A DNA stretch of 64,000 nt from Saccharothrix ecbatanensis (GTDB taxonomy: Bacteria; Actinomycetota; Actinomycetes; Mycobacteriales; Pseudonocardiaceae): positions 5,828,001 through 5,892,000 of the forward strand of contig NZ_JACHMO010000001.1 in assembly GCF_014205015.1 (NCBI RefSeq), given 5' to 3'. Positions 1 to 64,000 of the stretch are shown here, in pieces. Below the pieces are notes generated by a model. The model worked only from the letters and a program-made list of their open reading frames with translations, was not told the DNA's origin and searched no databases. Position numbers and translations under genes: made by a program. Position 1 is the first letter of the stretch, and every line of letters begins with the position of its first letter.

Positions 1-332
1 TTCGGGGCCGGGGGCTTCGGCGCCATCGGCTTCGGGCCGGGCATCGGACGCGGACCGGGCTTGCCGGCGGGTGCCGGCGGGCGCGGGGTCGTCGTCTCGC
101 TCTTGGTCTCGGCCGAGGGCGCGGGCTTCGGGGCCGCCGGGCGGGCGCCCGCCGGCTTGGCCTTGCCGTCGCTCTTGGCGTAGGCGTCACGAAGCCGCCG
201 GGCCACGGGGGCCTCGACGGTGCTGGACGCGGACTTCACGTATTCGCCCTGATCGGCGAGCTTCGTCAGTAGTTCTTTACTCGTGACACCGAGCTCTTTG
301 GCGAGCTCGTGCACGCGGGCCTTACCTGCCAC
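1..332 (-). CDS. infB: Translation initiation factor IF-2, N-terminal part (runs off left edge)
   Basis: Only the first ~110 codons are in the window. The protein opens with [16 protein letters not shown], the IF-2 N-terminal module, and then becomes a Pro/Ala/Gly/Lys-rich low-complexity linker as is usual in actinobacterial IF-2; the GTPase domain lies outside. The GTG start at 332 follows an AGAGGAG ribosome site 6-7 nt upstream. IF-2 is the GTPase that brings initiator tRNA to the 30S subunit. It lies downstream of ylxR, nusA and rimP in the classical rimP-nusA-ylxR-infB order, which makes the identification secure. Confidence 0.95.
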
Positions 333-420
333 TGCACTCCTCTGTGAGGGAGGCCGGCGGGCAAGTCCCGTCGACCTCGTCTTAACGTCGCGCGTTCATG
401 TCTTCAGCTTCACGGCTGAC

Positions 421-765
421 TCATGACGGGTCGACCTGCTTCCTTGCTTCCTGCTGGTCACGGGGCGATCCCGCGACCTCCTTCCCACACTGCGCGAGGT
501 GAACGCGCACGCCTTCGACGTCGAGCGACCCCTGGACCCTGAAGGCCCGGGGGAACGCCCGTCGCTTCTCGGCGTTGCGGAGGCAGTCCGGATCGGGGTG
601 CAGCCATGCTCCCCTACCGGCCAACCGTCGACGCGTGTCCGGGACCACAGTCCCGCCCACGACCACCACGCGCAGCAGCTCGGAGGGCAACGTCCGAGCG
701 CGGCACCCTATGCACGTACGAACCGGGCCGATGTGCGCGAATTCCGATCCCCGACGTTGAACCAC
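421..765 (-). CDS. ylxR: YlxR family RNA-binding protein
   Basis: A 114-residue basic protein with the YlxR signature RTCIGCRAR near residue 20, followed by LRVVV and GRGAWLHPDPDC, typical of this small nucleic-acid-binding fold (also called RnpM in Firmicutes, where it modulates RNase P). It sits between nusA (22 nt upstream) and infB, its standard place. The GTG at 765 is the first start after the nusA stop; no clear Shine-Dalgarno is visible, so translational coupling to nusA is likely. The frame stays open upstream but those residues are antisense-free nusA shadow and not YlxR-like. Confidence 0.9.
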   Translation of the reverse strand: MVQRRGSEFAHIGPVRTCIGCRARTLPSELLRVVVVGGTVVPDTRRRLAGRGAWLHPDPDCLRNAEKRRAFPRAFRVQGSLDVEGVRVHLAQCGKEVAGSPRDQQEARKQVDPS

Positions 766-787
766 TGAGAAGTCTATCCCCTGTTGC

Positions 788-1810
788 CTAGTCGGCCGAA
801 CCGGATGTCGCCGCGCCCGCCGGAGCGGACCCGCCGGCCTCCGCGTCACTGCGGATGTCGATGCGCCAGCCGGTGAGCCGGGCGGCGAGCCGGGCGTTCT
901 GGCCCTCCTTGCCGATGGCGAGGGAGAGCTGGAAGTCCGGCACCACGACCCGGGCCGTCTTGGCGCGTTCGTCGAGCACCTTGACAGAGACAACCTTCGC
1001 CGGTGACAGGGCATTCCCGACGAACGTGGCGGGGTCGTCGGAGTGGTCGATGATGTCGATCTTCTCGCCGGCCAGCTCGCTCATCACGTTCCGCACCCGG
1101 GCGCCCATCGGGCCGATGCACGCGCCCTTGGCGTTGACGCCGGGCACCGTGGTGCGCACCGCGATTTTCGAGCGGTGACCTGCCTCACGTGCCACCGCGG
1201 GGATCTCGACGGTGCCGTCCGCGATCTCGGGCACTTCGAGGGCGAACAGCCTGCGCACCAGGTTGGGGTGGGTGCGCGACAGCGTGATCTGCGGGCCGCG
1301 GGTGCCGCGGGACACGCCCACGACGTAGCACTTGAGCCGTGAGCCGTGCTCGTAGGACTCGCCGGGCACCTGCTCGGCGGGCGGCAGCACGCCTTCGGTG
1401 TCACCGATCTGCACCACGACCATGCCGCGGGCGTTCGCGCGGGCGTCGCGCTGCACCACGCCGCCGATGATCTCGCCCTCCTTGGCGGAGAACTCGCCGA
1501 ACGTGCGCTCGTGCTCGGCGTCGCGCAGGCGCTGGAGGATGACCTGCCGGGCGGTGGTGGCGGCGATGCGGCCGAACCCCTCCGGGGTGTCGTCCCACTC
1601 CTCCAGCACGGAGCCGTCCGGGTTCAGGTCCTGCGCGAGGACCCGCACCGCGCCGGTCTTGCGGTCGATCTCCACCCGCGAGTGCGAGTGGTGGCCCTCG
1701 GTGTGCTTGTAGGCGGTCAGCAGGGCGGTCTCGATGGCTTCGAGAACCGTGTCGAAGGGGATGTCCTTGTCCCGTTCGATCGCCCTTAGAGCGGCGATGT
1801 CGACGTTCAC
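788..1810 (-). CDS. nusA: Transcription termination/antitermination factor NusA
   Basis: 340 residues. It starts [20 protein letters not shown], the NusA N-terminal RNA-polymerase-binding domain, followed by an S1 domain (about 110-185, [21 protein letters not shown]) and two KH domains ([41 protein letters not shown]). Length fits actinobacterial NusA, which lacks the C-terminal acidic repeats of E. coli. The GTG start at 1810 follows AAGGAGGAG and overlaps the rimP stop as GTGA, indicating translational coupling. It binds elongating polymerase and affects pausing and termination. Confidence 0.97.
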
Positions 1811-2331
1811 TCCGACTCCTCCTTCAGGTGCTTGCCTTCGAGGAGCGCGAGCTCGTCGACCGGCGGCTGCTTGAACTCGACTTCGACGACGGCGCGCTCG
1901 ATCGTCTTGTACTCGACGCGGCGCAGCTCGCCCTTGACCAGCAGCACGACTCCGGCGTCGTCGGCCTCGCCGACCCGGCCGAACCACTCGACCTGATCCG
2001 GCTGCTTGACCTTCACCAGCCGCAGTCGGTTGCGCTTCCAGTGGCGCGGTTTGGTCAGCGGGCGGTCCGCGCCGGGCGAGGTGACCTCGAGCGTGTACGA
2101 CCCCGCGATCAGGTGCTCGTGGGCGTCGAGCGCGGCGGACACGGCTCGGCCGACCATCGCCAGCTCGTCCGACGTGATGCCGTCGTCGCCGTCCACGACC
2201 ACCTTGACCAGCCTGCGACGCCCAGCCTGGTTCACGTCGAGCAGCTCGAGGTCGAAGCCGAGTGCCTCGACCTCTTCTCGCACGACGGGTGCTAGCTGCG
2301 CGGCGAGTTCTCCGCGCGGCGGGCTGGACAC
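1807..2331 (-). CDS. rimP: Ribosome maturation factor RimP
   Basis: 174 residues with the RimP features: an N-terminal domain ([18 protein letters not shown]) and the highly conserved [12 protein letters not shown] motif (about residue 85), then an SH3-like C-terminal domain. RimP assists 30S subunit maturation. First gene of the rimP-nusA-ylxR-infB operon. The GTG at 2331 gives [13 protein letters not shown]; the frame is open further upstream but that part is not conserved-looking and would overlap the promoter region of the divergent lipoprotein gene. Confidence 0.95.
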
Positions 2332-2478
2332 GTGGTGACTCCAAGTCTTTTCGAGTGCAGAGGGCACGGCAACCCCGACCGACGCTGCACTTCGCCGGCC
2401 GTGGTCGCCCAGACTATCCCTTTCGGCGAGGTCCCACGTGCCACGGGCGAGGGCGCGGCTCTGGCAGGATCGGCACAC

Positions 2479-2922
2479 GTGACCGGAAGAACGGCGTTCA
2501 GCAGGCGCGGAGTGCTGCTGGCGGCGGCCATCGCGCCGCTGGCAGTCGCGTGCACCACACCCCCGCCCCCGCCACCCCCGCCGGACCCGCTGTCGGAGCT
2601 GGTGAAGACGGCGCTGTCGGACGCCGCGCTGGCGACGGCCGTCGGCGCGCCGGAGACGGCCGCGGCGCGGGCCGAGCACGCCGCGAAACTCCAGGCTGAG
2701 GTGGACCGGGCGACACCGCGGGTGCCCGGGTCGTCGGTTCCGCCGACGACGTCGGCTTCGGTGGCTCCGCCGCCGGGCGCGTCACGGGAGGCTCTGGTGC
2801 CCGCGTTGCAGGCGGCGCAGAAGCAGGCGGGTGACCTGGTGGCGTCGACGCAGTCGTACCGGGTGGGACTGGTCGCCTCGGTGGCGGCCGGGTGCGCGAG
2901 CCTGGTGGAGGCGTTGTCGTGA
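2479..2922 (+). CDS. Putative Tat-exported lipoprotein
   Basis: 147 residues. The N-terminus has a twin-arginine motif (FSRRGVLLAAA) and a lipobox ending LAVAC at about residue 26, followed by a run of eight prolines, so a Tat-exported, lipid-anchored protein is likely. The rest is Ala/Val-rich helix. It is divergent from rimP and its stop overlaps the start of the DUF4439 gene (GTGA). The same pair next to rimP is known in mycobacteria (Rv2843/Rv2844 region), which supports GTG 2479 as start and both genes being real. Function unknown. Confidence 0.85.
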   Translation: MTGRTAFSRRGVLLAAAIAPLAVACTTPPPPPPPPDPLSELVKTALSDAALATAVGAPETAAARAEHAAKLQAEVDRATPRVPGSSVPPTTSASVAPPPGASREALVPALQAAQKQAGDLVASTQSYRVGLVASVAAGCASLVEALS

Positions 2923-3353
2923 GCGTGGAGTCGATGCAGGAGGCGCTGCGCGCCGAGCACGCGGCGGTGTGGACGTACGGGCTGGTCAGCGCGTTCATCT
3001 CGGTGCCGCAGCAGGTGGCGGCGGTGGCCGACGGCGCGAACGCGCACCGGGCGCGGCGGGACGTGACGGAGCGGTGGCTGCGGGACGCCGGGGCCACTCC
3101 ACAGCCACCGGCGGCGGCCTACCTCGCGCCCCAGCCGGTGGACAGCGCGGCGTCGGCTATCGCGGCGCTGGTCTCGGTGGAGACGGACGCGTGCGTGGCC
3201 TGGCGCGGGGTGCTGGAGCGGACCGAGGACGGGACGCTGCGGACGTCGGCGCTGGACGCGTTGACCGTGGCGGCGGTGCGGGCGACCCGGTGGCGCAAGG
3301 CGGCCGGGCTGACGCCGGCGTCGATCCCGTTCCCGGGCGCCGGCGTCGGCTGA
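2919..3353 (+). CDS. DUF4439 ferritin-like domain protein
   Basis: 144 residues of four-helix type: MQEALRAEHAAVWTYGLVSAF at the start matches the ferritin-like DUF4439 family (E-H-A-A-x-x-x-Y pattern that could supply metal ligands), with a second EHxxR-type helix (GANAHRARRDVTERW). Cytoplasmic, no signal. It overlaps the upstream lipoprotein gene by 4 nt, so the two are co-translated and may act together at the membrane. Metal binding has not been shown for this family as far as I know. Confidence 0.85.
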   Translation: MSVESMQEALRAEHAAVWTYGLVSAFISVPQQVAAVADGANAHRARRDVTERWLRDAGATPQPPAAAYLAPQPVDSAASAIAALVSVETDACVAWRGVLERTEDGTLRTSALDALTVAAVRATRWRKAAGLTPASIPFPGAGVG

Positions 3354-3364
3354 CGCCGGCGGGG

Positions 3365-4105
3365 TCAGGGGATCAGGTCTGCGGCGAGGCGCATGGCGTC
3401 TTCGCTGATCCGCTTCATCAACTGGATGTGCCTGGTCTCGTCGGGGCCGTGGACGGCCGAGTCAGACTCGATGATGATCACGTCGAGGTCCCTCTGCTCC
3501 GACGCGAAACCGCCATTGGCCAGCGTGAGCATGTTCGGCACCCGCACCGCGCCGTCCTTGACCAGGTCGTTGACGTTGCCGGTGCCGTCGCGGGTGGTCA
3601 GGTCCTTGAGCTTGGCGGCGTCTTCGACGGTCTTCATCCGCACCACGGACACGGATGTGTAGACCTTCACCCCGTCGGGGGTGGTGGTCGTGTACAGCCC
3701 GCGAGTGAGCTGCTGGCACGGCGTGGTGGTCAGGAAAACCTTGGTCGGCCCGTACGCGTGCGGCGCGCAGTCGCTGTCCTTGAGCGGCTCCGGCACGTCC
3801 GGCGACTTGACGAAGGTGAACTCGCCGGGCGGCGCGGACGTCGGGGCGGGTGTGCCGGTCTGCTCGTTCTTCGGCATCACGACCAGCCAGACCAGCCCGG
3901 ACACCACGGCCACACCGACCAGCCCCAGCCCTTTGAGCACCAGCCCGCGACGGGACGGCTTCGGCGCGGGCGGCCGGGGCGGCGGCGAGTTCAGCAACGA
4001 GTCCAACTGACCGATCTCCGACCGCCACAGCGGCGCCGTGTCCGACGTCCGGATGGGCGGGATCCGCTGCGTCACCTCTTGGGGTGATTCGGGAGGAACC
4101 GACAC
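3365..4105 (-). CDS. Single-pass membrane protein, unknown function
   Basis: 246 residues: a ~50-residue cytoplasmic N-terminus rich in Pro, one transmembrane helix (LVLKGLGLVGVAVVSGLVWLVVM, about 54-76, quoted in part), then a ~165-residue extracytoplasmic domain with two cysteines (SDCAP, TPCQQL) that may form a disulfide. It starts at GTG 4105; no strong ribosome site. It is convergent with DUF4439 with 11 nt between stops. I do not recognise the outer domain. Confidence 0.8.
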   Translation of the reverse strand: MSVPPESPQEVTQRIPPIRTSDTAPLWRSEIGQLDSLLNSPPPRPPAPKPSRRGLVLKGLGLVGVAVVSGLVWLVVMPKNEQTGTPAPTSAPPGEFTFVKSPDVPEPLKDSDCAPHAYGPTKVFLTTTPCQQLTRGLYTTTTPDGVKVYTSVSVVRMKTVEDAAKLKDLTTRDGTGNVNDLVKDGAVRVPNMLTLANGGFASEQRDLDVIIIESDSAVHGPDETRHIQLMKRISEDAMRLAADLIP

Positions 4106-4130
4106 AAAGACTCACGGTAACGGACGGGCG

Positions 4131-5138
4131 TCAGCCGAGCGCCTTGAGCACCAGATCGACATCGGGCACGGCGTTGTACAGGTGAAACGCCAGCCGGACC
4201 CGTCCGGCGCGCAGACTCGACCGAACTCCGGCGGCGGCCAGCCGCTCGCTCGCCGACGGCAGGTCCAGCGACACGATCGCGGATCCGCGCGCGGGCAGCC
4301 CGAGACCGGCCAGGAGGGTGTCGGCGAGCGCCACGTTGTGGTCGCGGACCGCCGCCAGGTCGAGCGAGGCGAGGTACGTCAGCGACGCCGCGGCGCCGAC
4401 CTGGGCCAGCCAGCCGGGTGAGATGTCGAGCCGCCGGGCGTCCGGCGCGAGGCGCAGCGGCAGCCCGTAGACCGTGGTCCAGGGGTCGTCACCGGCGTAC
4501 CAGTTCGCCGCCGCGGGCACCGTGCGCTCCAACGCCGAGGGCGAGCACGCGAGCCACGCGCACCCCCGCGGGGCCATCAGGAACTTGTAGCCGACGGCGA
4601 CCACCCAGTCCGCCCAGTCCAGTTCGAGCGGCAGCCAGCCGGCCGCCTGGGAAGCGTCCAGGAGCACCGGCACGCCGGTCGCGCGGAGCCCTTCCAGGTC
4701 CACGATCCGGCCGTCGACGGACTGCACGACGCTCACCGCGACGAGGTCGTGCGAGCCCGCTTCGGCCACGATCTCGTCCAGATCGACTTCGGTGACCCGC
4801 AAGCCCCGCGCCGCGAACGGGAACGTCAGGCTGGTGAACTCGCCTCGCGCCACCAGCACGGACGCGTCGGCGGGCAGGCCGGCGGCCACCAGGGCCACGA
4901 GCTGGGAGCCCGACGCGCCCATCGCCACACGTTCGGCCGGCACGCCCACGAGCTGCCCGAACGCGGTGCGCGCCGCGGCGACGTGGGGGTCGAAGTCGGT
5001 GGGGCGGTCGAGGCCCGCCGACCACCGCCGCACGGCCTCGGACACAGCGGCGGCGGCGGGTGCGGGCGGGACGCCGATGCCGGCGGTGTTCAGGTAGCCG
5101 AGGGGGACGTCGAAGGTCGTGCCGAACGATGAGCGCAT
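4131..5138 (-). CDS. Class V aminotransferase family PLP enzyme
   Basis: 335 residues of the aminotransferase class V / cysteine-desulfurase-like fold. Visible are the N-terminal GYLNTAGIGVPP, the PLP phosphate/ring region (MGASGSQLVALVA), the aspartate stacking on PLP (VPVLLDASQAAGWLPL) and the Schiff-base lysine in VVAVGYKFLMAPRGCAWL. It lacks the conserved catalytic Cys loop I would expect in a true NifS/SufS, so the substrate is uncertain (kynureninase/isopenicillin-epimerase-like relatives). ATG at 5138 gives MRSSFGTTFDVPLG. Followed upstream by an SDR gene on the same strand (47 nt gap). Confidence 0.88.
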   Translation of the reverse strand: MRSSFGTTFDVPLGYLNTAGIGVPPAPAAAAVSEAVRRWSAGLDRPTDFDPHVAAARTAFGQLVGVPAERVAMGASGSQLVALVAAGLPADASVLVARGEFTSLTFPFAARGLRVTEVDLDEIVAEAGSHDLVAVSVVQSVDGRIVDLEGLRATGVPVLLDASQAAGWLPLELDWADWVVAVGYKFLMAPRGCAWLACSPSALERTVPAAANWYAGDDPWTTVYGLPLRLAPDARRLDISPGWLAQVGAAASLTYLASLDLAAVRDHNVALADTLLAGLGLPARGSAIVSLDLPSASERLAAAGVRSSLRAGRVRLAFHLYNAVPDVDLVLKALG

Positions 5139-5185
5139 GAGGCCATCACAGGGGCTCGCAGGCCTCGGCGTCCACCGGAAAACCG

Positions 5186-5971
5186 TCAGTGCAGGCTGAT
5201 CACGTTCCTGGTGACCTTGGCCGCCGCGTCGGAGCACAGGAACGCCACCACGCCGGCGACGTCCTCCGGCTGCGACACGTCGTGCTCCGCGCGGACCGCG
5301 TCGTTGACCCAGCCGGTGTCGGTGACGCCCGGCTTGACCACGTTCGACGTGATGCCGTGCGGCCACAGCTCGGTCGCCGCGGCCATGGCGTAGTTGTCCA
5401 GCGCCGCCTTGGCCGCGCCGTAGGTCACCTCGCTGGGGAACCCGAGCGGGCCGCCCGACGTGAGGCCGACGATGCGTCCCCAGTTCCCGCCGCGGGCGAT
5501 GTGCCGCCGGGCGAACTCGGCGATCAGCAGCGCGCCGGCCCGTGCGTCCACCGCGAACTGCGCGTCGAACGTCTGCGCCGTCACCGCCCCCAGCAGCCGG
5601 CCGAACTTGTCGGTCTCGGCGGCCAGGAACGTGTCCTGGACCCAGGCGGACGCGTTGTTGACCAGGATGTCGACCGGTCCGAAGACCTGTTCGGCGGTGT
5701 CGAACAGCATGGCGGGCGCCAGCGGGTCGGTGAGGTCGACCTCGATCGCGTGCGCCTTGCCGCCCGCCTCGGTGATGGCGGCGACCACCTCGTCCGCGCC
5801 CGACTCGCGGGCGGTGAAGTACTCCTGCGGCGTGCTCGGGTCCGGCGGGGGCACGAAGCGCAGGAACGTGATGAGGACGTTGACTCCCTGTGCCGCGAGG
5901 GCCTTGGCGGTCTCGGCGCCGATGCCCTGGTTGGCCCCCGTGACGATCGCGGTATGGATCACGATCCGCAT
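5186..5971 (-). CDS. Short-chain dehydrogenase/reductase
   Basis: 261 residues. Rossmann cofactor motif VTGANQGIGAETAK (TGxxxGIG), NNASAW, and the active-site YxxxK in SEVTYGAAKAALDNY. A ~20-residue Pro-rich insertion after beta2 (FVPPPDPSTPQEY) is a feature of one actinobacterial SDR subfamily. C-terminus is the usual PEDVAGVVAFLCSDAA segment. Likely NAD(P)H-dependent oxidoreductase of unknown substrate. Start at ATG 5971 (MRIVIHTAIVTG); the frame is open upstream without family similarity. It may be co-transcribed with the aminotransferase. Confidence 0.9.
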   Translation of the reverse strand: MRIVIHTAIVTGANQGIGAETAKALAAQGVNVLITFLRFVPPPDPSTPQEYFTARESGADEVVAAITEAGGKAHAIEVDLTDPLAPAMLFDTAEQVFGPVDILVNNASAWVQDTFLAAETDKFGRLLGAVTAQTFDAQFAVDARAGALLIAEFARRHIARGGNWGRIVGLTSGGPLGFPSEVTYGAAKAALDNYAMAAATELWPHGITSNVVKPGVTDTGWVNDAVRAEHDVSQPEDVAGVVAFLCSDAAAKVTRNVISLH

Positions 5972-6046
5972 CCTGCCTGATCGGGGGACGGCGTCGCATC
6001 GCAATTGCGGGTGGTCGGACGTGCGGCGTTCGTAAGCTCTGGGGTC

Positions 6047-6454
6047 ATGCGCAGTGAAGAGATCGAGATCCGCACCGGGTCGGCCGAGGTCGTGCACGAC
6101 CTGACCCGTGCGTGCGAGGACTTCCTGGCCGAGGTGGACGGCGACGGGCTGCTGCACGTCTGGGTGCCGCACGCCACCGCCGGTCTGGCGGTGCTGGAGA
6201 CCGGCGCGGGCAGCGACGAAGACCTGCTGGCCGCGCTGCGCGAGCTGCTGCCCGCCGACGGCCGGTGGCGGCACCGGCACGGGACGCCGGGTCACGGCCG
6301 TGACCACGTGCTCCCCGCGCTGGTGCCGCCGTACGCGACGATCCCGGTGCTAGGCGGTGTGCTGGCGCTGGGCACCTGGCAGTCCGTCTGCCTGGTCGAC
6401 ACGAACGTCGACAACCCCGTCCGCAAGGTCCGGCTGTCCTTCCTTCCCGGCTAG
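6047..6454 (+). CDS. YjbQ (UPF0047) family protein
   Basis: 135 residues. The motifs WVPHATAGLAVLE, HRHGTPGHGRDHVLPAL and LGTWQSVCLVDTN match the YjbQ/UPF0047 family, whose conserved histidines bind metal and for which weak thiamin-phosphate synthase activity has been reported. Divergent from the SDR gene. Its 3' end overlaps the 3' end of the minus-strand membrane-protein gene by 105 nt, an unusually long convergent overlap. Confidence 0.92.
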   Translation: MRSEEIEIRTGSAEVVHDLTRACEDFLAEVDGDGLLHVWVPHATAGLAVLETGAGSDEDLLAALRELLPADGRWRHRHGTPGHGRDHVLPALVPPYATIPVLGGVLALGTWQSVCLVDTNVDNPVRKVRLSFLPG

Positions 6455-7411
6455 GCCCTTCTCCGGCAGGACCTTCTTGGGCAGAAGCAGGACGGCCAGA
6501 CCGACCGCGGCCATGCCCACGAACACCCACACCTGGGCGGTGTCGGGCGAGCCGCCGTTCAGCAGCGCGCGCAGGCCCTCGGCGGAGAACCGGAACGGCG
6601 TCCACGACCACAGCAACGCGCGGTAGACGGGGTCGAGCAGTTCCGGCACCTGACCGGCGACAGCGGGCGCGATCAGGTACATCGGTCCCAGCAGGGCCAT
6701 CGCGCGGATGCCGAGAAGCCGCAGCAGAGCGCCCTGGACCAGGGCGAACGCCCCGGCGAGCAGGGCGAGGTAGCCGAGCACGTCCCAGCCGAGCGGCAGC
6801 GCCGAGTCCCACAGGGCGAAGAAGCCCGCCACGACCGCGACGCCCAGCACGGTCGCCGTCGTGGCGCCGACCAGCCTGCTGACCGTGTTCGGCCTGCGTG
6901 CCAGCGCCGTGAACGCCGCCCCGGCGATTAGACCCGTGATCCACAGCAACGCGCTCGCGGCCAGTGGCGCGGTCCGACCCGCGGCGGACGCCGGGTTCAG
7001 CATGAGGACCTGCGCCTGCATCCCGGCCCCTTGCGTGACGCCGGCGAGCACCTGCTGGGCGACCTGCGTGCCGGACGGGTTCACCGCGCCGGACAGCACC
7101 ACGGTCGCGCCGGCGGGCGCCAGTTCGAGCACGCCGTAGACCTCTTGGCGGGACAGCAGGTCCCGCGCCTCCCCCGGTGTGGTCACGCGCCACGTGACCT
7201 CCGCCGTGCCCGCACCGGCGAGCTTGTCGGCGACGCCGCGCAGCTGTGGTGGCGCATCGGGGCCCACGGCGACCGCGAGCGGCACCGCCTCCGGGTGCAC
7301 GGTCGCCTGGACGCCGAACGTCACCAGACCCAGCACGAGCGCGATCAGCGCGCCCACCACGGCGGTGGCCACAGCGGTGACCGCCGGCGGTCGGTCGTGC
7401 AGTGCGGCCAT
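6350..7411 (-). CDS. ABC-2 type permease-like membrane protein
   Basis: 353 residues. One N-terminal transmembrane helix (TAVVGALIALVLGLVTFG), a ~100-residue outer domain (through LAGVTQGAG), then about five further helices to residue ~315, the topology of ABC-2/YhgE-like permeases. A GAGGAGG ribosome site precedes ATG 7411. The last ~35 residues are hydrophilic and encoded opposite yjbQ; this tail may be a neutral read-through since no earlier stop exists. No ATPase gene is adjacent, so transport activity is only a guess. Upstream, two GATCGGATCG direct repeats (about 7430-7455) may be regulatory. Confidence 0.85.
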   Translation of the reverse strand: MAALHDRPPAVTAVATAVVGALIALVLGLVTFGVQATVHPEAVPLAVAVGPDAPPQLRGVADKLAGAGTAEVTWRVTTPGEARDLLSRQEVYGVLELAPAGATVVLSGAVNPSGTQVAQQVLAGVTQGAGMQAQVLMLNPASAAGRTAPLAASALLWITGLIAGAAFTALARRPNTVSRLVGATTATVLGVAVVAGFFALWDSALPLGWDVLGYLALLAGAFALVQGALLRLLGIRAMALLGPMYLIAPAVAGQVPELLDPVYRALLWSWTPFRFSAEGLRALLNGGSPDTAQVWVFVGMAAVGLAVLLLPKKVLPEKGLAGKEGQPDLADGVVDVRVDQADGLPGAQRQHTA

Positions 7412-7568
7412 GTCGTCCTCCTCGTAGTCGATCGGATCGGAGTTGATCGGATCGCGTAGTTCATCAGGTGTTGAATTCGACGCTACGCCGCGCCCACGAG
7501 AGAAGTCAACGTGTGCTGAATTCCTCGGAGAGGTCCGGGACGGGGAACCGGCACGGTACGGTTTCGCC

Positions 7569-8498
7569 GTGACTTACCCAGGTGACGGCCAGTCCGGCTG
7601 GGGCGGCCAGCCCGGCCAGGGCGACTGGGGGCCGCAGGACCACGGCCATGCGCAGCAGGGCTACCCGCAGCAGGGTTACGGCGGTTCGTACGGCGGGCTC
7701 GGCGTGTTCTCCGGCGGCGCCGAGCCGCCGCCCAAGAAGGACAAGACCAAGCTGTGGCTGGCGGTCGGCGCGGTCGTGCTCGTGCTCGTCGGTGCCGGCG
7801 TGACGACCTACGTGATGACCCGCCCGGACGCCCCGGCGCCGATCGCCCAGAACACGAGCAGCAGCGCGCCCACGACGACCACCACCGCGAAATCGACTGC
7901 GAAGTCGACCACGAAGTCGAGCGCGCCGAACACCACCTGCCAGCCGGTCCAGCCCGGCTGGAACTGCCTGCCCGTCCCCGGCCTGTCGTACAGCTACGAC
8001 GTGCCCAAGGGCTGGTCCCCCTCGGACGGCCACGCCGCGGTCGAGGGGATGACGGACGTGAAGCTGACCGGCCTGACCGTCGTCGGCGCCTACGACTGCG
8101 AGGGCCGGGGCTTCACCCGCGGCGGCGCGGGCGGCGTCGTGGTGCCTCAGACCGACCTGGCCGCGGTGGCCAAGGACTTCGCCCAGAAGCTCGGCACCCA
8201 GTTCTACGAGTCGGCGCCCCAGTTCGACGTGAAGCTGAGCGAGCCGAAGCCCGTGAAGGTGCCCAACAAGCCGGCTGAAATCGAGGGCGTGCAGGTCGAC
8301 GCCACCATCACCACGTCCGGTGACAAGTGCCTGGCCACCAAGGGCATGGTGAAGGTGCTGGTGCTGCGCGGCGACAAGGGGTTCCACGTGTTCATGTCCA
8401 ACGGCGACCTCGAAGGCGGTCCCGCCGAGCCCAAGCCGCCGACGGAGGCCGACCTGCAGACCATGGTCGACTCCGTCCGGGCACTGAGCCGGAGCTGA
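7569..8498 (+). CDS. Membrane-anchored extracytoplasmic protein (paralogue of next gene)
   Basis: 309 residues: a Gln/Gly/Tyr-rich cytoplasmic head (GYPQQGYGG), one transmembrane helix (LWLAVGAVVLVLVGAGVTTYV, about 60-80; segment quoted at 20 or fewer in part), a Ser/Thr/Lys linker (TAKSTAKSTTKSSAP) and an outer globular domain with paired Cys (TTCQPVQPGWNCL; YDCEGRG; DKCLATK). Start GTG 7569 is chosen because VTYPGDGQSG begins the low-complexity head typical of such proteins. It is followed after 4 nt by a paralogue, so a duplicated pair, probably one operon with the HAD gene. Confidence 0.85.
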   Translation: MTYPGDGQSGWGGQPGQGDWGPQDHGHAQQGYPQQGYGGSYGGLGVFSGGAEPPPKKDKTKLWLAVGAVVLVLVGAGVTTYVMTRPDAPAPIAQNTSSSAPTTTTTAKSTAKSTTKSSAPNTTCQPVQPGWNCLPVPGLSYSYDVPKGWSPSDGHAAVEGMTDVKLTGLTVVGAYDCEGRGFTRGGAGGVVVPQTDLAAVAKDFAQKLGTQFYESAPQFDVKLSEPKPVKVPNKPAEIEGVQVDATITTSGDKCLATKGMVKVLVLRGDKGFHVFMSNGDLEGGPAEPKPPTEADLQTMVDSVRALSRS

Positions 8499-8502
8499 GC
8501 CC

Positions 8503-9219
8503 GTGAGCTACTCCGGACTGGGCGTCTACCAGCAGCAACCGCCACCGAAGCCACCGAGCCGCGCGCCGTTGTGGATCGCGCTCGCCGTGGTCGGCGTGCT
8601 CGCCCTCGGCGGCGGCGTGACGGCATTCGTGGTGCTGAACTCCAAGAGTGAGGCCACGCCCACGTCGTCCGGGTCGACGCCGACGTCGACCACGCCGTCC
8701 GGGCCGGAATGGCAGCCGGTGGAGGACTCGCAGTCAGGCCTGGAGTACGAGCTGCCGCCGTCGTGGGAGTCCACCGGCGCCGGCGCGTCCGGGCCGGTGC
8801 GGATGTCCACGTCGTACGTTTCGCGGCCGTTCCAGTGCCAGGGGCGCAGCATGATCCAGGCGCAGGCGATGGCCGGAACTGCTGCCGACGACGACCTGGA
8901 GAAGGTCGCCACCGACCTGGTGAACCGGATCGCGGCCGGCGGGTACACCGTCAACGGCGCGCCGCCCGAGATCGCCGAACCGCAGGTCGAGTCCGGTGAC
9001 TCCGCGGAGCCCGAGGTGGTGCGGGTCAGCGTCTCGGTGACGCCGAAGTCCGCCAGCGCCTGCTACGCGCCCAAGGCCACGGTCAGCGCGGTGGCGTTGC
9101 GCAACGGTAAGAAGACGTCGGTGTTCGTGCTGAACGTCGCCGAAGGCGGGCCGCACGTGGCCGAGGGGCCGTCCGACGACGACGTGAAGCGGATCCTGGA
9201 GAGCGTGCGGCTGTCGTGA
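8503..9219 (+). CDS. Membrane-anchored extracytoplasmic protein (paralogue of previous gene)
   Basis: 238 residues with the same plan as its neighbour: short Pro/Gln head (YQQQPPPKPPSRAP), one transmembrane helix (LWIALAVVGVLALGGGVTAF), a Thr/Ser/Pro linker and an outer domain with QSGLEYELPPSW, QCQGRS and CYAPKATV, corresponding to SYSYDVPKGW, DCEGRG and CLATKGMV in the first paralogue. The two cysteines in the same places suggest a common disulfide. GTG 8503 is 4 nt after the previous stop; its own stop overlaps the HAD gene start (GTGA). Function unknown. Confidence 0.85.
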   Translation: MSYSGLGVYQQQPPPKPPSRAPLWIALAVVGVLALGGGVTAFVVLNSKSEATPTSSGSTPTSTTPSGPEWQPVEDSQSGLEYELPPSWESTGAGASGPVRMSTSYVSRPFQCQGRSMIQAQAMAGTAADDDLEKVATDLVNRIAAGGYTVNGAPPEIAEPQVESGDSAEPEVVRVSVSVTPKSASACYAPKATVSAVALRNGKKTSVFVLNVAEGGPHVAEGPSDDDVKRILESVRLS

Positions 9220-9929
9220 ACACCCTGGTGCTGTGGGACATCGACCTGACGCTGATCAACGCGAGGGGTCTCGGCCGCGAGTGGTACCGCACCGCGTTGC
9301 GCGCGGCGGCGGGCCTGGACCTCGTGCACCCGCTCAATTTCGGTGGCCGCACCGAGCGTGCCATCACGCTGGAGATGCTGGCGTCGCACGACCTCGAGCC
9401 CACCGAGGAACTGGTCACGCGGCTGCACGCGGAACTGATCGACGTGGCCGCTCGGGAACGCCACCTGCTGCCGTCACACGGGCACGCGCTGCCGGGTGCT
9501 TTGGCGGCGCTGAAGGCGTTGGCGGCGCGGGAGAACGTCGTGCAGTCGCTGGTGACGGGGAACCTGGTCGAGATCGCCCGGTACAAGCTGGCGGCGTTCG
9601 GGCTGGACGAGCACGTGGACTTCGAGATCGGCGGCTACGGCTCGGTGTCCGAGCACCGACCCGCGCTGGTGCTGGAGGCGGTGCGGCTGGCCTCCGCCAA
9701 GCACACCCGCGAGTTCCGGTCCGTGGTCATCGGCGACACGCCGCACGACGTGGACGCCGCACTGCACCACGGCGCCGTCGCCATCGGGGTGGCGACCGGC
9801 GGCAGCAGCGTCGCGGAACTGCGAGAGGCGGGCGCGCACATCGTGCTCACCGACCTCTCCGACACCGCGGCTGTTCTGAGCGCGGTGCTGGATGGCCGCT
9901 GCTCCGCAGACGGCGGCTCGGTCGCCTGA
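9216..9929 (+). CDS. HAD-superfamily hydrolase
   Basis: 237 residues. HAD motif I is LWDIDLTLIN (nucleophile Asp and acid/base Asp in DxDxT), motif II SLVTGN, and motif IV VVIGDTPHDVDAA; a helical cap lies between residues ~20 and 90. This is the phosphoglycolate phosphatase-like subgroup, a Mg-dependent phosphatase of unknown small substrate. GTG 9216 overlaps the stop of the preceding gene by 4 nt. An 11-bp stem hairpin follows 18 nt after the stop. Confidence 0.9.
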   Translation: MNTLVLWDIDLTLINARGLGREWYRTALRAAAGLDLVHPLNFGGRTERAITLEMLASHDLEPTEELVTRLHAELIDVAARERHLLPSHGHALPGALAALKALAARENVVQSLVTGNLVEIARYKLAAFGLDEHVDFEIGGYGSVSEHRPALVLEAVRLASAKHTREFRSVVIGDTPHDVDAALHHGAVAIGVATGGSSVAELREAGAHIVLTDLSDTAAVLSAVLDGRCSADGGSVA

Positions 9930-9946
9930 CAGTCGCTCGCTCGCGC

Positions 9947-9987
9947 CTCATTTCCGGCGATCGAAAAGCGTGATCACCGGAAATGAG
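9947..9987. terminator. Bidirectional terminator between HAD gene and proS
   Basis: Perfect 11-bp inverted repeat CTCATTTCCGG / CCGGAAATGAG with a 19-nt loop, between two convergent genes (stops at 9929 and 10017). There is no long T tract, which is common for actinobacterial terminators. Confidence 0.75.
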
Positions 9988-10016
9988 ACCCGAACGAGTG
10001 ACGCGACCTCGCGTGC

Positions 10017-11762
10017 TCAGCCCCTGACGACCTCGAGCAGGTGCTGAACGGCGGCGCCGAGCGCCACCTCGGTCCGCTCACCCGTGCGGCGGTCCTTGAC
10101 CTCGACCAGGCCGTTCACCAGGCCGCGGCCCACGACCAGGATGGTCGGCACACCGATCAGCTCGGCGTCCGCGAACTTCACGCCCGGGCTCGCCTTGCGG
10201 TCGTCCAGCAGCACCCTCAGGCCGGACGCCGACAGCTCCTCAGCGAGCTTCGCACCGCCCGCGAGCAGCGTCTCGTCCTTGCCCGCGACGACCACGTGCA
10301 CGTCCGCCGGCGCCACGTTCCGAGGCCAGATCAGACCGCGGTCGTCGTGGCTCTGCTCGGCGATCGCGGCCACCAGGCGGGACACGCCGACGCCGTACGA
10401 GCCCATGGTGATCCGGACGGGCTTGCTGTCCGGACCCAGCGCGTCCAGCGAGAACGCGTCCGCGTACTTGCGGCCCAACTGGAAGATGTGCCCGATCTCG
10501 ATGCCGCGCGCGGCGACCAGCACGCCCTTGCCGTCGGGTGACGGGTCGCCCTCGCGGACCTCCGCCACGTCGATCGTGCCGTCGGGGGTGAAGTCACGGC
10601 CGGCGACGAGGTCCACCACGTGGTGGTCGGCCTTGTCCGCGCCGGTGACCCACGCCGTGCCGCGCACCACGCGCGGGTCGGCCAGGTACCGGACGCCGTT
10701 GGCCTGGAGCGCCGCCGGGCCGATGTAGCCCTTGACCAGGAAGGAGTTGCGGGCGAAGTCCGCCTCCTCCAGCATCGCCACCTCGGCCGGCTCGACCGCC
10801 GCCTCCAGCCGCTTCAGGTCGACCTCGCGGTCGCCGGGCAGGCCGATGGCGAGGAGCGTCCACTCCTTCTCGCCGGGCTTCCGGGTCTTCACCAGGACGT
10901 TCTTCAGCGTGTCCGCGGCGGTGAAGGTGCGGTCCGTGTTGGCGTTGAGGAAGGTGACCAGGGACTCGATGGTCGGCGTGTTCGGCGTGTGGTGCACCTG
11001 CGCCTCGGGCTGCGCCGCCGGGTCCTGCTCGGCGGGCGCGGGCGTCGTGACCGCCTCCACGTTCGCCGCGTAGCCGGACTCCGTGCTGCGGACGAAGGTG
11101 TCCTCGCCGTTCGGCGCGACCGCCAGGAACTCCTCCGACGCCGAGCCGCCCATCGCGCCGGACGTGGCGGAGACGATGACGTACTCCATGCCGAGCCGGT
11201 CGAAGATCCGGATGTAGGCGTCGCGGTGCTGCTGGTAGGACTCGGCCAGGCCCTCGTCGGTGAGGTCGAAGGAGTAGGAGTCCTTCATCACGAACTCACG
11301 GCCGCGCAGGATGCCCGCGCGGGGGCGTGCCTCGTCCCGGTACTTGGTCTGGATCTGGTAGAGCGTGACCGGGTAGTCCTTGTAGGACGAGTACTCGCCC
11401 TTAACGGTGAGCGTGAACAGCTCCTCGTGGGTGGGGCCGAGCAGGTAGTCGGCGCCCTTGCGGTCCTTGAGGCGGAAGATGTTGGGGCCGTACTCGGTCC
11501 ACCGGTTGGTCGCCTCGTAGGGCTCCTTCGGCAGCAGCGCGGGGAACTGGATCTCCTGGGCGCCGAACGCGTCCATCTCCTCGCGCACGATCTGCTCGAT
11601 GTTGCGCAGCACCCGCAGACCCAACGGCAGCCACGAGTAACCGCCTGGCGCGACGCGGCGCACGTAGCCGGCGCGGACCAACAGCTTGTGGCTGGGTACT
11701 TCGGCGTCGGCCGGGTCCTCGCGCAGGGTGCGCAGGAACAGCGACGACATCCTCGTGATCAC
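10017..11762 (-). CDS. proS: Prolyl-tRNA synthetase
   Basis: 581 residues of the bacterial-type ProS: N-terminal [21 protein letters not shown] (quoted in part), class II motif 2 region ([22 protein letters not shown], partly quoted), an inserted YbaK-like editing domain (about 220-390, ending before DLVAGRDF), motif 3 ([17 protein letters not shown]) and a C-terminal anticodon-binding domain. It charges tRNA-Pro. GTG 11762 is preferred over ATG 11750 because the family starts MITRMS and a GAGGAG site lies about 8 nt before it. In mycobacteria proS is next to the rimP/DUF4439 group; here about 6.6 kb of genes separate them. Confidence 0.97.
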
Positions 11763-11847
11763 GGTGGGTGCTCCTCGTGGGCGGGTTGTCCGGAAAGGGT
11801 AGTGAACCGGGCCTGATCAGTTCCAACGGGTTCCTTCTCGCGGGCCC

Positions 11848-11960
11848 GGTCGTCCGTTCTGGTCGTGGGTGGTCGTCTGTTCAGCTCGTGGTCGGGTCGT
11901 CCGTTCTGGTCGTGAGCGGGTCGTCCGTTCGGCCCGTGGGCGGGTCGTCCGTTCAGCCGG
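11848..11960. repeat. Degenerate tandem repeat, ~25-29 bp unit
   Basis: About four imperfect copies of a unit containing GGTCGTCCGTTCTGGTCGTG lie upstream of proS (which reads leftwards) and of the hydrolase at 12029. The conserved core GGGTCGTCCGTTC recurs at spacing 25-30. No convincing gene covers it. The 265-nt spacer must hold promoters for both divergent genes. Confidence 0.7.
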
Positions 11961-12028
11961 CCGCGAACCTCCTTCCGCCGACCGTGAACTCGCGCTTCCC
12001 ACGCTCCGTCCCGTGATGGTCTTGCCCC

Positions 12029-12709
12029 ATGGACATCGTTTTCGTACACGGGGCGTGCGTGCGTGACGCGGCTTGGTGGTGGCACCGCATGGTCGAGCCG
12101 CTGGAGGCTTTCGGCCTGCGGTCGGTCGCCGTGGAGCTGCCGAGCTGTGGGGCCGGGGGTGACCTGGAGGCGGACGTGTCGGCGGTGGTCGAGGCCGTGA
12201 CCAAGCCGTCGGTGCTGGTGGGCCACTCGTACGGGGGTGTGGTGATCACCGAGGCGGCGAGTCGGGTGGACGTGTCGCACCTGGTGTACGTGGCCGGGAC
12301 GGTGCCGTCGGCGGGAGACTCGCTCTCGTCACTGGCGGCGCCCGGGCCGCCACCGCCGTTCCTGGACTTCGACTTCGACGGGGGAACGGTCGGAGCCGTG
12401 AGTTCGATGTTCGCGGAGCTGTTCATGCAGGACTGCGCCCCCGAACTCGTGTCCGGCGGGGCAGAACGGTTGACCAGGCAGTCCCTGGCGGCGTTCGGCC
12501 AGCCCGTGACCGTGGGGGTGTCCGCGCCGTCGACGTACGTGGTGTGTGCGGAGGACCGCGCTACGCCGCCGGCTGTGCAGCGGGGGTTCGCGGCGAAGAC
12601 GGATCGGGTGGTCGAGATGGCCGTGGGCCACCACCCGTTCTTGTCCCGGCCGGTGGAGTTGGCGCTGGTCATCGCTGCGTCGGCCGGAATTGTCGGTGGT
12701 CAGGTCTAG
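12029..12709 (+). CDS. Alpha/beta hydrolase
   Basis: 226 residues starting MDIVFVHGACVRDAAWWW. The oxyanion loop is VHGACVRD, the nucleophile elbow GHSYGG (Ser ~70), and the acid/base part is in VVCAEDRATPP (Asp) and VGHHPFLSRP (His), together a complete Ser-Asp-His triad. Resembles the salicylate-esterase/RsbQ-like small hydrolases. No signal peptide. It precedes a VOC-fold gene by 11 nt, which may be in the same transcript. Confidence 0.9.
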   Translation: MDIVFVHGACVRDAAWWWHRMVEPLEAFGLRSVAVELPSCGAGGDLEADVSAVVEAVTKPSVLVGHSYGGVVITEAASRVDVSHLVYVAGTVPSAGDSLSSLAAPGPPPPFLDFDFDGGTVGAVSSMFAELFMQDCAPELVSGGAERLTRQSLAAFGQPVTVGVSAPSTYVVCAEDRATPPAVQRGFAAKTDRVVEMAVGHHPFLSRPVELALVIAASAGIVGGQV

Positions 12710-12720
12710 CGTGCGGCGGT

Positions 12721-13068
12721 ATGACGTTCGAGATCGGGATGATCACCATCGACACGACGGATCCGCAGCGGCTGGCGGAGTTCTGGACCAAGGCGCTCGG
12801 TATGTCGATCAAGCAGGACTGGGGCGAGTTCCTGGTGCTGGCGGCGGACGGTGAGGGCTTGCAGCTGGGGCTGCAGCGGGTCGATGACCCGACGCCGGGA
12901 AAGAACAGAGTCCACTTCGACACCCACGTAGCCGACCGCGTAGCCGAAGTCGCCCGCTTGGTGGGACTGGGGGCGACAGAAGTAGGCGAACACACCGTCC
13001 CCGGCCTGACGTGGACCGTCCTCGCCGACCCGGACGGCAACCAGTTCTGCATCGGCCAACCAGGCTGA
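12721..13068 (+). CDS. VOC (glyoxalase/bleomycin-resistance fold) protein
   Basis: 115 residues with two beta-alpha-beta-beta-beta modules: IGMITIDTTDPQRLAEFWTKALG (first module, quoted over 20 only in part here as IGMITIDTTDPQRLAEFW) and NRVHFDTHVADR then TVLADPDGNQFCIGQ (second). The last segment is the hallmark of the glyoxalase-like domain group (DPxGNxFCL). Metal-dependent enzyme or ligand-sequestering protein; the substrate cannot be read. ATG 12721 directly follows the hydrolase. Confidence 0.9.
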   Translation: MTFEIGMITIDTTDPQRLAEFWTKALGMSIKQDWGEFLVLAADGEGLQLGLQRVDDPTPGKNRVHFDTHVADRVAEVARLVGLGATEVGEHTVPGLTWTVLADPDGNQFCIGQPG

Positions 13069-13554
13069 CCTGCGGGTTCCCGGCCTCAGGATCGCTCCGA
13101 GGTCACTCTTCCGAGCTAACCGGATATGAATGGGCAACTTTCCGCGGACGAGCCGCGTTGCCGGGAAAGAAGGAGGCGGCACGGCGCGGCGGGGACTCCA
13201 GGGACGCTGACTCCAGGGACGCTGCGGGACTTCAAGGATCAGACCCGCAGCACTCGGTGGAACGATCGGACCACAGTGCCCAGCGGAAGGACCAAACCGC
13301 AGCGACCTCGGCGGATCGGACCGCAGGGGGAGGATCGGACCGCAGGGCTCGCTCTGAAGAGGGACCTCGTGGATCGGACCTGGTCTGAAGAGGGACCTTG
13401 TGGTTCGGACCGCGGGGGGTGGTTCGGACCGCGGGAGCGGCGCGGATCGGACTGCGGATCGGACTGCGGATCGGACTGCGGATCGGACTGCGGATCGGAC
13501 TGCGGGGGCCGGCCCGAACTAAGGGAACTGCGCGAGCGCCTAGGCTGGCCCGTC
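13069..13554. repeat. Gene-free spacer with 12-bp tandem repeat and degenerate precursor copies
   Basis: This 486-nt spacer holds no gene I can support. From about 13262 the motif GGATCGGACCGCAGGG and variants recur irregularly, and at 13444-13503 there are five perfect head-to-tail copies of GGATCGGACTGC. A possible extended -10 (TAGGCT, 13541-13546) lies 9 nt before the yaaA GTG, so yaaA could be almost leaderless. Confidence 0.8.
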
Positions 13555-14298
13555 GTGTTGGTACTGCTCCCCCCGTCGGAGACCAAAGCCCTCGGCGGCT
13601 CCGGCGCGCCGCTCGACCTCGACCAGCTCTCGCACACCGAGCTCACCCCGGTGCGAGGCAAGCTGGTCGACGCACTGGTCGACCTCGCGGCGGACGTTCC
13701 CGCGAGCCTCGCCGTGCTCGGCCTGTCCGAGCGCCAAGCCGGTGAGGTGGAGCGCAACGCGGAACTCCGCAGCTCCCCCACACTGCCCGCCCTCGCGCGG
13801 TACACGGGGGTGCTTTACGACGCGCTTGACCTCGGGTCGCTCACCAAGACCGAGAAAGCCCGTGCCTCGGCGCGGCTTGCGGTGGCGTCGGCGTTGTTCG
13901 GCGTCGTCGGCGGTGGGGATCCGATTCCGGCTTACCGGCTGTCGGGCGGGAGCGTGTTGCCGTCGGTCGGGCCGCTTGGCGCGTTGTGGCGGCCGGTGTT
14001 GGAACCGGTGCTGGGGTCGGCCGACGAGTTCGTCGTGGACCTGCGGTCGAGTCCGTACACGTCCCTGGCCCGCATCCCCGGTGCCGCGGTGGTCCGCGTG
14101 GTCACCGAGGATGCGAAGGGGCGGCGGAATGCGGTCAGCCACTTCAACAAGGCGCACAAGGGGCGGCTGGCTCGGGCGATCGTCCAGTCGCGGGCCGAGC
14201 CGAGTGACCTCAAGGGGTTGATCAGGGTGGCGGGTAAGGCCGGGATGCGGGTCGACCTCACTGGGCCAGGCACCGCTGATCTGATCCTGGGAGATTGA
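13555..14298 (+). CDS. yaaA: Peroxide stress protein YaaA (DUF328)
   Basis: 247 residues. MLVLLPPSETKALGG at the start, YTGVLYDALD near the middle, and SHFNKAHKGRLAR near the end are YaaA/DUF328 signatures; E. coli YaaA limits intracellular iron during peroxide stress. GTG 13555 is chosen since VLVLLPPSETK begins the family; upstream sequence is the repeat spacer. The 3' end overlaps a small convergent membrane-protein gene by 41 nt. Confidence 0.93.
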   Translation: MLVLLPPSETKALGGSGAPLDLDQLSHTELTPVRGKLVDALVDLAADVPASLAVLGLSERQAGEVERNAELRSSPTLPALARYTGVLYDALDLGSLTKTEKARASARLAVASALFGVVGGGDPIPAYRLSGGSVLPSVGPLGALWRPVLEPVLGSADEFVVDLRSSPYTSLARIPGAAVVRVVTEDAKGRRNAVSHFNKAHKGRLARAIVQSRAEPSDLKGLIRVAGKAGMRVDLTGPGTADLILGD

Positions 14299-14572
14299 CT
14301 TGTTGGAGATTGACCGGCCTGCGGGCGACGGTGACGTGAGGTTGGGGCCGGCGCTGCGGCTGGGTGTCGTGCGTGGGCTCGGTGTCGTGCGTGGGCTCGG
14401 TGTCGTGGCTTGTGGTGGCGTGTAGGTCCGCCTGCATCCGGGGCACGTCTCGGTCCTCGACCTCACTACTACCGGCGAGGCGGCTACCCAGGCGGAACTG
14501 GCGGTGGTGGTTGCGCTCCAGGCCGTAGACGACCAGCGCCACTACGGCCAGCACGAACAGGATCGAAGTCAT
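14258..14572 (-). CDS. Small single-pass membrane protein, hypothetical
   Basis: 104 residues from ATG 14572: one N-terminal transmembrane helix (TSILFVLAVVALVVYG) followed by a hydrophilic tail with a tandem motif (HDTEPTHDTEPTHDTQP) encoded by a short direct repeat. Divergent from the GlxA-type regulator gene, with the start 86 nt away. Codon use is compatible with coding, but family is not recognised and the C-terminal 14 codons overlap yaaA antisense. Confidence 0.5.
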   Translation of the reverse strand: MTSILFVLAVVALVVYGLERNHHRQFRLGSRLAGSSEVEDRDVPRMQADLHATTSHDTEPTHDTEPTHDTQPQRRPQPHVTVARRPVNLQQVNLPGSDQRCLAQ

Positions 14573-14590
14573 GGCACCAACTCTGCGGTG

Positions 14591-14645
14591 CACAAGATAC
14601 TGCCACAATTGGCAGTTGTGCCGTTGTGCATCAAAATCCTGCCAA
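14591..14645. promoter_or_regulatory. Palindromic operator candidate between divergent genes
   Basis: Nested inverted repeats in an AT-richer gap: TGCCA-CAAT-TGGCA (14601-14614) flanked by GTGCACAA and TTGTGCAT arms, and another TGCCA at 14640. Placed 45-60 nt before the GlxA-type regulator and 20-40 nt before the membrane protein, so autoregulation by the AraC-type protein is a reasonable guess. Confidence 0.5.
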
Positions 14646-14658
14646 GTACCGTGAACGC

Positions 14659-15624
14659 ATGCTCCGCACCGTTGCCGCCGTGGTCATCGACGGGCTCGCG
14701 CCGTTCGAGTTCGGCGTGATCTGCGAAGTCTTCGGCATCGACCGCACCGACGAAGGCGTCCCGCCCTTCGACTTCCGCGTCTGCGGCGAACACCCCGGCA
14801 AACCCGTCACCACCAGCGTCGGCGCCACCCTCACCCCGAACCACGGCCTCGAGGCCCTCCACCAAGCCGACCTGGTCGCCGTCCCCGCCGCCACGATCCG
14901 CGCCGACTACCCACCCGCCGTCATCGAAGCGCTCCGCGAAGCCAGCCGACGCGGCAGCACGTTGCTCTCCGTGTGCAGCGGCGCCTTCATCCTCGGGGCG
15001 GCCGGTCTGCTCGACGACCGCCGCTGCACCACCCACTGGCGCCACGTCACCGAGTTCGCCGAACGCTTCCCCAACGCCAAGATCGACCCGGACGTCCTGT
15101 TCGTGGACGACGGCGACATCGTCACGAGCGCGGGCACCGCTGCGGGCATCGACGCGTGCCTGCACATCGTCCGCCGCGAACTCGGCGCGGCCACCACCGC
15201 CACCATCGCGCGCCGCATGGTCGTCGCACCGCAACGCGACGGCGGTCAACGCCAGTTCGTCGCGCTGCCTACGCCTCCGCACCAGGCGGACAGCCTCCAG
15301 CCGGTGCTCGCCTGGCTCCAGGACCGGCTCGACGACGAGCACACCATCGCCAGCCTGGCCGACCAGGCGAACATGTCGGAACGGACGTTCGCCCGCCGGT
15401 TCGCCGCCGAGACCGGCACGACCCCGCACCGCTGGCTCACCAGCCAACGCGTCCTGCGCGCCCGCCAACTCCTGGAGGAAACGCAGCTCACCGTCGAGGA
15501 CGTGGCCCACCGCTGCGGCTTCGGCACGGCCGCGTTGTTGCGGCACCACTTCACGTCCGTGGTCGGCCTCTCACCAAAGGATTACCGACGGTCGTTCGCC
15601 CACCGCTGCCCGCCGAACGCGTGA
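14659..15624 (+). CDS. GlxA/FtrA-type AraC-family transcriptional regulator
   Basis: 321 residues. Residues ~1-170 form a DJ-1/PfpI-like domain (VAAVVIDGLAPFEFGVICEVFG, partial; LSVCSGAFILGAAGLLDDR with the Cys elbow), and the C-terminal ~100 residues are an AraC DNA-binding domain with two helix-turn-helix units (IASLADQANMSERTFARRF; VEDVAHRCGFGTAALLRHHF). Such proteins sense small metabolites. ATG 14659 gives MLRTVAAVVIDG. Confidence 0.93.
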   Translation: MLRTVAAVVIDGLAPFEFGVICEVFGIDRTDEGVPPFDFRVCGEHPGKPVTTSVGATLTPNHGLEALHQADLVAVPAATIRADYPPAVIEALREASRRGSTLLSVCSGAFILGAAGLLDDRRCTTHWRHVTEFAERFPNAKIDPDVLFVDDGDIVTSAGTAAGIDACLHIVRRELGAATTATIARRMVVAPQRDGGQRQFVALPTPPHQADSLQPVLAWLQDRLDDEHTIASLADQANMSERTFARRFAAETGTTPHRWLTSQRVLRARQLLEETQLTVEDVAHRCGFGTAALLRHHFTSVVGLSPKDYRRSFAHRCPPNA

Positions 15625-15676
15625 CAGAGTGCAGCTACCTGTCACCTGTTTGTGACGATAGTGCCAGAATGACCGC

Positions 15677-16243
15677 GTGAGCCTCGACACACCAGGCGGC
15701 ACACTCGGCGACCCGCCCGCCGAACCGATCGTCCCCGAGTTACTCAGGGGAATCACCGCAGACCTCCGCACCGACACCCTCGACGCGCCGGAGGCGTTGA
15801 AGCGCGTGTGGTCCGGACTCTGCCTCGCCCGCCTGCTCGGTCTGCGCCTCGCCCTGACGGACCGGAAGTGGCGGCAGCGGCAGGTGAACGCCGAGTCCGT
15901 GGAACACCAACTCGCCCGCGATCTCGGCACCACGGCGACGTTCGCCGACACCGCGCTCACCCTCCCGTCCGACCCGACGCCCAGACCGCTCGCGGAGGAC
16001 GAGGTCGAAGACGCGGTGCGGGCCTTGGTCGAGTTCAGCGCCGAAGCCCGGACCAGGATGCTCACGACCGCGCCGCAAGCCTCCGAGTGGCACGACGAAC
16101 GCGTGCTGCGGCACGACTCGCTGGTGATCGGCGGACTGGCCGCGGCCTGGTTGGGCAACCGCGGCAGCTACCGCGTGGACTCACCACAAGGCCCACAAGG
16201 CCCACAAGGCCCACAAGGCCCACAAGGCCCGCAAGGCCCGTAA
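15677..16243 (+). CDS. Hypothetical protein with collagen-like (GPQ)n tail
   Basis: 188 residues from GTG 15677. The first ~165 residues are helical and Ala/Leu/Arg-rich ([20 protein letters not shown]) with no recognised domain, no signal peptide and no clear transmembrane helix. The C-terminus is [19 protein letters not shown].., six uninterrupted Gly-Pro-Gln triplets encoded by a 9-bp DNA repeat. The tail may be a recent expansion, since the repeat continues past the stop codon in degenerate form. A perfect GPQ run this short would not make a stable collagen helix on its own. Confidence 0.65.
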
Positions 16244-16246
16244 GGC
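16184..16246. repeat. 9-bp tandem repeat CCACAAGGC
   Basis: Five perfect and two one-mismatch copies of CCACAAGGC, in frame with the gene they end. Degenerate AAGGC-containing copies continue to about 16290 beyond the stop, so the array is larger than the coding part. Confidence 0.9.
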
Positions 16247-16549
16247 CGGTAAGGCGCGCAAGCCCCGCGAGGGACCCGTAAGCCTCGCAAGGGAAGTGAG
16301 AGCCACAAGCGCAGGCACAAGAAGAAGCGGCGGGATAAATCGGTTGCCGCGGACCCGCGGGGCACGGCAACCTGTTCCCGTACGCGCAGAGCGCCGGTGG
16401 TGGAGACCACGGCGGAGTCGAGGAGGTGCCAGATGGCTACAGCTGTCCGGGACGTGGCACCGACCCGTCCGCTCGCCCCGCACTCCTGACGCGAAGGACC
16501 ACACCGCGCCGGGTGGGGCGATCACTCCCCTTCACCTGGAGCACATCCA
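16244..16549. other. Leader region of the RIO-kinase gene
   Basis: 306 nt without a full-size gene. The left part holds decaying copies of the 9-bp repeat; the right part holds a possible 18-codon open frame (16433-16489) with a strong ribosome site. No hairpin terminator of note. Confidence 0.6.
16433..16489 (+). CDS. Possible 18-residue upstream peptide
   Basis: ATG 16433 is preceded by GAGGAGGT at good spacing and encodes [18 protein letters not shown] before a TGA, ending 60 nt before the RIO-kinase start. Strong ribosome site on a tiny frame suggests a leader peptide, but there is no comparative support here. Confidence 0.35.
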
Positions 16550-17527
16550 GTGCGCGAGCACGAGCATTACGCAGATTTCGAATCCGATTTCGACCACGCC
16601 GACGACCTCGGGTGGCAGGTCAAGAAGGCCAAGAAGGCCTTGGCACGCACCGAGGGCGACGTCGAGCCGGGCCGTCGGGGCCGGCTCACCGAAGAGGCCA
16701 AGGACCGTCTCGCCCAGATGCGGGAGGACGCGGTCGCCGCGGACGTCCCGCCGGACGGCGACCGGTGGTCCACCTGGGGTGACGCCGACCAGGGGCCGAA
16801 GCCGTACCCGTCGTGGCTGGTCACCGACCTGTCCGCGGTGGACCGCGAGCTGGGCGTCGTGAAGACCGGCAAGGAGGCGGACGTCTTCCTGCTGGAACGC
16901 GCCATGCCCGGCACCGACCGCTCCTGCCTGATGGCGGCGAAGCGGTATCGCAGCAACGATCACCGGCTGTTCCACCGGGACGCGGGCTATCTCGAAGGCC
17001 GGCGGATGCGGCGGTCGCGGGAGATGCGCGCGATGGCGAACCGCAGCGCGTTCGGCCGGAACCTCATCGCGGAGCGGTGGGCGGTGGCCGAGTTCGCCGC
17101 GTTGACGACGCTCTGGAAGTTGGGCGCTCCGGTGCCCTATCCGGTGCAGCGTGACGGCACCGAGTTGTTGTTGGAGTTCGTCGGCACGGACGGTGCGGCG
17201 GCGCCGCGGTTGGCGCAGTTGCGTCCGGAACCGGACGAGTTGCTGGGGTTGTGGCGGCAGCTTGTGGACGCGTTGAGCGTGATGGCGTCCGCGGGTCTGG
17301 GGCACGGCGACCTGTCGGCGTTCAACCTGATGGTGCACGACGGGCGGCTGGTCGTGATCGACCTGCCGCAGGTGGTGGACCTGGTGGCGAACCCGCGCGG
17401 GCCGGAGTTCCTGGAGCGGGACGTGCGCAACGTCGCCGGCTGGTTCACCGGGCGGGGCCTGCCGCCGGAGTTGGCGGAGCCCCGTGAGGTCACCGAGATG
17501 CTGTTGGACCTGGCGGGGTTGCGCTAA
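16550..17527 (+). CDS. RIO1-like serine protein kinase
   Basis: 325 residues. After a charged N-terminal segment comes an atypical RIO kinase fold: VVKTGKEADVFLLE (ATP site), MAAKRYR (ATP-binding Lys), GHGDLSAFNLMVH (catalytic Asp/Asn loop) and LVVIDLPQVVD (metal-binding Asp in place of DFG). Lacks an activation loop, as in RIO kinases. Bacterial members are uncharacterised; archaeal/eukaryotic ones act in ribosome maturation. GTG 16550 follows TGGAG. The 3' end overlaps the convergent TetR gene by 38 nt. Confidence 0.9.
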   Translation: MREHEHYADFESDFDHADDLGWQVKKAKKALARTEGDVEPGRRGRLTEEAKDRLAQMREDAVAADVPPDGDRWSTWGDADQGPKPYPSWLVTDLSAVDRELGVVKTGKEADVFLLERAMPGTDRSCLMAAKRYRSNDHRLFHRDAGYLEGRRMRRSREMRAMANRSAFGRNLIAERWAVAEFAALTTLWKLGAPVPYPVQRDGTELLLEFVGTDGAAAPRLAQLRPEPDELLGLWRQLVDALSVMASAGLGHGDLSAFNLMVHDGRLVVIDLPQVVDLVANPRGPEFLERDVRNVAGWFTGRGLPPELAEPREVTEMLLDLAGLR

Positions 17528-18065
17528 CGGCCGGGCCGACGCTGAACAGGGGCCAGATCACGTCGAAGACGGTGTCCGGCGACCGCGGTTCGTCGGTCGC
17601 GAGCCAGTGGTAGACGAGCGGTCCGAACAGCAGGTCGCGCACGAGCTCCGGGTCGGCATCGGCCCGGAGCTCGCCGCGTGCCACGCCGCGTCGGACGATC
17701 TTGTCGACCAGGGCGTGCCGGTCGGCGAGGAATCCGTCGACCAGGCCGGGCACCCGTCGTGCCTCGGCGTGCACGGCGAGCACGACCCACGAGAGTCCGT
17801 CGACCAGCGCGGTCGCGAGGCGGAGCAGGTCTTCGCGCGCGCTGCCGGTGTCCGGGTCGGTCATCGGGATGACGTCGGTCAGCAGCACGTGGGCGACGAG
17901 GTGGAGTTTGGTGGGCCATCGCCGGTACAGGGCGGGTCGGCTCACGCCGGCGCGGGCGGCGACCGCGTCGAGGGTCAACGCGTCGAAGCCGACGTCCTCC
18001 AGCAGGTCGAGCGTGGCTTTGCTCAACGCTCGGTCGATGTGGGTGCTCCGCGGTCGTCCAGACAT
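17490..18065 (-). CDS. TetR-family repressor
   Basis: 191 residues. N-terminal TetR helix-turn-helix (LEDVGFDALTLDAVAARAGV then SRPALYRRWPTKLHLVAHVL) and a helical ligand-binding C-terminal domain of the TetR_C_11/16 type. ATG 18065 abuts a 21-bp palindrome shared with the divergent HXXEE gene, so it probably represses both. Being leaderless or nearly so fits actinobacterial TetR genes. Confidence 0.92.
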   Translation of the reverse strand: MSGRPRSTHIDRALSKATLDLLEDVGFDALTLDAVAARAGVSRPALYRRWPTKLHLVAHVLLTDVIPMTDPDTGSAREDLLRLATALVDGLSWVVLAVHAEARRVPGLVDGFLADRHALVDKIVRRGVARGELRADADPELVRDLLFGPLVYHWLATDEPRSPDTVFDVIWPLFSVGPAVSATPPGPTASR

Positions 18066-18085
18066 ACGTTACATCATGTAACGTA
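18065..18085. promoter_or_regulatory. TetR operator palindrome
   Basis: Perfect 10-bp arms TACGTTACAT and ATGTAACGTA around one central C, lying between the TetR start (18065) and the divergent HXXEE start (18092). Its position against both start codons implies that repressor binding blocks both promoters. Confidence 0.85.
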
Positions 18086-18091
18086 AGTGCC

Positions 18092-18583
18092 ATGGTCAGC
18101 AAGAAGGTCACGTGGGGCCTGCTCGCCGCGTGGGTCGTGCACGATCTCGAAGAGTTGGCGACGATGGCCCGGTGGACGCGGCGGCACCGGCACGTGCCGA
18201 CGACCACGACACCGGAGGCGGCGATCGCCATCGGCGTGGTCGGGGTGGTCGTCGCAGCCGCGGCGGCGGACGGCGCGCGCACCGACGGCCGGTCGCGGTT
18301 CTTCCAGTCCGTGCTCCTGGGTTTCGGGTTGCACGCAGTCACGCACGTGGCGAGCAGCGCGGTTTTCCGTAGCTACACACCCGGTGTGCTCACCGCGCCG
18401 ACGGTGGTGGCCCCGTTCAGCCTGTGGGCGTGGCGCCGGCTCAGCCGTGCGGGCGTCCTGGCAAAGCCCTCGTCACGTGCGCTTTTGTGGTTCCCGGTGA
18501 TCGTCGGGGGTGCGCACGGGATCGCCCGCCTGGTCATGCGTGTGCGCGAGAACACCGCCAGGGTGCCCGACTCCGCCGAATGA
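18092..18583 (+). CDS. HXXEE-domain membrane protein
   Basis: 163 residues with about four hydrophobic helices. The motif WVVHDLEELATM near the start is the HxxEE signature that names this family; a second H (GLHAVTHV) and a C-terminal GGAHGIARLV give further conserved-looking polar residues inside the membrane. Function unknown; the family may be a membrane metal or hydrolase protein. Controlled by the adjacent TetR operator. Confidence 0.88.
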   Translation: MVSKKVTWGLLAAWVVHDLEELATMARWTRRHRHVPTTTTPEAAIAIGVVGVVVAAAAADGARTDGRSRFFQSVLLGFGLHAVTHVASSAVFRSYTPGVLTAPTVVAPFSLWAWRRLSRAGVLAKPSSRALLWFPVIVGGAHGIARLVMRVRENTARVPDSAE

Positions 18584-18588
18584 TCGGC

Positions 18589-18762
18589 TAGACTGAGTGG
18601 TGCACCGCCCGGTGGCGCCGAAAGAGCGCGCCCCAGGCCGCCAGAGTGGCCGGTGGTGCGTCCCAACCACTATCGGCGCGACCGCGCGCCGGGCCCGTCC
18701 CCGCGATCGCGCCTGCTGAAGCAGAGCAATCTCCGAGACGTGCCGTGTCCCGGAGGTTTGTT
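18589..18762 (+). promoter_or_regulatory. Promoter and ~160-nt 5' leader of the DEAD-box gene
   Basis: A TAGACT -10 hexamer (18589-18594) lies just after the HXXEE stop; transcription from it would give a leader of about 160 nt with several GC-rich inverted segments (GGCGCCG, CGGCCACTCTGGCGG-like on the reverse). No gene is apparent in it. Long structured leaders are common before cold-induced DEAD-box helicases. Confidence 0.5.
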
Positions 18763-20262
18763 TTGCCGACAATGTCCCAAGGCCGTTCCGAGCGCCCGCA
18801 GTTCCGCAGTTCCCGCAGTAACAGGCGCCCAGGCCAGGGCAACCGTCGTCCCGCTTCCGCGGTGGAGCAGGCGACGACCATTCCCGACCACGTCGAGAGC
18901 ACGATGCCCGAGGGCCCGCTGCCCTCGTTCGCCGAACTGGGTCTGTCCGACGAGTTGCTCGGCGCCCTCACCCAGGCCGGCATCATCGATCCCTTCCCGA
19001 TCCAGGCCGCGACGCTGCCCGACGCGATGGCCGGCCGCGACGTCCTGGGCCGTGGCCAGACCGGCTCCGGCAAGACGCTGGCCTTCGGCCTGGCGCTGCT
19101 GTCCCGTCTCGCGGGTGGCCGGGCCAAGCCGTTGAAGCCGCGCGCCCTCGTGCTGGTGCCGACCCGCGAGTTGGCGATGCAGGTCGAGGAAGCCCTCAAC
19201 CCGTTCGCCCGTTCGCTGGGCCTCTGGTGCCGCACGGTCGTCGGCGGCACGTCGTTCCCGCGTCAGATCGACGCGCTGCGCCGTGGTGTCGACCTGCTGA
19301 TCGCGACCCCCGGCCGGTTGTCGGACCACGTCCGGCAGGGCACCGCCGACCTGTCCGAGATCATGTTCACCGCGCTGGACGAGGCCGACCAGATGGCGGA
19401 CATGGGCTTCATGCCCCAGGTCCGGGCCATCCTCGACCTCACCCCGCAGGACGGGCAGCGACTGCTGTTCTCCGCGACGCTCGACGGCGACGTGGACAAG
19501 CTGGTCCGCCAGTACCTGCACAACCCGGTGGTCCACTCGGTCTCGCCGCCCACGGGCAGCGTCACCACGATGGAGCACCACCTGCTGTTCGTGTCCGCCG
19601 AGGACAAGCAGAACGTGGTCACCGAAGTCGCCGCGCGCGAGGGCCGCACGATCATGTTCGTGCGCACCAAGCACCACGTGGACAGGTTGACCAAGAAGCT
19701 GCGGTCGATGGGCGTGCACGCGGGTGCGTTGCACGGCGGCAAGGCGCAGAGCGCGCGTACGCGGGTGCTCGGCCAGTTCCGCGAGGGCTCGATGCCGGTG
19801 CTGATCGCCACGGACGTGGCGGCGCGCGGCATCCACGTGGACGACGTGAGCCTCGTCGTGCACGTCGACCCGCCGGCCGACCCGAAGGACTACCTGCACC
19901 GTGCCGGTCGCACGGCGCGTGCCGGGCAGTCCGGGACGGTTGTCACGCTGGTCACGCACGACCAGCGGCGCACCGTTCAGGGCCTGACCGCGCGGGCGGG
20001 CGTCCGTCCGACGTCGACCAAGGTCCGTCCCGGTGACGAGGACCTGATCCGCATCACCGGCGCGCGGGTGCCCAGCGGCATTCCCGTGGTCGAGCCGGAG
20101 GTCCCCGTGCGCGCTCGTCGCGGCGGTGGCGGTCCGCGTCGCAGTGGCGGTGCGGGCGGCGGCGGTTTCCGCGGTGGCCGTTTCGACGGTGAGCGTGGCC
20201 GTGGCGGCGCGGCGGCGGGTCGTCCTCGCCGGGTGGCCAGCACCGGCAGCACCCAGCACTAG
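18763..20262 (+). CDS. DEAD-box ATP-dependent RNA helicase
   Basis: About 499 residues. Q motif FPIQAATLP, motif I GQTGSGKT, Ia PTRELA, Ib TPGRL, motif II DEAD (ALDEADQM), III SAT, IV IMFVRT, V ATDVAARGI and VI HRAGRTARAG are all intact. The C-terminal tail is a Gly/Arg-rich RNA-binding extension (RGGGGPRRSGGAGGGG). Unwinds RNA duplexes, probably in RNA decay or ribosome assembly at low temperature. TTG 18763 has GGAGG at 6-nt spacing; the alternative ATG 18772 is 15 nt from that site. Confidence 0.95.
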   Translation: MPTMSQGRSERPQFRSSRSNRRPGQGNRRPASAVEQATTIPDHVESTMPEGPLPSFAELGLSDELLGALTQAGIIDPFPIQAATLPDAMAGRDVLGRGQTGSGKTLAFGLALLSRLAGGRAKPLKPRALVLVPTRELAMQVEEALNPFARSLGLWCRTVVGGTSFPRQIDALRRGVDLLIATPGRLSDHVRQGTADLSEIMFTALDEADQMADMGFMPQVRAILDLTPQDGQRLLFSATLDGDVDKLVRQYLHNPVVHSVSPPTGSVTTMEHHLLFVSAEDKQNVVTEVAAREGRTIMFVRTKHHVDRLTKKLRSMGVHAGALHGGKAQSARTRVLGQFREGSMPVLIATDVAARGIHVDDVSLVVHVDPPADPKDYLHRAGRTARAGQSGTVVTLVTHDQRRTVQGLTARAGVRPTSTKVRPGDEDLIRITGARVPSGIPVVEPEVPVRARRGGGGPRRSGGAGGGGFRGGRFDGERGRGGAAAGRPRRVASTGSTQH

Positions 20263-20263
20263 T

Positions 20264-20844
20264 TCACAGCACTAGTTCACAGCATTTGGTTCGCGGGCAC
20301 GGCTTCACAGCGCTGACCGCGGGCTCGACGGCCCGGAATTGTCGGACCGTTCTGGCAGGATAAAAGCAGGGGTCCCCTTGGCGGGGGACCCCTGCTTTGC
20401 GTTTCCTGGCCGTGGTGCGGAACTCAGCAGGGACGGAAGAGCCGTACCCCTGGAGGTTCTCGTCCCACACCCAGCCCGCGATGTCCTGGCCCACCACGCG
20501 TACCCACGTCCACGTGTTGCCGTAGTCGTTCGTCGTGTAGCAGTGGTAATGCAGGCGCGTGCTGCTGTCGATGGAGCAGTCCCCGTACGGCCCTCTCGAC
20601 CGCACCGGCACACTCGACTTGGACGGGTAGCCGTTGTTGTACGAGTCCTTCGCCGAGTGCGTGTGGTAGCTGTCCGGCCTTGGCTGGAAGCACGCAGGCG
20701 GATCGCCGGGGACGCCACCGCGGAACCGGCGGCCGAGACCCGGAGGGTTCCGAGGCCCTCGGCCAGCGCTTCTTCGTCGATCTCCTGCCACCGCCCCCGT
20801 AGCGCCGACCGCGCACCCTCGACCACCGCCGCGAGCACCGACAT
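20264..20844 (-). pseudogene. Frameshifted SH3-like exported-protein gene (probable remnant)
   Basis: Two overlapping minus-strand frames each carry part of a plausible protein. One (20844 down to about 20680) reads MSVLAAVVEGARSALRGRW.. ending with a SAAGSAVASPA stretch. The next frame reads ACFQPRPDSYHTHSAKDSYN and continues YHCYTTNDYGNTWTWVRVVG and GWVWDENLQG, which looks like a secreted bacterial SH3-type domain with paired Cys. The second frame lacks a start and signal peptide and reads on through the 20335-20402 hairpin element. A frameshift or two fused remnants is the simplest explanation. Confidence 0.5.
20335..20402 (+). repeat. Dispersed hairpin repeat, copy A (terminator of DEAD-box gene)
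   Basis: Starts GGAATTGTCGGACC and contains a perfect 14-bp stem AAGCAGGGGTCCCC / GGGGACCCCTGCTT with a 6-nt loop (20364-20397) followed by TTTGCG. A second, inverted copy is at 41611-41676. It probably ends the DEAD-box transcript. It can also be read as the codons for SDRSGRIKAGVP from TTG 20339. Confidence 0.85.
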
Positions 20845-20890
20845 GAGGTCGTTTCGGGGATTGTCCGGGATGGCAGGCGTTCTGCGCGCT

Positions 20891-20896
20891 TATGAT
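20891..20896 (+). promoter_or_regulatory. -10 hexamer of the PAP2 gene
   Basis: TATGAT, a near-consensus -10 box in a GC-rich background, 33 nt before the ATG at 20929. No good -35 at 17-nt spacing, so an activator or an extended -10 is possible. Confidence 0.45.
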
Positions 20897-20928
20897 CTTC
20901 GGATGCCCGATTCCAGACCGGCGACGTC

Positions 20929-21663
20929 ATGACTACCGGTGTCCGGTGGCCTCGACAGGTGGCCGCACTCGTCGGCCTGGTCGTCGGTCTGACGGTGTAC
21001 TCGTGGTTGCACAACTTGGCGGGAACGGATGTCGCGGCGGCGACGGCGAACGCCCAAGCGCTGCAATCACTGGAACGCTCGCTGAACCTCGACATCGAAC
21101 TGGCGGCCAACCAGTGGCTTGCCCGGAGCCCGGTGCTGACGCAGTCGGCGGTGCTGTACTACCGCTTGTACTACCTGCCGCTGGCCGCCGTGTTGCTGTG
21201 GGTGCTGTTCTTCCGCAACGAAGTGTTCCCCACGGTCGTCCGCACCCTGATCGTGATGGCGCCCTTGGCGTTGCTCGTCTTCTGGCTGCTGCCGATGTCC
21301 CCACCTCGGTTCGCACTGCCCGGGATCGTCGACATCGTGGCCGAGCACGACCTGTTCAACCGCGGCGCGTCGCGTGATCTGACGAACGGTCGCAACCACT
21401 TCTCGGCGATGCCGAGCCTGCACGTCGGATGGTCGGGGCTGTGCGCCTACGCCGCGTGGTTGGGCGCACGCGGCACACATCCACGTCTCGCCCTGCTCGC
21501 CTGGCTGTTCCCCGCCGGGATGGTCGCCGTCGTCTTCACCACCGGCAACCACTACGTCCTGGACGTGGTCGGGAGCGCGCTGCTGCTGACGACCTCGATC
21601 GCCGCGGCGGCGGCTTGGGGGCGGTGGCGCTGGGCCCGAACACTGATGTCGCCGGTCGGCTGA
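20929..21663 (+). CDS. PAP2-superfamily membrane phosphatase
   Basis: 244 residues with about six transmembrane helices. The PAP2 signature is present as PRFALPG then FSAMPSLHVGWSGL (SxxxxH, His in the charge relay) and TTGNHYVLDVV (HxxxD), the arrangement of inositol phosphorylceramide synthase-like (Aur1-type) actinobacterial enzymes. Likely dephosphorylates or transfers lipid phosphates at the outer face of the membrane. Preceded by a TATGAT -10. Confidence 0.9.
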   Translation: MTTGVRWPRQVAALVGLVVGLTVYSWLHNLAGTDVAAATANAQALQSLERSLNLDIELAANQWLARSPVLTQSAVLYYRLYYLPLAAVLLWVLFFRNEVFPTVVRTLIVMAPLALLVFWLLPMSPPRFALPGIVDIVAEHDLFNRGASRDLTNGRNHFSAMPSLHVGWSGLCAYAAWLGARGTHPRLALLAWLFPAGMVAVVFTTGNHYVLDVVGSALLLTTSIAAAAAWGRWRWARTLMSPVG

Positions 21664-21670
21664 GGCCCAT

Positions 21671-22519
21671 TCAGCTCAACAACGCGTCGGCGCGCGTGGT
21701 GCGCATGTGCAGGACGTGCCGCCCCTCGCGCCGCGTCGTGACCAGGCGGGCCGCACGCAGGACGCCGATGTGCTGGGACACGGCACCGGCCGTGACGCCC
21801 AGCGCCACCGCCAGATCCGCTGTGCTCTTCGGCGCTTCGAGCAACGTCAGCAAGTGCGCGCGCGTGCGGCCGATCAGAGCGGCCAGGTCGTCCGGTGTGC
21901 TCCGGTCCTCCCACAGCGTCCCGATGCCGCGCGCCGGGTAGCGCAGCACGCCCTGGCCGACGGGGTCGATCGCGATCCACGCCTTCGGCCAGCAGAACAC
22001 GCTGGGGCACAGCACGAGTCCGTGTTCGGCCAGGTCCACCCGGTGTTCGGGCTTGCGGTGCAGGACGAGTTCGCCGTCGGCCCACGTGACTTCCGGGTGC
22101 AGGTCGTGGAACACGGCCTCGACGCCCTTGTCCGCCAGGGTCGCCGCCCGTGCCGCGATGTCCGCCTCCAGCACCGCCGTGATCCGCTTCCAGTGCGGTG
22201 CGATGAGCACTTCGTGGCAGCGCCGGATGACGTCGGCCTCAGGCTGCCGCACGTCACGCAGTTCCGCTTCCAGGTCCGGCATCCGCACGTCCGGCACGGG
22301 CATCAGGTCGGCCGGTTTCGCGGGGCCCTCCAACCGGGCCAGCAGCGTGTCCAGGCCGGTGATCCCGTCGACCCGTTCCCGCGCCCACCGCACCCACGGC
22401 AGGTGCACGGCGTGCGCTCCCGGGGTGCGCAGCCCGTCGACCGCCATGACCGTCTCGAACACCGCGGAGTAGGCGAACCTGACCTTGGCCAGCCCCACCC
22501 CGGCCAACCGGACCCACAC
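21671..22519 (-). CDS. ArsR-type regulator with DUF5937 domain
   Basis: About 282 residues. The N-terminal ~200 residues match the DUF5937 type (VRFAYSAVFETVMAV then ALHLP-like AVHLPWVRWARERV), and the C-terminus has an ArsR winged helix (STADLAVALGVTAGAVSQHI then LRAARLVTTRREGRHVLHMR). GTG 22519 puts the typical L-A-x-V-R-F-A segment near residue 10; ATG 22573 would add 18 residues. Divergent from a membrane-protein gene, possibly its target. Confidence 0.85.
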   Translation of the reverse strand: MWVRLAGVGLAKVRFAYSAVFETVMAVDGLRTPGAHAVHLPWVRWARERVDGITGLDTLLARLEGPAKPADLMPVPDVRMPDLEAELRDVRQPEADVIRRCHEVLIAPHWKRITAVLEADIAARAATLADKGVEAVFHDLHPEVTWADGELVLHRKPEHRVDLAEHGLVLCPSVFCWPKAWIAIDPVGQGVLRYPARGIGTLWEDRSTPDDLAALIGRTRAHLLTLLEAPKSTADLAVALGVTAGAVSQHIGVLRAARLVTTRREGRHVLHMRTTRADALLS

Positions 22520-22661
22520 CGCCACGCCGACCCCGTTCCGCACGGCCCGCCATTCCGGCCGCAGCGAAAGCATTGTCCCACCGAGGGGTGTGGCCTGCCC
22601 TACCTCCGGGTGTCCCGCCCGCACCAGTGATCGCGGCGGCCCGTCGGTCGAGGCTTGTCCC

Positions 22662-23606
22662 ATGACGAAGACGTGGCACCGGCCGACCCTCTGGGTGGCC
22701 GTGGTGATGGCGGTGGGCGCGGTGGGGTGCGCGGTGGCTCTGCTGGTCGACGGGCGGGTGCTGCAAGGGGAATCGGTGTGGGCGAAGCCGTTCAAGTTCT
22801 CGGTGTCGCTGGCGGTCTACTCGGCGACCCTGTCGTGGATGCTGTCCCTGCCGCACAGGGGACGCCGGTGGACGTCGGGCCTCGGCACCGTGATCGCGGC
22901 GATCATGTTCATGGAGGTCGGGCTGATCGCGGTCCAGGCCGGACGGGGCATGTTCACCCACTACAACACGTCCGACGAGCCGCTGAACGAGTTCCTCCAG
23001 AGCACGTTCGCCCTCGCGATCCCGGCGATGTTCCTGGCCAACATCGCGCTGGCGCTGGTCCTGTCGTTCCAGCGGTTCGGCCGGCCGGACGTGCGGTGGG
23101 CCGTGCGCGGCGGGCTGTACCTGGCGGTCCTGGGCATGTTCACCGGCTACCTGATGGTGTTCCAGATCGGCAAGCGGGTCACGGCGGTGGACGCGGGCGG
23201 GCGGCCGGCGGAGTTGGTCGGCGGGCACAGCGTCGGCGTGCCGGACGGTGGACCGGGGATGCCGCTCACCGGGTGGAGCACCACCGGTGGCGACCTGCGC
23301 GTCCCGCACTTCGTCGGGATGCACGGCCTCCAGGTGATGATCCTGCTGGCACTGGGCCTGGCCGCGTTCGGGCTGGTGGAACGCGTCCGCACCCGACTGG
23401 TCGGCGTGGCCGCGTTCGGCTACCTCGGACTGCTCGCGCTGCTCACGTGGCAGGCGTTGCGCGGTGAGTCGCTGGTCCACCCCGGCGGCACGACGTTGGC
23501 CGCCCTGGGCGGGCTGGCCGTGGTCGTCGCCGCCGGGGCGGCATGGGCGGTCAGGAGCGGAACGGGAGTTCCTTCGCCAGTCCGGCAACCGGTCCCACAA
23601 CGATGA
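22662..23606 (+). CDS. Polytopic membrane protein, unknown function
   Basis: 314 residues with about seven hydrophobic helices (e.g. LWVAVVMAVGAVGCAVALLV, VIAAIMFMEVGLIAV, VMILLALGLAAFGLV). A loop between helices 5 and 6 carries GWSTTGGDLRVPHFVGMHGLQ with two His that may be functional. No family recognised beyond similar actinobacterial proteins beside ArsR/DUF5937 regulators. ATG 22662. Its end overlaps the convergent cysG gene by 56 nt. Confidence 0.82.
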   Translation: MTKTWHRPTLWVAVVMAVGAVGCAVALLVDGRVLQGESVWAKPFKFSVSLAVYSATLSWMLSLPHRGRRWTSGLGTVIAAIMFMEVGLIAVQAGRGMFTHYNTSDEPLNEFLQSTFALAIPAMFLANIALALVLSFQRFGRPDVRWAVRGGLYLAVLGMFTGYLMVFQIGKRVTAVDAGGRPAELVGGHSVGVPDGGPGMPLTGWSTTGGDLRVPHFVGMHGLQVMILLALGLAAFGLVERVRTRLVGVAAFGYLGLLALLTWQALRGESLVHPGGTTLAALGGLAVVVAAGAAWAVRSGTGVPSPVRQPVPQR

Positions 23607-24768
23607 TCGCGGGCGGGCGGATGCCGTGCTCGGCGATGTCGGCGGCCAGGGAGTCCAATGTGGACCGGACGACCTTCTGCGTCCGCGTGGTGCCCTCCTG
23701 GATCACCGACACGGGGGTGTCGCCCGGCCGGCCCGCCATCAACGCGTCCGCGAACGCCGCCGCCCGCTCCACGCCCATGAGGATCACGACCGTGCCGCTC
23801 AGCCGGGCCAACGCCGACCAGTCGACCAGCGATCGCGGGTCGTCCGGCGCGACGTGGCCGGACACGACCACCACCTCGTGCGCCACGCCGCGGTGCGTGA
23901 CCGGCACGTCCGCCAGCGCCGGCACGCCGAACGCGCTGGTCACGCCCGGCACGACGGTGACCGGAACGCCCGCCTCGGCGCACGCGATCAGCTCTTCGAA
24001 GCCCCGGCCGAACACGTACGGGTCACCGCCCTTGAGGCGGACCACGAACTTGCCCGCCTTGGCGTTCTCGACAAGCGTGGTGTTGATGAAGTCCTGGGTC
24101 GCGGCCCGCCCGTACGGGATCTTCGCCGCGTCCACCACCTCGACGTGCGGCGGCAGTTCGTCCAGCAGCTCACGCGGCCCGAGCCGGTCGGCGACCACGA
24201 CGTCCGCCCTGGCCAGCAGCCGGCGACCGCGCACGGTGATCAGGTCCGGGTCGCCGGGGCCGCCGCCGACGAGCGCCACGCCCGCGGGCTGGTCGTGGTG
24301 GTCGGCGATGGAGCCGTCGCGCAGCGCGGACAGCAGGCCGTCGCGGACGCTCGCGGAACGGCGGTGCTGCCCGCCGGCGAGGACACCCAGCAGCAGGCCG
24401 TCGTGCGCGCCGACCGCGGGCGTCACGGCGGTGCCCTTCACGGCCACGTCGGCGCGCACGCAGAACACGCGGCGCTCCTCGGCGTCCGAGGTGACCCGGG
24501 CGTTCACTTCGGGCGAGGATGTGCAGGCCAGCACGTACCAGGCGCCGTCCAGGTCGCCGTCGGTGTATTCGCGGGCGTGCCACGTCGCCTCGCCGCCCTC
24601 GACGATGCCCTGGACCGCCGGGGTCACCTCGGGCGAGATCACCTCCACCCTCGCGCCCGCCGCGACCAGCCTGGGCAGCCTGCGCTGCGCGACCGTGCCG
24701 CCGCCGACGACGACGACCCGCCGACCGGTCAGGTCGAGGCCCACGAGGTAGTGCTGTTCACCGTGCAT
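23551..24768 (-). CDS. cysG: Siroheme synthase / uroporphyrinogen-III C-methyltransferase (fused)
   Basis: 405 residues. The N-terminal ~150 residues are a precorrin-2 dehydrogenase/ferrochelatase-like domain (VGLDLTGRRVVVVGGGTVAQ), and residues ~165-405 a SUMT methyltransferase (VALVGGGPGDPDLITVRG, VRLKGGDPYVFGRG, PGVTSAFGVPA). It turns uroporphyrinogen III into precorrin-2 and on to siroheme, the branch point feeding the corrin genes to the right. ATG 24768 starts the conserved part (MHGEQHYLVGLDL). Confidence 0.94.
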   Translation of the reverse strand: MHGEQHYLVGLDLTGRRVVVVGGGTVAQRRLPRLVAAGARVEVISPEVTPAVQGIVEGGEATWHAREYTDGDLDGAWYVLACTSSPEVNARVTSDAEERRVFCVRADVAVKGTAVTPAVGAHDGLLLGVLAGGQHRRSASVRDGLLSALRDGSIADHHDQPAGVALVGGGPGDPDLITVRGRRLLARADVVVADRLGPRELLDELPPHVEVVDAAKIPYGRAATQDFINTTLVENAKAGKFVVRLKGGDPYVFGRGFEELIACAEAGVPVTVVPGVTSAFGVPALADVPVTHRGVAHEVVVVSGHVAPDDPRSLVDWSALARLSGTVVILMGVERAAAFADALMAGRPGDTPVSVIQEGTTRTQKVVRSTLDSLAADIAEHGIRPPAIIVVGPVAGLAKELPFRS

Positions 24769-24813
24769 GGGTAGAAGCATCCACACCGGACATGTCCTGT
24801 CCAACCCTGGTGC

Positions 24814-25536
24814 TCACATCACGAGAACCTCGAACCCGGCGGCGAGCCTGCCGCCGAACCGCGCGCCCGTCTGTTCGGCCGCCTCGCGCAGGAACACCTC
24901 GGGCTGTCCCATGTCGCCGCCCAACGCCTCCAAGTAGGCCTTGTGCTCCCGCAACGACGCGACACCGAGGTCGAACGTGTCGGTCAGGTCCACCGCGTGC
25001 CCGCCGTACGGGGAGGCGTTGACTGCGACGAACCGCACACCGCTCCACGGCTCCAGATCGAGGTCGCGGAACACCCACCGGTTGGCGGCGTCCCGGACCG
25101 CGTCGATGACGGCCCGGCCGACGGCGGCGTGGTCGGCCATGTTGAGGAACCCGCCGGGGAACGTCTCGTGGTGGTTGCCGGTGATCACCACGTCGGGGCG
25201 GTGCCGGCGGATCGCGGCGGCGATGTCGCGGCGCAGCGGCAGGCCGTACTCGATCATCCCGTCGGGGTGGTCCAGGAACTCCACCACGTCCACGCCCACG
25301 ACGGCGGCACTGGCGGTCTGCTCACGCACCCGCAACGGCCCGGCCTGCTCCGGTGGCAGGGTGTCGATCCCCGCCTCACCCCGGCTGGCCAGCACGTATG
25401 CGACGTGCTTGCCCTGCGCCGTCCAGCGCGCGATCGCGCCGGACGCCCCGTACTCCAGGTCGTCGGGGTGCGCGACCACCGCCAACGCCCGCTCCCAGTC
25501 CTCCGGCACCGGTTCCAGATCAGGCAGGTCCGACAT
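24814..25536 (-). CDS. PIG-L family deacetylase
   Basis: 240 residues. Zinc-binding motif AVVAHPDDLEYGASG (HPDD) near residue 22 and the distal histidines in ITGNHHETFPGGFLNMADHAAVG identify the LmbE/PIG-L family (MshB/Mca type). It lacks some residues of true mycothiol enzymes, so the substrate is unclear; N-acetyl sugar deacetylation is the default. ATG 25536. Confidence 0.92.
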   Translation of the reverse strand: MSDLPDLEPVPEDWERALAVVAHPDDLEYGASGAIARWTAQGKHVAYVLASRGEAGIDTLPPEQAGPLRVREQTASAAVVGVDVVEFLDHPDGMIEYGLPLRRDIAAAIRRHRPDVVITGNHHETFPGGFLNMADHAAVGRAVIDAVRDAANRWVFRDLDLEPWSGVRFVAVNASPYGGHAVDLTDTFDLGVASLREHKAYLEALGGDMGQPEVFLREAAEQTGARFGGRLAAGFEVLVM

Positions 25537-25686
25537 GCAGACGACGCTACGCCGGCCCGATGGGTGCCCGCTGGTCCGGCGCGAACTCGATCCGGGCGTG
25601 CCCGCGACGACTGGCAGCGGACCCGGGACGTGCCTCGGACGTGCCCACGGCCGGAGAACCACCCGGTCGTGGGCACGTCCCGTGGA

Positions 25687-26475
25687 CTACAGCTGCGCGG
25701 TGATCGTGGAGTAGTACGAGGCGATCCGCGCGTACACGCCGGGGTAGCCGGCGAGCGCGCAGCCGCGGCCGAACGACGTGGCCCCGATCAGCTTGCCCCC
25801 CGCGACCAGCGGGCCGCCCGAGTCACCCTGGCAGGTGTCCGTGCCACCGTTCGGGTAGCCGGCGCACACCATCGAGGTCGGGCTGTAGTTCGAGTACGCG
25901 GTCCTGCAGGTGGCGTCGGACGTCACCGGCACGGTCGCGCCGAGCAGGTAGCGGGACGCCGAGCAGCCGGAGCAGGTGGTGCCCCATCCGTAGATCCGTG
26001 CGCTCGTGCCCGCCGCGTACAGGGCCGTGTCGGACGGGGTGGCCAGCGGCAGGTAGGTGGACGAGATGCTGGTGCCCAAGGTCAGCACCGCGACGTCGTA
26101 GCCGGAGCTCGCGGTCCGGTAGCTGGGGTGCACCCAGATCCGGCTCACCGTGACGACGCGGCCCGCCGTGCTCTGCTTGTCGTCGCGGCCGTGCACCACG
26201 CGGGTGCTCGACGCGGTGCGCCCGCTCACGCAGTGCGCGGCGGTGACGACCTTGTTCGCGCGGACGAGCGTGCCGCCGCAGAACTGGCTGCCGGTGCTGG
26301 TGGTCAGGTACACGACCCACGGGTAGGTGCTGGTGGACACGCGCGAGCCGCCGACGATGTACGGCGACACACCGGTGTCGGACGTGTCGGCCGAGGCGGG
26401 CGCGACGGTCATCAGGGCTATCGCGGCCACGGCCGCGGCCAACGAGGTGATCAGGCGATGCAGGGTTTTCGCCAT
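25687..26475 (-). CDS. Secreted trypsin-like serine protease
   Basis: 262 residues. Sec signal peptide (MAKTLHRLITSLAAAVAAIA.. APASA), activation site before IVGGSRVST, catalytic His in VVTAAHC, Asp in GYDVAVL and Ser in TCQGDSGGPL (chymotrypsin family S1A). The residue six before Ser region (GTDTCQGDSGG) has Asp at the S1 position, so trypsin specificity is expected. Ribosome site GGAAGGA precedes ATG 26475. One of three S1A proteases in the window. Confidence 0.95.
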   Translation of the reverse strand: MAKTLHRLITSLAAAVAAIALMTVAPASADTSDTGVSPYIVGGSRVSTSTYPWVVYLTTSTGSQFCGGTLVRANKVVTAAHCVSGRTASSTRVVHGRDDKQSTAGRVVTVSRIWVHPSYRTASSGYDVAVLTLGTSISSTYLPLATPSDTALYAAGTSARIYGWGTTCSGCSASRYLLGATVPVTSDATCRTAYSNYSPTSMVCAGYPNGGTDTCQGDSGGPLVAGGKLIGATSFGRGCALAGYPGVYARIASYYSTITAQL

Positions 26476-26578
26476 GTCGATCCTTCCAGGGCAGGGATGC
26501 GCCGTGTCGCGGCGCACACTCCCAGCTAGGACCAAGACGGCGAACCCGACAAGGGCCTTTAGAAGGCTGCGGACGGCT

Positions 26579-27838
26579 TCACAGTTGACGAGTGACGCCC
26601 GTCACGCGAACGACATCGGCGTGAATCGGCCCGGCAACAACCGGCCCGGCGCCCGAATCCACGAACGCCACCGCCGCGCCCGCTTCGGCCAACCGCACCG
26701 CGCCGTCCGTCCGCACCCGTGTGCCGGGCCTCAGCAGGTGGCGGACCTGTGCCACGCATTCGGCGTTGCCGACCACTACCGACGCCCGCCGCAGCTCGGC
26801 CTCGGCGCGCGGTGTGCGTTCGTCCGCGTCACCCGGACCCAGTCCCACCAGCGCCAACCGGCCGCGCGGCAGCACGCGTGCGGCGGCGACCGTCACCCCT
26901 TCGCCCTTCACCTTCTCGGCGGCGATCTCCACCCGGCCGCCACCGGACAGCTGCACCGCGCCGCGCAACGCCGCCGCCTCGGCCACGCTCGGGATGCCGA
27001 TGGCGAGTTCCGCCGGGTTCGGCACCGGGATCACCGCCAGCTCCTCGCCCGGGTAGGCGAGCAGCGGCGCGGTGGTCGAGTCGTGCCAGAAACCCCAGTC
27101 CTCCAAGGCGTCCGCGATACCGGGCTCGGCGACCTTGCGGTCCAGCGTGGCGAACGCCCGGACGGCGCGCAGGTCCAGCCCGCGCTGCTCCTCCAGCTGC
27201 GCCAACGCCGCCGACACGGCCGACGCCGTCACCCCCGTGCTCGATCCGACGCCGACGACGAGCGTGCGCGGAACGATCCGCACCAGGCCGTCCGGCTGCG
27301 GTCCCTTGGGCACGCGGTCGTCCACCAACACCGTCCAGGCGGGCCCGTGCCCGTCCATGACCACGTTGTCCGGCAGGGCGGGCAGCGGGAAGCCGAGCGG
27401 GTTCGCCAGCACCACCGGCTCGCCCGCGCGCACCGCCGCGCCGCACCCGACGAGGTCGCCGTCCACGGTGGCGTCCAGCAGCTCCACCAGCTCGTCCAGC
27501 GGCGAGTCCGACGACGCGGACGTCGTCACCGGTCGCACGCCGAGCACGTCCGCGACCCGTTCGGCCAACGCGTCCGCGCCGCCCAGCAGCGCCACCGCGT
27601 ACCCGCCGTCCACGCACACCACGCCCGGGTCGGACCGTTCGTCACGCAGCAACGGCGCGACGAGCCGCACGGTCGCCTCCGTGCCGAGGAAGAACACCGC
27701 CGACCCCAGCCGCGGCCACAACGCGCGCAACGCGGGCCTTACCGGACCGTCCGGCACCACCGCGTCCGGCCCGAGGAACCCGGCCAGCTCGACCGCGGCC
27801 CGCCGCCCACGCCCGCCGGCGGCGAACACCCCGATCAA
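26579..27838 (-). CDS. cbiG: Cobalamin biosynthesis protein CbiG with truncated CobJ-like C-terminus
   Basis: 419 residues. CbiG N-terminal region (VFFLGTEATVRLVAPLLRDE), central GVGSSTGVTASAVSAAL and C-terminal AVIPVPNPAELAIGIPSVAEA-type segments (partly quoted) are clear. The last ~95 residues begin like precorrin-3B C17-methyltransferase (LALVGLGPGDADERTPRAEA) but stop after a SAM-site-like stretch; a full CobJ is ~240 residues. TTG 27838 overlaps the cobL stop as TTGA and has GGAAGGAAGAAGG before it. Confidence 0.85.
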   Translation of the reverse strand: MIGVFAAGGRGRRAAVELAGFLGPDAVVPDGPVRPALRALWPRLGSAVFFLGTEATVRLVAPLLRDERSDPGVVCVDGGYAVALLGGADALAERVADVLGVRPVTTSASSDSPLDELVELLDATVDGDLVGCGAAVRAGEPVVLANPLGFPLPALPDNVVMDGHGPAWTVLVDDRVPKGPQPDGLVRIVPRTLVVGVGSSTGVTASAVSAALAQLEEQRGLDLRAVRAFATLDRKVAEPGIADALEDWGFWHDSTTAPLLAYPGEELAVIPVPNPAELAIGIPSVAEAAALRGAVQLSGGGRVEIAAEKVKGEGVTVAAARVLPRGRLALVGLGPGDADERTPRAEAELRRASVVVGNAECVAQVRHLLRPGTRVRTDGAVRLAEAGAAVAFVDSGAGPVVAGPIHADVVRVTGVTRQL

Positions 27839-28677
27839 GCCTTCTTCCTTCCGTTCAGCACGGTCACCGGGTTGGTGGCCAGCAACGTGCCGCCGGTCAG
27901 CCGGGCGGCGGACAGCTGGCTGCCCTCGACCTCGTAACCGGCCTCCAGCAAGGCGTCCCGTGCGGGCACCACGCGGTCCAGGTCCGGGGTCGCCACCACG
28001 ATCCGCCGGGCGCCCGACCGCACGCACCGCCGCACCACGTCCGGGCCACCGCCGCCGACGAACACCGCGTCCGGCCGGGGCAGCTCGCCCGCGTCGGCCA
28101 GCTCCGCCTCGACCACCCGCACGTCCACGCCGTGCGCGGAGGCGTTGGCGATGATCCGCACGCACTGCACCGGGTCGCGTTCCACCGCGACGACCGCCGC
28201 GCCGAGCCGCGCGCACTCGACGCCGATCGCGCCGGGGCCCGCGCCCACGTCCCAGATCAGCACGCCGGGGCGCGGGCCGAGCCGGGCCAGCACCAGCGCC
28301 CGCACCTCGGCCACCGCGATCATGCCTTCGCGGTGCGCGAAATCGTCGTCCGGCAACGCCCAGCCCTCGCCCTCGGGCGCGAAGTTCTGCTCCGCCAGGC
28401 ACAGGATCGCGCCCGGCTCGGACCACGGCCGCGCCACCGCGTCCGCCGGGTCCACAGTGGACAGACCGGCGGCGGACTCGACCACCAGCGTCCGCCGCCA
28501 CCCGGCCAGCCCGCGGGCCAGCTCGGCCGGGTCGGCGCCGGACACCACGACCGCGGGCCGCGCCCGGCACACGTTCAGCGCGTGCCGGGGGCCCACCGCC
28601 TCGGCGTCCACCACGGTGACCTCGGCCCAGGAACGACCGGCTTCGGTGACGAACCGGTGCAGCGCGACGACGTCCAT
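27835..28677 (-). CDS. cobL: Precorrin-6Y C5,15-methyltransferase (decarboxylating), CobL with short CbiE half
   Basis: 280 residues. The C-terminal CbiT-like methyltransferase is complete: VLIWDVGAGPGAIGVECARL (SAM site), AVERDPVQC, DAVFVGGGG. The N-terminal CbiE half is only ~100 residues instead of ~200 and lacks the usual opening VGIGxDGW and SGDP motifs, so either the first methyltransferase is degenerate or supplied elsewhere. Normal CobL is ~400 residues. ATG 28677 lies 1 nt after the cobM stop. Confidence 0.82.
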   Translation of the reverse strand: MDVVALHRFVTEAGRSWAEVTVVDAEAVGPRHALNVCRARPAVVVSGADPAELARGLAGWRRTLVVESAAGLSTVDPADAVARPWSEPGAILCLAEQNFAPEGEGWALPDDDFAHREGMIAVAEVRALVLARLGPRPGVLIWDVGAGPGAIGVECARLGAAVVAVERDPVQCVRIIANASAHGVDVRVVEAELADAGELPRPDAVFVGGGGPDVVRRCVRSGARRIVVATPDLDRVVPARDALLEAGYEVEGSQLSAARLTGGTLLATNPVTVLNGRKKA

Positions 28678-28678
28678 G

Positions 28679-29926
28679 TCAGTTGGCACGCCTGTTCTTC
28701 TTCGTCCGCGATCCGGTCGGCTTGCGCGGCGTCGTGCTCGCCCGCACGGTGGGCGGCGAGGGCTTCGCGGCGGCGGCGACCACCGGCTTGGGCTTCGGCT
28801 TCGCCTCCGATTCCGCGGGCCGCGGCGCACCGGTCACCGGCCCGGTTTCGGCGACCTCGCTTGGGGCGGCCTCGTTTTGGGCCGGCTCCGGCACCTCCAC
28901 GACCAGTTCCAGCACCGGCTCGCGGACCGGCTCGGGCTTCGCCTTCGGCTGCCCGGGACGCTTGGTGCGCGCCCTCTCCTGCCAGTCGTGCACCGCCGAC
29001 CACGCCGCCGCCGACGGCGACTCCGGGTCCGGCCGACTCTCCGTCAACGGCTGGACGCCCCGCGACTGCCGGCTTTCCGACTGCCGGCTTTCCGACGGTG
29101 GCTGGACGTCCGGCAGTGGTGCGGAATCCAGCAGTGGCTGGACATCCGCGACCGGCCGGACCCGCTTGGACCACTTCGACGTCCGCGGCCGGCGCACCGG
29201 CTCGTCACCCTCGACCACCGCGGCACGGCGGCGGGGCGTGGACTGCGCGAGCACCTTGCCGATCAGGAACAGCGTGGTGCGGTAGAGCTTGTGCTCCTTG
29301 ACGCACGCCTCCAGCTCGCCGAGCGTGGTCTGCGCGACCGTCTCGTCCGGCCAGGAAACCTTGTACGCCACCACGACCGGCGTGTCGTCCGCGTAACCAC
29401 CCGCACGCAACTGCTCGACCAGCAGACCGGTGCGCGCGCCCGACGCGGAGATCGCCATCGTGGTGCCGTGCGCGGCGAACTCCCTGATGTGCTCGGCGCT
29501 CTCGGGACCGGCCAGCAGCAGCGACTGGGCGACGTCCGAAGTGGTCAGCTCACGGCCGACGGACGCCGCGGCGGCGGAAATGTGGGACACGCCGGGCACC
29601 ACGTCGATCTCCAGGCCCAGCCGACGGCACACGTCCTGCTGGTCGCGCAGGCCGCCCCACAGCGCCGGATCGCCCGCGTGCAGCCGCACGACCTTCAGCT
29701 TGCCCGCCGACGAGCGCCGGTACACCTCGGCCACTTCGGACTCGGTGACCCGGGAGAAGTCGACCAGCTCGGCGTCCGGGCGGGCGTGCTCGCGCACGCA
29801 CTCGACCTCGATGACACCGGGCGACCACAACACGACGTCGGCCTCGGCTATCCGCTTCGCGCCGCGGACGGTGATGAGATCGGCGGCGCCGGGACCGGCG
29901 CCCACGAAGGAGACCCGACCAGTCAT
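28679..29926 (-). CDS. cobM: Precorrin-4 C11-methyltransferase CobM with long disordered tail
   Basis: 415 residues. The first ~250 are a complete CobM: VSFVGAGPGAADLITVRGAK (quoted in part), LHAGDPALWGG, VPGVSHISAAAA, VAYKVSWPDE and FLIGKVL. The remaining ~165 residues are a Pro/Glu/Lys/Ser-rich extension ending in a very basic patch (GSRTKKNRRAN), with short internal repeats (SESRQSESRQS). This tail is unusual for CobM. It methylates C11 of precorrin-4 in the aerobic B12 pathway. ATG 29926. Confidence 0.9.
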   Translation of the reverse strand: MTGRVSFVGAGPGAADLITVRGAKRIAEADVVLWSPGVIEVECVREHARPDAELVDFSRVTESEVAEVYRRSSAGKLKVVRLHAGDPALWGGLRDQQDVCRRLGLEIDVVPGVSHISAAAASVGRELTTSDVAQSLLLAGPESAEHIREFAAHGTTMAISASGARTGLLVEQLRAGGYADDTPVVVAYKVSWPDETVAQTTLGELEACVKEHKLYRTTLFLIGKVLAQSTPRRRAAVVEGDEPVRRPRTSKWSKRVRPVADVQPLLDSAPLPDVQPPSESRQSESRQSRGVQPLTESRPDPESPSAAAWSAVHDWQERARTKRPGQPKAKPEPVREPVLELVVEVPEPAQNEAAPSEVAETGPVTGAPRPAESEAKPKPKPVVAAAAKPSPPTVRASTTPRKPTGSRTKKNRRAN

Positions 29927-30005
29927 CACAACTGCTCCCCACGACGTGTTCGGCTTGGTGGGCAAGGACCGTACCGCGCGAGCGCGATCCGCTGTCGAGT
30001 GGCCG

Positions 30006-31379
30006 CTATCGAGTGGCCTCGAAGCGCACGGACTCGGTCGCGCAGGCCCGCACGAAGCGGGTCACGGCTTCCGGTGACGACGCCGGATGGGTGTGCAGGT
30101 ACGACGCGTGCACGCGGCCGACCACGAATCCCTCGGCCACCGGGCGCAGGTCGTGGCCGCGCCACTGCCAGGCCGGGCGCGCGCCGTGCGGGACGCTCAA
30201 CGCGGTGCGGTGGAACTCGTGCCCGGTGATCCGGGAGCCGGCGCGGGCCAGCACGGAGTCCCGTGGTGCGACGGCGTCGCGGTAGCCGAGCGTGAGGCGG
30301 GACGTCATCGCGCCGTCCGCGTCGATCACGCCGCACATCGGCACGCCGTCCAAGGACTTCGCCAGGTACAGCAGGCCGCCGCACTCGGCGTGCACGGGCG
30401 CACCGGCGCGTGCGAGAGCGGTGACGGCGGCGCGCAGCTTCTCGTTCGCGGACAGCTCGGCGGCGTGCTGCTCGGGAAAACCGCCGGGCAGCACGAGACC
30501 GGCGGTGCCGTCGGGCAGGGTCTCGTCGCGCAGCGGGTCGACCACGACGACGTCCGCGCCCGCCGCCGTCAGCAACTCCACCTGCTCGGCGTAGCCGAAC
30601 GTGAACGCGGCGCCGCCCGCGACGGCGATCCTCGGCGAGCCCGGGACAACGTCCACTTCGGCGTGCGGATCCCACGTCGGCACGGCCATCGCGGGAACTT
30701 CGGCGGCGAGCCGGCGCACCGCGTCCAGGTCGACGTGCTTGGCGACCGCGTCGGCGATGGCGTCCACGGCGGCGGTCGCGGCCGGACCGTGCTCGGCGGC
30801 GGTGACCAGACCCAGGTGCCGGGACGGGAGCGCGAACTTCGCGTCACGCGGGAGCACGCCGAGCACCTCCAGCCCGACCTCCGCGCACGCGCCGCGCAGC
30901 ACGTGTTCGTGCCGGGCCGAGCCGACCTGGTTCAGCACCACGCCGCCGAGCCGCACGGTCGGGTCGTAGCCGCGGAAGCCGTGCAGCAGGGCGGCGAGGC
31001 TGCGACTCTGGCCGCGGGCGTCGACCACGAACAGCACAGGCGCGGACAGCAGCTTGGCGACGTGCGCGGTGGACCCGATGCCCTCGGTGTCGACCCGGCC
31101 GTCGAACAGGCCCATCACGCCTTCCACCACGGCCAGGTCGCAGCCGCGCGCGCCGTGCGCGAACAGGCTCGCCACCCGGTGCTCGCCGACCATGACCGGG
31201 TCGAGGTTGCGGCCCGGACGGCCGGTGGCGACCGAGTGGTAGCCGGGGTCGATGTAGTCGGGGCCGACCTTGAAGGGGGCGACCTTGTCGCCCGCCCGGC
31301 GCAGCGCCGCCATCAGGCCGGTGGCCACGGTGGTCTTGCCGCTGCCCGACGCGGGCGCGGCGACCACCAGCCGGTTCAC
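30006..31379 (-). CDS. cobB: Cobyrinic acid a,c-diamide synthase
   Basis: 457 residues. N-terminal ATP-binding domain with P-loop-like APASGSGKTTVATGL and KVGPDYIDPGYH; C-terminal class I glutamine amidotransferase domain with nucleophile Cys in VHAECGGLLYL and the GHEFHRTAL segment. Amidates the a and c side chains using glutamine. GTG 31379 overlaps the cobO stop (GTGA), showing coupled translation. Confidence 0.95.
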   Translation of the reverse strand: MNRLVVAAPASGSGKTTVATGLMAALRRAGDKVAPFKVGPDYIDPGYHSVATGRPGRNLDPVMVGEHRVASLFAHGARGCDLAVVEGVMGLFDGRVDTEGIGSTAHVAKLLSAPVLFVVDARGQSRSLAALLHGFRGYDPTVRLGGVVLNQVGSARHEHVLRGACAEVGLEVLGVLPRDAKFALPSRHLGLVTAAEHGPAATAAVDAIADAVAKHVDLDAVRRLAAEVPAMAVPTWDPHAEVDVVPGSPRIAVAGGAAFTFGYAEQVELLTAAGADVVVVDPLRDETLPDGTAGLVLPGGFPEQHAAELSANEKLRAAVTALARAGAPVHAECGGLLYLAKSLDGVPMCGVIDADGAMTSRLTLGYRDAVAPRDSVLARAGSRITGHEFHRTALSVPHGARPAWQWRGHDLRPVAEGFVVGRVHASYLHTHPASSPEAVTRFVRACATESVRFEATR

Positions 31380-31990
31380 CACTCGATCCCCTTCTGCCCC
31401 TTCTGGCCCGCGTCCATCGGGTGCTTGACCTTGGTCATCTCCACCACCAGGTCGGCGGCTTCGACGAGCTTGTCCGGCGCGTGCCGGCCGGTGATGACGA
31501 CGTGCTGGTGGCCGGGCCGGTTCCGAAGGGTCTCGACCACCTCGTCCACGTCCACCCAGCCCCAGTGCAGGGGGTAGGTGAACTCGTCCAGCACGTACAT
31601 GCCGTGCTGTTCGGCGGCGAGGCGGCGGGCGATCTCCTGCCAGCCTTCGCGGGCGGCGGCGGCGTGGTCGTCCTCGGTGCCCTGCTTCCGGGTCCAGGAC
31701 CAGCCCTCGCCCATCTTGTGCCACTCGACCGGGCCGCCTTCGCCGGTCTGGTCGTGGAGGCGGCCGAGCGCGCGGAAAGCCGACTCCTCGCCGACCTTCC
31801 ACTTCGCCGACTTCACGAACTGGAAGACGCCGACGGACCAGCCCTGGTTCCATCCGCGGAGCGCGAGTCCGAAGGCGGCGGTCGACTTGCCCTTCATCTC
31901 GCCGGTGTGCAGCACGGTCAGCGGGCGGTTGCGGCGCTGGCGGGTGCTGAGGCCGTCGTTCGGGATGGCGGATGGTTGACCTTGGGGCAT
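31376..31990 (-). CDS. cobO: Cob(I)yrinic acid a,c-diamide adenosyltransferase
   Basis: 204 residues of the CobA/CobO family. P-loop TGEMKGKSTAAFG, FQFVKSAKWKVGE, then GMYVLDEFTYPLHWGW and VVITGRHAP. It adenosylates the cobalt corrinoid. ATG 31990 follows GGAG; the gene lies 10 nt after the chelatase gene. Confidence 0.95.
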   Translation of the reverse strand: MPQGQPSAIPNDGLSTRQRRNRPLTVLHTGEMKGKSTAAFGLALRGWNQGWSVGVFQFVKSAKWKVGEESAFRALGRLHDQTGEGGPVEWHKMGEGWSWTRKQGTEDDHAAAAREGWQEIARRLAAEQHGMYVLDEFTYPLHWGWVDVDEVVETLRNRPGHQHVVITGRHAPDKLVEAADLVVEMTKVKHPMDAGQKGQKGIEW

Positions 31991-32000
31991 TTCGACGCTC

Positions 32001-34037
32001 CTACGCTGCTCGTGCGGCGCGCACGACGCCGGCGACCTGGTCCGCGGACAGCTCTTCCAGGCGCAGGCACGCGGCCTCCATCGCACCGGCCACCCGTGCG
32101 GCCAGGCCGAGCCGGATCGGGCCGTGCTCGCAGTCGACCACGACGGACGCCACCCGGTCCGCCGCCAGCAGCCCGGCCGCGCGCAGCGCGTCACGCATCG
32201 GGTCACCGCCGGACCCGGTCGCCGTGGCACGGCCGTCGGTGAGCAGGACCAGCAGCGCACGGCGGCGCGGGTCGCGGACGCGTTCGGTCTCGAGCACGCG
32301 GCGGGCGCGGAGCAGGCCGTCGGCGAGCGGGGTACGGCCGCCTGTGCGCAGGTCGCGCAGTCTGGCCGCCGCCGCGTCGACCGAGTTCGTCGGCGGCAGG
32401 GCGACGTGGGCCTCGCGGCCCCGGAACGTCACTACGCCGACCTTGTCCCGTCGCTGGTAGGCGTCGCGGAGCAGGGAGATCACCGCGCCGGTCACCGCCG
32501 ACATCCGCTGCCGCGCGGCCATCGAGCCGGATGCGTCGACCACGAACAGCACGAGGTTGCCCTCTTTGCCCTCGCGCACCGACAGCCGCAGGTCGGCGCC
32601 GCGCAGTTCCAGGCCCGGACCGCTGCGGCCCCGTGCGGACTGGTGGGGGGCGGCTGCGGCGAGGGTGCCTAGTAGGTGCAGGCCTGCGCCGTCCATAGTG
32701 GACGATCGGACCACGCGGCCGGTGCGGGCGCGGGCTCGTGAGCGTTTGCCCGGTGCGCCCTCGCCTACGCCTGGGACCTGCAACAAGCGGGCGCGGAACG
32801 CGGGGGCGGGGGTGGAGGAGGGAGTGGAGGCGGGGGCGGGGGCGGGCGGGTGGTCGGTTGAGTTGGGGTTTTGAGCGTCCGAAGTGTCCGAAGCGTCCGA
32901 AGTGGACTCGGGCGGTGGTGGGTCGCTGGGCGGCGATGAGCCGCCGCCGTCGTCGTCCGGGTCCTCGGGACCCTCCGGGCCGTCCTCGGGCTCCTGAGCG
33001 GCGTCCGCGCCCTGCTGGAGCGCATCGTTCAGCTGATCCTCCTCCAACCCCGGCTCGTCGAACGGATCACGGCGCTTGCGGTGCGGCAACGCCAACCGGA
33101 CGGCCGCCTCCACGTCCTCCTCCGCCACCTCCTCAGCACCACGCCAAGCAGCGTGCGCGGTGGCGGTGCGGGCTACTACCAGGTCCGCGCGCATCCCGTC
33201 CACCTCGAACGCCGCGCAGATCCCGGCGATGCGGCGCAGCTCCGCGTCCGGCAGCGTCACGCCCTTCAGCCGGTCCCGCGCGGCGACGATTCGGCGGGCC
33301 AGGTCCGCGTCCGCCTCGGCCCACCGGGCGGCGAACCCCTCGGGGTCGGCCTCGTACGCCAACCGCCGCCGGACGACCTCCGTGCGGGTCGGCACGTCCC
33401 GTGAAGCGCGAACCGCGACCGTGAGGCCGAAACGGTCCAGCAGCTGCGGGCGCAGCTCGCCTTCCTCCGGGTTCATGGTGCCCACGAGAAGGAACGACGC
33501 GGCGTGCGACACGGACACGCCCTCGCGCTCGACGTGCGCGCGGCCCATCGCAGCGGCGTCCAGCAGCAGGTCCACGAGGTGGTCGTGCAGCAGGTTCACT
33601 TCGTCCACGTACAGGACACCCCGGTGCGCGGCGGCCAGCAGACCCGGCTGGTAGGCGCGGACGCCCTCGGTCAGGGCGCGTTCCAGGTCCAGCGAGCCGA
33701 TCAGCCGGTCCTCGGTCGCGCCGACGGGCAGTTCGACCAGCCTGGCCGGGCGGCGTTCCGACGGGTGGCGTTCCGACGGGTGGCGTTCCGAGCCGTGGCC
33801 GTGCGGCCCGTCCGGGCAGTCCGTCCGAACGTCCGGATCACAGCCGAACCGACACCCTGGCACCACGTCCAGCTCGGGGAGCAGCGCGGCGAGCGCCCGG
33901 ACCACGGTCGACTTCGCGGTCCCCTTCTCACCTCTGACGAGCACCCCGCCGATACCGGGGTGCACGGCGTTGAGCAGCAGAGCCGTGCGGAGGTCGTCAT
34001 GTCCGACGACAGCGGAAAAGGGGAAACGCGCGCCCAT
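32001..34037 (-). CDS. Magnesium/cobalt chelatase ChlI-ChlD fusion protein
   Basis: 678 residues. N-terminal AAA+ domain with Walker [12 protein letters not shown], Walker [12 protein letters not shown] and arginine region, an acidic/Pro-rich linker (about 370-460, [10 protein letters not shown]), and a C-terminal VWA domain with [14 protein letters not shown] and [10 protein letters not shown]. This fused form acts with CobN to insert cobalt in actinobacteria. A short insert [14 protein letters not shown] (about 105-120) is encoded by a tandem repeat. First gene after the cobalamin riboswitch. ATG 34037. Confidence 0.93.
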
Positions 34038-34079
34038 GCGGCGGTGTCCTTCCTCGGGTGTCCACGCCCGTGTCCGGTT

Positions 34080-34195
34080 CGATGAGTCGGGGGTCGAGTT
34101 CCTGACTCCCGGATCCCAAGGCCCGGTCACAGTGGCGGGACCGTGCCGGATTCGCACCGGCTTCCTCGCGCACCCCCTCTACAGCCTGGGCATCG
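34080..34195 (-). promoter_or_regulatory. Cobalamin (AdoCbl) riboswitch
   Basis: Read on the minus strand: GAAGCCGGTGCGAATCCGGC, then GTCCCGCCACTGTGACCGG, then GGGAGTCAGGAACTCG (B12 box at 34095-34107), the conserved core order of the cobalamin aptamer. A P1 helix CGATG/CATCG closes it at 34191-34195 with 34080-34084. It precedes the chelatase start by 43 nt and should repress the B12 operon when the coenzyme is plentiful. Its 5' end overlaps the last codons of the P450 gene. Confidence 0.93.
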
Positions 34196-35435
34196 TCGCA
34201 CTTCGCCCGGCGTGCTCCAAGTCCCGGACCGGGATGCCGGGGGCGAGCGTCGTCACACCGGCGGCGAGGCGTTCCCCCAATCGGACGCGCACGCTCAACG
34301 GCGCGCGGAACGACAGCAGGCCCAGCATCGGCGGCGGCACGGCCGAGGCGAGCCGGAGGTCGGGGAACCGGCGGGCGGTCTCCCGCAGCACGACTTCCGC
34401 CTCCAGCCGGGCCAAGCCCGCGCCGAGGCAGAAGTGCCTGCCGTAGCCGAACGCCAGGTGTTTGCGGGCGTTCGGCCGGGCGGGGCAGAACCGCTCGGGT
34501 TCCGGGAAGACCTCCGGGTCCGAGCCGCTGCCGGCGAGCATCAGCAGCAACGGCGCGCCCGCCGGGATGTCGACGCCGGAGAGGGTGACCGGCTCGGCCG
34601 CGATCCGCCGCCACGTGTTCACCGGCGCGTCCCGTCGCAGCACCTCTTCGACGCACGCGGCGGCCATGCCGGGTTCGTCCAGCCGTGACCACAGGTCGCC
34701 GTGCCGCAGCACCGCGTGGAACGCCGCGCTCAGCAGCTGGGTCGTCGTCTCCTGGCCGGCGATCAGCAGGAAGTAGCAGAGGCCGGCGGCGTCCCGGATC
34801 GGCACGTCGTCCGCCCGCAGTGCGCCGAACAGGTCGTCACCGGCCGGGTCGGCGGCCTTGATCCGCGCGGTCAGCCACTGGTGGAAGGCGGCGGCGGGCT
34901 TCGCCAGCTCGTACTGCCGCTCCACGGTGACGTCACCCCAGAACAGTTCCAACGACGCCGTGCTCCACGCCTTGAGCGCGTCGATGTCCACGTCATCGAT
35001 GCCCATGACCTCCATGAGCACGATCGCGGGCAGGTCGCGGGCCAGCACGGGGTGCAGGTCGACCTCGCCGCCGCGCAGCCGATCAAGCCGTTCCCCGGTG
35101 AGCCGCGCGATCCGTGGCTCCATCGCAGCGACCCGTGCGGGGGTGAGGAAGCGGGCGACCAGTCGCCTCAGGTCGCCGTGGGTGTCGGTGCCGTTGTTGG
35201 CCAGCGTCGGGGGCAGCGAGAACCCGGCGCGCGCGAGGACCCGCAGCACCGGGCGCGGGATCGGGGTCACCGCGGTCAGCGCGTTGTCCGGGTGGAACCG
35301 GCCCGGGTCTGCCAGCACCGCGCGCACGTCGTCGTAGCGGCTGACCAGCCACAACCCGGTGCGCTCGTCGCGGTGGACCGGCGCGCTGTCCCGCAGCGAG
35401 CGCAGGTCGGCCGGCCCGGCCTGGAAGAGGTCCAC
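34179..35435 (-). CDS. Cytochrome P450
   Basis: 418 residues. I-helix LIAGQETTTQLL with the acid-alcohol pair, ExxR in VEEVLRR, and heme-binding loop FGYGRHFCLGAGLAR with the thiolate Cys. N-terminal NGTDTHGDLRRLV corresponds to the HxxLR-type C-helix. No membrane anchor, so a soluble class I enzyme needing ferredoxin. GTG 35435 is 36 nt from the divergent BioF-like gene. The P450 stop lies inside the riboswitch for the next operon. Confidence 0.95.
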   Translation of the reverse strand: MDLFQAGPADLRSLRDSAPVHRDERTGLWLVSRYDDVRAVLADPGRFHPDNALTAVTPIPRPVLRVLARAGFSLPPTLANNGTDTHGDLRRLVARFLTPARVAAMEPRIARLTGERLDRLRGGEVDLHPVLARDLPAIVLMEVMGIDDVDIDALKAWSTASLELFWGDVTVERQYELAKPAAAFHQWLTARIKAADPAGDDLFGALRADDVPIRDAAGLCYFLLIAGQETTTQLLSAAFHAVLRHGDLWSRLDEPGMAAACVEEVLRRDAPVNTWRRIAAEPVTLSGVDIPAGAPLLLMLAGSGSDPEVFPEPERFCPARPNARKHLAFGYGRHFCLGAGLARLEAEVVLRETARRFPDLRLASAVPPPMLGLLSFRAPLSVRVRLGERLAAGVTTLAPGIPVRDLEHAGRSATMPRL

Positions 35436-35471
35436 GCCGGCACGGTAGCCGTCGGATGCGACACTGCCGGC

Positions 35472-36650
35472 GTGAGTGTGCGCACAGGTGAGTCGGTGTT
35501 CGACTGGATCGACACGCGGGCCGAAGCCCGCGCGAAAGCCGGTCTGGCCCGCCGGGTCCGGCCTCGTCCGGCCGACTCGACCGACCTGGACCTGGCGTCG
35601 AACGACTACCTCGGTCTGGCCCGGGACAAGCGGGTGACCGGGGCCGCCGCCGCGGCCACTTTGCGCTGGGGCGCGGGCTCCACCGGGTCACGGCTGGTCA
35701 CCGGGTCCACCGAGCTGCACACGGAACTGGAGTACGAGCTCGCGAACTTCTGCGGCGCGCAGTCGGCGCTGGTGTTCTCGTCGGGCTACCTGGCGAACCT
35801 GGCGGCGTTGACGGCGCTGTCCGGTCCGGGCACGGCGATCGTGGCGGACCAGCACATCCACGCTTCGCTGATCGACGGGACGAAGCTGTCCAAGGCTGAT
35901 GTGGTCGTCGCCGGGCACTGCGATGTCCCGCAGGTGACGCATGCCCTGGCAACGCGCGGCAAGCGGCGGGCGCTGGTGGTGACCGACTCGGTGTTCTCCG
36001 TGGACGGCGACCTCGCGCCCCTCGCGGAGCTGTCCGCCGTGTGCCGTGAGCACGACGCGGCGTTGATCGTGGACGACGCGCACGGTCTCGGTGTCGTCGG
36101 CGACGGCGGGCGGGGCGCGGTGCACGCGGCGGGTCTGGCGAAGGCGCCGGACGTGGTGACCACGGTGACGCTGTCCAAGTCGCTCGGCGCGCAGGGCGGT
36201 GCGGTGCTCGGGTCGGGCCGGGTGATCCGGCATCTGGTCGACACCGCGCGCACGTTCATCTTCGACACCGGTCTTGCGCCGGCCAGCGTGGCGGCGTCCT
36301 TGGCCGCGTTGAGGATCCTGCGGGAGGAGCCGGAACGTCCGGCGCGGGCGCTGGACGTCGCGCAGGACCTGGCGTTCCGGTTGAAGGAGAAGGGTTTCCT
36401 GGTCAGCACGCCGACCGCGGCCGTCGTGTCGATCCAGGCGCCCTCGCCCGAGGCTGCGTTCGCGTGGGCCGAGGCGTGCCGCACTCAGGGCGTGGTCGTC
36501 GGCTGCTTCCGGCCGCCGTCGGTGCCGGACCGGATCTCCCGCCTGCGGCTCACGGCGCGCGCCGACCTGTCCGACGGTGAGATCGAACGCGCCGTGCGGG
36601 TGATCACGGAGACCGGCGCATCCGCAGGTGCGGTATCCCGTCGTCCATGA
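35472..36650 (+). CDS. 8-amino-7-oxononanoate synthase-like (BioF) PLP enzyme
   Basis: 392 residues of the alpha-oxoamine synthase family: SNDYLGLARD, GAGSTGSRLVTGST (quoted in part), DSVFSVDGDLAPL, VDDAHGLGVVGDGG (PLP Asp), and the Schiff-base Lys in TLSKSLGAQGG. This is the pattern of BioF, joining a pimeloyl thioester and alanine in biotin synthesis; 2-amino-3-ketobutyrate CoA ligase is the main alternative. GTG 35472. No other bio genes adjoin it. Confidence 0.88.
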   Translation: MSVRTGESVFDWIDTRAEARAKAGLARRVRPRPADSTDLDLASNDYLGLARDKRVTGAAAAATLRWGAGSTGSRLVTGSTELHTELEYELANFCGAQSALVFSSGYLANLAALTALSGPGTAIVADQHIHASLIDGTKLSKADVVVAGHCDVPQVTHALATRGKRRALVVTDSVFSVDGDLAPLAELSAVCREHDAALIVDDAHGLGVVGDGGRGAVHAAGLAKAPDVVTTVTLSKSLGAQGGAVLGSGRVIRHLVDTARTFIFDTGLAPASVAASLAALRILREEPERPARALDVAQDLAFRLKEKGFLVSTPTAAVVSIQAPSPEAAFAWAEACRTQGVVVGCFRPPSVPDRISRLRLTARADLSDGEIERAVRVITETGASAGAVSRRP

Positions 36651-37065
36651 ACTCCGCGCCTTGCGGCTCGAAGCCGAACGAGGCGTAGAAGTCGGCCACG
36701 TAGGTCTGGGCGTCCAGCACGCACTCGGCCCGCCCGACCTCGGCGAGTGCCGCTTCCATCAGCCGACGGCTGTAGCCGCGGCCACGGGCGGCGCGGGCCG
36801 TGCAGACCCGGCCGATGCGGTAGCCGCCGTCGGGTTCCTCCAGCAGCCGCAGGTACGCCTCCGGCTGCCCTGATCCTTCGGATTCCAGCCAGAAGTGCCG
36901 GGTGCCGGGCTCCAGGTCACGCCCGTCCAGCTCCGGGTAGACGCAGTTCTGCTCGACCACGAACACCTCGCCGCGCAGCTTGAGCACGGCGTAGAGCTGC
37001 GTGGGCGTCAGGTCGGCCGACCACTGCCGGCGCAGCGTCGCCGGGTACGGGTGTGAGCGCACCAC
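36604..37065 (-). CDS. GNAT acetyltransferase (ElaA type)
   Basis: 153 residues. TPTQLYAVLKLRGEVFVVEQ (quoted in full at 20) and YPELDGRDL are ElaA-like, and the acetyl-CoA loop is IGRVCTARAARGRGYSRRLM (R/QxxGxG/A). C-terminal FYASFGFEPQGAEFMDDGIPH completes the fold. Start GTG 37065 or 37062. The 3' end overlaps bioF by 47 nt. Downstream of the protease gene on the same strand, with a 16-bp palindrome in the 17-nt gap. Confidence 0.9.
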   Translation of the reverse strand: MVRSHPYPATLRRQWSADLTPTQLYAVLKLRGEVFVVEQNCVYPELDGRDLEPGTRHFWLESEGSGQPEAYLRLLEEPDGGYRIGRVCTARAARGRGYSRRLMEAALAEVGRAECVLDAQTYVADFYASFGFEPQGAEFMDDGIPHLRMRRSP

Positions 37066-37081
37066 ACTGTGGTACCACAGT
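37066..37081. promoter_or_regulatory. 16-bp perfect palindrome ACTGTGGTACCACAGT
   Basis: Fills the gap between the protease stop (37083) and the GNAT start (37065), both on the minus strand. It could be an operator for the GNAT gene or a small intergenic hairpin that weakens read-through or stabilises the upstream message. Confidence 0.6.
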
Positions 37082-37082
37082 C

Positions 37083-37805
37083 TCAGATTCGGTCGAGGTA
37101 CCGGCTCAACCGGGTGTAGACGCCGGGTTGGCCCGGCCGGGCGCAGCCGCGACCGTAGGAGACGACGCCGACGAGTTCGCCGCCGACCGTGAGCGGGCCG
37201 CCGGAGTCGCCCGCGCAGGCGTCCTTGCCGCCCTCCGGGTAACCCGCGCAGAGCATCCCGCCGGGCCGGTAGTCGGGGACGTCCGCGGCGCACTCGTCGT
37301 CGGCGCGGATCGGCACCTCGACCTCGTGCAGCCTGCGGCTCGGCGGGGCCAGTTCGCCGGTCCGGCCCCAGCCGTAAACGGTCGCCGGTCCCGGCGCGGC
37401 GTCGGCGATGCGGATCGGCCGGTACGGCAGCGCGTCGGCGAGGGTGAGTGTCGCCACGTCGTGGCCGGCGGACACGTCGGTGAACTCGGGGTGCCGCCAG
37501 ACGGCGGTGACCTTGGCGGTCCGACCGGTGCCGGTGTCGAGATCGGCGCGGCCCGCCACGGCGGTCACCTCGGTCGGGACGCGGTCGCGGAAGCCCAGAG
37601 CGGTCTGCTCCACCACGCAGTGCGCCGCGGTGACGACCTTGTCGGGGCCGATCAGCGCGCCGCCGCAGAAGAAGTTGCCCGCCGCGTCGAACAGGGCCAC
37701 CGCCCACGGTTCGGGCGGCGCCTCGCGTCCGCCCACGATCGCGTCCGCCGGGAGGGCGGACAGGACCAGCACGAGAACGGCGAAGACCGGCGCGCTGATG
37801 CGCAT
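37083..37805 (-). CDS. Secreted trypsin-like serine protease
   Basis: 240 residues. Signal peptide (MRISAPVFAVLVLVLSALPA) directly before IVGGREAPPE, catalytic His VVTAAHC, Asp GHDVATLTL, Ser KDACAGDSGGPL. Asp before CAGDSGG (S1 pocket) predicts trypsin specificity. Unlike the other two, mature IVGG immediately follows the signal, so there is almost no propeptide. AAAGGTG ribosome site before ATG 37805. Confidence 0.94.
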   Translation of the reverse strand: MRISAPVFAVLVLVLSALPADAIVGGREAPPEPWAVALFDAAGNFFCGGALIGPDKVVTAAHCVVEQTALGFRDRVPTEVTAVAGRADLDTGTGRTAKVTAVWRHPEFTDVSAGHDVATLTLADALPYRPIRIADAAPGPATVYGWGRTGELAPPSRRLHEVEVPIRADDECAADVPDYRPGGMLCAGYPEGGKDACAGDSGGPLTVGGELVGVVSYGRGCARPGQPGVYTRLSRYLDRI

Positions 37806-37982
37806 GGAGCACCTTTCTACGGCGAGTGGCTGGACGACGACCGAAGGTAGCGGAGCGGTCCAGCGCGCGGCAGCAGGGTATGGAAACCGGAAAATCTATT
37901 GTTAAGATGCGTTGTCACCGAAGATTTCACTGCATGTGGGCTGGATCACGACGATCTGTCCGGATCACGAGGGAGGTTTCCG

Positions 37983-38588
37983 ATGCACCTGGACTTCACG
38001 CAGCTGCCGGCGTTCCTGATCGCCTGCGCGGTGGTCGTGCTGACGCCGGGCGTGGACGCCTTCCTCCTGCTGCGCACCTCGATGCGCTCGGGCATCCGGT
38101 CCGGCCTGCTGGCGCTGGCCGGCATCCACACCGCGGCCTTCATCCAGGTGGCGCTGGTGATCTCGGGCCTCGGCGTGGTGATCGCCCGCTACCCCGCGGT
38201 GCTGACCGGGCTGCGCTGGATCGGCGCGGCGTACCTGCTCTACCTGGCGGTGTCGATCACGCGAGGGCTGTTGCGGCGCACGGCGGGCGAGACGGTCGCG
38301 GTCACGCCCCGGCCGTTCCAGCAGGGGTTCCTGACCAACATCACCAACCCGAAGATGCTGCTGTTCTCCCTGGCGTTCCTGCCGCAGTTCATCGGCGGCG
38401 GCGACCCGCCGTACCAGCTCGGGATGCTGGCCGCCGTGTTCCTCGGGCTGGCCGCGTTGTGGGAGCTGACGATCGTGGTGGCCGCGGCGCGCGTCGCCGG
38501 ATCGTTGCGCCGGCCCGGTGTGACGACGGCGCTGGACGCGGTGTGCGCGGCGGTGTTCGTGACCATGTCGGTCGGACTGGTGCTGTAA
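37983..38588 (+). CDS. LysE/RhtB-family amino-acid exporter
   Basis: 201 residues, about six transmembrane helices. The LysE signature TPGVDAFLLLRTSMRSGIRSG (partly: TPGVDAFLLLRTSMRSG) and GFLTNITNPKMLLFSLAFLP match the family. Exports amino acids or similar metabolites by proton exchange. GGGAGG ribosome site before ATG 37983. The upstream 150 nt is AT-richer than average with a possible -10 (TTAAGAT near 37911). Confidence 0.92.
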   Translation: MHLDFTQLPAFLIACAVVVLTPGVDAFLLLRTSMRSGIRSGLLALAGIHTAAFIQVALVISGLGVVIARYPAVLTGLRWIGAAYLLYLAVSITRGLLRRTAGETVAVTPRPFQQGFLTNITNPKMLLFSLAFLPQFIGGGDPPYQLGMLAAVFLGLAALWELTIVVAAARVAGSLRRPGVTTALDAVCAAVFVTMSVGLVL

Positions 38589-38648
38589 CCCCGCAGACCC
38601 GAGACCGTCGGCTTCGAAAACCCCTGGCTCCGAGAGCATCCGAGACCG

Positions 38649-38685
38649 GGCGTGCGGGCCCCCGAGGCCCGGGGGTCCGCACGCC
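38649..38685. terminator. Bidirectional terminator between lysE-type gene and protease
   Basis: 15-bp stem GGCGTGCGGGCCCCC / GGGGGTCCGCACGCC with one G-T pair and a 7-nt loop, lying between two convergent stops (38588 and 38697). Confidence 0.8.
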
Positions 38686-38696
38686 TGCCCGGCCTG

Positions 38697-39470
38697 TCAC
38701 GCGACCAGTTGCGCCTCGATCGCGTCCGCGTAGGCGAGCACCCTGGTGTAGATGCCAGGCCTGTTCCTCCGGGCGCAACCTTCACCCCAAGAGGTGATGC
38801 CGATCAGCTTCCCGCCGGCCACGAGCGGGCCGCCCGAGTCGCCCTGGCACGTGTCCACGCCACCCTCCGGGTAGCCCGCGCACGTCATCTCCGCCGGGTC
38901 GTACTGCAAGTACACGTCCGCGCAGTCGGCGTCCGCCATCACCGGCACGGTCGCTCCAAGCAGGTACCGCGACACCGCGCCCTGCTCGCTCGTCCGACCC
39001 CAGCCCAGCACCCGACCGGGCGTGCCCGGCGCGTAGAGCGACTCGTCCTGCGGACCCGCCAGCGGCAGCGGCCGTTCCGCCATCGCGTCGCGCAACGTCA
39101 GCACCGCGACGTCCGCACCCTGGTCCGCCGTCAGGTAGTCCGAGTGCACCCAGATGTCGGTCACCCGGACGACCCGGCCCTGGTCGCTGTTCTTGTCCTC
39201 GCGGCCCACCACGACCCGCGTGTTCCGCGGTGTCCGGCCCGCCGCGCAGTGGGCGGCGGTGACCACCTTGGTCGGCGCGACCAGCGTGCCGCCGCAGAAC
39301 TGGTAGCCACCGGAGTCCGCCAGGTACACCACCCACGGATGCTCCGCGATGGACACCCGTTCACCGCCCACCACACGATCGTCCACCACCCGGCCCACCG
39401 CGGTGTCGTCCGCCGTGGCGGTGCCCGCGAGAGCCATCAACATCGTCATCAACAACGCGGCAAGCCGCAT
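38697..39470 (-). CDS. Secreted trypsin-like serine protease
   Basis: 257 residues. Signal peptide (MRLAALLMTMLMALAGTATA), short propeptide, mature start VVGGERVSI, catalytic VVTAAHC, ADVAVLTL and TCQGDSGGPL. It is clearly the closest relative of the protease at 25687: YLLGATVPV, CAGYPEGGVDTCQGDSGG and LVAGGKLIG are shared almost exactly. Asp in DTCQGDSGG predicts trypsin-like cleavage after Arg/Lys. Confidence 0.95.
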   Translation of the reverse strand: MRLAALLMTMLMALAGTATADDTAVGRVVDDRVVGGERVSIAEHPWVVYLADSGGYQFCGGTLVAPTKVVTAAHCAAGRTPRNTRVVVGREDKNSDQGRVVRVTDIWVHSDYLTADQGADVAVLTLRDAMAERPLPLAGPQDESLYAPGTPGRVLGWGRTSEQGAVSRYLLGATVPVMADADCADVYLQYDPAEMTCAGYPEGGVDTCQGDSGGPLVAGGKLIGITSWGEGCARRNRPGIYTRVLAYADAIEAQLVA

Positions 39471-39541
39471 CGCCCCTCCTCCTGATCTAAGGCGTCAGGA
39501 GGAGGTTAGCCAGAACGGACGATTCCGCTGGGCCAACAGGC

Positions 39542-40564
39542 CTAGTTCGCCCCGGTGAACTTGCTGCGCACCTTGTCCGCCGCGCCCGACAGCACGTCGC
39601 CGAACTCGTTGAACACCTTGATCAGCGGGTCCTCGGACTGGGCCGCCGAGTCCTTGTAGGACCGGGCCGCCGACTTGATGTCCTCGGTGAACGAGCTCGT
39701 CGGCCGGTCGTCCTCGCGCTTCGCGTACTCGCCCGTGAGGATGGCGCGGTAGTCCTCGCCTGCCGCCCACCGCTGCAACTCGGCCGCACGCACGACCGCG
39801 AGCGGGTGGGTCAGCGGCCACGTCCGGATGAGCTTGAGCACGCTGTCCCGCACGTCCTCGACCTGCTCGTACTCCTTGGCCTGCTTCAGGAACTCGGTGG
39901 TGTCGACCTGGCTGAGGTCCATGCCGCCCGCCATGGCCACGTGCACGCGCAGCGCGGCGGCCGGGTCCTGCACGCACAGCAGGCCGGCGCGGTCGCACGT
40001 CAGCTCCGTCTTGCGGTACCACTCGCACAGCGCCGCGATGACCGCGCGGATCGCCCAGTAGCCGACCGGCATCCAGCCCAGGCCGTACTGCAACTGCATG
40101 AGCCGTTGCAGGATCGTCTGGTACAGCGCGTGGCCGGACAGCACGTGGCCCATCTCGTGGCCGATGGCGAACCGCAGGCCGTCCGCGTCCAGCAGTTCGA
40201 TCAGGCCCGTGGTGAGCACGATGAACGGCTTGTCGATGCCCAGCGTCATGGCGTTCGGCACCGGGTCGCGCTTGACGAACAGCTCCGGCACCGGGTCGAC
40301 GTCCAGCGTCGCCGCCGTCTCCAGCCGGAGCCGGTCCAGCTCCGGGTACTGCTTCGGACCCACCCTGACGCTCGACGCCAGGTAACCCAGGCGTTCACCC
40401 CGTTCGGTGAACGCGCCCGCCACCGCCTGCAACACCGGGCCGATGCCCGGCACCGCGCGCAAGACCGCCAACGCCCCCCTGTCGACCGGGTGCTCGTACG
40501 CCCGCGGGCTGATGCCGGGGAAACGAACCCGAGCGGTCGACCGTTCGATCTCCTCGCTGCTCAT
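39542..40564 (-). CDS. M48-family zinc metallopeptidase
   Basis: 340 residues. Zinc motif HEMGHVLSGHAL (HExxH) at about residue 150 and a downstream TELTCDRAGLL (third ligand E in ExxxxD-type helix). N-terminal and C-terminal parts are helical without a clear signal; a hydrophobic stretch (MPVGYWAIRAVIAAL) follows the active site. Resembles the peptidase M48 (HtpX/Ste24-like, YcaL) found near quality-control genes. Start ATG 40564 (MSSEEIERST). Confidence 0.92.
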   Translation of the reverse strand: MSSEEIERSTARVRFPGISPRAYEHPVDRGALAVLRAVPGIGPVLQAVAGAFTERGERLGYLASSVRVGPKQYPELDRLRLETAATLDVDPVPELFVKRDPVPNAMTLGIDKPFIVLTTGLIELLDADGLRFAIGHEMGHVLSGHALYQTILQRLMQLQYGLGWMPVGYWAIRAVIAALCEWYRKTELTCDRAGLLCVQDPAAALRVHVAMAGGMDLSQVDTTEFLKQAKEYEQVEDVRDSVLKLIRTWPLTHPLAVVRAAELQRWAAGEDYRAILTGEYAKREDDRPTSSFTEDIKSAARSYKDSAAQSEDPLIKVFNEFGDVLSGAADKVRSKFTGAN

Positions 40565-40633
40565 CACTCCACAGTGCCACGACCCGCCACCGGCCTCCTC
40601 CCGAACGGGCGAATCGGCGTGCACACTGGCCCG

Positions 40634-41563
40634 GTGAACGCAGACGTGCTCGGCGCCGACTACGAAACCCGCACGCTGCCCCTGGGCGGCGACACGACCG
40701 CCACGCTGGTCCGCCGGTGCGCGCAGCCCGCGGTCCGGGGCGCGGTGCTGTACGTGCACGGTTTCGCGGACTACTTCTTCCAGCGCCACGTGGCCGAGCA
40801 CTTCACCGCGCGCGGTTTCGACTTCTACGCCATCGACCTGCGGGCGTACGGGAGGTCGTTGCGGCCCGGCCAGGTGGCGAACTACGTGACCGACGTGGCC
40901 GAGCACTTCGAGGAGATCGACGCGGCGGTGCGGGTGATCCGCGAGGAGGACGGCCACCGTCACCTCGTGGTGATGGGGCACTCGACCGGCGGGCTGATCA
41001 CGAGCCTGTGGGCGCACGAGCGGCGGTCGGACGACGTGCTGGACGCGTTGGTGCTCAACAGCCCGTGGCTGGACCTGGCCGAGCCTTGGCTGCTGCGGAC
41101 CGTGGGGACGGCGTTGGTCCGCGGTGTCGGCCGGTTCGCGCCGCGGCTCGTGCTGAAGCCGGGGATGGGCCCGGTGTACGGCGAGAGCATCCACCGCGAC
41201 CACCACGGCGAGTGGGACTTCGACACGTCGTGGAAGCCGATCGAGGCGTTCCCCATCCACGCCGGGTGGCTGCGCGCGATCCGCCGCGCGCACGCGCAGG
41301 TCCATCGCGGGTTGGACGTCCGGGTGCCGGTGCTGCTGCTGCGGTCCGAGCGCAGCCTGCTGCACGCGAAGCGGTGGACGCCGGAGACGATGACGGCGGA
41401 CACGGTGCTGGACGTGGAGCACATGGTGCGGTGGGGGCCGGGGATCGGGAACCAGGTGACGATGGTGTCGATCGACGGCGGGATGCACGACCTGTTCCTG
41501 TCCGCGGAACCGGTGCGGCGGCGGGCGTTGGCCGAGGTGGACGAGTTCCTGGACCAGCTCTGA
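40634..41563 (+). CDS. Alpha/beta hydrolase (monoacylglycerol lipase/lysophospholipase-like)
   Basis: 309 residues. VLYVHGFADYFFQ (oxyanion), YAIDLRAYGRS, nucleophile GHSTGG, then late Asp/His in a fold typical of Hydrolase_4: VLLLRSERS and IDGGMHDLFLS (His). Cytoplasmic, no signal. GTG 40634 without a clear ribosome site suggests a leaderless start; divergent from the peptidase gene with 69 nt between. Confidence 0.9.
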   Translation: MNADVLGADYETRTLPLGGDTTATLVRRCAQPAVRGAVLYVHGFADYFFQRHVAEHFTARGFDFYAIDLRAYGRSLRPGQVANYVTDVAEHFEEIDAAVRVIREEDGHRHLVVMGHSTGGLITSLWAHERRSDDVLDALVLNSPWLDLAEPWLLRTVGTALVRGVGRFAPRLVLKPGMGPVYGESIHRDHHGEWDFDTSWKPIEAFPIHAGWLRAIRRAHAQVHRGLDVRVPVLLLRSERSLLHAKRWTPETMTADTVLDVEHMVRWGPGIGNQVTMVSIDGGMHDLFLSAEPVRRRALAEVDEFLDQL

Positions 41564-41610
41564 CCCGCCCGTGACTCGTCGGACGGGACGCTTCGCGGGG
41601 TGGTGCGTCA

Positions 41611-41676
41611 CGCTTCGCAGAGGTCCCCTCCCGAGGGACCCCTGGTTTGATTTTACCGGCAGGGTCCGACAATTCC
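41611..41676 (-). repeat. Dispersed hairpin repeat, copy B (terminator)
   Basis: Inverted relative to copy A at 20335-20402. Read on the minus strand it also begins GGAATTGTCGGACC and contains CAGGGGTCCC followed by an imperfect GGGGACCT arm. It lies between two convergent genes and is a likely terminator. Codon-wise it reads SDPAGKIKPGVP, nearly the same as copy A, with synonymous third-base differences. Confidence 0.8.
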
Positions 41677-41682
41677 GTGTGC

Positions 41683-42543
41683 TCAGCGGAGGTGCTCGAC
41701 CGCCAGCCGCGCCGCCGTCCCGATGACCGCGTCCGCCGCCGGCAGGGTGAACGCGGTGCTCGCGCTGCGGGTGAACACGGCCACCGCGTAACGCCCGCCG
41801 TCCGGGTACTCGACCACGCCGATCTCGTTGCGCACCGTCGGCAGCGTGCCGGTCTTGCCCGCCACCCGCACGTCGTCGAACGGGAAACCGGACGCCAGCC
41901 GGTGCGGCCACACCTGCAACGCCATGATCCGCCGGATCGGCGCGCACTCGTCGTGCAGCCACACGTGCCGCAGCAACGTGGTCAGGTCGCGCGGTGTGCC
42001 GCGGTTCGTCTGGGTCGGGTCCAGGGCGCGAAGTCGTGACAGCACAACGGGATCCGCCAACGCGCGAGGCAACTCGCCGGGTGCGGCGTCCTCGGCCATG
42101 GTGCGGGCGAAGTCCCTGGCCCGGTGCACCACGACGGTCTTGTCCAGGTGCAACTCGCGGAGCGTGCGGTTGACCTCGTCCAGGCCGATCAGGTCGACCA
42201 GGGCGTCCGCGGCGGCGTTGTCGGACACGGTGAGGGCGAGGTAGGCCAGGTCGCGCAACGACATCGTGACCGGGTCGAGCATGCCGCCGACACCGGTCGG
42301 GCCGGTGCTGCGGTCGTGGTCGAGGGTGATCCGGCGGGTCAGGTCGAGGCCGCTGTGGTGCAGGGTGACGACCAGCGGGATCTTGAACACGCTCGCCAGC
42401 ACCACGGGATCGTCCGCGCCGACCGACACCTCGCGTTCGGGGTGGTCGAGGTCGACGGCGTGCAGGCGTCCGGTGACCCCGGCGTCGGCGAACGCGGCGC
42501 GCACCTTGGCGGCGGCCCGTGCGGCGGCTCGTGCGGCGGTCAT
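41683..42543 (-). CDS. Class A beta-lactamase-fold serine hydrolase
   Basis: 286 residues. SxxK motif at S51-K54 (SVFKIP), SDN at 107-109 and KTG at 230-232 define the class A beta-lactamase fold. No signal peptide is visible; the N-terminus is an Ala/Arg helix. The omega-loop counterpart reads DPTQTNRGTPRDL, without the ExxLN glutamate that deacylates penicillins, so true lactamase activity is doubtful. ATG 42543 lies only a few nt from the left end of the TnpB element. Confidence 0.9.
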   Translation of the reverse strand: MTAARAAARAAAKVRAAFADAGVTGRLHAVDLDHPEREVSVGADDPVVLASVFKIPLVVTLHHSGLDLTRRITLDHDRSTGPTGVGGMLDPVTMSLRDLAYLALTVSDNAAADALVDLIGLDEVNRTLRELHLDKTVVVHRARDFARTMAEDAAPGELPRALADPVVLSRLRALDPTQTNRGTPRDLTTLLRHVWLHDECAPIRRIMALQVWPHRLASGFPFDDVRVAGKTGTLPTVRNEIGVVEYPDGGRYAVAVFTRSASTAFTLPAADAVIGTAARLAVEHLR

Positions 42544-42662
42544 CTGGGCTCCTGTCGGTGGATACCCCGGCGTTCACGCCGGGGCTGAAACCGGTGCTTT
42601 CGACCGCATCGGCAAGGTCTATTCGCCGGTGCGTTAATGTCCGAGGGGTGTCGTCGGTGTCG

Positions 42663-43796
42663 ATGGTGAAGCGGGCGTTCCGGTACCGCTTCTTTCCGTC
42701 TGCGGCGCAGGAAGTGGAGTTGTCGCGCACGTTCGGGTGTGTGCGGGTGGTCTACAACCGGGCGTTGGAGACCCGCACTGCGGCGTGGTACGGCGAGCAC
42801 CGTCGGGTGAATTACATGCAGACCTCGGCCCTGCTCACGGAGTGGAAGAAGACCGACGGCCTGGGGTTTCTCAACGAGGTGTCGTCGGTGCCGTTGCAGC
42901 AGTCGCTGCGGCACTTGCAGTCGGCGTTCACCGCGTTCTGGGAGAAACGGTCCCGCTATCCGCGGTTCAAGTCCCGCAAGCGGGGCAGGGCTTCCGCGGA
43001 GTACACCCGGTCGGCGTTCCGTTGGCGTGACGGCCGGTTGACGTTGGCGAAGATGGCCGAGCCGTTGGACGTCGTGTGGTCGAGGCCGCTGCCCGAGGGC
43101 GCCGAGCCGTCCACGGTGACCGTGTCGCGTGACCCGGCCGGCCGGTGGCACGTGTCGATCCTGGTCGAGACCACCGTCGCCCACGCCCCACCCGTCGACC
43201 GCGTGGTGGGCGTCGACGCCGGGATCACCTCCCTGCTCACCCTCTCCACCGGGGAGAAGATCACCAACCCGAGGCACGAACGACGGGACCGGGAACGGCT
43301 GGCCGGCGCCCAGCGGGCGCTGGCCCGCAAGGAGAAGGGCTCCGCGAACCGGGCGAAGGCCCGGCTGCGTGTCGCGCGTGTCCACGCCCGCATCGCCGAC
43401 CGCCGCCGGGACCTGTTGCACAAGCTGACCAGTCGACTCGTCCGGGAGAACCAACTGGTCGTGATCGAGGACCTGGCAGTCCGCAACATGGTCAAGAACC
43501 GGTCGTTGGCCCGCGCGATCTCCGACGCGGGCTGGTCGGATCTGCGGTCGATGCTGGAGTACAAGTGCGACTGGTACGGCCGTGACCTGGTCGTGGTCGA
43601 CCGGTGGCTGCCCTCCAGCAAGACCTGCTCGCACTGCGGGCACCTGCTCGACACGCTGCCGCTGCGGGTGCGCGAGTGGACCTGCCCCGGCTGCGGGGCA
43701 CGGCACGATCGCGACGTGAACGCCGCGCGCAACATCCTGGCCGCCGGGCAGGCGGTCACAGCCTGTGGAGCCGGAGTAAGACCGACCCGACACTAG
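42663..43796 (+). CDS. tnpB: TnpB RNA-guided endonuclease
   Basis: 377 residues. RuvC residues: Asp in VVGVDAGITSL, Glu in LVVIEDLAVRNM and Asp in RHDRDVNAARNI; zinc finger C-S-H-C-G and C-P-G-C-G between them. Length fits compact TnpB. N-terminal RAFRYRFFPSAAQEVELSRT is the OrfB helix-turn-helix part. All catalytic residues look intact. ATG 42663 chosen; GTG 42648 is the alternative. Confidence 0.95.
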   Translation: MVKRAFRYRFFPSAAQEVELSRTFGCVRVVYNRALETRTAAWYGEHRRVNYMQTSALLTEWKKTDGLGFLNEVSSVPLQQSLRHLQSAFTAFWEKRSRYPRFKSRKRGRASAEYTRSAFRWRDGRLTLAKMAEPLDVVWSRPLPEGAEPSTVTVSRDPAGRWHVSILVETTVAHAPPVDRVVGVDAGITSLLTLSTGEKITNPRHERRDRERLAGAQRALARKEKGSANRAKARLRVARVHARIADRRRDLLHKLTSRLVRENQLVVIEDLAVRNMVKNRSLARAISDAGWSDLRSMLEYKCDWYGRDLVVVDRWLPSSKTCSHCGHLLDTLPLRVREWTCPGCGARHDRDVNAARNILAAGQAVTACGAGVRPTRH

Positions 43797-43902
43797 TCGG
43801 CGAGGCATCCGGCGAAACCTCCCTTCCGGGGAAGAAGAAACAGGAACTGCCGGGCGCGAACCCGGCGGGGAATCCCCTCCCTTCAGGGAGGGGAGGTTGT
43901 CA
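43797..43902 (+). ncRNA. Candidate omega/reRNA at the 3' end of tnpB
   Basis: TnpB guide RNAs usually overlap the end of tnpB and the right end of the element. Here 106 nt after the stop carry CCGGG/CCCGGCG segments and the right-end hairpin, then GAGGTTGTCAAG. If so, the guide would be the next ~16-20 nt of host DNA, which is the 3' end of the lysR gene. RNA boundaries are inferred from the family, not seen. Confidence 0.55.
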
Positions 43903-44841
43903 AGACAGGTACTCCGCGGCCGGGCGCGGGTAGCGCGGCAACGTTCCCTCGGCGTGCCGCATCCCTTGTGCGGTAAGGACTTCCGTGACGGCGTCGGCGA
44001 ACGCGGCCACCGCGGGTGTGTGGCCTCCGCGCGGCCATGCCGCCGATGTCCGCCACAGCAGCGGGTTGCCGCGCAACGGCCGCCACGCCGCGTCCACCGG
44101 CGGTGCGACACCGTCGTGCAACGCCACCGCGCCGCCCGCCAGCACCAGGCCCAACGCGAACTCCGGGTTGCCGGCCTGGTGCACCTCGGCGGGCGTGTAG
44201 CCGTGACGGGCGCAGGTCGTCAGCACTTCGTCGTGCAGCGCGGGAGCGGTGACGCGCGGGAACAGGACCAGTGCCAGGCCGTTCAGGTCGGCCAGCCGGA
44301 CGTCCGCGGCGGCCGTGAGTGGGTGGTCGCGGGGCAGCAGGACGCCGAGCGGGCTGGTCAGGACCGGTCCCAGGCTCAGCCACGACACGTCGAACGGGAA
44401 CCGCAGCACGCCGACGTCCAGGCTCCGGTCGGCGAGGGCGCGCAGTTGCTCGGCGGTGCCGATCTCCTTCAACTTCAGCTCCACGGGGCTGCGGCGGCGG
44501 AACGCGGGCAGCAGCGCGGCCACCGCCCGTCCACCCAGGTCCGGCGGCACGCCCGCGCGCAGCGAGCCGGCTTCGCCGTCGCGGAAACGGCCGGCCAACG
44601 CCCGCAGCCGGTCCTCACCCGCCAGCATGCCGCGGGCTTCGGTGAGGATCCGGCGGCCGGCGTCGGTGAGCGCGACGTGCCGGGCGTCGCGGTCGAACAG
44701 CCGGACGCCGAGCTCCCGTTCCAGGCGTTGGATGCTCTGCGACAGCGGCGGCTGGGACATGTGCAACCGGGCCGCGGCACGCCCGAAGTGCAGCTCCTCG
44801 GCCACCGCCAAGAAGTACCGCAGGTGCCGCAGCAGGTCCAC
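43900..44841 (-). CDS. LysR-family transcriptional regulator
   Basis: 313 residues. The LysR helix-turn-helix is VDLLRHLRYFLAVAEELHFG then RAAARLHMSQPPLSQSIQRLE; the rest is a periplasmic-binding-protein-like effector domain. GTG 44841 gives the usual MxLRHLRYFLAV start. Divergent from an MBL-fold gene, its likely target. The TGA stop overlaps the right end of the TnpB element. Confidence 0.93.
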   Translation of the reverse strand: MDLLRHLRYFLAVAEELHFGRAAARLHMSQPPLSQSIQRLERELGVRLFDRDARHVALTDAGRRILTEARGMLAGEDRLRALAGRFRDGEAGSLRAGVPPDLGGRAVAALLPAFRRRSPVELKLKEIGTAEQLRALADRSLDVGVLRFPFDVSWLSLGPVLTSPLGVLLPRDHPLTAAADVRLADLNGLALVLFPRVTAPALHDEVLTTCARHGYTPAEVHQAGNPEFALGLVLAGGAVALHDGVAPPVDAAWRPLRGNPLLWRTSAAWPRGGHTPAVAAFADAVTEVLTAQGMRHAEGTLPRYPRPAAEYLS

Positions 44842-44863
44842 GAGCAGCGATGATAGTGGTTCG

Positions 44864-44886
44864 GATATCGCTGCCAGGGTGATATC
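44864..44886. promoter_or_regulatory. Paired GATATC sites between lysR and MBL gene
   Basis: Two GATATC hexamers 17 nt apart in GGATATCGctgccagGGTGATATC-like sequence (44864-44869 and 44881-44886), in the 87-nt divergent gap. Fits a LysR-type binding region with two dyads. Confidence 0.45.
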
Positions 44887-44928
44887 GGACTTGGACACGT
44901 GTGGTGGGCCGCTGGTCTTGTTGGTGGC

Positions 44929-45855
44929 ATGTGCGTGAGCAGACGACAGGTGTTGATCGGTTCGGCGGCCGTCGCGGTGGCGGGTGCGGGGCTGCCGGGG
45001 GCGCCGGCGTTCGCGTCGGGTCGCAGTGGGGTGAGCCTGCGCTGGCTGGGGGTCGCGGGGTGGGAGTTGCTGTTCGACGGGCGGCGGGTGCTGATCGACC
45101 CGTACCTGAGCCGGCTGCCGGTGTTCGACAAGGAGGGGAAGTTCATCGCCGACTACCCGTTGTCGGTGCGGAAGGAGTTGGTGGACCAGCACCTGGGCGC
45201 GCGGCCGGAGCTGGTGCTGGCGACGCACGGGCACTACGACCACCTGCTGGAGATCCCGTACGTGGTCGAGAAGCACGGTTCGCGCGTGATCGGCGCCGAG
45301 ACCCACCGGCACCTGCTGACGGCGCAGGGCGTGCCGCCGGACAACGTGATCGTGGCGTCCAGTGGTGAGCACCTGGACTTCCACGGCTTCACCGTGCAGG
45401 TGTTCCGGAGCCTGCACAGCCAGTTCGGCGCTTACGGGTACTTCGCCCCCGGCACCCTGACCGCGCCACCGCCACCGCCGGCCACGATCAGCGACCTGGT
45501 GGAGGGCGGCTCGCTGGCGTACATGGTGACCGTGCGGGACTTCTCGGTGCTGTTCATGTCGGGTACGGCGAACTACGTCGAGCGCGAGATCGCGGGGCTG
45601 CGGCCGGACGTCCTGGTGCTCGGCATGAGCGGCCACGCAAACGTTTACGACTACACCGCGCGGGCGTTGCGGGCGACCCGGGCCAAGCTGCTCGTGCCCA
45701 GCCACCACGACGACATGGTGACGCAGCTGGACGACCCCGCCTTGCCGTTGCGGGGCAATCCCGGCGCGGCGGCCGAGCTGACCGAGACGGCGCGTCGGAT
45801 CGGCCTCGCGGCCCGGGTCCTGGATCCGGAGATCCTGCGCTGGTACGAGCTGTAG
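44929..45855 (+). CDS. Tat-exported metallo-beta-lactamase-fold hydrolase
   Basis: 308 residues. Tat signal (VSRRQVLIGSAAVAVAGAG then APAFA), then an MBL fold: LATHGHYDHLLEIPY (HxHxDH), FRSLHSQFG, FMSGTANY and a late His in PSHHDDMV. The UlaG/YhfI-like order of motifs. Probably acts outside the cytoplasm. ATG 44929; GTG 44935 is possible. Confidence 0.9.
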   Translation: MCVSRRQVLIGSAAVAVAGAGLPGAPAFASGRSGVSLRWLGVAGWELLFDGRRVLIDPYLSRLPVFDKEGKFIADYPLSVRKELVDQHLGARPELVLATHGHYDHLLEIPYVVEKHGSRVIGAETHRHLLTAQGVPPDNVIVASSGEHLDFHGFTVQVFRSLHSQFGAYGYFAPGTLTAPPPPPATISDLVEGGSLAYMVTVRDFSVLFMSGTANYVEREIAGLRPDVLVLGMSGHANVYDYTARALRATRAKLLVPSHHDDMVTQLDDPALPLRGNPGAAAELTETARRIGLAARVLDPEILRWYEL

Positions 45856-45906
45856 TGGGGCGAAAATCATCCGAGCCGGCGCTGGGCGCCCGGCTACGGT
45901 TTCCCC

Positions 45907-46326
45907 GTGCGACCGCCCGAGTGCGCTCTTCACGGTGCCGGGACAGATCCCCGGCACCTGGTCGGTCGACGGCTTGAGCGCGTGGTGGCGGCCTGGTACC
46001 TGCCGGTCTCGGGGGCTCGGATCGGCCCGCTGGACGTGTGGCTGGTCGACAGCGCGGAAGGCTGCACGCACATCACAACCGGTTCGGACTGGTGCTTGAT
46101 CGTGGAGGCGTCGCACCCTCATGCGGACTACGACATGCAGGAGTTGGGACACGTCGAGGTGGGACCGGTGACCGACGAGACGCCGTTCGCCCGCCACATC
46201 GGGGAGGAGGTCCTGTCCGTTCGGGAGGAGCACCACCCGTGGGCCGGGCGGGTGGCGCTCGACGTCGTGTTCTCCTCGGGCCGTGTCCGGTGCCAGGGCT
46301 GGGAGGGGGACCTCCGGCTGTCCTGA
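45907..46326 (+). CDS. Hypothetical protein
   Basis: 139 residues from GTG 45907. Beta-rich with conserved-looking Trp, His and Cys (AWYLPVSG, WLIVEASHPHADYDMQELGH part, RCQGWEGDL). No signal peptide or transmembrane helix. I do not recognise the family. Gene neighbours do not explain it. Confidence 0.7.
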   Translation: MRPPECALHGAGTDPRHLVGRRLERVVAAWYLPVSGARIGPLDVWLVDSAEGCTHITTGSDWCLIVEASHPHADYDMQELGHVEVGPVTDETPFARHIGEEVLSVREEHHPWAGRVALDVVFSSGRVRCQGWEGDLRLS

Positions 46327-46341
46327 GCCCGGCCCCGACAG

Positions 46342-46377
46342 GTCGGGTTCGTCGGGTTCGTTGGGTTCGTCGGGTTC
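46342..46377. repeat. 9-bp tandem repeat GTCGGGTTC
   Basis: Four copies (one with a single change) ending at the TetR stop codon, in the gap between two convergent genes. Just before it, CCCGAC-AG-GTCGGG can form a small stem. Confidence 0.85.
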
Positions 46378-46996
46378 AGAGGAGGCCGGTGCGGGCGGCG
46401 GCCAGGGCGGATTGGACGGCGCGTTCGGCGGTGGTTCGGTCGACGGGTTCACCGGAGACGAAGATCCGGTAGTAGAGCGGGGCGCAGGTGAGGCGGACGA
46501 GTTCCAGCGGATCGGTTTGCGGTGGGAGTTCACCGCGTTCCACCGCCCTCGTGACGACCTTGGCGGCTTCGGTGTGGCGGGCGGTGTAGAAGGCCTGTTT
46601 CGCTTGCAGTGCGCGGGTCGATTGGAGGGCGGCGGCGACGATCGCTGCCGGGACCTGGCGGCGTTCGGGGTCGGTGAAGGTGTCGGCGATCTCGGTGGCG
46701 ATGGCGGTCAGGTCGCCTTCGATCGTGCCGGTGTCGGGCACCGGCCAGTCGGTCTCCCTGGTGTGGTCGAGGGCGTCGGCGATGAGCACGTCGACGGTGC
46801 CCCAACGGCGGTACACGGTGGTTTTGTGGACGCCCGCGCGGTCGGCGACGTTCTCGACCGTCATGCCCAGGTAGCCGCGGTGGATCAGTTCGGCGTACAC
46901 GGCGTCGAGCACGGCTTCGCGGACACGGGCCGAACGGCCGCCAGGCCTCGAGGTCAAAAGCAACTCCAGTTGCATTAGCAGGGGCGATCGTGCCAT
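46376..46996 (-). CDS. TetR-family repressor
   Basis: 206 residues. Helix-turn-helix LIHRGYLGMTVENVADRAGV then HKTTVYRRWGTVDVLIADAL; C-terminal domain of TetR_C_16 type (LELVRLTCAPLYYRIFVSGEP, partly). Start ATG 46996 next to an inverted repeat shared with the acetyltransferase gene; ATG 46975 is a second option. Probably represses the acetyltransferase. Confidence 0.92.
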   Translation of the reverse strand: MARSPLLMQLELLLTSRPGGRSARVREAVLDAVYAELIHRGYLGMTVENVADRAGVHKTTVYRRWGTVDVLIADALDHTRETDWPVPDTGTIEGDLTAIATEIADTFTDPERRQVPAAIVAAALQSTRALQAKQAFYTARHTEAAKVVTRAVERGELPPQTDPLELVRLTCAPLYYRIFVSGEPVDRTTAERAVQSALAAARTGLL

Positions 46997-47022
46997 CCTA
47001 ACGCAACACCAATCGCGTTAGG
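46997..47022. promoter_or_regulatory. TetR operator inverted repeat
   Basis: CCTAACGC and GCGTTAGG, 8-bp perfect arms with a 10-nt spacer, placed between the divergent TetR start (46996) and the acetyltransferase start (47030). The right arm also contains that gene's ribosome site. Confidence 0.8.
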
Positions 47023-47029
47023 AGCCCTG

Positions 47030-47671
47030 TTGATCCCCGACCCGACCGTCCTCCACCCACTGCCGCACGCCGACCGCGTCGTCCAGCTCAAGCCGTTGGT
47101 GACGTCGCCGACGATCGAGGTCGGGGAGTACACGTACTACGACGACCCGGAGCACGCGCTGGAGTTCGAGACCCGCAACGTGCTCTACGGGTACGGCGCG
47201 GAGAAGCTGGTCATCGGCAAGTTCTGCGCGCTGGCGACCGGCACCAGGTTCATCATGGCCGGCGCGAACCACCTCAACATCGGCGTGTCGACGTTCCCGT
47301 TCACGATCTTCGGCGGCACGTGGGCCGAGAAGACGATGGACCTGATGACCGGCATGGAGACGCGCGGTGACACGGTCGTCGGCAACGATGTGTGGTTCGG
47401 CTACAACACGCTCGTGATGCCCGGTGTGACGATCGGGGACGGCGCGATCATCGCGACCGGCGCCGTGGTGACGTCCGACGTGGCGCCTTACACGGTGGTC
47501 GGCGGCAACCCTGGCAAGCCGGTGAAGCAGCGTTACGCGGACGAGGACGTCGCCCGCCTGATGCGCGCCAAGTGGTGGGACTGGCCAGTTGAACTGCTCA
47601 CCGAACACGTCCGCACGATCATGTCCGGCACCCCCGCCGACATCGAACGGATCGCCCAGTCACAGCTGTGA
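47030..47671 (+). CDS. Xenobiotic (Vat/CatB-type) O-acetyltransferase
   Basis: 213 residues of hexapeptide left-handed beta-helix. VLYGYGAEKLVIGKFCALAT, FIMAGANHLNIGVSTFPF (catalytic His), GNDVWFGYNTLVMPGVTIGD, and the C-terminal IVGGNPGK-type VVGGNPGKPVKQRY are those of the Vat streptogramin-A/CatB chloramphenicol acetyltransferases. TTG 47030 with AGGAG six nt upstream. Cytoplasmic trimer expected. Regulated by the divergent TetR protein, as in antibiotic-inducible resistance units. Confidence 0.9.
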   Translation: MIPDPTVLHPLPHADRVVQLKPLVTSPTIEVGEYTYYDDPEHALEFETRNVLYGYGAEKLVIGKFCALATGTRFIMAGANHLNIGVSTFPFTIFGGTWAEKTMDLMTGMETRGDTVVGNDVWFGYNTLVMPGVTIGDGAIIATGAVVTSDVAPYTVVGGNPGKPVKQRYADEDVARLMRAKWWDWPVELLTEHVRTIMSGTPADIERIAQSQL

Positions 47672-47672
47672 C

Positions 47673-47852
47673 TCAGCCCCGCCCGACCAGCCCGACAAAC
47701 CTGACCCAGGCGGCACGGTCGAAGTCCAGCCTGCCCGCGTCAACGGCCTTCGAGTCCCTCACCGACGTACGGGCCGCGCCCACAGCAAGTTCCACGCAAG
47801 CGTTCGCACTGGAACTGCGGGCACTCTTGCGCCAAGTCGCCTGGTCGCTCAT
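47673..47852 (-). CDS. DUF397 protein
   Basis: 59 residues. WRKSARSSSANACVELA and VRDSKAV define DUF397, a small actinomycete family usually next to a DUF5753 helix-turn-helix protein, as here. ATG 47852 overlaps the upstream stop by one nt (TGATG); GTG 47855 is the other choice. Such pairs (WhiJ/BldB-type) control development or antibiotic synthesis. Confidence 0.9.
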   Translation of the reverse strand: MSDQATWRKSARSSSANACVELAVGAARTSVRDSKAVDAGRLDFDRAAWVRFVGLVGRG

Positions 47853-48709
47853 CACGCCTCAAGCTTACGCAACCCGGCTTTGATCAACTTCGCCGAAGCG
47901 GCCGGTGTCAACGCCGACCGGAGTGCGTCTTCGAACAGCGCGGTGAAAGCCGCGACGCTCTCTTTGTTGTCCACTGACTCGCCTCCGGCGGCGTAGTCCA
48001 GGTAGACGACTCCCTGATCATCCGGGTCGTCGTAGCCGAGGATGATCGCGGAGCCCGTCATCGTGCCCCACGCTCCCGCGCTGAACGGAACCACCTGGAT
48101 CGTCACGTTGTCTTGCGCCCCTGCGGTGAGGAGATGGCGCAACTGCTCCACCATGACCGGCGTTCCACCGACGTGGTTGTGGAGTACCGCCTCACCGATC
48201 AACGAGTGGAGCCGCAGCGGGCCGGACAGCAACCGCTGGCGACTCTGCCGTTCCGCTGCTGCTCGCTGCTCCCAACCGATGCCGAGGTTGAACCATCGCG
48301 CGGCCTCGGCGATGACGGCGGCATAGCCGGCGGTTTGCAACATGCCGGGAACGGTGACGTGATCGATGGTCCGCTCGGTGACCGCATCGGATTCGTCCTT
48401 GCGGAACGCCAGGTACTTCGGAGGAAGATCGCCGGCGTGCTCCAGGACTGCGGGCTCCTGTGCCGCGTACTTCCTCAAGCGCAGGGCCTCGGCCCGCTCT
48501 TCTACTGACGCTCCGTACACACTGAGCAGGGAGCCCAAGAGCACGAGTGACGGCAGTTTGGTGCCGTTCTCGAGCCTGGTCACCGTCTCGCGGCGGCACA
48601 GCGCCAGTTCGGCTGCACGCTCAGGGATCATCAGCGGATCCCTGCGGAGCCGAAGGGCTTGCATGTACTGACCCAGCTTCGCCTTGCGCCGGGTGCGGCC
48701 GGTAGCCAT
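47852..48709 (-). CDS. XRE/DUF5753 helix-turn-helix regulator
   Basis: 285 residues. N-terminal XRE helix-turn-helix (IPERAAELALCRRETVTRLE) followed by DUF5753 (about 100-280: VPGMLQTAGYAAVIAEAARW part, VGGTPVMVEQLRHLL, GSAIILGYDDPDDQGVVYLD). Forms an operon with the DUF397 gene. Divergent from two small hypothetical genes, with a palindromic site between. Confidence 0.93.
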   Translation of the reverse strand: MATGRTRRKAKLGQYMQALRLRRDPLMIPERAAELALCRRETVTRLENGTKLPSLVLLGSLLSVYGASVEERAEALRLRKYAAQEPAVLEHAGDLPPKYLAFRKDESDAVTERTIDHVTVPGMLQTAGYAAVIAEAARWFNLGIGWEQRAAAERQSRQRLLSGPLRLHSLIGEAVLHNHVGGTPVMVEQLRHLLTAGAQDNVTIQVVPFSAGAWGTMTGSAIILGYDDPDDQGVVYLDYAAGGESVDNKESVAAFTALFEDALRSALTPAASAKLIKAGLRKLEA

Positions 48710-48755
48710 GCGATCACCTTAGCCACGTTCCGTAGTCACCCAGGTTCACCGGATC

Positions 48756-48794
48756 GGTACTGACCCTGGGACACCATGTCAGCGGTACAGTACC
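48756..48794. promoter_or_regulatory. Palindromic site before the DUF5753 regulator
   Basis: GGTACTG (48756-48762) and CAGTACC (48788-48794) form an inverted pair, and the right one sits in the 11-bp palindrome GGTAC-A-GTACC (48784-48794). It overlaps the start region of the rightward gene (GTG 48798), so it may be the regulator's own operator. Confidence 0.5.
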
Positions 48795-48797
48795 CAA

Positions 48798-49211
48798 GTG
48801 ACTCGATTTCGCAGGCGAGTCGTGGGGTACGTCCCCCACCAAGGTGCCTGCCACAGTCAGATCGAACTGAGCGCCGATCGTCGCTGCCTGCTGTTCCACT
48901 TGGCGTCGACAGGCCGGTTCAGCGTGGCCATCGCCGCAGCCCAAGCAGCGAAGTTGTTGTGCTCGCTGGACTCCCGCGAGCCGGCACAGGTCGAGGTGAC
49001 ACAGCCCGACGGCAAACGTCAGTGGCTGACCGTCCTGCCGCACGACAGGTCCGCCGAGCTACCCGTCCACGCGCGCTCGAACGACACCGGCATGGAGTTG
49101 GCGCTGGAGGCCGCACCAGATCAGCAGTTGCGCCTGGTGTTCCCGGGCCCCGCGTTGCTCGACCTGCGTCGCCACCTCACCACCGCCTACCTGCAACTGG
49201 AGATGCCATGA
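48798..49211 (+). CDS. Hypothetical protein
   Basis: 137 residues from GTG 48798, only 4 nt after the palindrome, so probably leaderless. Mixed alpha/beta, acidic C-terminal half (LVFPGPALLDLRRHLTTAYL). No recognised domain or signal. Its stop overlaps the next gene (ATGA), so they are co-translated. Confidence 0.7.
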   Translation: MTRFRRRVVGYVPHQGACHSQIELSADRRCLLFHLASTGRFSVAIAAAQAAKLLCSLDSREPAQVEVTQPDGKRQWLTVLPHDRSAELPVHARSNDTGMELALEAAPDQQLRLVFPGPALLDLRRHLTTAYLQLEMP

Positions 49212-49474
49212 ACACCGGGATGAACACCGCGATCCCGGTGCCGCCCCGCACCTGGTGGACCTCCTACACCGACGGCGACGGACATCGCGCCGTGCTGACG
49301 ATCTCGGCGGACGACGGGCGGGTGGGGCTCATGACGTCCTCGGGCGAGTCGCTGCTGTTCTCGGCGCACGAACTGGCCATGCTGCGAGAAGACCTGGAAG
49401 CGGCTGCGACCGCGGGGAAGCTGAGCGCACTCACGACGTCAGGCGGAAGCGGACGGGCCAGGCGGACGTCATGA
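49208..49474 (+). CDS. Small hypothetical protein
   Basis: 88 residues from ATG 49208. Contains WWTSYTDGDGHRAVLTISADD and a C-terminal helix (AHELAMLREDLEAAATAGKL) and looks like a small antiparallel sheet plus helix. Co-translated with the gene before. Unknown function; the locus with DUF5753/DUF397 resembles others of developmental regulators with small partner proteins. Confidence 0.7.
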   Translation: MNTGMNTAIPVPPRTWWTSYTDGDGHRAVLTISADDGRVGLMTSSGESLLFSAHELAMLREDLEAAATAGKLSALTTSGGSGRARRTS

Positions 49475-50305
49475 GGGTGTGATCGTCCAGTTTCCACTCG
49501 ACGCGACCTGGATCATCGCGGGTCCGGAGAGCGGAACTGTGCCCTCGTAGCCACCGATATGGTTCACCAGGAGTTCGACCCGGCCGGCTTTCAGCGAGAC
49601 AGCGTGAACGGCGAAGTTACTCTCCCCCACGTTGGTGATCTTCACCTTCTTGGCCGATCCCATCATGAGAAGCACTGAGTCCCCAGTCCCGGACATCGGA
49701 CCTTCCGCCATGACCGCCAAATCGATTCCACCGACCGTCACCGTCCAGGAGCCCGTCGCGTTGACCGTCAAGGTCGTGGTGCGACTGCCGTCCCGGATGT
49801 CCATCCAGCGAGTGCCGCTATAGGCACCGATCTCATTCACCAACAACGACTCGAAACCGTCGCTTTTCAGCACCGTGTTACCTGAACACGCCGGGCACTC
49901 GAACTTCACGATCTTGAGTCCGACGGGTCGATCCAACGTGATTACGTCATCTCCGGCCCCGCTGTATACCGACGGCGGCGGGGGCGGCGGGATCGTGGTG
50001 GTAGTGGTGACTCTCACAGACGTCGTGGTCACTTTGGCAGCCGTGGAGGCCGATGTGATCGCTGCGTCAGATGAAGCAGGCCCACCCGCATCGAGCTGGC
50101 CGCCAGTCGAACCGAGCGCCGCACCGACCACCACCAACACCACTATCGCGCCGACCACGAAAGGCCATTTCTTCCCTTTCCTCGGCGCCGACGGAGCAGG
50201 CGACGGAGCACTCCAGGCACCCTGGGGCTGCTGCGGAACCGACTGATCGGCCGGACCGTGCGCGCGTGGATCGAAAGCAGAGAAGTCGGAAGGGGGTCGT
50301 TCCAT
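49469..50305 (-). CDS. Membrane-anchored protein with duplicated outer domain
   Basis: 278 residues: a Pro/Gln-rich cytoplasmic head, one transmembrane helix (WPFVVGAIVVLVVVGAALG), a Thr/Ser/Pro linker, and two related outer repeats. First repeat: VKFECPACSGNTVLKS.. ESLLVNEIGAYSG.. GSWTVTVGG; second: VKITNVGESNFAVHAV.. VELLVNHIGGYEG.. GNWTITPS. The first has a CxxC. ATG 50305. Overlaps the convergent small gene by 6 nt. Function unknown. Confidence 0.8.
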   Translation of the reverse strand: MERPPSDFSAFDPRAHGPADQSVPQQPQGAWSAPSPAPSAPRKGKKWPFVVGAIVVLVVVGAALGSTGGQLDAGGPASSDAAITSASTAAKVTTTSVRVTTTTTIPPPPPPSVYSGAGDDVITLDRPVGLKIVKFECPACSGNTVLKSDGFESLLVNEIGAYSGTRWMDIRDGSRTTTLTVNATGSWTVTVGGIDLAVMAEGPMSGTGDSVLLMMGSAKKVKITNVGESNFAVHAVSLKAGRVELLVNHIGGYEGTVPLSGPAMIQVASSGNWTITPS

Positions 50306-50525
50306 GATATTTCCCCGCATTCGTCGTCTCGACACGCAAAGTCCGCTTGTCCCTCCTTCGGATGGCAAGCACTCAGCGTTATGGGCGTCCTCCAACTTTC
50401 ACCCGAACGGACGCAACCTAAGTGGACGGAGAAGGCCCACCTGACTGGGCGAGTAGGTGAACAAACCGATTGGTCTAGAGCCATGTGCCGCTCACGGCGA
50501 GATCATGGAGACCAGGAGGTTCGCC

Positions 50526-52436
50526 ATGGCCGAGGACTTCAACCGGTACTGCGACCTGACGATGCGGGGCGGGGCGACCAGTGGCGTCGTGTACCCGTGG
50601 GCTGTTGTGGAGTTGGCTGAGCACTACCGCTTCCGGTCGTTGGGCGGGGCTTCGGCCGGGGCCATCGGAGCCGCGTTCACGGCCGCCGCCGAGAAGGGGC
50701 GGGAACGGGACGGGTTCCGGAAGCTCAAGGAGATCATCGACTGGTTCGCCGCGCCGGGTTGGCGGATGGCGCAACTCTTCCAGCCCAGCGAGCACACCCG
50801 GAAGCTGTACCGGATCGTGGCGGCCTCGATGCAGCGCCGCGACTCGACCGGACGGAGTGCGTTGACGTGCATGCTCCTCGCCCTGATCAGCGCGATCGGC
50901 CGGCGGGCACGCGTCTTCCTCGGCCTGGCGCTGGCGTTGTGGCTGGTCGGGCCAACCCTCTGGTTCCACGCGATCGAGTGGGGTGCCACACCGACGTGGG
51001 TGCTGATCGGCCTCACGGTCGTGGTCCTTGTCAGCGTGCCGTGGATCGTGCTGCGAATCCTCCCGAACGGCCGTGACGCCTGGCTGCGGCGCATCGGCAC
51101 GGCACTGCTCCTCGTCCTCCCACTGATCCCGGTAGCCCTGGGCGCCCGGTGGACGGCGCAGAGCCTGGCGAGCGCGGCCACCGCAGCGGTGTGGTGGCTG
51201 GTGCTCGGGTTCGCGTTCGTCAGCGCCGTCGCGGTCACGTACGGCTTGAGCGCCAAGCGGTTCCTCGACCGGATGGCCACGACCATCCACTTCGGACTGA
51301 TCCCCGGCACCGGAACGTTCGAGCCGAACTTCTGGGACCGCCGCTGCGGCATCCCCGCGGCGACCGGTGTGCCCCCGTTGAGCGACTGGATCGCGGACCG
51401 GCTGGACGACCTGTCCGGCACGGCGGACCTCACGTTCGCCGACCTGACCACGAACCTCGTGCTGATGACCACGGACCTGTCCGAGGGCCGCCCCTACCGA
51501 CTGCCGTTCACCGAACCGCCCGCCGCGTGGCTGTTCTGCCCGACCTGCCTGAACACCGTTCTGCCCCAACGGATCGTCGCCAAGCTGGGCGACGAGGCCA
51601 CCGAGCACCGCTGCCCGCTGCACCCCGCCGAAACCGTCAAGGTGCTGCCGGAGAACCTCCCGGTCGCGCTGGCCGTGCGGATGAGCATGCCGCTGCCCGG
51701 CCTGATCGCGGCGGTCCCGCTGGTGCGCGCCGAACCGGAGCCGCGCGTGCACTGGTTCTCCGACGGCGGCATCACCAGCAACTTCCCGATCCACTTCTTC
51801 GACCACCTGCTCCCCCGCTGGCCGACGTTCGGCTTGAGCCTCCAGTCGTACCCGCCGGGCGACAACGGGGACGTGTGGCTGCCCGAGCAGGACGCGTCCA
51901 CCAGCGGCACGCCGTGGCGCGGTATAGGGCTGGTCCGGCATTTCGCCACGGCGATCCTCAACACCATGCTGGACTGGCGCGACACCACGCAGTCCGCTCT
52001 GCCCGGCTACCGGGGCCGGATCGCGCACGTCCGCGTCGGCGCGCTGGAGGGCGGCACGAACCTGTTCATGCGCCCCGAAACGATCCTCGCGCTGGCCGAA
52101 CGGGGTGCGAAGGCCGGACGGCTGCTGCGAACCCGGTTCACCGAGGACGACGCCACCAAGACCGACCGCTACCGCTGGATCCGGATGCGGCTGGCCATGC
52201 GGGAGTACCGGGAACTCGCCGAGCAGTCCGGAGAACGCGCCGACCTCTACCGCGACCTGACCGACCGCTACCGGATCCCGGAGGACCTGTACGACTGGTT
52301 CACCACGACCCCGACCACCGACCCGAACGCACGGGAGATCGGGCTGACGTTGGACGCGCTGGGCGCCGTGCCCCGCGACCCGTTCGACGGCGAGCCGCCC
52401 GTGGACCCGGACCTGCGCCTGACCCCACCGGAGTGA
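50526..52436 (+). CDS. Patatin-like phospholipase with inserted membrane helices
   Basis: 636 residues. Oxyanion loop GGATSG (15-20), nucleophile elbow GGASAG (Ser43), and the catalytic Asp in FSDGGITSNFP (about 412) make a complete Ser-Asp dyad of the patatin type. Between them (about 115-265) lie four hydrophobic helices, which is unusual and would embed the enzyme in the membrane. AGGAGGT five nt before ATG 50526 fixes the start. It is convergent with the RiPP YcaO gene and so not in its operon. Confidence 0.9.
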   Translation: MAEDFNRYCDLTMRGGATSGVVYPWAVVELAEHYRFRSLGGASAGAIGAAFTAAAEKGRERDGFRKLKEIIDWFAAPGWRMAQLFQPSEHTRKLYRIVAASMQRRDSTGRSALTCMLLALISAIGRRARVFLGLALALWLVGPTLWFHAIEWGATPTWVLIGLTVVVLVSVPWIVLRILPNGRDAWLRRIGTALLLVLPLIPVALGARWTAQSLASAATAAVWWLVLGFAFVSAVAVTYGLSAKRFLDRMATTIHFGLIPGTGTFEPNFWDRRCGIPAATGVPPLSDWIADRLDDLSGTADLTFADLTTNLVLMTTDLSEGRPYRLPFTEPPAAWLFCPTCLNTVLPQRIVAKLGDEATEHRCPLHPAETVKVLPENLPVALAVRMSMPLPGLIAAVPLVRAEPEPRVHWFSDGGITSNFPIHFFDHLLPRWPTFGLSLQSYPPGDNGDVWLPEQDASTSGTPWRGIGLVRHFATAILNTMLDWRDTTQSALPGYRGRIAHVRVGALEGGTNLFMRPETILALAERGAKAGRLLRTRFTEDDATKTDRYRWIRMRLAMREYRELAEQSGERADLYRDLTDRYRIPEDLYDWFTTTPTTDPNAREIGLTLDALGAVPRDPFDGEPPVDPDLRLTPPE

Positions 52437-52465
52437 CACCACTCGGTCGCACCACGGTGAGCACC

Positions 52466-53773
52466 TCACGGATACGGGTGTGGACGGGTGTTCGAGTAGC
52501 CGCCGTAGTCCCGGTAACGCGGGTGCCGTCCGGTCGGTGCGCCGGGCAGGCACAGGGGCAGGGTGTCGGGTGACCACACGCGCAGCACGTGGAAGCCGAG
52601 CCGGCGGACGTCGGGCGTGGTGAGGTCGCCGTACAGGAGTCGCTTCCCGGTGGCCCTGAACGCGGTCACGTAACGCCGCACGGTCGTGCGCACGTCGTCA
52701 CCCCGGTCCGGTGGCAGGTCGGACGCCCGCACCGCGTCGCACCGGGCGAAACGGTCCTCCACCACGTGCGCGTTCTCCGGCCTCGCGTAGTGGCTGACGT
52801 TGGCCTCCAAGTCGAGGAACAGCTCGTCACCCGGCGACGGCTCCTCCTCCGGGATGGTCGTGAGCGTCGTGCCCTCCAGCAACGCCTTGTGCATCGCGGA
52901 GGTCAGGCTGGTGTCGGCGCCCAGCCCGACGCTGACGGCCGGTCCCACGTCGCCGGCCGGCCGGATCAGGCACGCGACGGTGAACCCCGGCAGGTCGGGG
53001 CTCGGCAGCAGGTGGAACTCCGGGTACGGCGCGCGGCGGTCCCAGTACCGGGCGATGAGGCCCGCCAACGCCTCCGTCCGCTGGTCGAACGTGATGCGCG
53101 CGCTGCGGGTGGCGGTGTGCCAGTGGCCCATCGTCGCGTCGAGCTGCACCAGCTCCTGGATCGCGCTCAGCAGCGCCCTGGCCGGGTCGGTGTGCGTGGC
53201 GCTGCCCGTGGTCACGGCCGCGTGCAGCCACGGTTCGTCCTCGGCCAGGCGTGGCGGGTAGCCGACCAGCGTCGACTGCGCGGGCACGCACAGGTCCGGT
53301 CCGCCGGTCAGCGCGGCCATCCGCCACCAGCCCAGCGGCGCGTCGGGGTCGTAGGGGTCGAACAGGAAGTCCGGGTCCGCGAATTGCTCGTCGTCGAACA
53401 ACTCCACCGGTGCGAGTGACGGCCCGTCGAGGTCCGCCCGCGCGGCGAAGGCGAACCGGTGGTGCGCGGGGAACGCGTAGTGGCCGTACCGCTCGATCGA
53501 CTCGGCCAGGGTGCGGATCAGCGCGTCGTCCATGGTCACGGCGGCCGCGCCGATGTGGTGGCTGCCGGGTTTGGCCGGGCTTCCGCCGGTCAGGTGGTGC
53601 ACGCCGGTCAGGTCGCCGGTCGTGATCACCACCCGGGTGCCGTGCCGCGGCCTGGTGTGGAAACCGAGGTTGGGCATCAGGCCGGTGATGGGGCCGACGA
53701 TCCGCCGGGCCAGCGCGTCGATCGCGGCGCGCCGACCGGCCGTGCGGCGGACCACGAGCATCTCAGCGGCCAT
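52466..53773 (-). CDS. YcaO cyclodehydratase (azoline-forming, D protein)
   Basis: 435 residues of the YcaO fold. ATP/Mg sites are visible as RTLAESIERYGHYAFP (SxxxExxER) and SAIQELVQLDATMG (QxxxE-type). The protein ends NTRPHPYP, i.e. PxPxP, the C-terminal signature of azoline-forming YcaO enzymes, which activate backbone amides with ATP so that Ser, Thr or Cys side chains cyclise. Overlaps the upstream E1-like gene by 11 nt. With that gene it forms a split C/D cyclodehydratase. Confidence 0.94.
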   Translation of the reverse strand: MAAEMLVVRRTAGRRAAIDALARRIVGPITGLMPNLGFHTRPRHGTRVVITTGDLTGVHHLTGGSPAKPGSHHIGAAAVTMDDALIRTLAESIERYGHYAFPAHHRFAFAARADLDGPSLAPVELFDDEQFADPDFLFDPYDPDAPLGWWRMAALTGGPDLCVPAQSTLVGYPPRLAEDEPWLHAAVTTGSATHTDPARALLSAIQELVQLDATMGHWHTATRSARITFDQRTEALAGLIARYWDRRAPYPEFHLLPSPDLPGFTVACLIRPAGDVGPAVSVGLGADTSLTSAMHKALLEGTTLTTIPEEEPSPGDELFLDLEANVSHYARPENAHVVEDRFARCDAVRASDLPPDRGDDVRTTVRRYVTAFRATGKRLLYGDLTTPDVRRLGFHVLRVWSPDTLPLCLPGAPTGRHPRYRDYGGYSNTRPHPYP

Positions 53774-54800
53774 CGAGCCACGCCCGGACGTCGAAGTACA
53801 GCGCGGAATCGTCGCGCCGGCTCACCGTGCCGCACTCCGGGCAGCCCGGCACCGGCAGCACCTCGTTGACGGTGGTCTCCCACGTCGGCAGGTACAGGGC
53901 GAGCACCTTGCCCGCCGTGAACGCCGCACCGGTGTGCGCGTAGTTGACCACTTCCAGCGCCAGGTACGACGTGAGCAGACCGGTCAGCGCCGGCAGCAAC
54001 GGCATCCGACCGCCGGAGACCGCGGCCGTCGCCAGCGCGCGCTTGTAACGCAGGTACGCGTCCGCGCCGGTCAGGTTCATCAGCACGCGCTTCTCGAAGC
54101 AGGCGTAGCACGCCGTCCGCCCCGGCAGGAACGTCGGGCCGACGTGCAGGAAAGGCCCGTCGACCGCGCCGTGGATCCACGGCGTGCCCAGGTGCAGGCT
54201 CATCCGGTTGAGCACCGCGCAGCGCACCGGGTCGATCCGCGACCCGGCCCACACCAGCAGCGAGTCCCGCCAGTGCGCCAGCGGGGCCAGCCTCTCGGCC
54301 AGCTGCAACGGGTTCTCGGTCCACGCCGTGTCCGGGTCGTCCAGCACGCGCTGCGCGGTCTCGTCGGTGGCGTCGAGGACGGCGAGCTTCGGGTCGCCCG
54401 CCGTGAGCTGCTGCGCCAGCGGGCCGACCAGGTCCGGGTCGCCGAGCAGCCGCACGACCGGTGGCGCCACCGGGTCGGGACCGCGCAGCAGCCGGGCGTG
54501 CTCGTCCAGGTAGTGGTCCAGCGCGGACTGCGGGCTGTCCTCGACGGCCCCCAGCTCGCGCAGGTGGCCGAGCAGGTCGGCGAGTTCCCCGTCGGTGACG
54601 AGGCCGTCCGCCACGAGGTCCGCCGTGGTGTTCGTGCCGTCCAGTCGGGTGATCAGGTCGAGCAGCCGGCCGGTGCCGCCGCTGTCGCTGACCGTGTGGG
54701 ACGTGGTGTGCCAGACCCCCGCGCGGAGTTCGACCTCGTCGGGGCTGTGCGCCACGACCGTGAACGACCGCTTGATCCGGGGTGCGACCCGGTTGTCCAT
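53763..54800 (-). CDS. E1-like TOMM cyclodehydratase partner (C protein, leader-binding)
   Basis: 345 residues. N-terminal ~85 residues look like a RiPP recognition element winged helix (VELRAGVWHTTSHTVS.. LLDLITRLDGTNTTADLV). The rest is a ThiF/E1-like domain with two Cys pairs that bind zinc: ACYACFEKR and GCPECGTV. No adenylation glycine loop is clear, as expected for TOMM C proteins that present the leader peptide to YcaO. ATG 54800 (MDNRVAPRIKRSF), 3 nt after the dehydrogenase stop. Confidence 0.9.
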   Translation of the reverse strand: MDNRVAPRIKRSFTVVAHSPDEVELRAGVWHTTSHTVSDSGGTGRLLDLITRLDGTNTTADLVADGLVTDGELADLLGHLRELGAVEDSPQSALDHYLDEHARLLRGPDPVAPPVVRLLGDPDLVGPLAQQLTAGDPKLAVLDATDETAQRVLDDPDTAWTENPLQLAERLAPLAHWRDSLLVWAGSRIDPVRCAVLNRMSLHLGTPWIHGAVDGPFLHVGPTFLPGRTACYACFEKRVLMNLTGADAYLRYKRALATAAVSGGRMPLLPALTGLLTSYLALEVVNYAHTGAAFTAGKVLALYLPTWETTVNEVLPVPGCPECGTVSRRDDSALYFDVRAWLDGR

Positions 54801-54802
54801 CG

Positions 54803-55723
54803 TCACTCCGCTCGCGTGTGTGGTCGGCCGACCAACACCGTGTGCAGCAGGACGTGACGCAGGCCGTCGAGTCCCAGGCACCGGTTGGCCGGACCGTCGT
54901 AGAAGCTGGACCAGTCGGTGCTCGCCAGACCGAGGGCGGTGCCGGCCAGGTGCAGGTGCTCGGACATCGCCCCCACCTCGTGCAGCACCAGCCGCAGCCC
55001 TCTCGGCCCGTACTTGCGCATCGAGCGCCACGGGCGGGCCACCAGCGCGACGATCGCCGCCGCGCCGCGCGACGGGTCCTCGTCGCCGACGTCGATCAGG
55101 CCCTCGGTCAGGAAGTCCTCGACCACCCGTTCGTCATGGCACCGCTCGAACACGTCGAGTCGGGGCGCGTAGCGGTAGACCCCGCGCGCCAGATCGGTCA
55201 CGTCCAGCGCCAGCACCCAGAGCTCCACCGGGTAGAGGCCGCCGCCGCTGGGCGCCGCCCGGCCGGGCATCCGCTCGCCGTCCGGCTCCCTCGTCACCCC
55301 GGCCGCGGCACGCACCAGCGTGGCCAGTTCCCCGAACGGGACCGCGCCTCCGCCGAACGCCCGCGCGCTGCGCCGGTCCCCGATCACCCGGCCGAGCGGC
55401 GCGCGCAACTCGACCGACGGGGGCAGCTCGACCCGGTCCGGGACCGGCACGTCCTCGGTGTCGACCAGCGCGACCACCGGGACGAACCGCTCGTCCAGAT
55501 ATTCGCCGACCGCGTGCGGCACCTCGCGGTCGTGCCGGTCAAGGCGGGTCGAGATCAGGAATTCCTCGGCGACCTGCGGCGGCCCGCAGAAATCGAGGTG
55601 GCCGTACCGGTCGATCGGCGAGCGGAACGCCGTGGAGGTGAACGCGGGCGTCACCGCGCGATAAGAGTTCGTGCGCGTGGCAAGGGTGAGCAGGACGTCG
55701 TCGGGACGGGTCGGTTCGGCCAC
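54803..55723 (-). CDS. SagB-type FMN dehydrogenase (azoline oxidase)
   Basis: 306 residues of the SagB/ThcOx nitroreductase family. FMN phosphate binding GDRRSARAFGGG and the substrate/flavin segment APSGGGLYPVELW are clear, then STDWSSFYD and CLGLDGLRHVLLHTVLVGRP near the end. Oxidises azolines to aromatic azoles in TOMM/LAP pathways. GTG 55723 has ACGGAG at 6 nt; GTG 55756 would add 11 residues. Follows the precursor gene and hairpin in the same transcript. Confidence 0.92.
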   Translation of the reverse strand: MAEPTRPDDVLLTLATRTNSYRAVTPAFTSTAFRSPIDRYGHLDFCGPPQVAEEFLISTRLDRHDREVPHAVGEYLDERFVPVVALVDTEDVPVPDRVELPPSVELRAPLGRVIGDRRSARAFGGGAVPFGELATLVRAAAGVTREPDGERMPGRAAPSGGGLYPVELWVLALDVTDLARGVYRYAPRLDVFERCHDERVVEDFLTEGLIDVGDEDPSRGAAAIVALVARPWRSMRKYGPRGLRLVLHEVGAMSEHLHLAGTALGLASTDWSSFYDGPANRCLGLDGLRHVLLHTVLVGRPHTRAE

Positions 55724-55768
55724 GGACGGCTCCGTTCGGTGGTACGAGGTGATCACTCCGCAGGAGGC

Positions 55769-55805
55769 GCGCTGCCTGGGCGCAGCGGGCGGTCCCAGGC
55801 AGCGC
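55769..55805 (-). terminator. Intra-operon hairpin after the precursor gene
   Basis: Perfect 12-bp stem GCGCTGCCTGGG / CCCAGGCAGCGC with a 13-nt loop, lying between the precursor stop (55815) and the dehydrogenase start. There is no T tract, so it may act as a partial terminator or a 3' stabiliser that gives more precursor than enzyme message. Confidence 0.75.
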
Positions 55806-55814
55806 AACCGGCGG

Positions 55815-55946
55815 TTACCTGCTCCTGCGCACGTCACAAGAGGTGGACGAGGACGAGCTGTACCCCATCTTCGTCAACGGTTTCGGCACGGTCGTCGTGT
55901 GCTTCGTGCTCAGGTTCTCGGTCGTTGACCTCACCTTGATCGACAT
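55815..55946 (-). CDS. RiPP precursor peptide with SSSSSTSC core (poly-azole)
   Basis: 43 residues from ATG 55946, with AAAGG at 8 nt and GGAG nearer. Leader begins MSIKVRSTTENLSTKHTTT and ends ..PLTKMGY. Residues 30-37 are SSSSSTSC, eight consecutive residues that a YcaO can cyclise (six Ser, one Thr, one Cys), followed by a six-residue basic follower DVRRSR and TAA. It is the first gene of an operon with the azole-forming enzymes. No similar small gene exists nearby. A serine run in a 43-residue frame at this place is hard to explain otherwise. Confidence 0.85.
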   Translation of the reverse strand: MSIKVRSTTENLSTKHTTTVPKPLTKMGYSSSSSTSCDVRRSR

Positions 55947-55999
55947 CGCTCCGGCCTTTCTCCGGGAATGACTTCACTGCTCCTTTGAACAGCGACACC

Positions 56000-56028
56000 A
56001 ACGTACGATGCCATTTACCGGGTAGCAA
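56000..56028 (-). promoter_or_regulatory. Promoter of the RiPP operon
   Basis: On the minus strand: -35 TTGCTA (56023-56028), 17-nt spacer, -10 TACGTT (56000-56005). This predicts a ~47-nt leader before the precursor ATG. The 200-nt gap shared with the divergent P450 is the most AT-rich stretch of the region. Confidence 0.55.
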
Positions 56029-56145
56029 GATATCCTCACCCAACCCACACTGTTGAATGAAAAAGCAGAATTCTCGCCATACGTGTCCTGCAATTTCCCA
56101 TTACGGTGAACCGGTGCCCGAAGGGGATCGGGAAAGGCGGCGGCC

Positions 56146-57255
56146 ATGTCCCAGGAGCACACGTCGACGGACCGCATCGAGCGGTTTGACCTGCCGGATG
56201 GCGGAACCGGCTGGTGGGTGGGCGGCTACCGGGAAGTGCGCGTGGTACTCGCGGACCCGAGGTTCAGCTCCGCGGCGGCGGCCCACCCCGACCACGCCGC
56301 GACGCGCCAGGTGCCGCTGGACCCGGACCTCATCCTCACCATGGACCCGCCCCGGCACACGAGGGTGCGCAAACCCGCCGTCCGGCAGTTCACCGCCGCG
56401 CACGCCGAACGGTTGCGCGGCTTCGTGGAACGCACGGCCGAGGACCTGCTCGACGGGTTCACCGAGCCGCCGGTCGACCTGGTCGAGCGGTTCGCCGCGC
56501 CGCTGACGTCGGCCGGGATCTGCGCCGCGCTGGACCTGCCGCCGGTCGACCACACCCGGCTGCGCGCGTGGGCGCGACCGCTGCTCGCGCTGGACGCGGA
56601 GCAGGCGGTCGGCGCCGCCGAGGCAGCCGTTGGGCTGACCACCTACCTGGCCCGGCTGCTCGACGACCCGGGCGTGTGGCGGGACGGAGCGGTGGCGGCC
56701 TCACTGGTGGCGGACCTCGAACCGGAGGAAGCGGGGCGGCTGCTCACGTTCCTCCTCATCTCCGGGCACGTGTCGACCTCCGTCCAGCTGGTGAACTGCG
56801 TGCTGGAGCTGCTGGTCCGGCCGACCGAGTGGCGGCGGCTGACGGACGACCCCGCGCTCGTCGACCGGGCGGTGGAGGAGCTGCTCCGGTTCAGCCCTCC
56901 GGAGTCCGGCGGGCTGGGTCCACGGCGGGCCGTCGAGGACGTCGAGCTGGCCGGGGTGCTGATCCGCACGGGCGACGTGGTCGTGCCTTGCACCAGGGAA
57001 GCCAACCTCGACCCGTCGGTGTTCCCCTCGGCCGACCGGCTCGACGTGACGCGTGAGGACTGCCGGCACCTGTCGTTCGGCCCCGGACGCCACCACTGCG
57101 TCGGCGCGCACCTGGCCCGCATGGAGCTCCAAGTCGCGCTGGGCGCGCTGGTGCGCAGGTTCCCCGGCCTCCGCCTCGCCGTGCCGCCGGACGGGCTGCA
57201 CCGCCGCAGCGGCCTCCAGTTCCGCGAGCTGGTCGAGCTACCGGTGAGCTGGTGA
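56146..57255 (+). CDS. Cytochrome P450 of the RiPP cluster, atypical I-helix
   Basis: 369 residues. ExxR (VEELLRF), heme loop SFGPGRHHCVGAHLARME with thiolate Cys, and MDPPRHTRVRKPAVRQF show a bacterial class I P450. The I-helix reads LLISGHVSTSVQLVN where most P450s have AGHETT/S, so the conserved acid before Thr is replaced by Val. That points to altered oxygen activation or a substrate-assisted mechanism. Divergent from the precursor operon and likely tailors its peptide. Confidence 0.93.
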   Translation: MSQEHTSTDRIERFDLPDGGTGWWVGGYREVRVVLADPRFSSAAAAHPDHAATRQVPLDPDLILTMDPPRHTRVRKPAVRQFTAAHAERLRGFVERTAEDLLDGFTEPPVDLVERFAAPLTSAGICAALDLPPVDHTRLRAWARPLLALDAEQAVGAAEAAVGLTTYLARLLDDPGVWRDGAVAASLVADLEPEEAGRLLTFLLISGHVSTSVQLVNCVLELLVRPTEWRRLTDDPALVDRAVEELLRFSPPESGGLGPRRAVEDVELAGVLIRTGDVVVPCTREANLDPSVFPSADRLDVTREDCRHLSFGPGRHHCVGAHLARMELQVALGALVRRFPGLRLAVPPDGLHRRSGLQFRELVELPVSW

Positions 57256-57260
57256 CCGGT

Positions 57261-58061
57261 TCACGCCTTGCGGCCCACCCCGGCGTACGCGTTGATGAAG
57301 GCGTCGTCCGAGTCCTTCCGCCAGTCAGACAGCGGCACGACACCCGGTTCCACGACGTCCAGCCCGGCGAAGAACGCGGCGACCTCGTCACCCGAGCGCA
57401 GCACCAGCGGGCTGTCGGTGCGCTGGTAGATGGCGTTCACCTTCTCACCGCTGCGCTGCTCGTCCTGCGACACGCCGTCCCAGCTGCCGTGCGAGATGGC
57501 GACGAAACTGCCCGGCGCCAACGCGTCGCGGTACCGGGCGATCGCCTGGTGCGGCTCGTCCGAGTCCGGCACGAAGTGCAGCACGGCGACCATCAGCAGG
57601 CCGATGGGCCGGTCGAAGTCGAGCGTCGCGCGGACCTCTTCGTTGCCCAGCACCGAGTCCGGGTCGCGCAGGTCGCCCTGGATGGCCACGGCGAGGGGGT
57701 TGTCGGCGAGCAGCGCGGTGCTGTGCGCGACCGCGACGGGCTCGACGTCGGCGTACACCACCCGTGCCGCCGGGTTGGACTGCTGGGCGATCTCGTGCAC
57801 GTTGCCCACGGTCGGGATGCCCGATCCCAGGTCCAGGAACTGGTCGATGCCCTGCGACAGCAGGTACCGCACGGCCCGGCGGAGGAACGAGCGGTTCGCG
57901 CGGGCCGCGCCGGACATGCCGGGGAAGATCTGCTCGACCGCTTTCGCCGCCTCGCGGTCCACCGCGAAGTTGTGCGACCCGCCCAGGAAGTAGTCGTACA
58001 TCCGGGCCGCGCTCGGCCGGTCCAGGTCCACCGATGACGGAACCCAGCTCGCCTGCTCCAT
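57261..58061 (-). CDS. DUF574 S-adenosylmethionine-dependent methyltransferase
   Basis: 266 residues. [20 protein letters not shown] (quoted at 20) is the opening of the actinomycete SAM-MT family DUF574/Methyltransf_19, with [19 protein letters not shown] (SAM site) and [14 protein letters not shown]. Members are numerous and mostly uncharacterised. Convergent with the P450 (6 nt between stops), so not in its operon; a role in the RiPP pathway is only possible. ATG 58061. Confidence 0.9.
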
Positions 58062-58449
58062 GCGCACACATCTCCTCGTCAGTCGACTGCGTGATCGTTC
58101 CGGTGGGGCGGATCCGGCACAACCCCCGAATGGACGCTCGTGCCCCCACCCCACTGCCGCGCGGAGGTCAGCGTGCCGGCCGCTCGCCGTCCGGTGGGCA
58201 CTCCTCCACGTCCGGCTCGGCCGCGGGCCGGACGAACGCCTCGACCTTCCTGGCGACCGGGAACTCGGACCGCGAGTCGTCCTCCAACGCGCCCAGGTCC
58301 ACGCCCGCCCGCGGCAGTCCATGGCCGAAATGCTGTCACCCGGCATCGCGCCACAGCCGAACCGGGGTGCTCGCTCAGGGCGAACATCATCCGGAAACAA
58401 TCCCGCGCTCACCTTGGTTGAGCCAGACAGACTCAACTTTGGAGGGATC
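58062..58449. other. Spacer between methyltransferase and lon
   Basis: 388 nt. The right end holds the lon promoter with a HAIR-like operator. The left and middle hold no gene I can defend. One minus-strand frame (58302-58168, GTG, 44 codons, with [20 protein letters not shown]) has protein-like composition but no ribosome site and is cut off by an in-frame stop upstream, so it may be a gene remnant. Confidence 0.5.
58417..58437 (+). promoter_or_regulatory. HspR (HAIR-like) operator of lon
   Basis: GTTGAGC - 7 nt - ACTCAAC, close to the HAIR consensus CTTGAGT-N7-ACTCAAG bound by the HspR repressor. It lies 13 nt before the lon ATG. lon is an HspR target in Streptomyces, which supports the reading. 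Confidence 0.8.
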
Positions 58450-60816
58450 ATGGGCGAGACGTTGGCGCTGCCGGTGCTGCCGCTGGACGACGTGGTCGTG
58501 CTGCCGGGCATGGTCGTGCCGATCCGCCTCAGCGGCTCGGACGCCACCGCCGAGGCCCGCGCCGCGATCGAGGCCGCGACGGCCGCCGGCGAGGCAGCCG
58601 GTGGGCAGTCGCAAGTGCTGCTGGTGCCCCGGCTGGACGGCAAGTACGCGAAGGTCGGCACGCTGGCGGTGATCGAGCAGGTCGGCCGGCTGTCCGGCGG
58701 CGAGCGCGCGGCCGTGGTGCGCGGCACGGAGCGGGTCCGCATCGGCACCGGCACGACCGGGCCGGGCGCGGCGCTGTGGGTGGAGGCGACGGTGGCCGAC
58801 GAGGCGCCGGTGGACGACCACACCCGTGAGCTGGCCCGCGAGTACCGGGCGCTGGTCACCACGATCCTCCAGCAGCGCGGCGCGTGGCAGGTGGTCGACT
58901 CGGTGCAGCAGGTGGACGACCCGTCCGCGCTGGCCGACCTCGCCGGGTACGCCTCGTACCTGGACGACGACCGGAAGATCTGGCTGCTGGAGACCAGCGA
59001 CGTCACGGAGCGGCTGGAGAAGCTGCTGGAGTGGGGCCGCGAGTACCTGACCGAGCTGGACGTGACCGAGACGATCCGCAAGGACGTCAAGGAGGGCGTG
59101 GAGAAGCAGCAGCGGGAGTTCCTGCTGCGCCGGCAGCTCGCCGCGATCCGCAAGGAGCTGGCCGAGTTGGACGGCAAGCCCGCCACCGAGGAGCAGGACT
59201 ACCGGGCCCGGGTCGAGGGCGCTGACCTGCCGGAGAACGTGCGCAAGGCGGCGTTGGCCGAGGTCGACAAGCTGGAGCGGACGTCCGAGCAGTCGCCCGA
59301 GGTCGGCTGGATCCGGACGTGGCTGGACACGGTGCTGGAGCTGCCGTGGAACGAGCGCACCGAGGAGTCGTACGACATCGCGGGCGCACGGGCCGTTCTG
59401 GACGCCGACCACGCGGGTCTGGACGACGTGAAGGAGCGCATCACCGAGTACCTGGCGGTGCGGCGTCGGCGGGCCGACCGGGGTCTGGGTGTCGTGGGCG
59501 GACGGCGTTCCGGCGCGGTGCTCGCGCTGGTCGGGCCGCCCGGCGTGGGCAAGACGTCGCTCGGCGAGTCGGTCGCGCGGGCCATGGGCCGCAAGTTCGT
59601 CCGGGTCGCGCTGGGCGGTGTGCGGGACGAGGCGGAGATCCGCGGCCACCGGCGCACGTACGTCGGCGCGTTGCCGGGCCGGATCGTGCGGGCCATCGCG
59701 GAGGCGGGGTCGATGAACCCGGTCGTGCTGCTGGACGAGATCGACAAGGTCGGCGCGGACTACCGGGGCGATCCGACGGCGGCGCTGCTGGAGGTGCTCG
59801 ACCCGGCGCAGAACCACACGTTCCGCGACCACTACCTGGAGGTCGAGCTGGACCTGTCGGACGTGGTGTTCCTCGCCACGGCCAACGTGCTGGAGTCCAT
59901 CCCCGGCCCGCTGCTTGACCGGATGGAACTGGTGCGGCTGGACGGGTACACCGAGGACGAGAAGGTCGTCATCGGCCGCGACCACCTGCTGCCGCGCCAG
60001 GTCGAGCGGGCGGGCCTCACGTCCGACGACGTCACGGTGACCGAGGAGTCGTTGCGGAAGCTGGCGGGCGAGTACACCCGTGAGGCGGGCGTGCGGCAGT
60101 TGGAGCGTTCGCTGGCACGCATCCTGCGGAAGGTGACGGCGCGGGTCGCGCTGGACGAGGCCGAGCTGCCGGTGACGGTGGACGTGCCGGACCTGCGCGG
60201 GTACCTGGGCTCGCCCAAGCACACGCCGGAATCGGCCGAGCGGACGTCGGTGCCGGGCGTGGCGACGGGGCTGGCGGTCACCGGCGCGGGCGGTGACGTG
60301 CTGTTCGTGGAGGCGTCGCTGGCGTCGTCGGGCACTGGCGCGGCCGGCGTCACGCTGACCGGTCAGCTCGGTGACGTGATGAAGGAGTCGGCGCAGATCG
60401 CGTTGTCGTACCTGCGGTCCAACGACGACCGCGCCGAGGCGTTGGCGGAGCGTGGTGTGCACATCCACGTGCCGGCGGGCGCGGTGCCGAAGGACGGGCC
60501 GTCGGCGGGCGTGACGATGACGACGGCGTTGGCGTCGCTGCTGTCCGGGCGTCCGGTGCGGGCGGACGTGGCGATGACCGGCGAGGTGTCGCTGACCGGG
60601 CGCGTGCTGCCGATCGGCGGGGTCAAGCAGAAGCTGCTGGCCGCGCACCGGGCGGGCATCACGACCGTGCTGCTGCCGCAGCGCAACGAGCCCGACCTGG
60701 ACGATGTGCCGGAGTCGGTGCTGGCGGAGCTGACCGTGCACCTGGTCGGCGACGTGCGCGAGGTGTTGGACCTGGCGCTGGAACCCGCCAAAGCAACTGC
60801 CGCGGTGGCCGCCTGA
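58450..60816 (+). CDS. lon: ATP-dependent Lon protease
   Basis: 788 residues. N-terminal substrate domain ([20 protein letters not shown]), coiled-coil region, AAA+ domain with Walker [12 protein letters not shown] and Walker [12 protein letters not shown], and C-terminal protease domain with catalytic Ser in [12 protein letters not shown] and Lys in [12 protein letters not shown]. Degrades misfolded and regulatory proteins. Ribosome site GGAGG 6 nt before ATG 58450. Heat control via the HAIR-like site. Confidence 0.97.
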
Positions 60817-60829
60817 CGTTCCCCGGTGC

Positions 60830-60860
60830 AGCCCCGGTCGACCACGTGTCGGCCGGGGCT
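60830..60860 (+). terminator. lon terminator
   Basis: AGCCCCGG / CCGGGGCT, 8-bp stem with a 15-nt loop, 13 nt after the lon stop and before the convergent gene. Confidence 0.7.
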
Positions 60861-60915
60861 TCGTCGTCGGGCCGATCGGGCGACGTCGGAAACGGATCGG
60901 CCCTGTCGCCGCGCC

Positions 60916-62577
60916 TCAACGCAGGTTGCACAGGTCCAGTGGCGCGCCGTCCGCCGTGAGGCACGGCAGGTACCCGGCGTCCTTCATCCGCACCCGCGCG
61001 CCGTCGTGCTCCCGCGCGTACTTGAGGAACCGGCCGGCCAACGAGTCCGCCGCCGGCTCCGACCGCGCGTACAGGTACTCGACCGTCCAGAACGGGTAGC
61101 CGGACTCCACGCCCACCGCCGCGTCGAACACCTTGCCGTCCAACGACAACGCGGTCAGCGCGTTCGTCTTGCGGGCCTCCGCCACGGACGGCGCGTCGGC
61201 GTACCCGATCGCGCCCTCCACCGCCCCGATCTCCCGCACCACGTCGGCGTTCTCGTCCCGCTCGCACCGGATCACCGGCGCGTCCGGCGAACGGTCCTTG
61301 GCCCGGCAGTCGTTGGAGGACAACGCGCTCTCGCTCGTGCCCAGCACCCGCCGCTCGAACAGCTCCCGCGTCCCCGACTCGCCACCCCGGCCGACGATCC
61401 GGATGGGCAACGGAGCGCCGCCGCGCAGCTGGCTCCAGTCCGTGTAGGCGCCCGCGTAGATGCCGCGCAGCTGCGCCACCGTGATCGTGTCCAGCCCGAC
61501 CGAGCTGTGCACCACCACGTGGTAGACCACGATCGCGAGCTGCTGCGTGAATACGCCCTCCACGTCCTGCTTGCCGTCCGACAGCGCCACCATGCCCTCT
61601 TCGCCGCCGACGACCTCGCGCACACCCTGGATGCTGCCGGTCGCGGACGTGGTGACGGTCGCGTCGGGGCACGCCTGCTCGTACTGGTCGGCGATCGCGG
61701 CCATGGTCGGCATGAACACGCTCGACCCCTCCACCCGCAACGTGCCCGACGCGCACGCCACCGTCGCGTCGGTCGAATCCGGCGGCCACGCCAGGACCAG
61801 CACCAGGACGGCCGCGAGCAAAGCGGCCAGGCCACCCGTCAGCCTCGGCAGGGTGAGCCGCCGTTCCGGGCGCTCGTCGTGCACGATGCCCGCGCCGGCC
61901 AGGTCGCCGACGACCTTCACGTCCTTGCCCAGCTCGCCCGTCGAGTTGCCGTCCGGCTCGCGCAGCACCACCAGCAGCTTGAACTTCTGCTTGCGCCGCA
62001 ACGTCAGGTTCTCCAGCCGCACCCCGTGCCACACCGGCTCGCCCGGCGGGTCCGCGGCCACCGCCAGCCCGCCCCACCTGGCCACCCGCTGCGCCATCCG
62101 CGCCCGCACCGTGGGCAGCGACGCCCGTGACGACTCCCTGAGGTCGGTCTCCCTGGGACCGGGCTCGGCGCCGAAGAACTGGAGGCTGCGCCGGATCTCG
62201 TCCTTCAGCTCGTCCGACCCGGCCTCGGACACCCTCGCGTTCCACACGATCCGGTCGCCGAAGGTGAACGTCAGCGGCTTGGCGAAGTCCTCGGCGTCGA
62301 TGTCGTAGGTGCCCGTGTTGCGGACCCTGACCACCACGATGCTCATCCGGTCCAGCACCCGCACCAGCTCGCGCAGCTGCGGCGCGTTCGCGTCGGTGCC
62401 GTCGTGCAGCTGCTCCGGCCCGAGACCGATCTTGGAGTTGTAGAGCACGCGGAACCCGAGGCGCTTGCGGCGCACGAAGAGCCGGTCGATGACCGGGGCC
62501 GCGAACAACAAGCCGATCGCGAGCAGCACCGGCCCGGGTCCACCCAGGAATTCCAACGCGGAACGCAGCACCTGCAC
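60916..62577 (-). CDS. Membrane-anchored protein with PstS-like phosphate-binding domain
   Basis: 553 residues. N-terminal transmembrane helix (VLLAIGLLFAAPVIDRLF), a ~200-residue cytoplasmic beta-rich domain, a second helix (GGLAALLAAVLVLVLAW, about 255-272), and a C-terminal ABC solute-binding-type domain: RVEGSSVFMPTMAAIADQY, TTSATGSIQGVREV, GRGGESGTRELFERRVLG. The outer part resembles PstS, but there is no lipobox and no pst genes. Sensor or tethered binding protein is more likely than transporter. Confidence 0.82.
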   Translation of the reverse strand: MQVLRSALEFLGGPGPVLLAIGLLFAAPVIDRLFVRRKRLGFRVLYNSKIGLGPEQLHDGTDANAPQLRELVRVLDRMSIVVVRVRNTGTYDIDAEDFAKPLTFTFGDRIVWNARVSEAGSDELKDEIRRSLQFFGAEPGPRETDLRESSRASLPTVRARMAQRVARWGGLAVAADPPGEPVWHGVRLENLTLRRKQKFKLLVVLREPDGNSTGELGKDVKVVGDLAGAGIVHDERPERRLTLPRLTGGLAALLAAVLVLVLAWPPDSTDATVACASGTLRVEGSSVFMPTMAAIADQYEQACPDATVTTSATGSIQGVREVVGGEEGMVALSDGKQDVEGVFTQQLAIVVYHVVVHSSVGLDTITVAQLRGIYAGAYTDWSQLRGGAPLPIRIVGRGGESGTRELFERRVLGTSESALSSNDCRAKDRSPDAPVIRCERDENADVVREIGAVEGAIGYADAPSVAEARKTNALTALSLDGKVFDAAVGVESGYPFWTVEYLYARSEPAADSLAGRFLKYAREHDGARVRMKDAGYLPCLTADGAPLDLCNLR

Positions 62578-62660
62578 ACCGAATTCTCGGTCGGCGGACC
62601 GGCCGCGGGTCCGGTGATCACCGGACGTTCACCACGACTTCACGCCGTGGCAAGGAGTCG

Positions 62661-63476
62661 TCACACGACCGCGTCGCGGTCCGCGAGGAAGTCCTCCAGC
62701 ACGACCGGGGTCAGGCCGTCGAGCTTGCAGCGTTCGAGGAAGGCCAGGAAGTCCTCCACGAACGTGTGCCGGAAGTGCATGAGCACGATGTCGCCCGCGT
62801 TCAACCGGCCGCCCGCCTGGAACTGCACGACGCCGTCGTTGACCGCCGCGGTCCACATGACCAACGCCGTGAAACCGCAGTCGGCGGCGGCCCGGCGGGT
62901 GGTGTGGTCGAAGTTCCCGAACGGCGGCCGGAACAACTTCGGTTGCGCGCCCAGCTGCGCGCGGAGGAGGTCGGCGTTGCCGCAGATCTCGTCGCGCTGG
63001 AAGTCGTACGAAGTGCCGGTGAGGTCGGGGTGGGTCGCGGTGTGCGCGTGGACCCTCGCGGCGCCCTGGAAGGTCTTCCAGTAGTCCGCGTAACCGTCGA
63101 CGTGCTTGGAGTTGAGGAACAGCGTGGGCTCGACGCCGCTCTTGCGCATCAGCTCCAGCGCGGCGGGGTGGCGCACCGCGCCGTCGTCGATGGTGATGAA
63201 CACGTACGGGCGGTCGGTCGCGATCCGGCGGACCACCGGCACCATGCCGTCGGCGATCGGCGGCACGTGCTGCTGCGGTGTCCCGTAGGCGTACGGGTGC
63301 TGGAAGACGGGGACCGTGGTGCCGCCCGGACCCGGCAAGACCGTCGGCGGCGTGGTGGTGGTCGTCGTTGTCGTAGTGGTCGTAGTAGTCGTCGCCGGCG
63401 GCTGCGCTTCCGGCTCTGGTGCGCACGCCACCGCGATGACGGCCGCCACCGCGACCGCCAGTGCCCTCGGTCTCAT
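62661..63476 (-). CDS. Secreted polysaccharide deacetylase lipoprotein (NodB fold)
   Basis: 271 residues. Signal with lipobox AVIAVAC at residue ~18, then an uninterrupted ~14-residue poly-Thr linker, then NodB homology: VFITIDDGAVRHP (TxDDG), HTATHPDLTG (HxxxH), RPPFGNFD (RxPxG) and VLMHFRHTF. Residues for metal binding are present. Acts on cell-wall or extracellular polysaccharide (peptidoglycan or chitin). ATG 63476. Confidence 0.93.
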   Translation of the reverse strand: MRPRALAVAVAAVIAVACAPEPEAQPPATTTTTTTTTTTTTTPPTVLPGPGGTTVPVFQHPYAYGTPQQHVPPIADGMVPVVRRIATDRPYVFITIDDGAVRHPAALELMRKSGVEPTLFLNSKHVDGYADYWKTFQGAARVHAHTATHPDLTGTSYDFQRDEICGNADLLRAQLGAQPKLFRPPFGNFDHTTRRAAADCGFTALVMWTAAVNDGVVQFQAGGRLNAGDIVLMHFRHTFVEDFLAFLERCKLDGLTPVVLEDFLADRDAVV

Positions 63477-63624
63477 CCCAGTCCCCCTTGAAACCCATTA
63501 TCACCCGATCGGGTGACGCTCACGGGGCTTGAGACGCCACGAGGATCACTCGGGTTGCTCTGCGACCCGTAGGCCCCGGCGATAGGGTCCTGCGGGTCCC
63601 ACGAGATCACGAGTGGAGGACCTG

Positions 63625-64000
63625 ATGAGCCTTGAGCGCCCCACCGCTCCCGACCCCTACTCGCTGCTGCCGAAGGTGGCGTCGTTCGCGGTCGACTCGA
63701 CCGACGTGACCGACGGCCAGGCGCTGGCGGAGGCACACGTGTTCGAGGGCGGCAACACGTCGCCCCAACTGGGCTGGGCCGGGTTCCCGGACGGGACCAA
63801 GAGCTTCGTGGTGACGTGCTTCGACCCCGACGCGCCGATCCCGTCCGGCTTCTGGCACTGGGTCGCGGTGAACATCCCGGCGTCGGTGACGTCGCTGGAC
63901 ACCGGAGCGGGCGCCTCCGACGACACGCTGCCCGACGGCGCGTTCCACGTGCGGAACGACTTCGGCACGCGGGCGTTCGGAGGCGCCGCGCCGCCGCCCG
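63625..64000 (+). CDS. PEBP/YbhB family protein (cut by right edge)
   Basis: First 125 codons. Starts [16 protein letters not shown]; contains [13 protein letters not shown] (P-D/N-x-S-P loop) and [20 protein letters not shown], the phosphatidylethanolamine-binding-protein core (DPDAP and HWV). Ribosome site GTGGAGG before ATG 63625. The C-terminus lies outside. Confidence 0.93.

Follow-up and report, generated by a model that had tools for sequence, protein, structure and literature searches.

A putative azole peptide precursor with an eight-residue Ser/Thr/Cys core in Saccharothrix ecbatanensis and its relatives in other actinobacteria

Results and discussion

Precursor peptide

The window, i.e. 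the complete stretch of 64,000 nucleotides analysed here, harbours a four-gene operon encoding a short precursor peptide, a SagB-type dehydrogenase, an E1-like protein and a YcaO protein, all on the minus strand (Table 1). We consider it likely that this locus is a BCD-type TOMM, or linear azole peptide, system in which the core would give up to eight adjacent azoles, the leader would be cut by an unlinked protease and the product would probably be linear.

The 43-residue frame was located exactly where the first-pass annotation had placed it, at the head of the SagB/E1-like/YcaO operon, and translation confirmed the reading of residues 30–37 as SSSSSTSC, with a leader ahead and DVRRSR behind. 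Its product, MSIKVRSTTENLSTKHTTTVPKPLTKMGYSSSSSTSCDVRRSR, is encoded on the minus strand (55815–55946) from an ATG at 55946 to a TAA stop codon at 55815–55817, and a purine-rich GGCCGGAG is found 5′ of the ATG. We infer a division into a leader (residues 1–29), a core of six Ser, one Thr and one Cys, and a follower. Of the 280 ORFs of 25–100 aa in the window (lengths taken from the first start codon onwards), no other has a Ser/Thr/Cys run of at least seven residues; the six frames of the window at large hold five other such runs of at least eight. As a separate observation, 14 Thr codons follow each other at 63392 (minus strand), as low-complexity sequence in a polysaccharide-deacetylase frame (62661–63476).

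Neither the precursor peptide nor its leader matches any Pfam or NCBIfam model. The precursor had been put forward as undescribed, and no description was found in the literature searched: among the matches listed, no title or abstract start dealt with the leader family or the loci, supplements and many subscription papers lying outside this search. Saccharothrix, Nonomuraea and Saccharopolyspora are not named in the main text of Cox et al. 2015 (PMC4603692). Judged by the comparisons presented below, the 43-residue frame is not a chance ORF, and the peptide is very probably the precursor of an azole-containing RiPP.

Table 1 Features of the azole locus in the window
Feature	Position	Strand	Basis
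Precursor peptide gene, 43 aa	55815..55946	-	ORF reading and homologues
Core codons, SSSSSTSC, residues 30–37, preceded by a conserved Gly-Tyr	55836..55859	-	
Follower, DVRRSR, residues 38–43	55818..55835	-	DVRRSK in homologue P0002
Hairpin, 12 bp, loop 13, nine nt past the precursor stop	55769..55805	-	
SagB-type azoline dehydrogenase	54803..55723	-	TIGR03605; Lys-Tyr in RSMRKYG
E1-like (C-type) cyclodehydratase partner, leader-binding	53763..54800	-	Profile, alignment, model
RRE-like N-terminal part of E1, approx. residues 1–90	54531..54800	-	AlphaFold model, boundary approximate
YcaO cyclodehydratase, C-terminal PHPYP	52466..53773	-	PF02624, alignment
Cytochrome P450, divergent, possible tailoring enzyme (putative member of the locus)	56146..57255	+	Pfam, alignment, NRRL B-16348 fragments

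Enzymes and neighbourhood

Profile searches identified all three enzymes. SagB scored 109.7 bits against TIGR03605 (cut-off 78.4), the E1-like protein 58.5 bits against TIGR03882 (cut-off 36.9) and YcaO 132.7 bits against PF02624 (cut-off 25.7); the YcaO score of 185.8 bits against TIGR03604 is under the cut-off of that model, 219.25. According to a script-made gene model, the SagB gene probably starts at GTG 55723, past the hairpin, rather than at GTG 55837, where the longest frame begins. Sequence searches of the PDB matched SagB to a putative nitroreductase, CyaGox, a SagB-type dehydrogenase and McbC, and the E1-like protein to TruD and LynD, while YcaO gave no PDB sequence match. With YcaO itself as query, a single YcaO match at E ≤ 0.001 was obtained in the genome (9.69 Mb, one contig). 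The AlphaFold model of the E1-like protein, built on five sequences and of modest confidence (mean pLDDT 67), opens with three strands followed by three helices, which we take to be the arrangement of an RRE. The structures closest to the model are TruD and LynD, followed by MccB and a chain of the McbBCD complex, with TM scores by query of 0.37–0.45.

Enzyme motifs were compared in alignments of the window with loci L031–L039 (L049–L053 left out), in which gene models shorten some rows. The C-terminus of YcaO reads HPYP in 10 of 10 aligned sequences and PHPYP in nine of them, the tenth being IHPYP in the seemingly decayed locus L039 (see below). The Lys-Tyr pair of SagB (RSMRKYG) is present in 9/9 aligned sequences, and two copies of CxxC are found in the E1-like protein in 10/10. 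The PHPYP end, the Lys-Tyr pair and the Cys pairs are presumably the functional motifs of these proteins, and as far as the aligned sequences go they are intact.

Past the operon, the next gene is patatin-like and convergent (50526–52436, plus strand). Among the 18 genes called at 44.9–63.9 kb, no ABC exporter, immunity gene or RiPP protease is recognisable, no Pfam match to a lanthipeptide-type dehydratase, the mark of thiopeptides and goadsporin, was obtained, and Lon is the sole recognisable protease. Five small genes of the 18 are devoid of Pfam matches and could be anything. An M48 peptidase frame is located further away, at 39.5–42.7 kb, and five PF02517 matches point to CAAX proteases in other parts of the genome. 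A tandem pair of CAAX-type protease matches (PF02517; L054, G000:C1:5933644–5934687), situated some 49 kb away from the operon, was set aside as unlinked to the locus, as 0/5 CAAX proteases of related clusters matched it (tblastn, E ≤ 1e-4). A Methyltransf_19 (PF04672) gene is situated at 57261–58061 (minus strand), convergent with the P450; its linkage to the azole locus appears doubtful, the same BLAST family being absent from L031–L039.

Hairpin following the precursor gene

In all 14 precursor loci a hairpin was identified 8–29 nt past the stop codon, with a perfect stem of 8–17 bp and a loop of 3–16; the stem sequences differ among groups. With loops of up to 20 permitted in loci and controls alike, stems of at least 8 bp occur in 14/14 loci versus 4.5% of 4000 random 80-nt stretches of the same sequences, and stems of at least 12 bp in 10/14 versus 0.43%. 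Limiting the loop to 12 leaves stems of only 6 bp in the window and 4 bp in the Saccharopolyspora loci. Speaking against the hairpin, a plain shuffle test on the 110 nt past the precursor gene of the window gave ordinary folding (z = −0.79), z-values between −1.8 and −4.1 being obtained for five others, and the hairpin region of the window displays neither a U-tract terminator pattern nor a sigma-70-like promoter pattern. In other RiPP operons the precursor message is held above the enzyme message, and by analogy the hairpin is likely to be an attenuator or processing site serving the same end.

Related loci in other actinobacteria

The first-pass annotation had proposed to look for the peptide beside the enzymes in other genomes. 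Fifteen loci that keep E1 and YcaO were examined (the window, L031–L039 and L049–L053), and 14 of them carry a precursor upstream of SagB, either directly adjoining or with one gene intervening (L052, L053); the fifteenth lacks SagB as well. This speaks for the proposal, which was to fall if the peptide were not conserved where the enzymes are kept. Of the 14 loci other than the window, the 13 with a precursor come from Saccharopolyspora, Streptomycetaceae, Nonomuraea and two more genera in the family of the window; loci in one genus are not independent tests.

Related peptides were collected by a profile search, by genome searches and by reading 5′ of SagB in five loci found through E1. The protein database holds one near homologue, P0002, with 90% identity over 91%. 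It keeps the leader and the follower (DVRRSK) around a core of seven residues, CSSSTSC, and stems from a 2.2-kb JGI contig that is probably metagenomic; P0003 and P0004, which represent the same peptide in shorter gene calls, were left out of the count. The window peptide itself is absent at E ≤ 0.001 from 59 relatives besides its own genome. Genome searches revealed related precursors in 3/54 genomes of the genus Nonomuraea (two known already) and in 5/394 genomes of the family to which Streptomyces sp. RPT161 belongs (one known already). An E1 search in the window's family identified 7/390 genomes, including its own and G001, and provided five new loci. In the protein database at least 18 proteins matched E1 at E ≤ 1e-20 (the 7,999 best-sharing candidates being scored), so that few close relatives seem to exist. 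Within the genus of the window, a YcaO match was found in 11 of 25 genomes; two are strong (1.5e-188 or better), from the genome itself and from Saccharothrix sp. NRRL B-16348, and the other nine are at 8.7e-12 or weaker. A Sphaerisporangium locus (L007) was dropped from the family (E1 35% over 105 residues). Viral contigs gave no YcaO relative; among plasmids, nine records showed distant matches, all short of 80% coverage, and were likewise discarded.

Every core in the family is rich in Ser, Thr and Cys, in differing sequences and in single blocks of four to eight residues or two blocks totalling ten. Five core types can be distinguished: SSSSSTSC/CSSSTSC, CASSSS, TSSSSS/STTT, TSCCS/TCCCS and Cys-rich double blocks. 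With their flanks they read GY-SSSSSTSC-DVRRSR and GY-CSSSTSC-DVRRSK (Saccharothrix type), GCASSSSAA (Saccharopolyspora), APITSSSSSAA and APLSTTTIALTS (Nonomuraea), IPGT[SC]CC[SC]AA (Streptomycetaceae) and, from the two other genera in the family of the window, PGGCCSCAGCTSCSCG and PGASSCCAGCTSSSCG. The leaders are diverse apart from Glu10, which is invariant in the 15 aligned precursors (of 20 collected) and occurs in the contexts STTEN, STREN, STVEHR and SSTETLS. Changes among three Saccharopolyspora precursors fall mostly in third codon positions, with pairwise synonymous/nonsynonymous codons of 6/2, 12/3 and 12/3. In a midpoint-rooted YcaO tree of 15 rows, the window groups with NRRL B-16348 (100/99) and next with Saccharopolyspora (99/97), with Nonomuraea, as well as Streptomycetaceae together with L052/L053, standing apart.

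In NRRL B-16348 (L039, the same place as L003:5282–7041) the E1 and YcaO frames are open, the precursor and SagB are absent, and two P450 fragments lie beside E1–YcaO. The best SagB match in this genome is only 34% identical, and the sequence thus looks like that of an azole locus in decay, with precursor and SagB deleted. As the nearest relative is devoid of both genes, the pathway can evidently be lost. A short AACAGCACG-type DNA repeat was noticed by eye just upstream.

P450 and accessory genes

The divergent P450 went unmentioned in the first reading of the window. It keeps the haem loop FGPGRHHCVG and carries Val where five other aligned P450s have the I-helix Glu. Its score to PDB entry 4z5p is 242.6 bits (phmmer) and that to the Streptomyces-cluster P450 162 bits (blastp), two programs that differ; the higher score to 4z5p suggests that it was probably recruited independently of the P450 in the Streptomyces clusters. 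A P450 as family-wide component was rejected, as the P450s of the window and of L031 are unmatched in L049–L053 and the BLAST family is absent from the Nonomuraea loci.

The accessory genes vary between branches. The divergent P450 is the only one in the window. The Streptomycetaceae loci feature a divergent P450, an O-methyltransferase, a CAAX protease and a luciferase-like oxidase (Pfam on L006; same accessory BLAST families in L031–L034), and a CMAS-like methyltransferase is located upstream in Nonomuraea L004 and L005. In both L052 and L053, SagB and E1 are separated by a HemW/HemN-related radical SAM gene, and a relative of the luciferase-like protein is present; L052 additionally encodes two CAAX proteases and gave a glyoxalase-like match that is weak and under its cut-off. 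The radical SAM gene accompanies Cys-rich double-block precursors (PGGCCSCAGCTSCSCG, PGASSCCAGCTSSSCG) in these two loci (L052:4688–12800, L053:4229–12290). HemN-like methyltransferases methylate thiazoles in thiopeptides, and by analogy the L052/L053 products may be C-methylated polythiazoles.

Comparison with known azole peptides

With BCD azole RiPPs in general (TOMMs) the locus shares a SagB-type B protein, an E1-like C protein and a YcaO D protein with a PxPxP-type end, as well as a short precursor composed of leader and Ser/Thr/Cys core, encoded beside the enzymes in 14/15 loci. Its peculiarities are a core of one uninterrupted Ser/Thr/Cys block of eight and the lack of a recognised transporter or immunity gene nearby. 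Plantazolicin, a linear polyazole made by BCD enzymes (PMC7231064), resembles the window system in its precursor (about 45 aa versus 43 aa), its enzymes and the existence of actinobacterial members (PMC4603692). Of the 13 members of that group, 10 have cores predicted to begin with Arg and 12 have clusters with a specific methyltransferase, and the cores consist of two azole blocks with nonpolar residues between them (PMC4603692). None of these features, N-terminal Arg, split blocks or specific methyltransferase, is seen at the present locus, where GY precedes and DVRRSR follows the single block. Of the earlier suggestion of a linear polyazole such as plantazolicin, the linear form is retained as the better fit and plantazolicin itself is abandoned. 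Mobilisins are likewise actinobacterial and rely on B, C and D proteins only, but their cyclodehydratase is fused and their core is poor in Cys, Ser and Thr, according to Cox et al. 2015 (PMC4603692). Dehydrazoles were set aside, as the LanM-type dehydratase reported there (PMC10676384) is not seen here.

The telomestatin core had been given correctly as CTTSSSSS; the 42-residue precursor TlsC carries it, with the mutated Thr at residues 26 and 27 (PMC5469769). The same source lists tlsO, P, Q and R as required and peptidases S and T as raising the yield. YM-216391 relies on an eight-gene operon (ymI-BC) inside a 13-gene cluster (PMC10339500). Both systems resemble the window locus in being actinobacterial and in having a short precursor with a contiguous Ser-rich core, and telomestatin also in its SagB-like and YcaO enzymes and in the residues past the core. 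They differ by extra genes of their own (tlsO, R and peptidases S, T; the ymI-BC operon), whereas the window locus is minimal and its core length varies among relatives. This comparison was made by gene content; no second YcaO was found in the genome at E ≤ 0.001, and no gene of the TlsO/TlsR or YmBC/YmB1 kind was recognised among the 18 called genes. The proposed likeness to telomestatin and YM-216391 finds no support, the enzyme set being minimal and the core length not fixed at eight. A YM-216391/curacozole-type cluster was also sought in 394 Streptomycetaceae genomes with a DNA pattern for FI[IV]GSSSC. The one match, FIIGTSSC (L040/L041), was taken as chance; no match to the YcaO, SagB or E1 of the family was found there.

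Proposed pathway and alternatives

YcaO, E1 and SagB jointly make azoles in studied TOMMs, so that core conversion is the expected chemistry; from the sequences, the core is very probably turned into an oxazole/thiazole chain by the three neighbouring enzymes. With the hairpin probably holding precursor mRNA in excess over enzyme mRNA, the E1-like protein would bind the leader via its N-terminal RRE and present the core to YcaO, which would cyclodehydrate Ser/Thr/Cys 30–37 to azolines at the expense of ATP. FMN-dependent SagB would then oxidise the azolines, for a contiguous series of at most six oxazoles, one methyloxazole and one thiazole. The leader would be removed by a protease encoded elsewhere, and the P450 may add an oxidation. 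The product would likely be an antibiotic or a signal, and is probably linear rather than macrocyclic: in P0002 the same flanks enclose seven core residues, block length is different in other branches, and no RiPP peptidase or cyclase is recognisable among the 18 called genes at 44.9–63.9 kb. Points against the pathway as a whole are the loss of precursor and SagB in NRRL B-16348, the YcaO score under the TIGR03604 cut-off, the ordinary folding in the shuffle test and the lack of a recognisable exporter or immunity gene among those 18 genes.

How far conversion proceeds is less certain. Azolation of part of the core, e.g. of the Cys and alternate Ser/Thr with azolines or free Ser left, is a possible if lesser alternative. 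Partial conversion is common in TOMMs, and to our knowledge there is no linear product with a contiguous run of more than five azoles. The presence of a SagB with its motif stands against it, in so far as this argues for oxidation, not for completeness. Conversely, the P450 might extend the chain by β-hydroxylating Tyr29, to form a ninth ring, a hydroxyphenyl-oxazole. The phenyloxazole of YM-216391 is made by a P450. In both Saccharothrix-type peptides the residues just ahead of the core are Gly-Tyr, and a P450 adjoins in the window, with fragments in NRRL B-16348. The YM-216391 ring derives from Phe (PMC7231064). We regard this as quite unlikely, since the Streptomyces-type clusters also have a divergent P450, seemingly not orthologous to that of the window, with no aromatic residue immediately ahead of their cores. 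In addition, the I-helix Glu of the five others aligned is replaced by Val in the P450 of the window.

A G-quadruplex-binding macrocycle like telomestatin, for which the eight-azole core would be cut on both sides and closed head-to-tail, appears very unlikely. The core equals CTTSSSSS in count and one-Cys make-up, and the telomestatin precursor likewise has residues past its core (PMC5469769); this reading is kept in consideration because a six-residue follower is present and conserved as DVRRSK in P0002. However, P0002 combines the same leader and follower with seven core residues, and no eight-ring geometry is preserved among related cores, which range from four to eight residues or comprise double blocks totalling ten. 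Moreover, one YcaO–E1–SagB set stands here against tlsO, P, Q, R and peptidases S and T, and no recognisable cyclase or RiPP peptidase is linked, Lon alone being found among the 18 called neighbours. It is extremely improbable that the frame is untranslated, with a distant peptide serving as substrate of the enzymes. Nothing speaks directly for it beyond the shortness of the peptide (43 aa) and its lack of a Pfam or NCBIfam match, and it is opposed by the conservation of the peptide in place across loci, the purine-rich site ahead of the ATG, the hairpin after the gene, the third-position codon changes in Saccharopolyspora and the database homologue at 90% identity. A more far-reaching version of the azole reading is unlikely. 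In it, the product would be a continuous polyazole, either a linear rod or a closed ring, with eight azoles or with nine if P450-oxidised Tyr29 contributes one. The locus would be a branch of an actinobacterial family that applies one leader type and one enzyme set to freely varied Ser/Thr/Cys blocks, as a naturally occurring library of ring orders and polyazole lengths.

Conclusions

The azole peptide locus adds a newly recognised leader family, a hairpin after the precursor gene, a divergent P450 and a sister Saccharothrix locus devoid of precursor and SagB. Should the core be fully converted, an unusually long unbroken azole chain would arise from just three enzymes. The locus would then offer a compact route to polyazoles, which are known as scaffolds of DNA-quadruplex ligands and antibiotics. 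The five core types of the family allow direct tests of core tolerance with related enzymes.
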